Positions 1 to 38,155 of a stretch of 38,155 bases of DNA are shown piece by piece. Position 1 is the first letter of the stretch, and each line of letters opens with the position of its first letter. Source of the DNA: a virus; IMG/VR virus record IMGVR_UViG_3300044996_000447, positions 1 through 38,155 of that record; one strand, written 5' to 3'. Under the pieces are notes generated by a model. It was not told the DNA's origin and did not search any database. It worked only from the letters and a program-made list of their open reading frames with translations. Made by a program: the position numbers and the translations under genes.

Positions 1-1365
1 GCCGTTGGCGAGGTTGCCGCCCGGGGCCACGGTGCCGTTCCAGTAGAGCACGTCGGTGTTCACGATGGCCGACCACGCCCGAGCCGTGTTGCCGCTGTCG
101 CCCGAGAAGTAGCAGTCCGCCGTGGTCCGCTCGCTGTCGCCGTTGGCGACCTTGAAGCCGCTGGCCTGGCCGACGAACACCTCGGGGCAGCCGCCGCCGT
201 CGTTGTCGAAGTCGATGGCGAGCGAGGTCGCCGCGCCGTCGCCGGAGGTCGCGCCGCTCTGGGTGGCCCTGGTCTCCTTGTCGGCGGCGATCCGGAGCGC
301 ACCGGACCCGTTGAAGGCCGTTCCGGCCGAGTCGGCCACCTTGGCGGCCACACCCGACACGCCGAGCTCGATGCCGGCGTTGGTGTTGGCGAGCACCTGC
401 AGCCCGGTCCCGAACGACAAACCCGGCACGCTGCCGAGCACGATCTTGACGCCGTTGGAGTCGAGGCCGATGCCCGCGCCACCGTTGACCTTGACCTTGA
501 GGGCGCCGGAGCTGAACTGCAGGCCGGGGTCCGTGGCCAACGAGACCGAGAACACGCCCCCGCTCAGGGCGAGGCCGTCGCCCGCGCTGTAGGTCGTGGT
601 GTCCCAAGCGTTCCAGGTCTCGTCGTCGGAGTCCCAGACGCTCGTGCCGTCGCTGATGCGGTAGCCGTGGGTCTCGTTGGGGAGCAAGGCCGCCTTGGCC
701 CGCCGGAATCCGTAGGCGTTGCCGTCGCTGCCCGGGTCGCTGCTCGGAATGGCCGTGAGCGAGTCGTTGATCGCCTCGTACTTCTGCGAGCCGAAGTCCA
801 CGTACTCGACCGCGCTGGCCGTGCCGTAGATGCGGTCGCCGCCGGTCCCGACGGAGTTGCGCACAACGGCGATGGTGTTCAGCCCGATGCTGCCGAGGGC
901 GGCCGAGTCCACCGCCGTGTAGCTCGTGACCTGCGAGTTGATGGCAGCCGCGAGGTTGGCCTGCGTCGCCCCGGCGCTGGTCTCGATCTGCACGTCCGTG
1001 CCGACGGAGGGCGAGTCCTTGAAGGTCAGGGTGACGGCCGAGCTCCCGTCATGGAAGATCACGGTCTGCCCGTCGCTCGGGTTGCTGGCCAGCTTGAGGG
1101 CGGCCGCCGGGGCGATGCCACCCGCCGAACCGTCCACGAGCTGGGAGGCCGAGAGCAAGGTCTCCTTCCACGGCCGGTTCTTCACGACCGCGTTCGCGAT
1201 CTCGGTGTCCACGTAGCTCTTCGTCGTGGCGTGCGCGCTCGACGAGGGCGTGGGGACGGACACGGAATCGGCCCCCGTGAAGTCCTGGGCACCCGTCGTG
1301 TAGGTGTTGCCCTGGTTGATCTGGACGAGCTTGTCGTTGTTCTCGATGAATCGCTGCGCGAGCAT
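1..1365 (-). CDS. Tail-fibre-like protein, 3' end beyond window
   Basis: An open frame of 455 codons runs without a stop from an ATG to the left edge, so the protein is longer than seen. The start MLAQRFIEN follows a purine-rich GGGGGAAGAA. Residues 35-52 contain SSAHATTKSYVDTEI; the A-T-K-x-Y-V-D signature is common near the N-terminus of phage tail-fibre and appendage proteins. The rest is rich in Gly, Ser, Thr, Asn and Val, with short beta-repeat-like stretches (for example GGAGIGLDSNGVKIVLG), as in elongated beta-structured fibres. It is the last gene of the capsid block in transcription order, where tail genes would be expected to follow. I infer a virion appendage; receptor and exact role are unknown. 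A capsid-attached fibre is an alternative. Confidence 0.65.
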   Translation of the reverse strand, partial: MLAQRFIENNDKLVQINQGNTYTTGAQDFTGADSVSVPTPSSSAHATTKSYVDTEIANAVVKNRPWKETLLSASQLVDGSAGGIAPAAALKLASNPSDGQTVIFHDGSSAVTLTFKDSPSVGTDVQIETSAGATQANLAAAINSQVTSYTAVDSAALGSIGLNTIAVVRNSVGTGGDRIYGTASAVEYVDFGSQKYEAINDSLTAIPSSDPGSDGNAYGFRRAKAALLPNETHGYRISDGTSVWDSDDETWNAWDTTTYSAGDGLALSGGVFSVSLATDPGLQFSSGALKVKVNGGAGIGLDSNGVKIVLGSVPGLSFGTGLQVLANTNAGIELGVSGVAAKVADSAGTAFNGSGALRIAADKETRATQSGATSGDGAATSLAIDFDNDGGGCPEVFVGQASGFKVANGDSERTTADCYFSGDSGNTARAWSAIVNTDVLYWNGTVAPGGNLANG

Positions 1366-1425
1366 TTCTTCCCCCTGGGTCGTGTTCGTTGGTCCCGCGC
1401 TCACCCGGCGGGCGTCGGACCGGCG

Positions 1426-1710
1426 TCAGGCCGGAGCGTAGTTCACGTCGATGAAGTAGCCGGCCACCAGGGGCGTGGAACTCCCCCACCGGAAGGTCGT
1501 GCCGTCGATCTGCCAGTCGGCCCGGCTCGCCGGGTAGCTGGCACCGCCGGGCAGGATGATCGTGACGGCCAGGACGAGAGGATCGCCCGTGCCGTCCACA
1601 GCCACCGCGCCGATCTCGAAATCCGTCTGCCCGTTCGTGGCGACGGTGAGGCGCTTGACCTCGTACCCGCCGCCAGCGGATACCGCCGGTGGCGGGTTCA
1701 GCCGGCGCAC
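1426..1710 (-). CDS. Small beta-rich virion-type protein, 94 aa
   Basis: I do not recognise the family. The GTG start (VRRLNPPPAVSAGG) lies two bases after the stop of the upstream gene, so the two are probably translationally coupled. The body has alternating hydrophobic and polar residues (VKRLTVATNGQTDFEIG, LVLAVTIILPGG) and ends DWQIDGTTFRWG...FIDVNYAPA, consistent with a compact beta domain. Its place between a connector-sized protein and the fibre-like gene suggests a small head, tail or fibre accessory protein. The frame stays open upstream, but that part is the shadow of the neighbouring gene. Existence is likely; function is inference from position. Confidence 0.6.
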   Translation of the reverse strand: MRRLNPPPAVSAGGGYEVKRLTVATNGQTDFEIGAVAVDGTGDPLVLAVTIILPGGASYPASRADWQIDGTTFRWGSSTPLVAGYFIDVNYAPA

Positions 1711-1712
1711 CG

Positions 1713-2207
1713 TCAGGGCTCCCCGCCCACGTAGACGGTGGCCTCGCCCGCGCCGCCGTTGAGCGCGCTGACGCGAATGTAGATGCGCCGGTAGCCGGCG
1801 CTGGCGATCCGGACCTCCCGCTTTTCGGCCAGGTCGTCCTTGCTCTCGCCGTCGAGCAGGACCCATCCGAGCCGGGTCTCCGCCCACACGTCGAAGTCGA
1901 GGCTGGTGCGCGTGCCGCCGTTGGTGTTCCGCCAGTGGATCCGGACGGCGCCGAAGGCCTGGCAGTCGAACCCCAGGCCCTCAGTGGCCGGAACGGCGTT
2001 GGCGGCCGACACCGCCAGCGCGAACAGCGGCTCGCGGCTGTCGTCGTTTCGGAACGGATCGCCCTTCGTGTAGGCGGGGAAGCCCGTGCCGGTCACGACG
2101 TGCAGCGCGTTGGAGAACCGAGAGAAGGCCCGGGTCAGCTCGTTGCGGACGACCGCCTGCGCCTCACGGCTCAGGGCGCGCAGGATCTCGGCAGGAGAGA
2201 GAGCCAT
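1713..2207 (-). CDS. Putative head-tail region structural protein, 164 aa
   Basis: No family is recognised. The ATG start (MALSPAEILRALSREAQ) follows the GAGAGAGAG-type purine run in its leader, three bases after the stop of the previous gene. An N-terminal helical part (residues 1-35) is followed by a beta-rich C-terminal half, for example TSLDFDVWAETRLGWVLLDG and YRRIYIRVSALNGG. Size and position downstream of the major capsid gene fit a connector, tail-completion or small appendage protein. The beta-rich half could also be a small carbohydrate- or fibre-binding domain. No catalytic signature is visible. Confidence 0.65.
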   Translation of the reverse strand: MALSPAEILRALSREAQAVVRNELTRAFSRFSNALHVVTGTGFPAYTKGDPFRNDDSREPLFALAVSAANAVPATEGLGFDCQAFGAVRIHWRNTNGGTRTSLDFDVWAETRLGWVLLDGESKDDLAEKREVRIASAGYRRIYIRVSALNGGAGEATVYVGGEP

Positions 2208-2210
2208 CGG

Positions 2211-2618
2211 TTACCGCCCCCTCCGCGCGCCGCTGCGGCCCCGGGCGCCCGCCTCCGCGTCGCCACCTTCGGCTTCCTCGCCTCCGGACGCGGGCGGGGC
2301 ATCGGTGGCCTCGCCAGGCGCGCCGACCCCGCCCTCGACCGACTCGGGCGGGGGCGCCCCCCGGCCCCCCGCAGGAGCGCCCCCGCCGTCGTCACTCCCG
2401 GCCCGCTTCGTGGCGTCGGGCTCGACCTTCCAGTCCCCGCAGGCCCGGAAGTAGTCGGCCCATGCCTCGTTGAGGCCAAAGACCTCGCCCAGGTTCTGGT
2501 TGTCGAAGGCGGGCACGACATCGAAGACGCGGGCCTCGCCCGTGACCGGGTTGCAGGCCTGCATCCGTCCACGGACGTGCTCGTGAAGGGCGCGAAACAT
2601 CATGGTGGGGGGCTCCAT
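2211..2618 (-). CDS. Hypothetical protein with acidic, Gly/Pro-rich tail, 135 aa
   Basis: Unrecognised. Residues 1-75 look folded: MEPPTMMFRALHEHVRG, then NPVTGEARVFDVVPAFDNQN and LNEAWADYFRACGDWKVEP. The remainder is low-complexity Gly, Ala, Pro and Glu ending in a basic RGRSGARRGR. It follows the capsid gene by about 45 bases and precedes the next gene by three, so it belongs to the head operon. A disordered tail and small folded head fit a head accessory or fibre-anchoring protein, but this is positional inference. The ATG was chosen because the codon pattern becomes structural-gene-like there. Confidence 0.6.
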   Translation of the reverse strand: MEPPTMMFRALHEHVRGRMQACNPVTGEARVFDVVPAFDNQNLGEVFGLNEAWADYFRACGDWKVEPDATKRAGSDDGGGAPAGGRGAPPPESVEGGVGAPGEATDAPPASGGEEAEGGDAEAGARGRSGARRGR

Positions 2619-2662
2619 GAGGGCGACGACCGGCCGCCCGCGTCAGGAGCAACAGCCGTCGG

Positions 2663-4171
2663 TTAGACGTGCTGCTGCGGGCTGCTCTGATCGCTGGCGC
2701 CGATGAGCTGCACGAGCTGCGAGTCGGGCCGGACGTTCTTGATCACGCAGTGCTTGCGGGGCAGGGCGATCTTGAGGGCCAGGAAGAGCAGCAGCGCCCA
2801 GCGGTAGCTGGTGTCCATGTTGCCGAGCGGGAAGTTGAAGAACGGCAGGAGCTGCTTGATCTCGATGGCCTCCGGGTCGTTCGACAGGATGAAAATGTCG
2901 GAGCAACCCGGCAGGTCGCCGTTGCCGTCGATGAAGATCGTGTCGGCGTTGTTGGCCGCGACCGCCACCTCGGTGATGTACTTCGCGGTCGTGGCCGCGC
3001 CGCCCTTCTCGGTCCGGTAGATCATGAAGGCCGTGGCGGCCTGCTTGCTCCCCGGCACCGCGCCGTCGCGCAGGGTGATGCTGATGACTTGGCCGGCCAC
3101 GGCGTTGACCGCGTCGGTGGTCACCGGCTTGGACATGCCCGCGCCGTTGAGGGCGACGATCCGGTAGTAGTAGGCCCCGGCGTCGTTGGCCACGAAGTCG
3201 GAGCGGTTGGCCCCGGCCGCGCCCGACGAGGGCTGGGCCACGATGATCGGCTCGACCGGGCGGCTCGACGGGTCCGGGCCGGCGCCGCGCTCGTCCGGCA
3301 GGCCGGATTCCTCGAGCACGAGCGGGTGCTTGATGATCTTGACCTCGTCGCCGTCGACGTTGTGGTCGTAGACCATGCCCGTGAGCTTGTAGTTCGGGTG
3401 GAACTTGTCGCCCATCATGGCCCGGATGCGCGAGGCGTAGGTCTGCCGCAGCGTCCGGTTCACGGCCGAGCTGGAGAGCAGGTGCGTCGGGTAGCCCCAG
3501 TTGGGCCGCTCGCACACCCGGCTCATCGCCTCGTCGAGCAGGCTCTCGGAGGGCTGCGCGGCGCGCGCGTCGAGCAGGATGCCCTCGCGCTTCATGATCG
3601 TCTTGATCCCGTCGAAGGCGAGCGGGTTGGTGGCGGCGTTCCCGTAGAACAGGTGCCACTCCAGGGCCGCCAGGATCTCGAGCGCGCCGTCCTTGTTCTG
3701 GTTCTTGACCGCGTCGCCGGCCACCGACTTGACCAGCCGGGCCTGGATGGGCAGGCGGCGGACGGCGCCGAGGTACTTCATCGCCAGCGACTCGAGCGAG
3801 TAGGTGCTGTCGCTCTCGACCGGCAGGCCGCCCTCGCGGTGGAACATGAACCGCTTGCCCGCCGAGCCCGGCGAGTGCTTGCGGACGTACTGGTGCACGG
3901 TGGACCAGACCTTGTCCGTCTTCAGCATCTTCTGCAGGATGATCTGCCGGTCGCCGAAGCTCGCGTTGTGCAGCACGTCGTCGAGATCCTGCGGCACGGT
4001 CGCCATGAGGGCGCCGGGCGACAGCTCGCCGATGGCGGCCGGGAACTGGTCGCCGACGGTCATGGCCTTGAGCAGGTCGTTGACCCCGCCGTAGCCGAGC
4101 GCGCTGGCCACGTCGCCGGCCGAGATTTCCGCCGCGCCGCCGAAGATGTCGCTGGGGAGCGCCACGTCCAT
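2663..4171 (-). CDS. Major capsid protein, HK97 fold, with inserted Ig-like domain
   Basis: This 502-aa protein forms the icosahedral shell. It recalls the large major capsid proteins of SPO1/A511-type myophages. There is an N-terminal segment, a core with GALEILAALEWHLFYGN and SLLDEAMSRVCERPNWGYPT, and a C-terminal part with IKQLLPFFNFPLGN and ALKIALPRKHCVIKNVRP. Residues about 305-415 (YYYRIVALNGAG, ITLRDGAVPG, AFMIYRTEKGG) look like an inserted immunoglobulin/fibronectin-like domain, as in that lineage. It follows the protease and scaffold genes, the classical capsid-assembly order. The ATG has a GAGGGGG ribosome site about ten bases upstream. Resemblance is from memory of the family; the HK97 fold is inferred. 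Confidence 0.85.
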   Translation of the reverse strand: MDVALPSDIFGGAAEISAGDVASALGYGGVNDLLKAMTVGDQFPAAIGELSPGALMATVPQDLDDVLHNASFGDRQIILQKMLKTDKVWSTVHQYVRKHSPGSAGKRFMFHREGGLPVESDSTYSLESLAMKYLGAVRRLPIQARLVKSVAGDAVKNQNKDGALEILAALEWHLFYGNAATNPLAFDGIKTIMKREGILLDARAAQPSESLLDEAMSRVCERPNWGYPTHLLSSSAVNRTLRQTYASRIRAMMGDKFHPNYKLTGMVYDHNVDGDEVKIIKHPLVLEESGLPDERGAGPDPSSRPVEPIIVAQPSSGAAGANRSDFVANDAGAYYYRIVALNGAGMSKPVTTDAVNAVAGQVISITLRDGAVPGSKQAATAFMIYRTEKGGAATTAKYITEVAVAANNADTIFIDGNGDLPGCSDIFILSNDPEAIEIKQLLPFFNFPLGNMDTSYRWALLLFLALKIALPRKHCVIKNVRPDSQLVQLIGASDQSSPQQHV

Positions 4172-4217
4172 TTTCTGAAACCCCCTCTATGTGCACGGCC
4201 GGGCCGCGCGTTGTCTG

Positions 4218-4250
4218 ACCGCCAACCCCTCGGCCGGCGGGGTGGTCGGT
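4218..4250 (-). promoter_or_regulatory. Imperfect hairpin between scaffold and capsid genes
   Basis: Two 12-base arms (4218-4229 and 4239-4250) are complementary at 10 of 12 positions around a nine-base loop. They lie in the 82-base gap upstream of the capsid start. No T-run follows on the minus strand, so it is not a typical terminator. It could stabilise or process the mRNA so that capsid protein exceeds scaffold. Function is inferred. Confidence 0.35.
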
Positions 4251-4253
4251 GAC

Positions 4254-5063
4254 TTACTTCTGGCGGCTCGCCAGCAGGTTCTTGGCCTTGTCGATGTTGC
4301 CGACGGTGAGGTCTTCCAGGGCGTCGTTGATCTGGCCGAGCACGTCCTCGCGCGTCTCCGCCCCGCGCCAGGCGCGCAACGACTTCTGCAGGTCGTCCTT
4401 CTCGCCCGGCTTGCCGCCGGCCGGACGCTGCGCGGGCGGCGTGCCGCCGCCACCGCCCACGGGGGCGCGACGGGCGGCCGTCAGGCGGGCGAGCTGTTCG
4501 GGCGTCTGCGCGCCCACGAGGCCGGCCCCGCGCGTGGTCAGGGCCTTGAGCAGGATGTCCATGCTGTTCTTGAGCCCGCTGATGACCTCGGCCTGGCGGT
4601 GCAGGAGCTCGCCCTGCGCAACATGGCTCTTGGCCAGGGCCTCGGTGGCGCTGGCATTCCACAGGATGCCGTCGCCCAGGCGGTCGAGGGCCTGGACGTT
4701 GCCCTCGACCATCGCCTTGACGAAATCGCCCGCGTCGAGCGCCGCCGCCGCCTGGATCTCGGGCTGGCCGCCGAGCACGTCGGCGGCGGAGGGCACATCC
4801 GGCCCGCCCTCGCCCTTGGCGAACGGCTCGAGAGCGCGCAGCTCGCGGTCGAGCACGTCGAGGTCGAAGAGGTTGCCCTGCTCGGCCTTGTCGAGGTCGT
4901 CCTCCGGATCGGCACCGTTGCCGTCGTTCCCCGGGTCGAGCTCGGAGAGAGCCGCGCGGGCGTCGTCGTCGTCGTCGTCCTCGGCCATCGACTTGAGGCA
5001 GGCGAAAGCGTGCTTGTCGCCCCCCTTGGCCTTCGCGAGCAGCATCGAGTGAACTTTGCGCAT
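4254..5063 (-). CDS. Putative capsid scaffold protein, 269 aa
   Basis: The call rests on position and composition: directly between protease and major capsid genes, strongly acidic, Ala/Leu-rich and predicted helical. Residues 26-36 hold a run of six Asp encoded by a GAC repeat. Residues about 60-90 are acidic and helical (DLDVLDRELRALEPFAKG), the middle is amphipathic helix (GLKNSMDILLKAL), and the C-terminus ends DKAKNLLASRQK, a basic helical end of the kind scaffolds use to bind the shell. GGGG and Pro-rich linkers lie near residue 210. The ATG has GGAAGGGA seven bases upstream. Scaffolds diverge fast, so lack of sequence recognition is expected. Confidence 0.65.
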   Translation of the reverse strand: MRKVHSMLLAKAKGGDKHAFACLKSMAEDDDDDDARAALSELDPGNDGNGADPEDDLDKAEQGNLFDLDVLDRELRALEPFAKGEGGPDVPSAADVLGGQPEIQAAAALDAGDFVKAMVEGNVQALDRLGDGILWNASATEALAKSHVAQGELLHRQAEVISGLKNSMDILLKALTTRGAGLVGAQTPEQLARLTAARRAPVGGGGGTPPAQRPAGGKPGEKDDLQKSLRAWRGAETREDVLGQINDALEDLTVGNIDKAKNLLASRQK

Positions 5064-5082
5064 CGGGTGTCCCTTCCGTCTG

Positions 5083-5925
5083 TCAGATCGCCGCGCGGTC
5101 GAGCATGGCCCGCACCTGCGCGGGCGAGGCGTCGGGGAGCCGGGCGCGGATCACCGCCTCCGCCTCGCCCTTGGTGAGAGTGCGTCCGCCACGGCCCGCG
5201 CGAACGGCCGCCTTGGACGATCCGGTCCTGTTGAAGGCCTCCCAGTCGAACGGGATGCCGTTGAAGCTCTGCACCGTGGGCCGGGTCCACCCCTGCGGCA
5301 CGGTGGGCGCGAGGTCGCCCGGGGCGCCCATGCCTGGCGCCTGCGTGGGGTAGCCGACGCTCATGGCCTTGGCCAGCACGAGGCGCTGGTGGGCGTCCAG
5401 GCTCTTCGCCAGCACCTCGAGCGAGGTGTGCGGGTTGACGGGCAGGCGCGTGATGGCGATCTGCTTGACCAGCGCCTTTTCCACGTCCTTGTGCAGGGTG
5501 GGGTTGACGCAGAACTCGCGCGGGTTCTTGGCGTTGCAGCCGCACGCCCGCTCGAGCACTCCGCCCTCGACCGAGAAGCCCATCGAGCGGCCGGTGCCCT
5601 TGAGCGCCCGGCTGTTCTCCCAAATGGCCCGCCCGCGCGGCGTGTCGAGCAGGTAGCCCTCCATGCCGGTCGCCTTGATCGGCCGTCCGTCCGGACCGGG
5701 CACGGTCAGGCGGTAGATCCGTTCGGGAATGCCGAGCTCGGCGCCGCTGCGCGGGTCGTGGCCGTCGTTCAGCCAGCCGTAACCGGCCAGGATCGGGCCG
5801 AAGTCGAGGCCGTCCTGCTTGACGAGCTCGCCGTGGCGGTCGCGGTGCTCGGTGCTGATCACGCCCCGGATGCGCAGGCGCTTGGCGTCCGGGGCGCCGG
5901 CCTTCTCGAAGGCCTCGAAGGGCAT
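5083..5925 (-). CDS. Prohead maturation protease (serine, herpes/HK97 type)
   Basis: Cleaves scaffold and head proteins during capsid maturation. Visible signatures are RIRGVISTEHRDRHGELV near residues 17-34, corresponding to the G-x-(A/I)-S-T...D-R-x-G-E-x-(I/V) strand of prohead proteases; a candidate catalytic His in NDGHD (about residue 56); and a candidate Ser in GRSMGFSVEG (about residue 114). A Cys cluster (CGCNAKNPREFC) follows. Scaffold and capsid genes lie immediately downstream. The start is uncertain: I chose the ATG giving MPFEAFEKAG because related proteases begin shortly before this segment. An in-frame GTG at 6000 would add 25 residues but lies almost on the preceding terminator. 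Confidence 0.8.
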   Translation of the reverse strand: MPFEAFEKAGAPDAKRLRIRGVISTEHRDRHGELVKQDGLDFGPILAGYGWLNDGHDPRSGAELGIPERIYRLTVPGPDGRPIKATGMEGYLLDTPRGRAIWENSRALKGTGRSMGFSVEGGVLERACGCNAKNPREFCVNPTLHKDVEKALVKQIAITRLPVNPHTSLEVLAKSLDAHQRLVLAKAMSVGYPTQAPGMGAPGDLAPTVPQGWTRPTVQSFNGIPFDWEAFNRTGSSKAAVRAGRGGRTLTKGEAEAVIRARLPDASPAQVRAMLDRAAI

Positions 5926-6016
5926 CCAGGCGTGCAGGACCGCGCAGCCGCCTTCGGCCGCCGTTGCCCTCGCGCTGTTGCTCGCTCCCCCTCGAAACAC
6001 CGGACCCCCAAAACGC

Positions 6017-6049
6017 AAAAAGGCGGCTCGGGTCGAAACCCGGCCGCCT
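6017..6049 (-). terminator. Rho-independent terminator after the zinc-ribbon gene
   Basis: Read on the minus strand, a GC stem (seven bases, a one-base bulge, then five bases) closes on a TTCG tetraloop and runs directly into TTTTT. Every intrinsic-terminator element is present. It ends the unit carrying portal, minor head, giant protein and zinc ribbon, so protease-scaffold-capsid needs read-through or its own promoter. Confidence 0.85.
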
Positions 6050-6111
6050 CTCGTGTCCCGTCAGGACTAGGCCACCTCAGTTGCGCACGTCGCGCTTGTC
6101 GAGGCTCGACG

Positions 6112-6378
6112 CTATGTGGAGCCCGACCGCGCTGTCAAGCCCTTCGGCAGGACGAACCGCACGGGTGGCCGCGCCCGGGGCGACGGTGTCTTCGGTCGGT
6201 GCGTCTCGCCGAGCGTGACCGGCAGCGGCACGTCGCGCCCGCAGCTCGAGCAATGCACCTCGCCCCGGCCGTCCGGACCGAAGGCGATGAGACGCACGCG
6301 CAGCTTCACCTTGCCGTCGACGGCGTGTGAGAAGTGCGCCCCGCAGTGCGGGCAGCGAATGGCCGGGGTGTCACTCAC
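6112..6378 (-). CDS. Small zinc-ribbon protein, 88 aa
   Basis: Two Cys pairs, CPHC at residues 9-12 and CSSC about 31 residues later, form a four-cysteine zinc ribbon. The N-terminal half resembles small phage Com-like zinc fingers, and the tail is basic and Pro-rich (ETHRPKTPSPRARPP). It starts with GTG 24 bases after the stop of the 2339-aa gene and is the last gene before an intrinsic terminator. A nucleic-acid-binding or translation-regulatory role is possible. In phage Mu the Com zinc finger activates mom translation, but here mom lies far away, so that parallel is weak. Confidence 0.7.
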   Translation of the reverse strand: MSDTPAIRCPHCGAHFSHAVDGKVKLRVRLIAFGPDGRGEVHCSSCGRDVPLPVTLGETHRPKTPSPRARPPVRFVLPKGLTARSGST

Positions 6379-6402
6379 CAGGGGCAGCTTCTCACAGGTC
6401 GC

Positions 6403-7170
6403 TCACAGCCGCATGGGCATCACGACGTGACGTTCCCCGTCGTGCCGCTCGACGAGCATCGGCGAGAGCGATTCGTTCGTGGTCAAGCCGAACGTGCCGC
6501 CCTTGGCCCCGGTGAGCGTGTCGCGCAGGTAGCTCGCCTTGACCGCGACCTTGCCGTCCGGGTGCTGCGTGTCGCCGAGCTTGACCGTGACCGGCCCGTG
6601 CGCGCTGTCGCGGTTGTGCGCGGTGAGCAGCACCTCGCCGTTCTTGCGCTCGATGGTCACCGCTCCGGTGCCGGTGCCCCGCATCAGGGTGTCGGCGTGG
6701 TCGAGCGCCTGGCGGACGTGGTCGGTGTCGAGGTAGTCGGTCGTGCCGCTGCGCGGGATGACGCTCGTGTAGTCGGGGAAGGCGGCGGGCACCTGCTTGC
6801 CCTGGGTCGGGCCGGGCTGCGTGTCCATGACCTCGACCTTGGAGCCAGCGCCGTAGGAGCGGTCCCAGGTCTCGCGCGCCGCGTCGCGCCTCTCCGGCTC
6901 GTGCATCGCCGCGTACTTCTCGCGGCTCTGCGCGTGCCCCTTGGGGTCCTGATGGCGGTAGATGGCCCCCTCGGTCTTCCCCTCGCCCTGAACGTCGTGG
7001 CCCTGCACCGGAATCATCGCCAGGCGGTGCCCGTCGGTGGCGATCCCCGTGTTTGTCTTGGGGTCCACGTAGTAGCCGTTCAGGTTCGGGCGGCTCTCTT
7101 CCTGGCTGGCGAAGGTGCCGAGCCGGCGGCGGGCCTGATCCGGGGTGAGCACCTTCGTCGTCTTGTTCCC
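6403..7170 (-). other. Sliding-clamp (DnaN) domain II-III-like region
   Basis: About 255 residues at the C-terminus of the 2339-aa protein. NLNGYYVDPKTNTGIATDGHR matches the strand and ATDGHRLA motif of DnaN domain II, FPDYTSVIP matches the start of domain III, and HVVMPMRL matches the canonical end of bacterial clamps. The spacing of about 125 residues from FPDY to the end is right for domain III. Domain I is not recognisable. The MPMRL end is part of the client-peptide pocket in real clamps. Confidence 0.75.
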
Positions 7171-10100
7171 CTTGGCGTCCCCCACGGCGGTGCGCACCCC
7201 CTTCGGTGCGGCCGCGTGCAGGGCGTGCAGGGCGTCCACGGCGGCCTGGGTGTTCCCGGCGGCCGAGCGGCCGGCCCGGACGGCCGCCGCGCGGGCGTGG
7301 ATGCCGTTCTCGAGCCGCTGCTTGACCTCGTCGCGGGCGGCCTCGAAGCCGCCCGCCCCGCCCGCCTTCGTGCGCTCGTGCAGGTCGGCCGCCGCGTGCA
7401 AGGCCTCGTTCCTCGTGCCGGCGATGATCTCGGTGGGCTTGCCGTTGTCCTGCCAGACGCCCCAGCCGTTCGGGTGCTTGGCCACGAGCATGCTGCCGAC
7501 CTGCTCGTAGTTCACGGCCTTCTCGCCGCCCTTCGGCGTGGTGCTTTTCTTCTCCGGCTCGAGCGGCGCGTTGCCGAGCCGCCGAGCCTCCAGCTCGTTC
7601 TTGTGCGTGTCGTTGTGGTCGGCGCCGGCCCCTACCACCTGCTTGAGCTGCGCGTCGGTCATGGCCTCGTGCAGGTTCAGCTTGTTCCCGTCGGCCATGT
7701 GCGAGTCGTACATGGCCGACGCACGCGCGACGTGCTCGAAGGGGAGCTCGCCCGTGCCCGACTTGATCGGCTTGCCGTCCGCGCCGCCGTTGTGGTGCGC
7801 CACGGCCGCGCGCAGCTCGCGCGCCACGTCCCAGTCGGGGCTCGACGCCCCCTTCCGGCCGCTGTAGCGGATCTTGTCGAGCATGGCCGACACGGTCATG
7901 TTGTGCATGTCGTCGGGGCTCGACGTGGCCGCGCGGAACTGGCCGCGCCCGGCCTTCTCGATCTCGCCACGAGAGCGGCCGAACTGGGCCACCCGGCCAT
8001 CCTGGCCGACCTCGTGCCACTTGCCGTCACGCTTGAGGAAGCGGCGGCCGTCCGCGTGCTCGACCACGGGCGCAGACCACACCGGATCGGCCTTGCCGCC
8101 CTCGGCCAGCTCGTCGAGCGGCCCGTGCCCCATGGCCTGCGAGATCCGGTCGCGTCTGGAGAGCTCGGTGTACGCATCTCCGGTGAGCCGGTGGTCGCCG
8201 CTGCCGGCCTTGTCGCGCAGGGCCTCGATCCCCTCGGTGAGCGCCTGCTTGCTCGTCCCGACGCCGTGCTTGGGCTGCACCTGCTCGACCGGGACGCCGA
8301 GCGCGCTGGCGGTGGCGTGCCGCGCGGCGAGCTCGTTGTTGGCGTCCCCCATGGTGTAGCGGCCCTGGGAGTCGGGCGCCCCGGTGGCGAGCTTCTGCAC
8401 CACCTCGAGGGGCATGTCGTGCAGGTTCGTACTGAGCTTCGTCCCGGTCTCGCCGAGCGCGTGGGCGACGCGCTTCGGCCCGGCGGCCATGTCGTAGCCG
8501 GACCTCTTCGTCGCCTCGACCAGGGCTTTCACCCCCGCCTCGAGCGGCACGTTGCCGACGTGCTGCCGGACGTGTCCGGGCAGGTCGAGCACCTTGCCGC
8601 TCTTGCTGATCGCGCCGGAGACGGCGCTCTCGAGCACGCCGCGCGAGCCCTGGCCCTGGGCGAACTTCTCGAAGGCCTCGGCGTCGTGGCCGTCCTTGCC
8701 GTGCGTGGCGTCGGCCAGACCGTGCGCGTACTCGTCGAGGCGGGCCAGGTACTTCTTGAGCGCGCCGGCCTGCTGCTGGTGGCGGGGCCTGTTCTTGTAG
8801 TCCAGGCGTGTCCCCGCGTTCTCGAAGTCCTGAATCATGCTGGCGGCACGCCCCCGCAGCGCGCCCGCTTCGTGCGGATCGGTCTTGTTCTTGACCGCGT
8901 GGGCGAACTCGTATGCGGCTTTGAGCGCGCTCTCGTACTTCTGGACGTTCCCGGCCGTGGCCTCGCCCTGCCCCGGGGCAATGGGCGCGGTCGGCATGGT
9001 CGGCGCGGACTTCGGCGCGGCCTCGACCTTCGGGGCCTCGCCGCTGGCCTGCTGCGTGGCCTTCGTGGCCGCGTGAGCGGCCTCGACGTGGTCCATGATG
9101 TCGGGGCGGCCAGTGCGGGCCGCGCTCTCGGCCCGGCTGTGCGCGAGCGCGGCGGAGGCGTGCAACTTGGAGAGATCCTTGTTCCCCGCCTCCATCGCCT
9201 TCAACGACTCGGCGTTGTGCCGCTTGGCCGCTGCCATGTGCTCTTCGGCCAGGTCGCGCCGGCTCTTCGGCATGCCCTCCGGGGGCTGCTGCTGCTGTGC
9301 GGGGTGCTGGTGTTCGGCGGCGAACCGCTCCGCCGCGCTCCGCTCAGGGAACGAGAAGCCGACCCGACGCACGTAGGCGCCGCCGAGCTCGCGCGCCCGG
9401 GCAGACGCGACCGGGAAGTGCTGATCGCCCAGCCGGTGCCCCAGGGTGACGACGTGCGTGTCCGCGCCCGTGACCGGGTGCTTGTCGGCCTTGATCGTGG
9501 CCGTCCCGAACTTCCCGTCCGGGGGCGTGTAGCGGTGTGATGGCGGCTCGGCCACCGCTCCGGCGCTGGCCGCCTGCTGTGCGGGCGCATCAGGCGCAGC
9601 GGGCGGCGTGACCTGCGTGGCGGCGGGCGCCGTCGCGGCCTTCGGATCGCCCGCCTTTGCCGTCGCCTCGTTCGCGCGCGAGCTCTCCATGGCCGCGCGC
9701 CCGGTCGAGGCGTTCGCATGGCCGGCGGCGACGTTGCCGTGGTGGTACGCGGCCACCGCATGCCCCTCGGCGGCGTCCCGGTGGCGTGTGGCCGCCTGCA
9801 CATCCCCCCGCGCCCGGGCGGCCTTCTCGGCCTCGACGTGGGCCTCGTGCATGTCCTCGTGACGGGTCTTCGCCTGCTCGGCCTGGCTCTTGACGTGCGC
9901 CGCGTCGTCGCCACCGGCCGCGTTCTCGGAGACCGCGCCGGTGGCGTCACCTTTTCCCCGCTGTCCCTTGGCGGCCTGCTGCTCTCTGTAAGCCTTCTCG
10001 CCGGCTTCCATCTGCGCGTTCTCGTGGTCCTTCACCGCCTTGAACGCTTCGCGGTAGGTGTTGTGCGCGTCCGCGCTGTTGGAGTCGCGGTGGACGGCCC

Positions 10101-13100
10101 GCGCCGCCCGGCCAGCCGTGGCGTACAGGGCGGCCGCCTTGTGATCGCCAGCGGCTCGCATGTCACGCGCGGCTTGCTCGTGGCGCTCGGCGATCTCTCT
10201 CGCCATACCGACCGGGATCGACCGCTGTTTCCAGTCCAGGCCTGCATCGGCCGGCTCGGCCGCTCGCTCGGCCGCGGTTTTCTCGCCTTTCGCCTTGCGC
10301 TCCGCGTCGATGGCCTCGTTGTGGGCCATGTCCCAGTGATACCGGACGGTGGAATTGTTCAGGTCTTTTCCGCCGTCAAATGAGCCGTCTCGTCCGTTGT
10401 CCAGGGCCTCGCCGAACTTCTTGACGTGGTGCTGCACCCGCTCGCTCGGGTGATCGCCGAGCCGCTTCTGCATCTCGGCCCGCAACTCGGCCTCGTTCAT
10501 GTCGCGTGGCAACTTGCCAGGTGGCGCCTTCGCGGCTTTGCCACCCCGTTTTTTCTGCGGTGTGTTCGTGGCGCTGCTGTCGTCGGCCTGTGCGGGCGCG
10601 TTGGCCTGCGTGGCCGCTTCCTGCGCCCGGCGGGCGCCCACGGTGGCCTCGACGGGCGGGGCCATGCCAGCCCGGGCGGCCTCGTGCAGGCTCTTCGGCT
10701 GGGGTGCGTCCGTGCGCGTCTCGGCGATCTCGACCGGGGCCGCGCCCTGACCGCTGTGGCCCATGGCCTGCGCGATCTCGCGCCGCAGGCGCATCTTCAC
10801 GTCGTTGGGCAGATCCGCCGCCGGCTGGCCGGCCTTGCCTCTCGGGAGCGTGATCTGCCCGCCGTGCATGATGGCGATGCCGACGGCCAGCGCGTAGGTC
10901 TTCTCGGCCTTGTTCGTGAGCCCGTCGATGTACTTCTCGGCCTTGGCGCCCCGGGCCTCGCGGCCGGCCGTCATGCCCGCCTGCTGCTGCGTGGCGCGCT
11001 CGATCATCGCCTTCCACCCGTTCGACCCCTTGGCGGGCGGCAGGGCGGCCAGGGCCTCATTGTTGAGCCGCTGCACCTGGCCGACCACGGCCGAGGTGGC
11101 CCGCTCGCGCAGGGCGCGGGCGAGCACGCGCTCCATGCCAGCGGTCACGCCGGGTCGGTCGTCCTCGGGGAACCCGTGTTTCTCGGCGATGTCGTCCGGC
11201 ATGGTCGGCATGGCCTCGTGCAGCATCTCTTTCATCCAGGCCTGCACGATCTGGTGCGCGTTGGCGTCGGTGGGCGCGGCGAACGTCCGGCCGTTCTTCG
11301 TCCGGTAGATCGACATGCCCCCGAACCGCTGCTCTTCCTTGAGGCCCTGCTGCAGGTCGGCCAGGCGGTGCGAGACGGTGTTCTCGACGAAATCGCGCAG
11401 CATGTCCCGCTCGTGCGGCTCGAGCTTCGTGTGCGAGGCGCTGCGGTCGCTGCCCGGCTGCGTGGTCATGGCTTCGGCCGCCTGCGCGTGCCGAGCTGCG
11501 GCTGCGCGGTGCTGATCGATCTTGTCCTTGTCGAACGTGGCCGCGTCGTGGCCGGCGGCCTCGAAGGCCTTGGCCCGGTGCAGGGCGGCGGCCTCGTCGT
11601 GGTCGGCCGCGCTGAAACCGGCGGTGGCCTTGTCCCAGGCGGCCTTCGGCGCGTCGTGGGGCGGCAGGGCCTTGCCGTCCTCCAGGGCCAGCGTGTTCGG
11701 CCCGTGGATCTGGCCCTGCTGGATCGCCTCGACGGCTGCGTGCCGGTGCTCGTCGGCGGCGGCCTGATGCTGGTCGGCCGCCTGCTCGTTCCCGGCCGCC
11801 TCGGCCGCCCGGGCGGCCTGCGCGTGGTGCGTGGCGGCGTCGGCGTGGTCGCGCGCCCCGAAGTCGGCCGCGTGCGCCTGACGCTCTTCCGGCGTGGCGT
11901 CCGCCGGGGGGATCGGCTGCCCGCTGGCCGTGGACGGCATGAGGTTGGCGGCCTCGTCCTGCAGACGGTTGCGCTCTTCGATGTCCCCCCGGGCGTGGGC
12001 CTCGCCGGCCGCACGGTGGATCGCATCGACCGCGACCGCGCGGTCCCCGTCGTTGTGCATGGCCCGGCGCAGCGTCTCGCGCCCGATGCCCTTGTCGGTC
12101 TGCACGTCGCCCGTGGGCGAGCCGTCTGGCTTCACCCCGCGCCAGGCCGTGCTGGTGCGCTCCCATGTGCGGCCCTTGCCGTCCACGACGCGCTCGCCGA
12201 CCTTCACGTCCCCGGCGGCCACGGGCGCGCCCTGGTCGGGCTTGCCCGTCCCGCGCCGCTTGTCCGCGCTCTTCCGGGCCGCTTCCTCGCGCTGACGCTG
12301 CTCGTCGCCCGTGACCTGATCGGGCACGGCGCGCTTGTGCTCCGGCGGGCCTCCGGCGGCCTGCGTGGCGGCCTCGGCGGCCTTGGCCGCCTTCTCGGTG
12401 TCCCCGCCTTCCTTGTGCGCCCGCACGGCCGCCGCATGGGCCTCGGCGGCCTTCATCTCCGCCTGGGCGCCGGCCTTGTCCCCGGCCTTGGCCTTGGCGC
12501 GGGCGTCCTCGAGGTGTCCGCGCGCTGTGGCAAGGTGATGGCCTGCCTGGGCGTCGCTCTGATACCGGCCGGGAAAATGCTGCCGGTGTAGACGCACGAT
12601 CTCGGCGGTGCTGGCCTCGCTCGGATACCAGTCGAGCCCCATGACGTGCATCAGGTCTTGCCCCATTTGCACAATGGGATCTCGGTTCGGGTCGAGCCCA
12701 AACGGCAGCTTGGTCGCAGGTGTCGCGCGCGTCGTCGCCAGCTCGCGGCCACCCGTAGTTTTCCCCTTCGCCGGTGCTGCCGGCTTGCGCACCGCCACCT
12801 CCGTGCCGGCCTTGCTCGGCTTGTCCTCGCCGCCGACGAGGTGGCGGGTGTGGGCGTAGCGCCCGGCCTCGCCCTCAAGGCGCGAGACGTGACGCGCGGT
12901 GCCGTGCTCGCGCGCGGCCTTGAGCGACGCCGCCAGACGCTTCGTGTGCTCGTCGATGGCGCTGGCGTGCTCCCGGTGCAGCATGGCCACGAACACCGCC
13001 GGGTCCAGGCTCTCGGTGTGCCCGCTCTCGTCGTGCTTGACCGTGAGCTTGCCGTTGGCGTCCCGGCCGGTGACGTGGAAGTGCCCGGCCTGCCCGTTGT

Positions 13101-13422
13101 GGGCCAGCTTGAACGCGCTGCCGACCTGCACCTCGTCCTCGTGGCCGAGCCCCTTGCCGCCGGTCACGGCGTAGAAGTAGCGCCACCCGCCTTTGCCGTC
13201 CGGCACCTTGCGAATGTACTTGTGCGTCGCGCCCTTCACGAGCTGCGACGACTGGCCGGCCCACAGGAAGGCGCCGAGCACGGGGGGCAGCGGCACGAGC
13301 CGCACCAGCGAGGTTCCGTCCTCGAGCATGCTCTTGCGCAGCTCGTCGTCGCAGACCGGCATGGTGAAAGCCAGCCCCGGCCGGCCCTTGAAGCGTCCCC
13401 CCCACGAGAATGCGGCGTTCAT
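6403..13422 (-). CDS. Giant polyvalent-type protein with C-terminal sliding-clamp-like region, 2339 aa
   Basis: The ATG overlaps the minor-head stop (TGATG), so the much longer open frame upstream is shadow. Layout: residues about 60-195, a module shared with the 1613-aa protein (ATHKYIRKVPDGKGGWRYFY to HTRHLV); about 295-340, 520-650, 1078-1110, 1175-1235 and 1393-1437, Ala/His-rich helical-hairpin repeats; about 1296-1370, a small alpha/beta domain ending GFSFPERSAAERFA; about 1965-2010, a small domain with KHPNGWGVWQ; about 2085-2339, a DnaN-like region (GIATDGHRLAMI, FPDYTSVIP, final MPMRL). Pro/Ala linkers join them. Very large, many-domained and located in the head cluster, it fits the polyvalent proteins thought to be packaged and injected. 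The exact functions of most domains are unknown. Confidence 0.8.
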   Translation of the reverse strand: MNAAFSWGGRFKGRPGLAFTMPVCDDELRKSMLEDGTSLVRLVPLPPVLGAFLWAGQSSQLVKGATHKYIRKVPDGKGGWRYFYAVTGGKGLGHEDEVQVGSAFKLAHNGQAGHFHVTGRDANGKLTVKHDESGHTESLDPAVFVAMLHREHASAIDEHTKRLAASLKAAREHGTARHVSRLEGEAGRYAHTRHLVGGEDKPSKAGTEVAVRKPAAPAKGKTTGGRELATTRATPATKLPFGLDPNRDPIVQMGQDLMHVMGLDWYPSEASTAEIVRLHRQHFPGRYQSDAQAGHHLATARGHLEDARAKAKAGDKAGAQAEMKAAEAHAAAVRAHKEGGDTEKAAKAAEAATQAAGGPPEHKRAVPDQVTGDEQRQREEAARKSADKRRGTGKPDQGAPVAAGDVKVGERVVDGKGRTWERTSTAWRGVKPDGSPTGDVQTDKGIGRETLRRAMHNDGDRAVAVDAIHRAAGEAHARGDIEERNRLQDEAANLMPSTASGQPIPPADATPEERQAHAADFGARDHADAATHHAQAARAAEAAGNEQAADQHQAAADEHRHAAVEAIQQGQIHGPNTLALEDGKALPPHDAPKAAWDKATAGFSAADHDEAAALHRAKAFEAAGHDAATFDKDKIDQHRAAAARHAQAAEAMTTQPGSDRSASHTKLEPHERDMLRDFVENTVSHRLADLQQGLKEEQRFGGMSIYRTKNGRTFAAPTDANAHQIVQAWMKEMLHEAMPTMPDDIAEKHGFPEDDRPGVTAGMERVLARALRERATSAVVGQVQRLNNEALAALPPAKGSNGWKAMIERATQQQAGMTAGREARGAKAEKYIDGLTNKAEKTYALAVGIAIMHGGQITLPRGKAGQPAADLPNDVKMRLRREIAQAMGHSGQGAAPVEIAETRTDAPQPKSLHEAARAGMAPPVEATVGARRAQEAATQANAPAQADDSSATNTPQKKRGGKAAKAPPGKLPRDMNEAELRAEMQKRLGDHPSERVQHHVKKFGEALDNGRDGSFDGGKDLNNSTVRYHWDMAHNEAIDAERKAKGEKTAAERAAEPADAGLDWKQRSIPVGMAREIAERHEQAARDMRAAGDHKAAALYATAGRAARAVHRDSNSADAHNTYREAFKAVKDHENAQMEAGEKAYREQQAAKGQRGKGDATGAVSENAAGGDDAAHVKSQAEQAKTRHEDMHEAHVEAEKAARARGDVQAATRHRDAAEGHAVAAYHHGNVAAGHANASTGRAAMESSRANEATAKAGDPKAATAPAATQVTPPAAPDAPAQQAASAGAVAEPPSHRYTPPDGKFGTATIKADKHPVTGADTHVVTLGHRLGDQHFPVASARARELGGAYVRRVGFSFPERSAAERFAAEHQHPAQQQQPPEGMPKSRRDLAEEHMAAAKRHNAESLKAMEAGNKDLSKLHASAALAHSRAESAARTGRPDIMDHVEAAHAATKATQQASGEAPKVEAAPKSAPTMPTAPIAPGQGEATAGNVQKYESALKAAYEFAHAVKNKTDPHEAGALRGRAASMIQDFENAGTRLDYKNRPRHQQQAGALKKYLARLDEYAHGLADATHGKDGHDAEAFEKFAQGQGSRGVLESAVSGAISKSGKVLDLPGHVRQHVGNVPLEAGVKALVEATKRSGYDMAAGPKRVAHALGETGTKLSTNLHDMPLEVVQKLATGAPDSQGRYTMGDANNELAARHATASALGVPVEQVQPKHGVGTSKQALTEGIEALRDKAGSGDHRLTGDAYTELSRRDRISQAMGHGPLDELAEGGKADPVWSAPVVEHADGRRFLKRDGKWHEVGQDGRVAQFGRSRGEIEKAGRGQFRAATSSPDDMHNMTVSAMLDKIRYSGRKGASSPDWDVARELRAAVAHHNGGADGKPIKSGTGELPFEHVARASAMYDSHMADGNKLNLHEAMTDAQLKQVVGAGADHNDTHKNELEARRLGNAPLEPEKKSTTPKGGEKAVNYEQVGSMLVAKHPNGWGVWQDNGKPTEIIAGTRNEALHAAADLHERTKAGGAGGFEAARDEVKQRLENGIHARAAAVRAGRSAAGNTQAAVDALHALHAAAPKGVRTAVGDAKGNKTTKVLTPDQARRRLGTFASQEESRPNLNGYYVDPKTNTGIATDGHRLAMIPVQGHDVQGEGKTEGAIYRHQDPKGHAQSREKYAAMHEPERRDAARETWDRSYGAGSKVEVMDTQPGPTQGKQVPAAFPDYTSVIPRSGTTDYLDTDHVRQALDHADTLMRGTGTGAVTIERKNGEVLLTAHNRDSAHGPVTVKLGDTQHPDGKVAVKASYLRDTLTGAKGGTFGLTTNESLSPMLVERHDGERHVVMPMRL
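12840..13245 (-). repeat. Shared virion-protein module, copy A
   Basis: Encodes about 130 residues from ATHKYIRKVP to YAHTRHLV. It is clearly similar in protein and DNA to 22960-23370 in the other giant gene, with long near-identical stretches around GHFHVTGRD and LDPAVFVAMLHR. It indicates intragenomic duplication or exchange. Confidence 0.8.
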
Positions 13423-14897
13423 CAGCTTCCCTCGCGCTCGAAGCGGCGGCCCCAGGACCACCGTGCAGACGGCCGAGCGGGCAGCTCGGCCTTGATCAGC
13501 GGTTCGCCGCCCGACGGCGGCGGATTCTCGGTGCCGGTCGGCCGCTTGGGCGGCATCACGATCCCGGCCTTGTCGATGGTCCACCCGGCGGGCACCCGCA
13601 CGAGGTGGCAGCCGCACCAAGGGTGCAGCGGGGGCAGGCAGGCCACCCGGTCGGCGCTCTTGCGCCGGAAGTTCACCGACGACGCCGGCAGCTCGGCCAG
13701 GCGGAAGATCCGGGGCACCCCGCCCTCGGTGTAGAGGCGCATGCAGGCCGCGCAGGCGGAGGGGGACGGCACGACGGCGACGAGCGCGTCCTTGCCGAAC
13801 CGCTCGAGCGTGCGGTCCGCCCAGGCCTGCTGCATGGCCGTGTGCGTCTCGGTGTCCACGATCCGGTCGATGTCGCGCGCGTAGTCGCCCTCGAGCGCGG
13901 CCACGACGCGGCGGCGGATCTCGTTGCGCGACTCCCCGGCGGCGATGCCCTCGCCCACGGCCTGCGCGATCCGGCGGCGCCGCTCCTGCGCGAGCTCGCC
14001 CTCGCTGTCGATGGTGAGCGTGGCCAGATCGTCGCCGACCGTGTTCCCCAGGCCGACCACGCGCTGCGCGCCCCGCGTGCGGGCCTGCTCGGCCGCTTCC
14101 TGCCGCAGGGTCGGCCGGGGCGTGTCCTCGCCACCAGCGGGCGACGGAGGGGCCGGTGGCGGCTCTGGCGGGGGCTCCCCGCCCCCTGCCGGCGGTTCGT
14201 CCGGCGGAGGTGCGGCGGGCGGCGGGTCGGCCGGGGGCGGCGGCTCGGCCGGCGCGCCGAAGTCGAACGCAAGCTGCTCGGCGAGCTGGCGGGCCTCCGG
14301 CACGCTCAGATCGTCGGCGCTCTCGTCGTCGGCCAGGACCGAGCCGATCTCGCTGGCCCCGCCCAGGATGCCGAGCTGGCCGGCGGTCTCCATGTCGGCG
14401 TCGGAGATCGTGCCGTCCTGCCGCAGCCGCTCGAGCGTCGCCCCGTCGACCGCGTCCGGCCCGTAGAGCTCGACCGCGAGGGCCTTGTGCTCGTCGGAGA
14501 CGATGCCGCGCAGGCGGGCCAGGCGCTCGGTCAGGGTGGCGCGCAGGCGCCCGAAGGCGCCGGCCACGGACCCCCACATGCCGCGCGCCGACCACGCCTT
14601 GACGAGCTCGTCCTCGCCGAACACCTCGGCGGTCAGGCGCGCGGCGATCCGGGCGTAGCGGCGGTTGAAGGCCTCCCGGCCGGCCTGGGCCAGCCGCGCG
14701 CCGACCTGCCAGCGCCAGTATCGTTCGGCCGCCGGTTCGTCCGCCGTGTGCTCGTGTGCGTCCGGTTGCAGACGCCCGACCACGGCCTTGATCAGCTCGT
14801 CGTCGGCCTCCGGGTCGCTCTTGAGCAGCGCCTCGACGAGGCCGGGCAGCTTGCGCACGACCTCGCCCGGCCGGGCCTCTCGGATCTCGACCAGCAC
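13422..14897 (-). CDS. Minor head protein, Mu gpF-like, 491 aa
   Basis: The C-terminal part carries the hallmark of this family, a Cys-pair segment (CAACMRLYTEGG, about residue 381) followed by LPPLHPWCGCHLV (about 421-433), equivalent to the H-P-x-C-x-C motif of Mu gpF/SPP1 gp7-type proteins that sit near the portal inside the head. Residues about 1-200 are helical (ARIAARLTAEVFGEDELVKAW). A long Pro-rich linker follows near 210-255, then a helical region ending DRIVDTETHTAMQQAW. The C-terminal tail has PLIKAELPAR. The GTG start lies 10 bases after the upstream stop with no good ribosome site. It directly precedes the 2339-aa gene, with overlapping stop and start. Confidence 0.8.
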   Translation of the reverse strand: MLVEIREARPGEVVRKLPGLVEALLKSDPEADDELIKAVVGRLQPDAHEHTADEPAAERYWRWQVGARLAQAGREAFNRRYARIAARLTAEVFGEDELVKAWSARGMWGSVAGAFGRLRATLTERLARLRGIVSDEHKALAVELYGPDAVDGATLERLRQDGTISDADMETAGQLGILGGASEIGSVLADDESADDLSVPEARQLAEQLAFDFGAPAEPPPPADPPPAAPPPDEPPAGGGEPPPEPPPAPPSPAGGEDTPRPTLRQEAAEQARTRGAQRVVGLGNTVGDDLATLTIDSEGELAQERRRRIAQAVGEGIAAGESRNEIRRRVVAALEGDYARDIDRIVDTETHTAMQQAWADRTLERFGKDALVAVVPSPSACAACMRLYTEGGVPRIFRLAELPASSVNFRRKSADRVACLPPLHPWCGCHLVRVPAGWTIDKAGIVMPPKRPTGTENPPPSGGEPLIKAELPARPSARWSWGRRFEREGS

Positions 14898-14907
14898 GGC
14901 CGAGGCC

Positions 14908-15318
14908 TTACGTCTCGAGGCCGGCCACCGCGACGGCCAGCACGGCCGGGTTGGCGCCGGGGTTGGTGATCCACACACCGGCGAAGGCGCCCGTCTTGAG
15001 CAGGATGCCCGGGGCGCCGCTGGACAACGGGGCAACGGTCGTGGCCTCGCCGTCGACGGCGCTGGTGCGCACCTGCACCTCGCGGTCGGTCTCGATGTAG
15101 AGCAGCTTCGGCGAGCTGATCGAGCCGATGCCGATCTGCACCGTCTGCCCGGCTGCGACCTCGACCTGCGGGTGCGCGCTCGCCCGGTTCAGGGTCGAGT
15201 CGGAGATCCGCACCTCCCGGCTGGCGATGACACCGCGCCGGACGGCGGAGGTGTCCGCCGTCCCGAACTGCTGCGGGTTCAGGCCGAGATCGATGCCGAG
15301 CACCGTCAGGATCGCCAC
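14908..15318 (-). CDS. Small beta-rich structural protein, 136 aa
   Basis: No family is recognised. The GTG start (VAILTVLGIDLG) sits just after a G-rich GGGGGGTGAACG. The sequence alternates hydrophobic and polar residues with many Val, Thr and Gly (VEVAAGQTVQIGIGS, KLLYIETDREVQVRTS, GVWITNPGANPAVLAVAV), giving a beta-sandwich impression like small decoration or fibre-base proteins. It lies between another small beta protein and the minor head gene in the head operon. Head decoration or portal-region accessory is an inference from fold type and position. Confidence 0.6.
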   Translation of the reverse strand: MAILTVLGIDLGLNPQQFGTADTSAVRRGVIASREVRISDSTLNRASAHPQVEVAAGQTVQIGIGSISSPKLLYIETDREVQVRTSAVDGEATTVAPLSSGAPGILLKTGAFAGVWITNPGANPAVLAVAVAGLET

Positions 15319-15356
15319 CGTTCACCCCCCATGGCCGGCGCGAGGCCGGCCGACGG

Positions 15357-15806
15357 TCACACGAGGATCGTCACCTGCACGATCAGGCCGGTCGCCGGGG
15401 TGGCGCCCGCCTGGATCGCGGCCACGTTCAGGTCGAACACGTCGCCGCTGTTGAACTTGATCGCCTTCTCGGCCGCCTCGTAGTCGGCGTGGTCGGTCTT
15501 GAGCCCGGCGACCTCGTCGTTGTTGTCGCCGTCCGCCTGCGCGAACGTCATGACCGCCGACTGGATCGTGGCCCCGCCCTTGCGGACGTTGCAGGTCAGG
15601 TTTCCGCCCGCGCCGTCGCCGCTCGCGGCCACCTTGAGGCGGCCTTCGATGCGCAGCACGCGCCCGGAGCACGGGGCCTTCCAGAAGCCGAAGGTCGCGA
15701 CCGTCGGCGCCTGGACGGCGATGTCGAACGTCTTGATCCGGGCGTCGTCCAGGGTGCCCTGGGCGGCGAGGTCGGACGGGGTGCCATTGCGCTTCGCGAG
15801 ACTCAT
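15357..15806 (-). CDS. Small beta-rich head or fibre protein, 149 aa
   Basis: Unrecognised at family level. The segment FGFWKAPCSGRVLRIEG followed by GNLTCNVRKGGATIQ and FNSGDVFDLNVAAIQAG resembles the recurrent phage beta-sandwich in which an 'F-x-A-P-x-x-G-x-V' strand opens and 'G-D-V-x-x-L-x-V' closes the domain, often found in decoration and appendage proteins. The ATG was chosen over upstream in-frame codons because it follows GGGGGAACCTCCG right after the portal stop. Placed directly downstream of portal, it probably acts on the capsid surface or connector. Confidence 0.6.
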   Translation of the reverse strand: MSLAKRNGTPSDLAAQGTLDDARIKTFDIAVQAPTVATFGFWKAPCSGRVLRIEGRLKVAASGDGAGGNLTCNVRKGGATIQSAVMTFAQADGDNNDEVAGLKTDHADYEAAEKAIKFNSGDVFDLNVAAIQAGATPATGLIVQVTILV

Positions 15807-15819
15807 CGGAGGTTCCCCC

Positions 15820-17613
15820 TCACAGGTTGATGGTGGCCGTCCACCGTGTATCACGGGCCGCGCTCGTGTGTGAAGCGGGCTCGGCCTTGATCAGCGACGT
15901 GTCGAACAGATCGGAGCCGCGCCCGGCCTTCCCGGCCCCGCCACGGCCCCGGCCAGACCGGGCGGGCTCGGCGGGCGCCTCGGCCGCGTCGGCGGCCTCC
16001 TGGCCGTCCTCCTGGCCCGGCTCGCCCTTGCCGCCGAGCAGCTTGGCGGCCGCTTCGTCGGCCTCGTCCGGCGGCACGGCGGCCGCGCCACCCGCGCCGT
16101 CGGCCCCCTCCGGCGGTGCGTCCTTGGCCTGCTTGAACTGCAGCCAGGTCGAGTCGAGGATGACCTGCCCCTCGCCGTTGGGCAGCGGCTTGTCGCCCAT
16201 CATGGCCCGCACCTCGTCGACGTAGTGCGTGGTCTTCACGAGCGCCTGATTGCGCTCGCGCTCGGCCTGTTCGCTCTTCTCGTCGATGCCGGTGGGCACG
16301 AGCTCCATCTCCGGCCGCAGCGGGGCGACGATCCAGCGGTTGATCCACTTGAAGAGCGCGCGCACCCGGGGCCGCAGCCAGCGGGCGCGCGAGGCCTGGA
16401 TTCTGTCGGTGGCGTTCTGCTGGCCGCCGATGCTGGCCGTCTGCCCGCTGTTCCCGTAGACGAAATTCATCTCCACGGGGTCGATGCCGCAGATCGCGCA
16501 GAGGATCTTGTTCAGGAAGTCGAGCCACTGCGAGAACTCCATCTCGCGGTTGTTCGCTCCCAGGCCGAGCCACTGCGCCTTGCCACCCCAGGCGATTGGC
16601 ACCTTGTGCGCGTTGCCCACCCCGGCGATCAGGGCGTGGAAGTACCGCTCGAAACGCCGCTGCTGTTCCTTCGGCGGCTCGGTCTCGAAGTGCAGGACGC
16701 CGCGCACGTTGGCGCCCTGCTTGAAGTAGGCTTTGTTGTAACCGTAGCCGTACAGCCAGGCGGCGAGCACGTCGATCAACTGCTCGAGCACGCTGTACCC
16801 GTAACCCGCGTTCTCGATGTCGGTCAGCGGGTGCATGACGCCGAACATCATCTGCTGCCCGTTGAACGAGGCCACGACGTTGTCGTGCTTGTCGACCTGC
16901 ACGTAGCGGGGGCTCGTCAGGTCGTTGTCGGGCAGGCGTGATCCGTCCTCGGGCGGCATGGCCAGCCGGATCGTGTGCGCCGGCCAGGGGTAGAAGCGGA
17001 ACGGCTCGAAGCGGCCGCCGAGCTTCCACGCCGCCGTCGGCTCGATCTGCCAGCACATCGCGTCGAAGCGGAACGAATCCCAAAACGTCGAGCGCACCAC
17101 GGACTCGAGATCGGGCCGGTTCACGAGCTCGGCCTCGTCCTCGTAGTAGCCGCAGTGCGTGACGAACTTCTGCATGCGCTCCATCTCCGCCCGCTCGGCC
17201 CTCGTCGGCGAGTAGCGGCGGTCCTTGCCCCGCATGCGCATCTCTTGCCCGGGCAGCGAGCGTTCCACCTGCGCGGTGCAGAACTCGGCCAGGCCGTCAC
17301 ACATCACGTTGCCGACGGCCGCAATGGGGGGCGTGCGAGCCATCCGGCGCAGCACGTCGAGGTCGATGCCGGTCGGGCGCTCGGCGTAGTCCCCGCCCCG
17401 GCTGGCGTTGTGCAGCGCGAGATCGGGATCGGTGACGATGCCGGCCGGCCCCTTGCCCCGGATCTTCGCCTTCGGCTTGCGCTCCGCGCCCGGGTTGTCG
17501 CCGTCGTCCGTCAGCCCGCTACCGCCGCCGCTGGCGGCCTTGGCGATCCGCTCTTCCTCTCGCCGCTCGAGCATGTCGAAGGCGAGCTCGCCGAGCTTTT
17601 CGAGAATGTCCAT
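15820..17613 (-). CDS. Portal protein, 597 aa
   Basis: Forms the dodecameric DNA channel at one capsid vertex. Recognisable portal features are the N-terminal helical part with MARTPPIAAVGNVMCDGLA, the wing/clip region (EPFRFYPWPAHTIRLAMP), and the stem/crown region with QWLDFLNKILCAICGIDPVEMNF and a Gln/Asn-rich QTASIGGQQNATDR. These are followed by long helices (LRPRVRALFKWINRWIVAP) and PTGIDEKSEQAERERNQAL. The last 90 residues are an acidic, Ala/Gly/Pro-rich tail ending in DTSLIKAEPASHTS, a tail motif also found in the minor head protein. The ATG overlaps the previous stop (TGATG); a GTG one codon earlier is possible. Length is normal. Confidence 0.85.
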   Translation of the reverse strand: MDILEKLGELAFDMLERREEERIAKAASGGGSGLTDDGDNPGAERKPKAKIRGKGPAGIVTDPDLALHNASRGGDYAERPTGIDLDVLRRMARTPPIAAVGNVMCDGLAEFCTAQVERSLPGQEMRMRGKDRRYSPTRAERAEMERMQKFVTHCGYYEDEAELVNRPDLESVVRSTFWDSFRFDAMCWQIEPTAAWKLGGRFEPFRFYPWPAHTIRLAMPPEDGSRLPDNDLTSPRYVQVDKHDNVVASFNGQQMMFGVMHPLTDIENAGYGYSVLEQLIDVLAAWLYGYGYNKAYFKQGANVRGVLHFETEPPKEQQRRFERYFHALIAGVGNAHKVPIAWGGKAQWLGLGANNREMEFSQWLDFLNKILCAICGIDPVEMNFVYGNSGQTASIGGQQNATDRIQASRARWLRPRVRALFKWINRWIVAPLRPEMELVPTGIDEKSEQAERERNQALVKTTHYVDEVRAMMGDKPLPNGEGQVILDSTWLQFKQAKDAPPEGADGAGGAAAVPPDEADEAAAKLLGGKGEPGQEDGQEAADAAEAPAEPARSGRGRGGAGKAGRGSDLFDTSLIKAEPASHTSAARDTRWTATINL

Positions 17614-18989
17614 CACAGCTCCGCCGACCGGACGCGGGCGAGGAATGCTTCGGCCTTGGCCAGCACGTCACCGCCGTTGATCTTCCGGCCGCGATTCTGC
17701 GGGTCGGCCAGCCAGGCCCGCAACTCCCCGATGCTCATGCGCCGGACGCTCTGCACGAAACCCCGCCCGGTGTAGTGGGCGCGGAAGACTGCCAGGGCCT
17801 CGTCACGCGAGCCGAACCCCAGCATGACCTTGTCCTCGTCGTAGCGGCGCGTGGCCGGGTCCTGCGTGTGCACGACGTAGGCGAAGGGCTCGAAGCGGCC
17901 GGGGCCGACGAAACAGTCCACCGCGTCGCCGTCGGCGCCCTCGGTGGCCACGAACTCGCCGTAGTGGACACGCATGCGCGTCTCCCACGGTGTTCCGTCC
18001 GGGCTCGTCCCCCGGCGCGTCGAGCCCGCCGCGTTCTCGACCCGGATCTTGAGGCCCTGGAAGTCCACCGTGCCCTGGTAGGGGAAGGTGGCCCGGTTGC
18101 GCGCGGGCGCCGGGCCGAGCGGGTGCGGCGGCCGGGCGAAGGCGGCGCGCACGAGCTGCGCCGGCCCGTCCCCCTTCGTGAGCGGTTCCGTCTTCGGGCG
18201 CGGCGCCCGGGCGGGCACGATGGCGAGCTGTCGGGTGTCGCCCGTCGGCCCCGTGTCGTGCCACCGCTCCATCAGCTCGGCATCGGTCAGGGTCATGGGC
18301 GCCTCCCCGGCCGGATCGGCCAGGACGATGCGGTCGCCCTGCTCGGCGATGGCCACGACGTAGTGCCCGGCGTCGTCGTTGGTCTGATCCCGGTCGCCCC
18401 AGGCCTGAATGTCGAGGATCGGGAAGATCCCCCGGCGGACCCAGGCCCGCACCATGCCCGCCGTGGCACCCTGGACGATGCGCGCCTCGAGGCCGCTCTC
18501 GGCGAGGCCCGCGCGCACGTTCTCCGGCGTCGTGCCGTCCCGGCGCGTCGAGCGCATCGTGCGAGCGAGGTCGGCCTGCTTGACGCCGATCCCGTGCATG
18601 GCCAGCAGCGTTTGCGCCGCCGCCGGCCCGCACAGGTGAGGCTCTTCCTGCCGGATGCCCGCGAACAAGGTGCCGCCGGTCTCCGCCTTGTGCAGGTCGA
18701 CGCCGCCCCGATGGTGGTGCGTCACCGCGTGTCGGATGCGGCGTGCAATCGGATCGGCCGGCGGGCGGTCGGGCAGCGGTGGCATTCCCTGCCGGATCTG
18801 ACGGGTTGCTGGGTCGCGCACGGCCTTCTCGAAGCGGCCCCCCATCGAGCGGTAGATCGCGCTCTTCAAGCGCCAGTAGCGGTCGCCGCTGGCCTCGGTG
18901 AGCCCGTATTGCTCCACCACGCGGGCGTGCGCCGCCTGGGCCTTGTCCTCGTCGAGGAAGTGCGCGCCCTTGGCGAGCTGATCCGCCAC
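17613..18989 (-). CDS. C39-like cysteine peptidase fused to InPase-type pyrophosphatase-like domain, 458 aa
   Basis: Residues about 105-245 form a papain-like C39-type peptidase: Cys120 in HLCGPAAAQTLL, His209 in DDAGHYVVAI and Asp225 in VLADPAGE give the expected Cys-His-Asp order. Residues about 300-430 match the phage/conjugative-element inorganic-pyrophosphatase-like domain (InPase): GLKIRVENAAGSTRRGT, RVHYGEFVATEGADGDAVD, DCFVGP, then DEDKVMLGF. The N-terminal 60 residues are helical (LAKGAHFLDEDKAQ), and the C-terminus ends GGDVLAKAEAFLARVR. The GTG start is two bases after the stop of the 1613-aa gene. Both domains are typical of polyvalent-protein systems. Processing of the giant proteins by the peptidase is inferred. 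Confidence 0.75.
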   Translation of the reverse strand: MADQLAKGAHFLDEDKAQAAHARVVEQYGLTEASGDRYWRLKSAIYRSMGGRFEKAVRDPATRQIRQGMPPLPDRPPADPIARRIRHAVTHHHRGGVDLHKAETGGTLFAGIRQEEPHLCGPAAAQTLLAMHGIGVKQADLARTMRSTRRDGTTPENVRAGLAESGLEARIVQGATAGMVRAWVRRGIFPILDIQAWGDRDQTNDDAGHYVVAIAEQGDRIVLADPAGEAPMTLTDAELMERWHDTGPTGDTRQLAIVPARAPRPKTEPLTKGDGPAQLVRAAFARPPHPLGPAPARNRATFPYQGTVDFQGLKIRVENAAGSTRRGTSPDGTPWETRMRVHYGEFVATEGADGDAVDCFVGPGRFEPFAYVVHTQDPATRRYDEDKVMLGFGSRDEALAVFRAHYTGRGFVQSVRRMSIGELRAWLADPQNRGRKINGGDVLAKAEAFLARVRSAEL

Positions 18990-18990
18990 G

Positions 18991-21900
18991 TCACGCCCCG
19001 GCCAGCAGGCCCGACTCGACCGCGCGCGCCCGGGCGCGTTCGACGCGCGCCGGATCGGCCTTCTGCATCGGCTCGCCCTCACCGCTGGCCGACGCCCCGC
19101 CGAGATCCATGCCGAAGTGATAGCGCAGCACGGCCCGGGTGTTGTCGTTGCGGAACCGCTGCCACGCGCCCTCGCCCGGGCTCCACTTGAAGCCGTGGCG
19201 CTTGAGCTTGGCGATGGTGTCCGCGTCCGGCTTGCCCGGGTAGAAGAGCTTGATCCGGTTGTCCTCGGCCGAGTCCTCGACGCGCACGTCCCCGAAGGTG
19301 TGCTCGCTTGAGGCCGTGCTCGTTTCCTTCGCCACCTGGCCGACGCGCCCCTCGAGACGCTTGATCTCCGCCAGGTTGTTCTTGAGCGAGTAGTCGGGGA
19401 AACCGATGCGGCCGGCGAAGTCGGGCTCGAAGAGGGCGCGCGCGCCCCGCTCGCTCATGCCGAGCGCGACGAGCTTGGGCACCTTGTCCTCGACCGTGCC
19501 CTTGGCCCGCACGATGGCGTTGGCCGCCTTCATCGTCTCCTGCGTGCGCTTGAGCTTGTCGAGCTTCGCCACGAGCTGCGCGTGCGCGTCGTCCCGGTCG
19601 GACGAGATCGAGGGCGGGTCGATCTTGTTCCTGATGGCCCGCCGCGCGCCGTTCATCCACTCCACGAGCTCGTCGAGGCGCTTGCGCTCGACCTCGTTGG
19701 CCTTGTTGTTGCGCCGCGTGGGGAAGTTGGACGGCCCGGTGATCATCGGCGAGAGCGTGCGCGACTGCGCCGACAGGCGGGCGTGCAGCCGCTTGAGGTA
19801 GCCGTCCCGGTAGCGTTCCAGCTCTTCCTTGAGGATCGCCCGCTTCTCCGGCGTGGTCGCGTAGCGCGTCAGGTCGGCCGCGAGCTCGTTCATGTGCGAG
19901 ACGAACCCGGCCTGCTCCTGCTCGGCGCGCTTGTCCGGCGTCCAGCTCGTGCCGGAGTGCGCGGCCTGGGCGAGGCGGCCGTCGACCATCGTGCGGCTGA
20001 CCTGCACGCCGAGCGCGTGCGCGGCCGGCGCCTCCGGGGCCGGGGCGGGTGGCGGCACGCGGGGGGCCTCGCTCGGCGCCCTGGCCGCGCCGGCCGTCGA
20101 GGTGCCGAGCATGGCCCGGGTGCGCGCCTCGCGCTCGGCCGCCACGAGCTTCGCCTCGCGGGCCTTGGCCGCCTCCGGCGTGTCCGCCGCCGCCGTGACC
20201 TCGATCCGCTCGGCCATGGCCAGCGCCTCGGTGCGCGGCCCGTCGAAGGCGCCGACCCAGCGCCCGCTGGCGAGATCCTGCTGCAGGACCGAGTGCACGC
20301 CGTTGGGGTTGCCGATGACCATGACCCGGCCGCTCGGCGAGTCGTAGACCGGGCGGCCGCCCTCGTCGTGGCGCTTCGTCCACTTCGCCGGTGCGGCTCC
20401 GGGGTGGACCGGCTGCGCGCTGGCGGCCGCCGGCCCAGCCGCTGCCCGCTGCGCCTCCAGCTCGGCGATCACGGGCTCGATGCGGTCCATGTAGCCCACG
20501 CCCTTGCGGCCCATGTCGTGCTCGATCTCGGCCTTGCTCTTCGTCGGGGCCGCGATGTGGGCGTTGGCCGCCTGCGACACCCGCTCCGCATCGGCCGTCT
20601 TGGCCTGCGCGGCCGGGACCAGCGTGTCGAGGCTTCGGCCACCGCCGTTGACCACGTTGACCCGGATGCGGTGGTGCGCGTCCCCGGCGGCCGCGTGCGC
20701 GCTGTGCGCGTCCCGATGTTTCTCGGCCCCACTGGAGTCGCCCATCATCTCGAGCGCGTCGGCGCGATCCCGATGCCACGCCGCGCGGTCGGTGTGCTTG
20801 TCGCGCTGCGCGGCGGCGGTCGTCGAGGCCTGCTCGGCCGTCGAAGCGGCGGGCGCTGCGGGCGCTGGCGCTGGCGCTGCGCCCCACTTCGCCATGAAGT
20901 CGCGCGCGGCCTGCTCGGTGCGGAAGGTGTGCGGCTGACCGCGCAGGCGGTAGCCGCCCCGGGCCTTGGCGTCCGCGTCCATCTCGGCCAGGCGCTCGGC
21001 CGGCACCTCGCCCACGGTGGGCGCCTGGTAGACCGTGGCGCCCGTGCTGCGCGTCGAGGCCGGTGTGACCTCGCCGAACCGGACGCCGCCGGACGGGGCC
21101 TCCGGGGCCGCAGGCGCGGGGGCGGCGGCGGGCGCCTGCGGGGGCGTGGCAGCGGCCGTACCGGCCTCGACGGCCCGCTCTCGCGCTCGCTCGGCCCGCT
21201 CCCCGCGCGTCGGCGTCGGGTCCACCGTGGCGCCCGTGATGGCCGCGCGCACGTTGTCGGTGGCCTCCGGGTGGTGCGAGCGGTAGATGATGGCCGCCTG
21301 GGCGGCCTTGTTCCGCAGCTTGCCCGCGATGGCCCCGGTGAAGGTGACGGTCTGATCGGGGTGCAGCGCGATGTCGCTCGGCTCCGCCCGGCTGGCCGAG
21401 CTCGACGCTTCGGCGCCCGACAGGGCCGCGAGGTTGTAGGCGGGCTTGCCGCCGTACACGGGTTTGCCGACCACGAGGTAGCGGCGCGGGCCACCGCCCA
21501 GGGTCACGACCGAGCCGACGTTCACCTCGGCCGGCGGCGACGCTGCGGGCGCAGCGGGCTTGTTCGCCGGAGCGGCCGGGGCCGACTCTCCGACCTTGAT
21601 CGGCAGCTCTGGCACCTTGCCCGCGCGCTGCCGCTTGCCGTCTCGCTCCGCCTCGAGGAAGAGCGCGCGGTCCCAGTCCACCCGGGCGCTCACCCCGGGC
21701 GAGCTCGTGCCGTTCCAACCGTCGCCCCGGGATGTGCCGAAGCTGCGCCCCAAGTGCTCGACCCGGCGCTCGAACTCCAGGGCTTCCGGCGTCATGATCT
21801 GGTCGCGCTGGCGGAACGTGTTGTAGACGCTGTCGCCCTGCTCGCGGTACGCGGCCAGGAACTCGGGCCGGTAGACCTGAAACGGCACGTCCTGCGGGGT

Positions 21901-23832
21901 GACGTAGACGTTGCGGCCCCAGCCGTGGTCGGTGGTCACGCGGGCCGGCGCGCCGGCCGCCTTGAGGCGGGCTTTGATGTCCTTCCCGATCTCGGCGAGG
22001 CCCTGCCCCCGGTCGTTGTGGCCCTTGAACTTCCACACCCCGTCGCCGGTTTCCTCGTGAATGCCGGCCCCGTTGTCCGTCGTGGTCACCTTCTCGCGCC
22101 GGGCCTTGCGCTCGAGCGCCTTGGCCTTCAAGGCCTCGACCTGTTCCGGGGTCCGCTTGCCGCCCGGCAGCATGTCCTCGAAGTAGTAGGCGCTCCCGTT
22201 GCCCGTGGGCTGGTCGAGCACCGACGAGTGCAGCACGTAGCCCTTGTGCCCGTCGTCGTAGGTGATCATGTACCGCTCCGGCTCGCCAGAACGGCCCAGG
22301 ACCACTTCGGTGATCTCGCCGTGGTGCTCGCCCGTGGCCATGTTGCCCGTGAACACCATGCGCTCGCCCACCTGGCCGATCCGGCGGCCCCTGGAGTCCA
22401 CCTGCGGCGCAGCGGTGGCGCCCGGGCGGCCCGGCAGCGGCACGGTGTTCGACGGCGCGGCGCGCATGTCGCGCGAGGCCTCGGTGAGGCGCTGGCTCAG
22501 GGCGGGCAGGGCGGCCTTGACCGCCTCGGCGTCGCTGTCGGCGATGGCCTGCGCGTGCTCGTGCGCCCAGGCCCGGATGACCTCGTGCAGCTCGCCGACG
22601 CGGGGATGGTCCTTGAGGCCGGGCGGGATGATCTGCCCGATCAGGCCATCGACCACCCGGTCGACCTTGGCCTGGACGCCGGCCGACAGGGCGGGCGCCG
22701 CCGGCTCTTCGGCGGCCGCTGCGGGCCGGGCGCCCGGGAATGCCAGCACCTTCGCCGGAGCGGCCTCGGCGGGCGCGGGCGGGGCCTCGTCGGGCACCTG
22801 CCCGCCGGCCTCTCGGATCTGCCGTTTGAGGCCGGCGATCATGCTGTTGGCGTCGTAGAGCGCGCGCAACTTGGCCTCGCGCTTGAAGCGCGCCGCGTCC
22901 GCTTCGGCCGTGGCGAGCGCGGCGAGCAGGCGCTCGACCCGGGGGTCCTTGGCGGGCTCGACGAGGTGGCGGGTGTGGCCGTACTTGCCCGCTTCGGCCT
23001 CCAGGCGGGCGCGCTGGCGGGCGCTGCCCCGCTCGCGCACGGCGGCCAGGTCGCGCGCCATGCGCTCGGTGTGCTCGTGGATGGCCTGCGCGTGGCCCCG
23101 GTGCAGCATGGCCACGAACACGGCCGGATCGAGCGTGGCGGTGTGCCCCGTCTCGTCGTGCCGCACCGTGATCTTGCCGTCCGGCGTGCGCCCGGTGATG
23201 TGGAAGTGCCCGGCCTTGCCCTCGTGCTCGAGCTTGAAGGCCGCGCCCTCGACGAGATCTTCCTCGTGGCCGAGCCCGTGCCCGCCGGCCACGGTGTAGA
23301 AGTACCGCCACGGCCGAGCCGGGTTTCCGGTCGGCACGCGCCGCATGTACTTGTGCGAGGCCGCCTTCGCGAGCTCGCTCTCCTGACGCTCCCACAGGAT
23401 CGCGCCCATGCCGGCCGGGATCTCGTGCTCGCCGCCCATGCCACGCACCCGACCGAGCAGGGCCTCGGCCTTCCGCAGAACGTCAGACACCACGCGCGTT
23501 CCCCTCGTCCGGCGCGGCGGCTGCGGCCGCGCGTTCATGTATTCGGCCGCCATGCCGAGCACGGCCCGGCTGCGTTCCTGGCTCTGGCCGTCGAGCAGGG
23601 GCAGCAGCTCGCGGCGCCAGCCGGGGCTACCCTGCTCGAGCACCCGCCGGGCGTCGGCCCGACGGGCCTCCGGCACGCCTTGAAGGATCGAGTCCAGCCG
23701 GGGGGAAGGGGCAGGCTGCGCGTAGGCCATCGCAACCGCGACCTCCGGATCGTCCTGATCTGCCGCCGGATCGGGGGACGGGGGCAGCGTTGACGGCTTC
23801 ACCGGATGGTCGAGATCGAGACGGCCGCGCAT
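18991..23832 (-). CDS. Giant polyvalent-type protein, 1613 aa
   Basis: Multidomain protein with Pro/Ala linkers. Residues about 125-140 hold VSDVLRKAEALLGRVR; about 155-283 is the module shared with the 2339-aa protein; about 488 starts an SH3/Tudor-like barrel (GERMVFTGNM to YDDGHKGYVLHSS); about 600-650 (AEIGKDIKARLKAAGAP) loosely recalls LPD29-type domains; about 771 is a second barrel (VVTLGGGPRRYLVVG); about 950-975 GGYRLRGQPHTFRTEQAA; about 1015-1052 His/Ala helical repeats; about 1355-1400 MITGPSNFPTRRNNKAN plus coiled coil; about 1525-1575 RIKLFYPGKPDAD with GFKWSPGEGAWQRF, a signature recalled from plasmid and phage polyvalent proteins. The ATG start is uncertain: GGGGGGAAGG abuts it, and an ATG at 23862 is possible. 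I infer a virion-packaged effector. Confidence 0.75.
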   Translation of the reverse strand: MRGRLDLDHPVKPSTLPPSPDPAADQDDPEVAVAMAYAQPAPSPRLDSILQGVPEARRADARRVLEQGSPGWRRELLPLLDGQSQERSRAVLGMAAEYMNARPQPPRRTRGTRVVSDVLRKAEALLGRVRGMGGEHEIPAGMGAILWERQESELAKAASHKYMRRVPTGNPARPWRYFYTVAGGHGLGHEEDLVEGAAFKLEHEGKAGHFHITGRTPDGKITVRHDETGHTATLDPAVFVAMLHRGHAQAIHEHTERMARDLAAVRERGSARQRARLEAEAGKYGHTRHLVEPAKDPRVERLLAALATAEADAARFKREAKLRALYDANSMIAGLKRQIREAGGQVPDEAPPAPAEAAPAKVLAFPGARPAAAAEEPAAPALSAGVQAKVDRVVDGLIGQIIPPGLKDHPRVGELHEVIRAWAHEHAQAIADSDAEAVKAALPALSQRLTEASRDMRAAPSNTVPLPGRPGATAAPQVDSRGRRIGQVGERMVFTGNMATGEHHGEITEVVLGRSGEPERYMITYDDGHKGYVLHSSVLDQPTGNGSAYYFEDMLPGGKRTPEQVEALKAKALERKARREKVTTTDNGAGIHEETGDGVWKFKGHNDRGQGLAEIGKDIKARLKAAGAPARVTTDHGWGRNVYVTPQDVPFQVYRPEFLAAYREQGDSVYNTFRQRDQIMTPEALEFERRVEHLGRSFGTSRGDGWNGTSSPGVSARVDWDRALFLEAERDGKRQRAGKVPELPIKVGESAPAAPANKPAAPAASPPAEVNVGSVVTLGGGPRRYLVVGKPVYGGKPAYNLAALSGAEASSSASRAEPSDIALHPDQTVTFTGAIAGKLRNKAAQAAIIYRSHHPEATDNVRAAITGATVDPTPTRGERAERARERAVEAGTAAATPPQAPAAAPAPAAPEAPSGGVRFGEVTPASTRSTGATVYQAPTVGEVPAERLAEMDADAKARGGYRLRGQPHTFRTEQAARDFMAKWGAAPAPAPAAPAASTAEQASTTAAAQRDKHTDRAAWHRDRADALEMMGDSSGAEKHRDAHSAHAAAGDAHHRIRVNVVNGGGRSLDTLVPAAQAKTADAERVSQAANAHIAAPTKSKAEIEHDMGRKGVGYMDRIEPVIAELEAQRAAAGPAAASAQPVHPGAAPAKWTKRHDEGGRPVYDSPSGRVMVIGNPNGVHSVLQQDLASGRWVGAFDGPRTEALAMAERIEVTAAADTPEAAKAREAKLVAAEREARTRAMLGTSTAGAARAPSEAPRVPPPAPAPEAPAAHALGVQVSRTMVDGRLAQAAHSGTSWTPDKRAEQEQAGFVSHMNELAADLTRYATTPEKRAILKEELERYRDGYLKRLHARLSAQSRTLSPMITGPSNFPTRRNNKANEVERKRLDELVEWMNGARRAIRNKIDPPSISSDRDDAHAQLVAKLDKLKRTQETMKAANAIVRAKGTVEDKVPKLVALGMSERGARALFEPDFAGRIGFPDYSLKNNLAEIKRLEGRVGQVAKETSTASSEHTFGDVRVEDSAEDNRIKLFYPGKPDADTIAKLKRHGFKWSPGEGAWQRFRNDNTRAVLRYHFGMDLGGASASGEGEPMQKADPARVERARARAVESGLLAGA
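22960..23370 (-). repeat. Shared virion-protein module, copy B
   Basis: Encodes SHKYMRRVP to YGHTRHLV, about 130 residues. It parallels copy A at 12840-13245 throughout, including GLGHEEDLVEGAAFKL against GLGHEDEVQVGSAFKL. DNA similarity persists at third positions in several runs, which suggests relatively recent duplication or gene conversion rather than only protein-level conservation. Confidence 0.8.
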
Positions 23833-23890
23833 CCTTCCCCCCGGGCTGGAACTCGGGCGCATCGTAACACGCGCCCCAGGAAGGGGAAGA

Positions 23891-23973
23891 GGCACCGCCG
23901 ACCATCGCCGGGACCGGCCCCCGGGTGCGGGAATGCGCGCGTGCCGAAGCCGCGCACGATGGCCGACGGTGCC
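23891..23973. repeat. Imperfect 17-base inverted repeat
   Basis: Arms 23891-23907 and 23957-23973 are complementary at 15 of 17 positions around 49 bases. The repeat sits 60-140 bases upstream of the 1613-aa start and would fold in its leader RNA, or could be an operator pair. Confidence 0.5.
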
Positions 23974-24210
23974 ACGACATGATCGTCAACGAATCGGCCC
24001 GCCCTGGCTTGACGCACGGGCCGCTCGTCCTTCGTGAACCGCCGTCGGTGGGGGAACACCGGAGGTGGCGGCGGGCTCGGCACTTACCTCGCGTCGGAGA
24101 CGCACACCCGAGGCCCGCGCCCCGTGAATGCCTCGACGGCGGATTGCCAGGCGTCTCGGCGGGGGAACTGCGGGCGGCCTCGCCCTGTTCGTGGGGTAGT
24201 CAAAGACCGG

Positions 24211-24278
24211 CGGGGCGGCGCAGCGACGGCGGGCACCCGCACTGCGCCGCCCCGGAACTCCGGGGACAAGGGGTGTCC
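24211..24278. repeat. Chain of three strong hairpins
   Basis: Arms 24211-24223 and 24242-24254 are perfectly complementary over 13 bases, with a small nested stem in the 18-base loop. The right arm also belongs to a second stem (24250-24256 with 24259-24265), and a third stem (24264-24268 with 24274-24278) follows. The first two stems compete for the same bases, as in attenuators. No T-run follows on either strand. Confidence 0.6.
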
Positions 24279-24285
24279 GCGCGCA

Positions 24286-24314
24286 ACTATGAGCGGGCCG
24301 CGCCAACCCGACAA
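24286..24314 (-). promoter_or_regulatory. Candidate sigma-70-like promoter for the leftward head operon
   Basis: On the minus strand TTGTCG (24314-24309) and CATAGT (24291-24286) are 17 bases apart, each matching consensus at four of six positions. Transcription would start near 24279, exactly at the hairpin chain, leaving a leader of about 445 bases. Weak match; unproven. Confidence 0.3.
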
Positions 24315-24352
24315 GTGCATCCGACACGCAGCGTGCAACGTACTGAAATCAC

Positions 24353-24409
24353 GTCGTTTGTACGTTTCTGCATTTTGTCGTTGCGTCGTTAGCGTGCCGC
24401 GCCTACTGT
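24353..24409 (+). promoter_or_regulatory. GTCGTT repeats and weak promoter upstream of the modification cassette
   Basis: GTCGTT occurs at 24353-24358, 24377-24382 and 24385-24390 in the AT-richer patch. TTGCGT (24381-24386) and TACTGT (24404-24409) have 17-base spacing but match consensus poorly. The repeats could bind a regulator. Transcription from here would give a short leader with a small CCCCG/CGGGG stem (24418-24432) before the first gene. Confidence 0.3.
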
Positions 24410-24463
24410 TGACCTTGCCCCGACTGCCGGGGCGGCGGAAGACCTATGGCAGGGAGACGGAAG

Positions 24464-24676
24464 ATGCCCGGTTTCAAGTTGGTCGAAGGTGCTCACTACT
24501 TCTGCGACAACGGCGCCTGCTACTGCTCGGCGCACCTCGGCTACTCGGCCAAGACGACCGGCCGGGACATCAGCGGCCAGAAGATCCACCGCGTCACCAA
24601 GGCCGAAATGGCCGAGCTGGAGACCATCCTGCGCGGCCGCCCGGCCTGCGAGTCCTGCCGGGTGGCCCGCAAGTGA
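24464..24676 (+). CDS. Small Cys-rich protein, 70 aa, first gene of modification cassette
   Basis: Unrecognised. Four Cys in the N-terminal third (CDNGACYC with HYFC just before) and CESC near the C-terminus suggest one or two zinc-binding sites, with a short helix between (KAEMAELETILRG). I chose MPGFKLVEG because AGGGAGACGGAAG precedes this ATG; an ATG six codons earlier has a weaker leader. Its stop overlaps the GTG of the DpdA-like gene, so the two are coupled. A zinc-ribbon partner or regulator of the transglycosylase is possible but unproven. Confidence 0.65.
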   Translation: MPGFKLVEGAHYFCDNGACYCSAHLGYSAKTTGRDISGQKIHRVTKAEMAELETILRGRPACESCRVARK

Positions 24677-25629
24677 GCACCACGATCCGCATCGGCCTCC
24701 CCATCGTGGGCGGCGCCCTGCCCGCCGCCGCTCGTTCGCTTGGCGCGGCCGTGCTCGTCAGCGCCAACGCTCTCGCCCGCTACCGTGGGCGCGGCGTCGA
24801 GCGCGACTTCGCGGGCTTCCGGCTCTCCTGCCCGGATCTCGACGGCCTGGACGTGGCCCTCGACTCGGCCGGCTTCGTCGCCCACGCGCACTACGGCGCG
24901 TTCCCCTGGACGGTCGAACAGTACGTGGCCCTCGCCGCGTCGCGGCGGTGGGCGTGGTGGGCGCAAATGGACGCCTGCTGCGAGGCCGAGATCGCGGCCG
25001 ACCGTGGCGCGGTCCGCCTGCGGCAGGCCGAGACGATCCGCCTGCTCGGCGTGTGCGAGAAGCTGGCCAGCGAGGCCGGGATCGAGCCGCCGATGCCCGT
25101 CCTGCAGGGGCGCACGGTCGAAGACTACGTCTGGCATGTCCAGCAGCTCGGCGCGCGCCTCGAGGGCCGCGCGCTCGTCGGCGTCGGCTCGATGTGCCGG
25201 CGCAACGTGTACGGGCCGGAAGGCCTGCTTGCCGTGGTCGATGCGCTCGACCGCGTGCTGCCCCCGGGGGTCCGCCTGCACCTCTTCGGCGTGAAGTCGA
25301 GCGGGCTCTCGGCGCTGGCCGCTCACCCGCGCGTGGCGAGCATCGACTCGATGGCCTGGGACACGGGCGCCCGGTTCGACAACAAGTTCGCCAGCCGCAC
25401 GATGGACGTGCGGGTCGGCGCCATGGGCCGCTGGTACGGGCGGCAGGTCGAGGCCGTCGAGGCCGCCGACTTCTTTCAGCCGGGCATGTTCGGCCCGGGC
25501 GCGCCGGAGGGCATCGGTCAGGCGCACGAGGAATGGGGCGACCTGCTGGCCGCCGATGAGTGCGGGCTCGGCGAGGCAGCCTACTTCGCGGCCGAAGAGG
25601 CCTGCTGGGGCGCCGAGGCCTTCCGATGA
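24673..25629 (+). CDS. dpdA: DpdA-like DNA 7-deazaguanine transglycosylase
   Basis: Related to tRNA-guanine transglycosylases; the DpdA branch exchanges guanine for a 7-deazaguanine in DNA. Motifs seen: DVALDSAGFVAHAHYG (DSAGF parallels the DSGGF of TGT), PPMPVLQGRTVEDY, ALVGVGSMCRRN, LHLFGVKSSGL and ASIDSMAWDTGARF, the last giving the candidate nucleophile Asp in the D-S-M-A-W signature of phage DpdA proteins. At 318 aa it is compact, and the Cys-Cys-Cys-His zinc site of tRNA enzymes is not evident. The GTG start overlaps the previous stop. No queuosine-precursor genes lie in the window, so the base would come from the host or from elsewhere in the phage. A tRNA target cannot be excluded. 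Confidence 0.75.
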   Translation: MSTTIRIGLPIVGGALPAAARSLGAAVLVSANALARYRGRGVERDFAGFRLSCPDLDGLDVALDSAGFVAHAHYGAFPWTVEQYVALAASRRWAWWAQMDACCEAEIAADRGAVRLRQAETIRLLGVCEKLASEAGIEPPMPVLQGRTVEDYVWHVQQLGARLEGRALVGVGSMCRRNVYGPEGLLAVVDALDRVLPPGVRLHLFGVKSSGLSALAAHPRVASIDSMAWDTGARFDNKFASRTMDVRVGAMGRWYGRQVEAVEAADFFQPGMFGPGAPEGIGQAHEEWGDLLAADECGLGEAAYFAAEEACWGAEAFR

Positions 25630-26072
25630 GCGTCACGCCCGCCATGTGCCCGCCCGACGGCGTGCCGTTCGTTCTCGCCAAGGGTTCGCTCGGCGACGGC
25701 ACGGCCGCCGACGCCCCGGTCAACGTCGTCGGACGCTGCAAGGAATGCCGGGCCGGCCTGCGCGTCTCCGGTGCCCTGCGCGGCTACGCGGGCAAGGACT
25801 CCTGGGGCGTGCGCTGCGTCTTCCAGCTCCCCGGCGGCGCGCTCGGCCTCGCCCACTGCAATTCGTGGGCGCACGGCCTGCTCGTCAACTGCCCGGCCTG
25901 CGCAGCGGCGGGCAAGCGCGATCCGCTCGGCAACCCGCGCCGGGTCCTACTCGCGCCGGTGCTCGGCCGGTACAACGCGAGCAAGAAGTGCGACGGCCGG
26001 TGCACCTCCGCCACCGGCCACAACTGCGAATGCCAGTGCGGCGGCCGCAATCACGGGAGCGACCACGGATGA
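25626..26072 (+). CDS. Cys-rich zinc-binding hypothetical protein, 148 aa
   Basis: Fourteen cysteines, several paired: CKEC, CPAC, and a C-terminal cluster KCDGRCTSATGHNCECQCGG followed by NHG. This C-terminal signature occurs in small unassigned phage proteins of high-GC hosts. The ATG overlaps the dpdA stop (ATGA), and its own stop overlaps the mom start, so it is locked between two DNA-modification genes. Overlap of a zinc-finger gene with mom recalls com-mom of phage Mu, but this is not a recognisable Com homologue. Function is unknown; a role in modification or its translation control is inference. Confidence 0.65.
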   Translation: MSVTPAMCPPDGVPFVLAKGSLGDGTAADAPVNVVGRCKECRAGLRVSGALRGYAGKDSWGVRCVFQLPGGALGLAHCNSWAHGLLVNCPACAAAGKRDPLGNPRRVLLAPVLGRYNASKKCDGRCTSATGHNCECQCGGRNHGSDHG

Positions 26073-26878
26073 TGACCCAGCTCGACCTGCCGATCCCCTG
26101 CCAGCGGTGGCGCGCCCGCCGCGCCTCCTACCGCCCCGCCGGTGAGCCCATCGACCCGCGCCGGTACTCGGTCGAGGTGGTCGAGGAAGCGGCCGCCCGG
26201 GCCTTCGTGGTCGAGCACCACTACGCGGGCACCTTCCCGGCCGCCCGGCTCTCGGTGGGCCTCCACCGGGCCGGCGCGGGCCTCGTGGGCGTGGCCGTGT
26301 TCTCGGTCCCCATGCAGCCGAAGAGCGTCACCCGCCACGCCGGCCAGGACCCGGCCGCCGGTGTCGAGCTCGGCCGCTTCGTCCTGCTCGACGAGGAACC
26401 GGCCAACGCCGAGACGTGGATGCTCGCGCGGGCCTTCCGTCTGCTGCGCGCGGCCAAGCCGGACGTGCGGGCCGTGGTCAGCTACAGCGATCCGGTCGCC
26501 CGCGTGAGCGAGAGCGGCCACGAGATCAAGCCGGGCCACGTCGGGACCATCTACCGGGCGTTCAACGGCCGGTTCGTCGGGCGCAGCTCGCCGCGCGTGC
26601 TCGTCCTGGCCCGTGACGGCCGCGTGGTGTCCGGCCGGACGCTGACCAAGCTGCGCAAGGGCGAGCGCGGGGCCGCTGCCGCATACCGCACGCTGCTCGA
26701 CATGGGCGCGCCCCGTCGCCTGCCGGGCGAGGCCGACGAGGCCTACGTCTCGCGCGCCCTGCTCGAGGGGCCGTTCCGGCGCATGCCTCACCCGGGCAAC
26801 CTCGCCTACGCCTGGGGCCTGGACGAGGCCGCCAGGGCCGCACTGCCGGAGGCGCAGCCGTTCCCGGTCGCCGTCTGA
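26069..26878 (+). CDS. mom: Mom-like adenine hypermodification protein, 269 aa
   Basis: Mom of phage Mu converts adenine in DNA to a carbamoylmethyl form and protects against restriction; it has a GNAT-like fold. Family-like motifs: FVVEHHYAGTFPAARLSVG, VELGRFVLLDEEPANAETW, LARAFRLLRA, AVVSYSDPVARV, GHVGTIYRAFNGRFVGRS, and the end MPHPGNLAYAWGL. Order and spacing fit the wider Mom family recalled from actinobacterial phages. The N-terminus MMTQLDLPIP resembles the clamp-binding peptide of Hda (QLSLPL). The first ATG overlaps the previous stop. No catalytic proof is possible from sequence alone, but the family call is fairly firm. Confidence 0.75.
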   Translation: MMTQLDLPIPCQRWRARRASYRPAGEPIDPRRYSVEVVEEAAARAFVVEHHYAGTFPAARLSVGLHRAGAGLVGVAVFSVPMQPKSVTRHAGQDPAAGVELGRFVLLDEEPANAETWMLARAFRLLRAAKPDVRAVVSYSDPVARVSESGHEIKPGHVGTIYRAFNGRFVGRSSPRVLVLARDGRVVSGRTLTKLRKGERGAAAAYRTLLDMGAPRRLPGEADEAYVSRALLEGPFRRMPHPGNLAYAWGLDEAARAALPEAQPFPVAV

Positions 26879-26913
26879 CCGCACCTGTCAAGGTGCGGAG
26901 AAATCCTTTCTCC
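26879..26913 (+). promoter_or_regulatory. Two overlapping hairpins after mom
   Basis: Stem 1 pairs 26879-26885 with 26892-26898 (seven bases). Stem 2 pairs 26897-26903 with 26907-26913 (seven bases, three-base loop). They share two bases, so they compete or stack. A C-run rather than T-run follows, and GGAGG for the next gene begins 11 bases on. Likely partial terminator or translation control. Confidence 0.5.
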
Positions 26914-26932
26914 ACCCCCCGCAGGAGGCCCC

Positions 26933-27238
26933 ATGCCCAACCCCTCGAAGATCCGCTCTCCCCGCTTCTGGCGGCGATGGTGCGCCGCTGGCGCGGTCAC
27001 CAACGTGGACGGCGACCGCCTCGACTTCTGGATGCTCAAGCGGTTCCGGCCGCGCGTCCACGGCGCGCGCGCCACGGTGCTCGTGGACGGGAAGCCCATC
27101 GGCCACGCCGTCGGCTTCCGCACCGTGAACGAAATGCGTGCCGACCTCGATCTGGTGCCGCTCGAGGCCCCGCTCGGCGAGATCCTGCCAGTCGCCTTCA
27201 CCATGACGTTCAAGCGCGTGCCGGACGGCCAGCCGTGA
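26933..27238 (+). CDS. Hypothetical protein, 101 aa
   Basis: Not recognised. A strong GCAGGAGG lies about five bases before the ATG, the best ribosome site in the cassette, which suggests independent or higher translation than mom. The N-terminus is basic (KIRSPRFWRRWCAAG), then a beta-rich core (ATVLVDGKPIGHAVGF) and a C-terminus EILPVAFTMTFKRVP. It may be a small nucleic-acid- or protein-binding protein. Its stop overlaps the GTG of the next gene. Confidence 0.6.
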   Translation: MPNPSKIRSPRFWRRWCAAGAVTNVDGDRLDFWMLKRFRPRVHGARATVLVDGKPIGHAVGFRTVNEMRADLDLVPLEAPLGEILPVAFTMTFKRVPDGQP

Positions 27239-27600
27239 GCGCGCGCGTCGACCGCTGCCTGGGCGTGAAGCTCCTGCACCCGACGCGCTGCTGCGACGAG
27301 TGCCCATGGCGCCGCGACCAGCCGGCCGGGCGCTTCCCCCCAGCGCGGTACAAGGCCCTGCGCGGATCGTGCGAGCAGGGCCTCGCGCCGATGTTCGCCT
27401 GCCACAAGTCGCCGGAGGCGGAGCCGTTCGCCTGCGCCGGGTACGTGCTCGTCGAAGGCGGGCAGGGCAGCCCGCGCAACTTCAACCTCCGCATGGCCCT
27501 CGCGCGCGGCCGCTGCGACCCCCGGGCGATCACCACCGATCCGGCGTCCTTGTGGCCCAGTTTCGAGGCCATGGCCGCCTTCAACGGCTGCGACGACTAG
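27235..27600 (+). CDS. DUF6283-like Cys-rich protein, 121 aa
   Basis: The pattern CCDECPWRRDQPAGRFP, then APMFACHKSPEAE and FACAGYVLVEG, matches my memory of the DUF6283 family (C-x-x-C-P-(W/Y)-R-x-D...F-x-C-H), common in phages and actinobacteria and of unknown function. The Cys/His set could bind zinc. The GTG overlaps the preceding stop. Its TAG stop shares the CTAG palindrome with the stop of terL on the other strand, so there is no room for a terminator between the convergent genes. Confidence 0.65.
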   Translation: MSARVDRCLGVKLLHPTRCCDECPWRRDQPAGRFPPARYKALRGSCEQGLAPMFACHKSPEAEPFACAGYVLVEGGQGSPRNFNLRMALARGRCDPRAITTDPASLWPSFEAMAAFNGCDD

Positions 27601-29786
27601 AGGCCGAGCAGGTCGCGCAGCATCGCGCGCGTGATGTCGATGCCCTGCGTGAGCACGAGCTGGCCGAAGGCCGGGTCACACTCGACCACCCGGGGCGGCT
27701 CGACCGAGAGCGCGTTCCAGGCCTGCACCTGCTCGGCTCGGTCGGCCGGTAGCTCGGCAGCGGCCTCGCGCACCCCCTCGACGCCGTCGGGGTGGATGAG
27801 CGAGGCGTGGCGCCAGGTGACCGCGTGCACGTTGACGCGCGGGGCCACCGCGTCGCGCCGCTGCGTGCGCGCCGCCGACTCAGCCGCCCGGTCGGCCTCG
27901 ACGAGCGCGGCGAGCTGGTCCTGCGGCCCGGAGGCCTGCGCCAGCGCGGCCAGGTGCTCGGCTTCCTTCCGCCGGGCCACGGCGGCCGGATCGTCGTCCT
28001 CGCCCTCGGAGAACCCGAACTCGGCGCCGGCCCGGATGGCCTGATCGGCGATCCACATGGCCATGACGCAGTCGTCGTGATTCCCGATGCCCTGCACCTT
28101 GCCGTCGACGAACCCGAAGTCATTGAGCTCGTCGAGCAGGATGTCGGTCAGCTCGACCGAGAGCGCGTCCCCGCGCGGGAACCGCCACTTGCCGTTCTCG
28201 ATCAAGGGCCGCAGCGACGGCACGCCCCGGCGCAGCGTGTGCTTTTCCTCGCCGGTGCGGAACGGACGGACGGGCAGATCGGTGCGGCGCGCGAGCTGCT
28301 GCGCGAACAAGACCTGCATCTGATTCGACTCGATGAAGATCAGGTCGGCCCCGTAGCTGGCGTGCGCGTCCTTGATCCGCTGCAACTGCTCGTCGAACGA
28401 CCATCCCTTGCCGCGCACGAGGTCGATGAGGTGGCGGTTTCCGTGCCCGTCCACGCCGACCACGAGGATCACCGTGAAGTCGGCCCCGACCTCGGCCGAG
28501 ATCGCGAGGTCGACGCCCATGTAGACCGACCAGCCGGCGGCGGCGATGTCCGCCCGGGTCGGCTTGAGCCGGGCCAGGCTGTTCAGGGTCTCGGGGTGGC
28601 GCGAGAAGAGCTCGCGCGGGAAGAGCGAGGTCTCGTCGGAGACCGGGCGCAGCTCGACCTCCTGCACGTAGGCCAGCGCGTTGCTCTCGCGCTCGCGCCG
28701 GTGCCACTTCTCGTTGCGCAGCGCCGGCCACAGGTACACGTCGCGGCCGCTCTTCGTCCGCCGGTGCCCCGGGTACTTCCGATGCAACCAGTCCCCGCGC
28801 TCGCGCCCCCGTTCGTCCGCCCGCTTGGAGAGCGCGGCTAGGTCGGCGTGCAGGTCGTCGCCGTGCATCGGCGTCCCGATCACGACGAGGTGCGCGAACG
28901 CCGCCGGCAGGAGCATCTTGGCGACGGTGCGGTGCAGGAAGTCCTTGGATTTCTTACGTTCTACGCTGCTGTATTGGCTGTTGTCGCGCAGTGGATCGTC
29001 CACGACGATCCACTGGACGTGCGCGCCGCGAAACGACTTGCCGAACGTCTTGGCGACGAACTGCGAGCCGTTCTCGAACCAGATCCGCTCGGTGGTCCAC
29101 GTCGTCTCCCACGAGGCCGGGATCAGCGGCGCGAGACATGGAAGCTGCGCCGCCGGGGGCATGGTCCACTCGACGCCGTACTCGTCGGTGAAGCTCTTGC
29201 CGTCCTTGATCAGCCGCATCAGGCTCGAGACCTGCCCCTCGGTGTTGCTGATCAGCAGGCCGAGCGTGTGCGGGTCGCGCCACGAGCGCCACAGGGGGAA
29301 GGCATAGGACCAGAACGAACTCTTGCCGTGGCCTCGCGCGGCCAGGAGCGCGAGGTGCGAGTGCTCGACCAGCAGCTCGCTCCACTCGATGTGATGCGGC
29401 CCGACCTTCATCCCGGCCGCGTGCCGCATCCAGTAGGCCAGCGAGTCGCGCTGTAGCTGCTCGTGGACCCCGCCCAGCAGGGCCTTCGTCGTGTCGTCCA
29501 GGGGGGCGGCGACGCCGCTGGCCTCCGCGTCCTCGCGGCGCAGCTTCCACGAGGCCAGGCGGGCGCGCTCGATGTCGCTGGCCTGCCCGATCCGGGTCAG
29601 GATCTCGCCCGCGCCGTCGTCGTCGAGGAAGCGCGCCCGGATCTCGTCGAGGGCCGCCTCCAGCTCGTTAGCCTGGCGTGCGCTCGGCGCGCGGAACGGG
29701 GTAACGCCGTCGTAACGGCGCGCGTGCTCGACACCTGCTACGGCCAGCGCGGCCACGAGCAGCCGCAGGAGCGCGCGCCGGATCAC
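27597..29786 (-). CDS. terL: Terminase large subunit, 729 aa
   Basis: ATP-driven DNA packaging motor and nuclease. The ATPase part has Walker A GHGKSS (about residues 151-156) and Walker B IVVDDP (about 259-264), with GTPMHGDD after it as a coupling motif. The RNase H-like nuclease part has VYMGVDLAI (about 424), IFIESN (about 483) and NHDDCVMAMW (about 568), giving the acidic metal-binding set. A C-terminal extension of about 150 residues (Ala/Glu/Arg-rich helices) is longer than usual. The GTG start overlaps the upstream stop; the N-terminus RRALLRLLVAALAVAGV is unusually hydrophobic, and no nearby ATG offers an alternative. Confidence 0.9.
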   Translation of the reverse strand: MIRRALLRLLVAALAVAGVEHARRYDGVTPFRAPSARQANELEAALDEIRARFLDDDGAGEILTRIGQASDIERARLASWKLRREDAEASGVAAPLDDTTKALLGGVHEQLQRDSLAYWMRHAAGMKVGPHHIEWSELLVEHSHLALLAARGHGKSSFWSYAFPLWRSWRDPHTLGLLISNTEGQVSSLMRLIKDGKSFTDEYGVEWTMPPAAQLPCLAPLIPASWETTWTTERIWFENGSQFVAKTFGKSFRGAHVQWIVVDDPLRDNSQYSSVERKKSKDFLHRTVAKMLLPAAFAHLVVIGTPMHGDDLHADLAALSKRADERGRERGDWLHRKYPGHRRTKSGRDVYLWPALRNEKWHRRERESNALAYVQEVELRPVSDETSLFPRELFSRHPETLNSLARLKPTRADIAAAGWSVYMGVDLAISAEVGADFTVILVVGVDGHGNRHLIDLVRGKGWSFDEQLQRIKDAHASYGADLIFIESNQMQVLFAQQLARRTDLPVRPFRTGEEKHTLRRGVPSLRPLIENGKWRFPRGDALSVELTDILLDELNDFGFVDGKVQGIGNHDDCVMAMWIADQAIRAGAEFGFSEGEDDDPAAVARRKEAEHLAALAQASGPQDQLAALVEADRAAESAARTQRRDAVAPRVNVHAVTWRHASLIHPDGVEGVREAAAELPADRAEQVQAWNALSVEPPRVVECDPAFGQLVLTQGIDITRAMLRDLLGL

Positions 29787-30310
29787 AGGGCGGCCGGGAC
29801 GAGGCGCAGCCGGACGGGCTGCGCGGCCGTGGTCAGCTCGACCGTGGCGGGCCTGCTGCACGTCGCGCACGCCACGGCGCCGGTGCGGTGCAGGACGAGG
29901 CCCAGGGGTGTCCACGTCCCCCCCGCGCAGGCCGGGCAGACCCAGCGCACCCGGATCTCGTCGAGCGCCCCGTGGGGCGGCGCCCGGCGGTGCCGGATCG
30001 TGGTGTCCGGCTCGCCCCGCACGAACGCAGCCGCCCCGTCGGCCAGCCGCTCAGGCCAGCCCTGCCCGGCCTCCACGGGGCCGATGGCCAGGCGCACCAC
30101 GCGCAGGACCCCGACCTCGAGGGCCACGAACGTGAGGCGCACGATGCGGGCCGCGCCGTCCACCTCGAGGCGGATCTCGCCGTGCTGGCCCTCGCTGACC
30201 AGGGCGCCGCAGCCGTTGTGCACGGGCTCGGCCTGCCAGCCGCCCGCACGGTCGGGCAGGACGGTCAACAGGTGGGCGATGGCCCGCTGCGCGGCGTCGG
30301 CCGGCGTCAC
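29783..30310 (-). CDS. Hypothetical protein with zinc-ribbon-like C-terminus, 175 aa
   Basis: Unrecognised. An N-terminal helix (ADAAQRAIAHLLTVLP) leads to a beta-rich middle (IRLEVDGAARIVRLTF, VGVLRVVRLAIG), then two Cys pairs, CPAC and CATC, about 25 residues apart, which suit a zinc ribbon. GTG start and stop both overlap neighbours, placing it in the packaging operon directly before terL. It might assist packaging, but small terminase subunits do not normally look like this. Confidence 0.6.
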   Translation of the reverse strand: MTPADAAQRAIAHLLTVLPDRAGGWQAEPVHNGCGALVSEGQHGEIRLEVDGAARIVRLTFVALEVGVLRVVRLAIGPVEAGQGWPERLADGAAAFVRGEPDTTIRHRRAPPHGALDEIRVRWVCPACAGGTWTPLGLVLHRTGAVACATCSRPATVELTTAAQPVRLRLVPAAL

Positions 30311-30735
30311 GCCCCAGCGGCGGGCATCGAGAGCTCGACGCCGTCGAGCTTGAAGGTGACGCCCGGCTGCTCGCTGATCCCCAGGGCGACCTCCAGCTCG
30401 TCGCGCAGGCGCCGGTGCTCGTCCACGGCGGCCAGCTCCGCCGGGGTCATGTGCTCGCGCAGCTCCGGCGTGGTCATGGGCCGGCCGGCCGTGCGGACCA
30501 GCGCCTCGAGGCGCACGCGGGCGGCGGCGAAGACCTCGGCGAGCTCGTCCATTCGCTCGAGCGTGGCGAGCGTCTTGACGTAGACGGGGCCGTAGGCCGG
30601 GAACCGCTTGACCGCGTCGAGCACGCGGGCAAGCCAGACCTGATCGGCCGCCGACTTCACGGCCTTGGCCTTGCTGGCGTTGGTGGCGGCGGCGCGCTGG
30701 CGGGCGCGCGCGGCCTTGCGGAGTAGCGACGGCAT
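30307..30735 (-). CDS. Candidate terminase small subunit or helical DNA-binding protein, 142 aa
   Basis: Mostly alpha-helical with a strongly basic N-terminus (LLRKAARARQRAAATNASKAKAVKSAA), then helices VWLARVLDAVKRF and ERMDELAEVFAAARVRLEALV, and an acidic C-terminal third (EHRRLRDELEVALGI). Size, basic start and location one gene before terL fit a small terminase subunit (pac-site recognition), though no clear helix-turn-helix is visible. The ATG follows GTAGGAG at good spacing. Position is the main argument. Confidence 0.45.
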   Translation of the reverse strand: MPSLLRKAARARQRAAATNASKAKAVKSAADQVWLARVLDAVKRFPAYGPVYVKTLATLERMDELAEVFAAARVRLEALVRTAGRPMTTPELREHMTPAELAAVDEHRRLRDELEVALGISEQPGVTFKLDGVELSMPAAGA

Positions 30736-30744
30736 CGGGGGCTC

Positions 30745-31074
30745 CTACGTGGTGAGGTGAGAACGAACGGCATCGGCGAGCGGCCCGGCGTCCGGGCGGC
30801 CGGCCAGGTGGGCGGCGAGATCGCGGGTGGACGCGCCGGCCAGGACGGCGGCGCGCAGGTCGAACGGCAGACCGTCCGGGCCGGCCAGGACGGCCCCGCC
30901 CGGTCCCAGGTAGCCCTTGCGCCGCAGCTCGGCGCAGTGGGCGGCCACGGTCCCCGGCGAGCGCAGGCCGAGCACGGCGCAGACCTCGCGCGCGGTGGGC
31001 GCCCGGCCCCGGGCCACGAGCCCGGCCACGAGGGCGGCGAGCACGGCCGCCTGCCGTGGGGTCAGGCCGGGCAC
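30745..31074 (-). CDS. LexA-type winged-helix DNA-binding protein without peptidase domain, 109 aa
   Basis: Residues 3-57 match the LexA N-terminal winged helix: LTPRQAAVLAALVAGL, then RAPTAREVCAVLGLRSPGTV and AAHCAELRRKGYL, the R-x-P-T-x-x-E...S-x-x-x-V...L-x-x-K-G-x-(I/L) pattern. The remaining 50 residues (FDLRAAVLAGASTRDLAAHLAG) lack the Ser-Lys self-cleavage domain of LexA. The GTG start overlaps the methyltransferase gene by 13 bases. It probably represses or activates phage genes; SOS-box binding is not implied. Being just upstream of the terminase genes, it could time late transcription. Confidence 0.7.
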   Translation of the reverse strand: MPGLTPRQAAVLAALVAGLVARGRAPTAREVCAVLGLRSPGTVAAHCAELRRKGYLGPGGAVLAGPDGLPFDLRAAVLAGASTRDLAAHLAGRPDAGPLADAVRSHLTT

Positions 31075-32003
31075 GCGGTGGCCTCGTCGAGGTCGAAGAG
31101 CGACGGCTGCACGGCCGGGCGGCCGTGGGGCGGGCGGTTCATGGTCAGGAACTCGCGCCGGCTCTTCGCGAAGCTGCGCGGCTGCCCCCGGTGGGCGGTG
31201 GTGATGTCGACCACCTGCCAGCCGTCGCCGGTCAGCTCGGCCACGGGCTCGCCTTCGGAGATCGCCACGACCGCCCCGGCGGCGCCGAAGCGGCGGGCGA
31301 CCTCGACCACCTCGGCCCGGCTCAGGGTCGGCCCGTAGCCGGTCGTGCCCGCGTAGGGCGGGTCGATGTAGACGAACGTGCGCGCGTCCACCCCGATCTC
31401 GCCCGGGTCGAGCTCGGCCGCGCTCTTCCGCAGGATCGTGGTCGACGCCGGCCATCGCACCGTTCCCGCGCGCGAGAGCCGGCGGGCCAGCCCGGCCGGG
31501 TTCAGGCGCCACTTGAAGTGACGCGGCTCGTTCGTGCCCTCGCCCTCGAGCTGGCGCGCCGAGCGGGCATAGCCGGGCGTGCTCCACGCCCCGGAGCTGA
31601 TCGCCATCACCGGCTTGCCCCCGAAGGCGCCGTCTTGCAGGGCCAGGAAGGCGGCCAGCCAAGCGGCGCCGTCGGCGGGCTGCCCGGCGTCCTCGAGGCG
31701 GTCGAAGAGCGCGCGCCCCTCGTCCCCGGCCCGATGCCACGCCCGCAGCAGGTGCACGGCCTCCTGCACCGTCGCGGGCTCGACGAGCGACTGCCAGGCC
31801 CGGCCCCACGTCCCCGGATCGTTCAGGACGACGCGGGCGGCGCCCTGCCCCGGGCGCAGGCCCAGCGCCGACAGGACGGCCGTGGCGTAGCGCCGTTTCG
31901 CGCCCTGGTAGGTGACCGCCGAGTCGTGATCGGCGCCACCGACGAGGCGGTGCGCCACGGCGGCCGTGCCAGCGCACAGCTCAACCCAGGCAACGCCGCT
32001 CAC
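31062..32003 (-). CDS. D12-class DNA adenine N6-methyltransferase, 313 aa
   Basis: Transfers methyl from S-adenosylmethionine to adenine N6 in DNA. Motif I appears as WVELCAGTAAVAHRL (residues 6-20), TYQGAKRRY (about 31-39) is the usual Dam-type K-R region, and motif IV is VYIDPPYAGT with D214-P-P-Y217. FGAAGAVVAISEGEP follows. The C-terminus carries QPSLF (residues 299-303), like a sliding-clamp-binding peptide. It starts at GTG in a GTGA overlap. No cognate endonuclease adjoins it, so it is probably an orphan protective or regulatory methylase. The target sequence is unknown. Confidence 0.8.
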   Translation of the reverse strand: MSGVAWVELCAGTAAVAHRLVGGADHDSAVTYQGAKRRYATAVLSALGLRPGQGAARVVLNDPGTWGRAWQSLVEPATVQEAVHLLRAWHRAGDEGRALFDRLEDAGQPADGAAWLAAFLALQDGAFGGKPVMAISSGAWSTPGYARSARQLEGEGTNEPRHFKWRLNPAGLARRLSRAGTVRWPASTTILRKSAAELDPGEIGVDARTFVYIDPPYAGTTGYGPTLSRAEVVEVARRFGAAGAVVAISEGEPVAELTGDGWQVVDITTAHRGQPRSFAKSRREFLTMNRPPHGRPAVQPSLFDLDEATACPA

Positions 32004-32404
32004 CGATCTCGCCCCTGCTTTCGGTCGTGCAGATCGCGCAACCAGTCACGCCAACCTGGCGACGGCCCTGGCCATCCATAGGGAATCTCGCCGTTGATGC
32101 GGCGACACTGCATCACGATGCGCTTGTTACGGGCCTTGCGGCGCTCCAACCATGTCCGCCGACGACGCCGAGCGGACGGTCGTGCTGGCACGTCGAAGGC
32201 TTGCAGACCAGCGAGCGCGAGATCGCTGTCGTCGCTGTAAAAAACGGACCCGCACGAGCAAGCCACAAGCGCGGTGTGCAGCGGAATGACACCGACGTAG
32301 CGGCCGGCCGTGACGGCCTGATGTGGCGGTCCGCCCCGCAACATGAAGACGATCCCAACGAGCAGGTGCGCGAAGCGGCGCAGACGGGGAACGAGCTGGA
32401 TCAC
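32000..32404 (-). CDS. Hypothetical protein, 134 aa
   Basis: Unrecognised. The N-terminus VIQLVPRLRRFAHLLVGIVFML is hydrophobic and basic and might be a membrane segment. A short CSCGSVFYSDDSDLAL follows, then a very basic stretch (ARPSARRRRRTWLERRKAR) and a Trp/Pro-rich end. GTG start and stop both overlap neighbours. It contains six consecutive A on the plus strand (32239-32244), unusual here. The in-frame extension upstream is shadow of the next gene. Confidence 0.5.
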   Translation of the reverse strand: MIQLVPRLRRFAHLLVGIVFMLRGGPPHQAVTAGRYVGVIPLHTALVACSCGSVFYSDDSDLALAGLQAFDVPARPSARRRRRTWLERRKARNKRIVMQCRRINGEIPYGWPGPSPGWRDWLRDLHDRKQGRDR

Positions 32405-33786
32405 GTCGGCGTGACCTCGCAGCCGCAGCCGGTGCAGACCTCCGCCGCGCCGTCGGCGGTGCGCGTGGTGTGCAGGTGCGGGCACATCGACTGCGGAACG
32501 GCGGCTCGGTATCGCATGGTGCAGTCCCCCCCGCCGCAAGACCAGCATGGCTCGCCCTCCGGCGGCGGGTCGTGCGGCCCCGGTACGGCCATGAAGACCC
32601 GGTCGACCACACCGTGCACGAGCCGGTCACCGGCGACCACAGGACGGCCGCCGGGCGTGACGACAGAAACCGGATCGCCACAGACGAGGCAGCGGCCCAG
32701 CGTCTTCTCGTCCATCCCGTTCGGGAACTCGACCTGCAGGTGTCGGCAGGCCGGCGGCCGGGTGGCCTCGACGAGCTCGTCCGGTGGCTCCGCATCCACC
32801 GTCATGCGCGGGTCGGGCGGCGCGGGTCGGCTCGGATGCGTGATCGGAGACTCGGTACAGCACCACTCGAAGCGCAGGACGGAAGTCTTGTGCCCCAGCG
32901 CCATCGGCGCGCCGCAGGTCTCGCAAGGCGGCTCCGGCACCTCGCCCGAACCGCCGGTCGCGCGCTTCTGCCGCCCGTACCACGCTTCCCGGCGTGCCGT
33001 GGTGCGGTCGAACAGCTCGAGCGCACCGAGCAGGTGGGCGGCGAGGATGAAGTCGGGCGTGTCGCTGCCGTTCTCCACGCTGTAGCGGTTCAGGAGTGCC
33101 GAGAGATCCGAGCGCAGGCTCGCCGACTGGTGCTCACCGAAGGGCGGCCCCCCGTGCGCCGGGTCGCGCCAAGCGCAGCCCTCGGCGTGCGGCCCTGGAT
33201 CGTCGGCCTCGCCCTCACACGGGCAGCCGGTGACGGGCGCGAGCGCGTCCAGGGTCTCGGCGGCGGCCTGGCCGACCACGGCCTCGCTCCCCGGCTGCAT
33301 CCTGGCCGCGCGCGGCGCGCCGTCGAGGTCGCCCGGCTTGAGGCCGGCCAGCGCCTCGGCGAGCCGCGCTTCGATCTCTTCGGCCGTCACGCCGAACGGA
33401 TGGCATCGCGGCACGGCTGCGTCGGCCAACGTCTGCAACGCCTGCACCGCTTGTGCGGCCTTCGCCACGGCCACGAGGCGCTGGTGCCGCGCCATCAGGT
33501 CGAGCAGCAGGAGGCCGAGCTCGGCGTTGGCCACGCACAGGCCGGCCACGTTGTCGGCGGAGGCCGGGATCGGTGGCACCACGGCGCGCACCTTGACGCC
33601 CGGCAGCGGGCAGATCGCAACGGGCGGGTGGCCGGGGCCTTGCCAGTCGCGCGCCCACTTCTCGGTCAGGGCCTTCGCGTGCGCCCTGACCTGTGCCTGG
33701 GCGACCATCGGCATGTCGTGCGGGATCTCGAAGACGTAGAGCATGGCGTCGGGTAGCCCTGCCGGCGTCGGCTCGTCGGTGCTCAT
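32401..33786 (-). CDS. Hypothetical multi-zinc-site protein, 461 aa
   Basis: No function is recognised. The N-terminal 200 residues are Ala/Leu-rich and helical (MARHQRLVAVAKAAQAVQAL), starting MSTDEPTPAGLPDAMLYVF. The second half has several Cys groups: CPCEGEADD, CETCGAPM, CLVCGDP, CWSCGGGDC and a final CTGCGCEV, suggesting multiple small zinc-binding units. The ATG overlaps the preceding stop (ATGA) with GAGGAAGAGG upstream. It could be a scaffold for nucleic-acid-binding or a patchwork of duplicated zinc knuckles. Confidence 0.6.
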   Translation of the reverse strand: MSTDEPTPAGLPDAMLYVFEIPHDMPMVAQAQVRAHAKALTEKWARDWQGPGHPPVAICPLPGVKVRAVVPPIPASADNVAGLCVANAELGLLLLDLMARHQRLVAVAKAAQAVQALQTLADAAVPRCHPFGVTAEEIEARLAEALAGLKPGDLDGAPRAARMQPGSEAVVGQAAAETLDALAPVTGCPCEGEADDPGPHAEGCAWRDPAHGGPPFGEHQSASLRSDLSALLNRYSVENGSDTPDFILAAHLLGALELFDRTTARREAWYGRQKRATGGSGEVPEPPCETCGAPMALGHKTSVLRFEWCCTESPITHPSRPAPPDPRMTVDAEPPDELVEATRPPACRHLQVEFPNGMDEKTLGRCLVCGDPVSVVTPGGRPVVAGDRLVHGVVDRVFMAVPGPHDPPPEGEPCWSCGGGDCTMRYRAAVPQSMCPHLHTTRTADGAAEVCTGCGCEVTPT

Positions 33787-34484
33787 CGGCGGTTCCTCTT
33801 CCTCGCGGCCTTGGCGGCCTTGTTCTTGCGCTTGCGGTCGGCCTGCGCGGCCTCGTTCAACGTGGATCGCCCGGGGGCGCGCCGCATCACATGCAGGTCG
33901 CGGCACGCCCGCTCGGCCTCGTTCATCTGCGCCACGGTCGGCAGGTCGGGCAGTCGGTCGGCGATGCGCCGCAGGTGGTCGTCAAGCGACTCCCGGTGCA
34001 GCGCGTCCTGCGTGAACCTCCGCGTGAACTTCTCGGCCGCGTCGGCCTGCAAGACGGCCTCCATCGCCCGCTCGATGACGGGCGGTCCGAAGGCGCCAGC
34101 ATCGGCCGCCGCCTCAAGGCCAGCGCGCAGCAGGCGTCCGGCCGCGTCGAAGGCGCCCACGTCGAGGTCTTGCGGCACCGCGCCGGGCGGGACGGGCTTG
34201 ACGGTGTCCGGCCGGAGCATCGCCTGCCGCAGATCGTCCACGTCCGCAGGAGCAACGGCCGGCAGGCCCACCCGCTCGGCGATGTCGGCCCCCACCGAGC
34301 ACAGATCGAACGGCCGGGTGCGGCACCGCTCGCAGGCCTCGAGGTGGGCGTGGAAGTCCTCTTGCGTGGCCGGTTCCGGCGGGTCGCGCGGCGGCTGTCG
34401 CCTGGGCGGCGGGGCCTCCGACGGCAGGCCAATAGACGCGAGCGACGCCAGCGCCAGCAGGGCGCGCAGGCGAGGGGTGGTCAT
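33783..34484 (-). CDS. Hypothetical helical protein with basic C-terminus, 233 aa
   Basis: Unrecognised. The N-terminus RLRALLALASLASIG is weakly signal-like, followed by a Pro/Arg-rich linker. CERCRTRPFDLCS is a possible metal site. The C-terminal half is helical (ERAMEAVLQADAAEKF, HLRRIADRLPDL) and ends in lysine/arginine-rich DRKRKNKAAKAARKRNRR, suited to nucleic-acid contact. ATG and stop overlap neighbours by ATGA. Confidence 0.55.
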   Translation of the reverse strand: MTTPRLRALLALASLASIGLPSEAPPPRRQPPRDPPEPATQEDFHAHLEACERCRTRPFDLCSVGADIAERVGLPAVAPADVDDLRQAMLRPDTVKPVPPGAVPQDLDVGAFDAAGRLLRAGLEAAADAGAFGPPVIERAMEAVLQADAAEKFTRRFTQDALHRESLDDHLRRIADRLPDLPTVAQMNEAERACRDLHVMRRAPGRSTLNEAAQADRKRKNKAAKAARKRNRR

Positions 34485-34846
34485 GGGGTAGCTCCTGGCC
34501 GGGCGCGCCCGGCGGTCGGTTCGGATCTCCAGGCCAGCGCCATCAGGCGCAGCACCCGCCGGAAGGCGTCGACGCCGGCCTCGACGTTGTCGAGCAGGCG
34601 CTCGACCTGCCAGCGCGAGCGGTTCACGCCGAGCGCGGCCACGACCGCCCATCGGTTGTTGTAGTAGGCCAGCACGAGACGCGGCGAGCTGCCGCGCAGG
34701 GCCACGAGCCGCTGCCCCTGGACGAGCACGAGCAGGCCGCCCGACTCGCCCAACGGCGTCAGGTCGCACGCGGCCCGGGCGAGGCGCTGCACGAGCTCGG
34801 CCGGCGGCTGCGGCCCGGACGAGTAGAGCCACTGGTCGAACTTCAC
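34481..34846 (-). CDS. Hypothetical protein, 121 aa
   Basis: Unrecognised small protein beginning with GTG (VKFDQWLYSSG). The core has beta strands GGLLVLVQGQRLVALRG and LVLAYYNNRWAVVAALG, then helix WQVERLLDNVEAGVDAFRRVLRLM. Start and stop overlap neighbours, so it belongs to the same operon. Compact alpha/beta fold; role unknown. Confidence 0.55.
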   Translation of the reverse strand: MKFDQWLYSSGPQPPAELVQRLARAACDLTPLGESGGLLVLVQGQRLVALRGSSPRLVLAYYNNRWAVVAALGVNRSRWQVERLLDNVEAGVDAFRRVLRLMALAWRSEPTAGRARPGATP

Positions 34847-35193
34847 GCGCCCCCCGTCCCGTGGGCACGGTTCAACATGACGGCGCGCAGGCGGCCATCG
34901 GCGTCGAGGTCGAGCGAGAGCCGCAGGCCGGGGATCACCTGCCCGTCAGGGCCGCGCACCTCCCCGCCAGCGTCCCCCGCGCGGTTGTTGTAGTCGCGCA
35001 GCGCGGCCGCCAGCGCCTCACGGGCGAAGACCGCCCCGCCCGTGGTCGGGACGCCCGGAGTGAGCACCACGCCGGAGATCCGCATCAGGCCCCCACCGCA
35101 CCCAGGCCCCTTCGGCGGCGGCGGAGGTGGCGACGGCTGCGCCCCGTCCAGGCGGGGCGGGGCGGGCGGTGGCGGTTGTGGGATGCGCGGCAT
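34843..35193 (-). CDS. Hypothetical protein with Pro-rich N-terminus, 116 aa
   Basis: Unrecognised. The first 35 residues are Pro/Gly-rich (PQPPPPAPPRLDG, PPPPPPKGPGCGGG), probably disordered. The rest is a small alpha/beta domain (MRISGVVLTPG, AREALAAALRDYNNRAG, GLRLSLDLDADGRLRAVML). An internal ATG at the MRISGVV segment could be the true start, in which case the Pro-rich part is not translated. Three bases separate it from the upstream stop. Confidence 0.5.
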   Translation of the reverse strand: MPRIPQPPPPAPPRLDGAQPSPPPPPPKGPGCGGGLMRISGVVLTPGVPTTGGAVFAREALAAALRDYNNRAGDAGGEVRGPDGQVIPGLRLSLDLDADGRLRAVMLNRAHGTGGA

Positions 35194-35196
35194 GGA

Positions 35197-35802
35197 TCAC
35201 TCCCCCTCCGGCGTCTTGGGGCCGCGCAGGCGTTCGATGGCCTCGAGGTCCGGGTGGCGGTAGTCGATGAGGAAGCGCGGCATCGGCACGAGCCGGCCGT
35301 CGCGCGTCGCCATCACGCGCGTGCCGATCTCCGGTTGCTCTGGCCAGGCGTCTTCCCACTCGGCCAGCAGATCGGCCATGCGGTACTGCCAGTCGTCGGG
35401 CATGCGGGCCATGAGCACGCGCGGCAGCGTGAGCCAGGAAGCATAGCTCAGGCCGAAGTAGGCGTGCAGGCGGTCGGGTCCGTTCTCCCACGCGCGCAGC
35501 TTCCGCAGGTCAGCGTCGGCCTTCTGCGACCTGCGACGGGCCACAACGCGGACGAGGTCGACTGCGGCCTGCACGGCCTGCTGCGGGTCGGGGAACGACA
35601 CCGGCGGGTTGAGGTCGCGGTAGTCGGCCGTATGCACCCTGTAGCCGTCCTCGACCGGGAACACGGCGACGTGCACGTCACCGAACTTGAGGCCGAGCTC
35701 CGGCACGTCGAGCGTGCCGAGCGTGTCGATCTCGAAGGCGTCAGGGTCGACCCCGGCGGCCCTGACCATCTCGTACCAGTCGATCCGCTCCGGCATCTTC
35801 AT
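35197..35802 (-). CDS. Hypothetical protein, 201 aa
   Basis: Unrecognised but clearly coding. AAGGGGAGG lies just upstream of an ATG that overlaps the previous stop (ATGA). MKMPERIDWYEMVRAAG, then GLKFGDVHVAVFPVEDGYRV, a helix QQAVQAAVDLVRVVARRRSQ, and an acidic, Trp-rich segment YRMADLLAEWEDAWPEQP. Mixed alpha/beta and soluble. No enzymatic motif was noticed. Confidence 0.6.
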   Translation of the reverse strand: MKMPERIDWYEMVRAAGVDPDAFEIDTLGTLDVPELGLKFGDVHVAVFPVEDGYRVHTADYRDLNPPVSFPDPQQAVQAAVDLVRVVARRRSQKADADLRKLRAWENGPDRLHAYFGLSYASWLTLPRVLMARMPDDWQYRMADLLAEWEDAWPEQPEIGTRVMATRDGRLVPMPRFLIDYRHPDLEAIERLRGPKTPEGE

Positions 35803-36245
35803 CGCCTCCCCTTCCGCCGCTTCGGCTCGAAGAACGTGTGCACCGTGCCCGTGCGCCGGATCGGGACGAGGCCACGCCGGCCCCACGGCTTGAGCACGCG
35901 GCGCAGCGCGTGCGGGGCCGCGAAGTGCGTGGCCCGGCGCGCCCAGGCCGGGGCCTTCCGGCGGCCGGCCAGCACGTCGGCGGCGAGCTGCTGATACCGG
36001 CGCAGCCGGGCGGCTCCGCACACGCCGGACGCGGCGAAGGCGCCCGGGCGGGTCAGCTCGACGAGCACGCTGGCCCCGCTGTAGCGGGTCCTCGTCCTGG
36101 CCAGCTCGACGATGGCCGCGCGCTCCCGGTCGGCGAAGGCGTGCCCGCGCGCGTCCTCGAGGCCGCGCGTCTCGGCGCAGAACACGAGCGCGGCCGCCCA
36201 CGAGGTCAGCTTCAAGGCCACGGCCGCGAGCTCGACAGGTAGCAC
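35799..36245 (-). CDS. Candidate SleB-like cell-wall hydrolase (endolysin), 148 aa
   Basis: The order of short motifs recalls the Hydrolase_2/SleB family: CAETRGLEDARGHAF (candidate catalytic Glu in A-E-x-R-G), ASVLVELTRPGAFAAS (V...P-x-x-F), QLAADVLAGRRKAP, ARRATHFAAP, and a final GTVHTFFEP. Spacing is about right, and 148 aa suits a minimal lysin. GTG start. The hydrophobic N-terminus ELAAVALKLTSWAAALVF could be a signal-anchor, giving a SAR-type endolysin. Against it, the Arg-rich body and lack of obvious lysis neighbours leave doubt. Confidence 0.5.
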   Translation of the reverse strand: MLPVELAAVALKLTSWAAALVFCAETRGLEDARGHAFADRERAAIVELARTRTRYSGASVLVELTRPGAFAASGVCGAARLRRYQQLAADVLAGRRKAPAWARRATHFAAPHALRRVLKPWGRRGLVPIRRTGTVHTFFEPKRRKGRR

Positions 36246-36523
36246 CCGCGCCCCCTCATCACTTCCAGGGCGCGCAGGGCCACGAACCGGCCCTCGCGCT
36301 CGTGCCAGCCCCGGCCCCGGTGCAGGCGGTCGAGGAAGACGAGGAAGCGGCGCGGCGCCCGGACGCCGGAGATCCGCACCGCCAGGTAGCCGCGCGCCCC
36401 GCCCGCACCGTCGACGGCCCGCACGTCCGGCTCGTGCATGAACCAGCCGAGCACGAGGCGCGCGGCCTCGGCGACGCGGCGCCGGTCGGCCCCGGACGGG
36501 TAGCGGCGGCGGTCACGGTGCAC
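36212..36523 (-). CDS. Hypothetical basic protein, 103 aa
   Basis: Unrecognised, very Arg-rich (MHRDRRRYPSGADRRRVAEA) with a folded-looking middle ARLVLGWFMHEPDVRAV and RRFLVFLDRLHRG. The GTG start overlaps the previous gene by 11 bases, and the C-terminus overlaps the next by 34, unusually long here, so one of the boundaries may be wrong. Possibly nucleic-acid-binding. Confidence 0.45.
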   Translation of the reverse strand: MHRDRRRYPSGADRRRVAEAARLVLGWFMHEPDVRAVDGAGGARGYLAVRISGVRAPRRFLVFLDRLHRGRGWHEREGRFVALRALEVMRGRGCYLSSSRPWP

Positions 36524-36809
36524 CGCTGCCCACGTTGATCAGGCGCAGGAACGAGCCGTCGACCTGCCGCAGGTGTACCTCGTCCTTGGGCATGGCCGGA
36601 TCGGTCACGACCACGAGGCGCTGCGCGCCCTCCAGGCTGCGCGTGCCGAACGTGAACTGCCGCACCTCCGCACCCAGCCCGACGGTCAACGTGCCGGGCT
36701 CCCACGGCAGCGTCGAGGCCGGCGGTCGCGTCGGCGCAGGAGGCCCCACGCGGGGGACCGGCTGCCCGGCAGGCAACGCGGGCGCGCTCGTGATGCGGCC
36801 GCCGTTCAT
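36513..36809 (-). CDS. Hypothetical protein, 98 aa
   Basis: Unrecognised. The ATG overlaps the previous stop (ATGA). The Pro-rich first 40 residues are followed by a beta-rich half (TLTVGLGAEVRQFTFG, RLVVVTDPAMPKDEVHLR, VDGSFLRLINVG). The longer in-frame extension is shadow of the upstream gene. Confidence 0.5.
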   Translation of the reverse strand: MNGGRITSAPALPAGQPVPRVGPPAPTRPPASTLPWEPGTLTVGLGAEVRQFTFGTRSLEGAQRLVVVTDPAMPKDEVHLRQVDGSFLRLINVGSGAP

Positions 36810-37120
36810 GGCCTTCCCCGGCCCATCGCACCCGCGACCGGCGTGAAGTCCCACCACACGTCACCGTGGACGCCGTTGCTGCCCTCGGTCACCGTCCACC
36901 CCATCGCCTTGAACCGCTCGATGGCAGCTTCGACGACGCGCGGGTCCTCGAAGGACACGCCCGCGCGGAACCTCCGGTCGATGCGCAGCACGCCCGGGTC
37001 CTTGTGGCGCGCGGCTTCCACGAGCGCGTCGTTGATGGCGGCCACGGCGCGCTCGACCTCCGACTCGTCGAGGCCCTTGAAGAGCTCGCCCGGGCTCAAG
37101 GGCTGCACGCGCGCGCTCAC
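36806..37120 (-). CDS. Hypothetical protein, 104 aa
   Basis: Unrecognised. GTG in a GTGA overlap. VSARVQPLSPGELFKG, then helix ESEVERAVAAINDALVEAA, strand VLRIDRRFRAGVSFE, helix VVEAAIERFKAMGWTV, and a C-terminal VHGDVWWDFTP: a small alpha/beta domain. No motif links it to a known activity. Confidence 0.55.
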   Translation of the reverse strand: MSARVQPLSPGELFKGLDESEVERAVAAINDALVEAARHKDPGVLRIDRRFRAGVSFEDPRVVEAAIERFKAMGWTVTEGSNGVHGDVWWDFTPVAGAMGRGRP

Positions 37121-37554
37121 CACCGCCACCCCCCGCCCCGCAGCGCGGCCGGGCCGCCGGCGGCGTACAGGTCGAGCGCGCGCCCGGCGGCCTCGCAGTG
37201 CCCGGGCAGCGGCGTCCTGGCCGAGCCGGTCTCTTCGTAGGCCCGGACCCCGATGCGGGCGCAGATCATGGCCGGCATGGCCTCGGCCTCCGACACCTGC
37301 GCGCAGCGGTCGTACACCGCCGCGCAGGCGTCGGGCGGGTCGAACGGCGGAGGCGTCGTGGTCGGGATGGCGCCGGCCAGGCCGACCGCTGGGGCCGGCC
37401 GCGCGGTGTCGCACCCACCGCGTCGGGCGACCACCCATGCGGCGAACTGCACCACGGCGTAGACGGCCACGACGAGCGTGGCCGCGTTGGTCCACGACGT
37501 TCGGCGCGCCGGGGCGGGCTGCGATGGCGTGGGGGATGCGTGCGACTGGCACAT
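37117..37554 (-). CDS. Single-pass membrane protein, 145 aa
   Basis: One clear membrane segment at residues about 24-43 (AATLVVAVYAVVQFAAWVVA) after a polar, Pro-rich N-terminus, flanked by RR on its C-terminal side. The rest has four or five cysteines (CAAVYDRCAQ, ICARIG, GHCEAAG) that may form disulfides if exported. GGAGG lies eight bases before the ATG. It could be a lysis accessory protein or a superinfection-exclusion protein; nothing decides. The SleB-like candidate lies nearby. Confidence 0.6.
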   Translation of the reverse strand: MCQSHASPTPSQPAPARRTSWTNAATLVVAVYAVVQFAAWVVARRGGCDTARPAPAVGLAGAIPTTTPPPFDPPDACAAVYDRCAQVSEAEAMPAMICARIGVRAYEETGSARTPLPGHCEAAGRALDLYAAGGPAALRGGGWRW

Positions 37555-37570
37555 GAGATCGTCCTCCGGG

Positions 37571-37873
37571 TCAGGCGGCCGAGCTGGCCGCGTTCATCTG
37601 TCGGTGCACACCGATCCAGGCGATCACGCCCGCGTCGGTCAGGGTCGCCACCTTCGTGCGCTCGGTGCGGGCGTTGCCCTCGGTCACCTCGATCCAGGCC
37701 CGGGCGAACCCGGCCCGGCGCAAGATGGCGTAGGTGGCGGCGGGCAGCGACGAGGCGAGGCCGGACGAGACGCGCACCTTGCGCGCTGGCACGAACGGCG
37801 CGTCGGCTCGCCAGCGGGCGAGCGCCTGCTCGACCTCCGGGTCAACGGCCGAAGGTTCCGTCGTCGTCGTCAT
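37571..37873 (-). CDS. Hypothetical protein, 100 aa
   Basis: Unrecognised. It starts MTTTTEPSAVDPEVEQ inside the GAC repeat that encodes the Asp tract of the previous gene in another frame. The body is alpha/beta (RKVRVSSGLASSLPAATY, RTERTKVATLTDAGVI) and reminiscent of small winged-helix-like folds, but this is weak. GGAGGACGAC precedes the ATG. Confidence 0.55.
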   Translation of the reverse strand: MTTTTEPSAVDPEVEQALARWRADAPFVPARKVRVSSGLASSLPAATYAILRRAGFARAWIEVTEGNARTERTKVATLTDAGVIAWIGVHRQMNAASSAA

Positions 37874-38153
37874 CGTCGTCCTCCGCGCTCGGCGCGGCCG
37901 TGCCCCCCGGCTCGTTCGTGAGCAGCAGGCGGGCCAGCTTGTGCACGACCGGGGCGGGCAGGTCTTGCTCGCTCGGCGGCTTGGGCAACGCGAGCGCGGT
38001 CTGCGCCCCGTTGCCCGCCACGGCCACCCCGCCCGGGGCGTTGGCCACGTTGATCGTCGTCGGGTCGCCCCCCTGGTGGAACTTGCGCACCACGTCGCCG
38101 GCCATCGCCCGCCCCGACGGGGCTGCTTCCTCGTCCTGCGAGAGCGCGGCCAT
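37842..38153 (-). CDS. Hypothetical protein with C-terminal Asp tract, possibly partial
   Basis: Seen as 103 residues from an ATG two bases from the window edge; the true start may lie outside. QDEEAAPSGRAMAGDVVRK, INVANAPGGVAVAGNG, then PAPVVHKLARLLLTN and a C-terminal EDDDDDDDGTFGR. Acidic tail and small size suggest a regulator or DNA mimic, without proof. It overlaps the next gene by 32 bases. Confidence 0.5.
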   Translation of the reverse strand: MAALSQDEEAAPSGRAMAGDVVRKFHQGGDPTTINVANAPGGVAVAGNGAQTALALPKPPSEQDLPAPVVHKLARLLLTNEPGGTAAPSAEDDDDDDDGTFGR

Positions 38154-38155
38154 CG

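What the first reader, a model, noticed from the sequence alone, without database searches (positions are those of the whole stretch)
24464..27600. Dual hypermodification cassette (DpdA-like plus Mom-like) inserted backwards in the head cluster
Two different base-modification chemistries, 7-deazaguanine insertion at G and carbamoylmethylation at A, are encoded in one overlapping operon with Cys-rich partners. The cassette runs opposite to all other genes and sits between terL and the rest of the head genes, like a defence-evasion cargo. With the adenine methylase upstream, up to three modifications may coexist.
Basis: partly seen in the sequence, partly recalled or inferred. Interest (0 to 1): 0.75.

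Follow-up and report, generated by a model that had tools for sequence, protein, structure and literature searches.

The report
Backward phage DpdA–Mom DNA-modification cassette
This uncultured phage carries, in reverse orientation beside its DNA-packaging gene, a small operon with two different DNA-base-modifying enzymes that probably disguise its genome from bacterial restriction enzymes; the same pairing has arisen several times in other phages, so it looks like a real partnership that I could not find described.

Summary
On the + strand at 24464–27600, six packed genes include a DpdA (PF23859, E 9e-19; best PDB fold match is the DpdA DNA preQ0 insertase) and a Mom (PF25680, E 1e-26; matches the solved phage Mu Mom). 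Recognisable flanking genes run on the – strand. In a sister phage (L001) the same site keeps the small Cys gene and dpdA (89%), but everything between the dpdA stop and the terL stop is replaced by one gene whose best PDB fold match is also Mom. More distant relatives (58% TerL) carry other backward genes there: a cargo hotspot. Elsewhere, Mom-superfamily genes lie within about 6 kb of 12 of 57 DpdA clusters versus 0 of 43 control clusters (p = 0.001), once in the same reading frame; a tree needs at least 3 changes of pairing. Most Mom genes have no dpdA nearby. No preQ0-synthesis gene was found, so any 7-deazaguanine must come from the host; modification itself is unproven. Best reading: a dual anti-restriction cassette. 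Mom-type acylation of the DpdA-installed base is a less likely alternative. The third (adenine-methylase) modification is weakly supported.

The parts
23968..24463 (.). Leader region between the divergent polyvalent gene and the cassette; conserved with the sister phage, contains long blocks of identity although non-coding
   Evidence: 88% DNA identity block 23968-25631 vs L001 and alignment; no Rfam match, fold z -0.56
24464..24676 (+). g1, small Cys/His-rich protein, travels with dpdA
   Evidence: 85% identical in L001; no family; no phage-record homologue; start
24673..25629 (+). dpdA: DpdA/TGT-fold DNA guanine transglycosylase (singleton type)
   Evidence: PF23859 E 9e-19, phrog_1279 E 7e-24, fold best match 7ui4, invariant D64, D100, Q145, D225
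25626..26072 (+). 148-aa Cys-rich protein overlapping the mom start; not a Com homologue by the searches run
   Evidence: phrog_6842 over residues 112-147 only, E 3e-6; no Pfam match
26069..26878 (+). mom: Mom-family GNAT acyltransferase
   Evidence: PF25680 E 1.2e-26, phrog_1384, PDB 8bv8 E 9.5e-27 by profile, H58/Y59/D149/Y159 of Mu Mom kept
26933..27238 (+). g5, 101-aa protein of unknown family
   Evidence: no family match of note; AGGAGG before the start
27235..27600 (+). DUF6283 Cys-rich protein, stop overlaps terL stop
   Evidence: PF19800 E 4.9e-19; start by 4-nt overlap
27597..29915 (-). terL, convergent with the cassette
   Evidence: phrog_38 E 5e-65, PF17289
18991..23895 (-). 1634-aa polyvalent-type protein, divergent from the cassette
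   Evidence: phrog_19458 primase-like C-terminal part E 2.5e-41

Best explanation
A mobile, reverse-oriented anti-restriction cargo cassette in a hotspot beside terL. DpdA exchanges selected guanines in phage DNA for a 7-deazaguanine (preQ0-type) base taken from the host's queuosine pathway. Mom, separately encoded and swappable, acylates adenine N6 (carbamoylmethyl type) at other sites. Together they would mask two different bases from host restriction enzymes. Shown here: gene identities, operon overlaps, gene-boundary swap of the mom module, recurrence of the DpdA-Mom pairing in unrelated phages and prophages, conserved active-site-type residues. Inferred: that both enzymes act on virion DNA, the chemical products, precursor supply by the host, and protection from restriction.
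For: Pfam/PHROG matches far above cut-off; DpdA fold best match 7ui4; Mom profile matches Mu Mom 8bv8 and keeps its H58/Y59/D149/Y159, with T at S124; swap at the dpdA and terL stops vs L001; other backward cargo in L352-L354; dpdA-linked Mom genes in 12/57 clusters vs 0/43 control, p=0.001; dpdA-linked Moms polyphyletic. Singleton-dpdA phages 7-11 and MED16 do carry dADG (PMC6884629, PMC8306585).
Against: No preQ0-pathway or transporter gene found in the sister contig; singleton phage Orion is unmodified (PMC6884629); 0/80 Mom-query loci have dpdA within 5 kb; dADG in MED16 barely affected restriction enzymes (PMC8306585); no wet-lab data; host unknown.
Confidence: 0.6

Rival explanations
1. 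Sequential hypermodification: DpdA installs a 7-deazaguanine with a side chain (for example a preQ1-type amine) and the Mom-superfamily GNAT acylates that side chain, so the two enzymes make one new base rather than two separate modified bases.
For: dpdA is constant while the GNAT is exchanged for a related one at the same site; DpdA and GNAT share one 943-aa reading frame in L019; the L001 GNAT lacks the D149 and Y59 equivalents of Mom, so it may use another acceptor.
Against: The window's own Mom keeps the Mu-type residues and its closest relatives live without dpdA; most Mom loci have no dpdA.
Confidence: 0.17
2. Two unrelated cargo genes that happen to share the hotspot; one or both may be inactive, for example DpdA without a precursor in its host.
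For: Hotspot with changing contents; singleton DpdA, no preQ0 genes found; Orion unmodified (PMC6884629); 0/80 reverse test.
Against: Recurrent same-strand pairing (19 of 20), p=0.001 against one control gene, independent origins and a fused form; the same GNAT superfamily replaces mom beside dpdA in L001; conserved catalytic-type residues in both.
Confidence: 0.18
3. The enzymes act on RNA or small molecules (tRNA guanine exchange, ordinary acetylation), not on phage DNA.
For: TGT and GNAT folds are shared with tRNA and small-molecule enzymes; PHROGs names the family queuine tRNA-ribosyltransferase.
Against: Best PDB fold match is the DNA enzyme DpdA, ahead of all TGTs; Mom matches the DNA-modifying family at E 1e-26.
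Confidence: 0.05

Closest known systems
Phage singleton DpdA (third group of Hutinet et al. 2019; Pantoea phage MED16, Salmonella phage 7-11)
   Same: DpdA family by profile and fold, no own preQ0 pathway genes found
   Different: A separate long DpdA clade (about 35% identical or less to mycobacteriophage DpdA), linked to a Mom-superfamily gene
Phage Mu com-mom
   Same: Mom family, same active-site-type residues, Cys-rich gene directly upstream overlapping the mom start
   Different: The upstream Cys gene gives no Com match; overlap is only 4 nt (79 nt in Mu); mom is paired with dpdA
Sphingomonas dpdA-mom loci (L249, L252, L253, L256; scaffold MT836715)
   Same: dpdA directly followed by mom on the same strand
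   Different: Different neighbours; Mom only about 43% identical; no g1, Cys gene or DUF6283 found there
NCBIfam XF1762 family
   Same: Replaces mom at the same site in L001; joined to Mom by iterative profile search, and the fold model of the L001 member gives Mu Mom as best PDB match
   Different: The L001 member scores 47.5 bits (cut-off 50) and lacks Mom's D149 and Y59 equivalents; function unknown

Membership tests
DpdA (PF23859) | Match to the curated DpdA profile above its cut-off | tested here: met
   68 bits vs cut-off 27
DpdA (PF23859) | TGT-type fold, nearest to a DNA transglycosylase | tested here: met
   pLDDT 83.5 model, top hit 7ui4 E 3e-8, then TGTs
DpdA (PF23859) | Conserved Asp/Gln residues at TGT catalytic and base-binding positions | tested here: met
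   D64, D100, Q145, D225 invariant in 14 relatives; equivalence to TGT positions rests on my knowledge
DpdA (PF23859) | Inserts 7-deazaguanine into DNA | not testable with these tools
   needs LC-MS
Bacterial dpd-cluster DpdA (NF041059) | Match above the equivalog cut-off | tested here: not met
   17.1 bits vs 200
Mom (PF25680) | Match to the curated Mom profile above its cut-off | tested here: met
   94.1 bits vs 27.1
Mom (PF25680) | Residues H58, Y59, S124, D149, Y159 of Mu Mom | tested here: met
   H51, Y52, T116 (conservative), D141, Y162; S124A is titled inactive in 8bv8
Mom (PF25680) | Carbamoylmethylates adenine N6 in DNA | not testable with these tools
   needs LC-MS
com-mom regulatory pair (phage Mu) | Com homologue before mom | tested here: not met
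   upstream Cys protein has no Pfam match and only a PHROG of unknown function over its last 36 residues
Dual G and A hypermodification system | Both modified bases present in virion DNA | not testable with these tools
   needs nucleoside LC-MS or nanopore data
DNA N6-adenine methyltransferase (third modification) | Methyltransferase profile match of 31062-32003 | tested here: inconclusive
   DPPY and YQGAK motifs by eye, phrog_56 E 5e-4, no Pfam match, no PDB match

The most novel reading that the evidence does not exclude
DpdA and Mom-superfamily GNATs form a recurrent two-step pathway in which the base inserted by DpdA is acylated by the GNAT, giving an undescribed acyl-7-deazaguanine in phage DNA; the mom/XF1762 module is swapped to change the side chain.
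Probability: 0.15. Interest if true: 0.85.

Novelty: new variant of a known kind. Interest (0 to 1): 0.55.

Why it matters
Phages are known that carry a 7-deazaguanine system or a Mom system. A repeatedly assembled DpdA–Mom pair, with a fused form and a sister phage that swaps only the Mom module, suggests either layered protection of two bases or a new two-step base. It gives a direct experimental handle: the same dpdA next to two different GNATs. It also marks the slot beside terL in this phage lineage as a place to look for further counter-defence genes.

Tried and rejected
Com homology for the Cys-rich genes (no family match; Mu Com read). A structured RNA in the conserved leader (no Rfam match, z -0.56). 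Sigma-70 promoters or intrinsic terminators (none). Own preQ0 supply (QueC, QueD, YhhQ not found in the sister contig). Homologues of g1 in phage records (none). DUF6283 as part of the deazaguanine pathway: its homologue in Mycobacterium phage Bipper sits among genes none of which is annotated as a pathway gene within 7 kb. Using Mom loci as proof of coupling failed: 0 of 80 have dpdA within 5 kb. Literature: no held paper combines '7-deazaguanine' with 'momylation'; three papers hold DpdA, Mom, phage and 7-deazaguanine together, of which I opened one, MED16, which has dpdA and dam but is not a dpdA–mom case.

Full report
WHAT IS THERE. The window is a complete IMG/VR record of 38,155 bases, classed linear and possibly a fragment. 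The recognisable flanking phage genes lie on the – strand: major capsid protein, protease, portal, an InPase/C39 polyvalent protein, a 1634-aa polyvalent protein and terL. Between the polyvalent gene (start 23895) and terL (stop 27597), six genes run the other way: g1 (24464–24676), dpdA (24673–25629), a Cys-rich gene (25626–26072), mom (26069–26878), g5 (26933–27238) and a DUF6283 gene (27235–27600). Four junctions are 4-nt start/stop overlaps, and the last stop overlaps the stop of terL. GC3 of 0.90–0.95 in each matches the neighbouring real genes.

IDENTITY. DpdA: PF23859 E 9e-19 and phrog_1279 E 7e-24. A structure model built from 14 relatives (pLDDT 83.5) gives PDB 7ui4, the DNA preQ0 insertase DpdA, as best match, followed by tRNA-guanine transglycosylases. 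Residues D64, D100, E104, Q145, G170, G172 and D225 are invariant in the 14. Mom: PF25680 E 1e-26, phrog_1384 E 1e-27; a Mom alignment finds the solved phage Mu Mom (8bv8) at E 9.5e-27. Against Mu Mom itself, H58, Y59, D149 and Y159 are kept and S124 is a threonine. The other genes are small: g1 travels with dpdA; the Cys gene resembles a PHROG only in its last 36 residues; DUF6283 is of unknown function; g5 has no family.

A SWAP IN A SISTER PHAGE. L001 comes from a 94.9-kb IMG/VR contig with TerL 84–85% identical. DNA homology runs at 88% from 23968 through the non-coding leader, g1 and dpdA, ends at 25631 just past the dpdA stop, and resumes at 27597, the terL stop, at 82%. Between these points the window has Cys–mom–g5–DUF6283, and L001 has one 342-aa gene. 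That gene matches NCBIfam XF1762 (E 1.6e-12, just below its cut-off), and its model (pLDDT 71.7) has Mu Mom 8bv8 as best PDB match. An iterative profile started from it and the L019 domain reaches the Mom proteins. So dpdA stays and a Mom-superfamily acyltransferase is exchanged. In phages with TerL 58% identical (L352–L354) the region after terL contains other backward, partly Cys-rich genes and no dpdA or mom. The slot is therefore a hotspot for reverse cargo, which accounts for the odd orientation.

IS THE PAIRING MORE THAN CHANCE? I took 80 dpdA loci from viral contigs and 80 from bacterial genomes. Twenty have a Mom/XF1762-superfamily gene within about 6 kb, 19 of them on the same strand. 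Clustered at 70% DpdA identity, 12 of 57 clusters have such a partner, against 0 of 43 clusters of a dnaB control set (Fisher p = 0.001); within 1.5 kb it is 6 of 57 (p = 0.036). Only one control gene was used, so this is good but not final. dpdA–mom back to back occurs in Sphingomonas-type loci L249, L252, L253, L256, in the near-identical scaffold MT836715 (L005), and nearly so in Ramlibacter L270; L068 has mom–dpdA; L013 has a neighbouring GNAT; in L019 DpdA, a Cys-containing segment and the GNAT share one 943-aa reading frame, and that GNAT passes the Pfam Mom cut-off. A Mom tree needs five changes of the label 'dpdA-linked', at least three forced by well-supported branches. The window's Mom is closest to L003/L004, which have no dpdA in the stretches held, so this pairing looks separately assembled.

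LIMITS. The reverse test fails: none of 80 Mom-query loci has dpdA within 5 kb, and among 20 XF1762-query loci only the two already known ones do. Mom does not need DpdA in general. The sister contig has no QueC, QueD or YhhQ, so substrate must come from the host. For such singleton-dpdA phages the published record is mixed: Orion unmodified, Salmonella 7-11 traces of dADG (PMC6884629), Pantoea MED16 dADG with little effect on restriction enzymes, alongside a Dam methylase (PMC8306585). The host of the window phage is unknown; the best TerL match among phage records is only about 27% identical.

HOW IT MOST LIKELY WORKS. Most likely (0.6) the cassette adds two separate marks: a host-derived 7-deazaguanine placed by DpdA and an N6-acyl adenine placed by Mom, each defeating a different set of restriction enzymes. 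The chemistry is inferred from family, not shown. Next (0.18), two unrelated cargo genes, perhaps not active together. Close behind (0.17), the acyltransferase modifies the base placed by DpdA: the constancy of dpdA, the exchange of the GNAT, the fusion and the altered residues of the L001 GNAT fit this, while the Mu-type residue set of the window's own Mom argues against it here. An RNA or small-molecule role (0.05) is least likely.

Two modification enzymes, overlapping operon, reverse orientation and cargo character are supported. 'Up to three modifications' is not: the methylase-like gene at 31062–32003 shows a DPPY motif but no convincing family match. Restriction evasion is plausible and untested.

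NOVELTY. Each part belongs to a known family. A dpdA–mom operon did not turn up in the papers I could search; the library lacks most subscription journals, and I opened only one of the three papers listed. I rate it a new variant of a known kind.

Noticed in passing
L019:4887-7718: One open reading frame of 943 aa joins a DpdA domain, a CxxC/CC segment and an XF1762/Mom-type GNAT (Pfam Mom at its cut-off).
   Followed up: partly
L352-L354, after terL (e.g. L353:12247-16949): The same slot in 58%-TerL relatives holds about 5 kb of other opposite-strand genes, several Cys-rich, functions unknown.
   Followed up: partly
window 23968-24463: Non-coding leader before the cassette is conserved with the sister phage in long identical blocks; no Rfam match or unusual fold stability.
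   Followed up: partly
window 26880-26900: Inverted repeat CCGCACC-GTCAA-type loop-GGTGCGG directly after the mom stop, without a T-run.
   Followed up: no
L354:12848-16267: A polyvalent-type protein next to the slot scores with the XF1762/Mom-superfamily profile (E 1.7e-21), so such a GNAT also sits inside a large phage protein.
   Followed up: no
L005 (MT836715) and L252: A scaffold labelled human-gut phage and a contig labelled Arthrobacter sp. TPD3018 carry a locus nearly identical to one in Sphingomonas lacusdianchii (L249); their labels may be wrong.
   Followed up: no
window 25959-26069: The last 36 residues of the Cys-rich protein match a motif in Mycobacterium phages (Larva, Kratio and others) that also carry a DpdA-like gene about 4 kb away.
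   Followed up: partly
window 17613-19082: Head-cluster protein combining a C39-type peptidase and an inorganic-pyrophosphatase-like domain (PF03412, PF18823).
   Followed up: no
L204:8589-9740 and L224:9255-10571: Sphingomonad dpdA-mom loci have a PAPS-reductase/PP-loop-like gene (by eye, SGGKDSSAA motif) between dpdA and mom.
   Followed up: no
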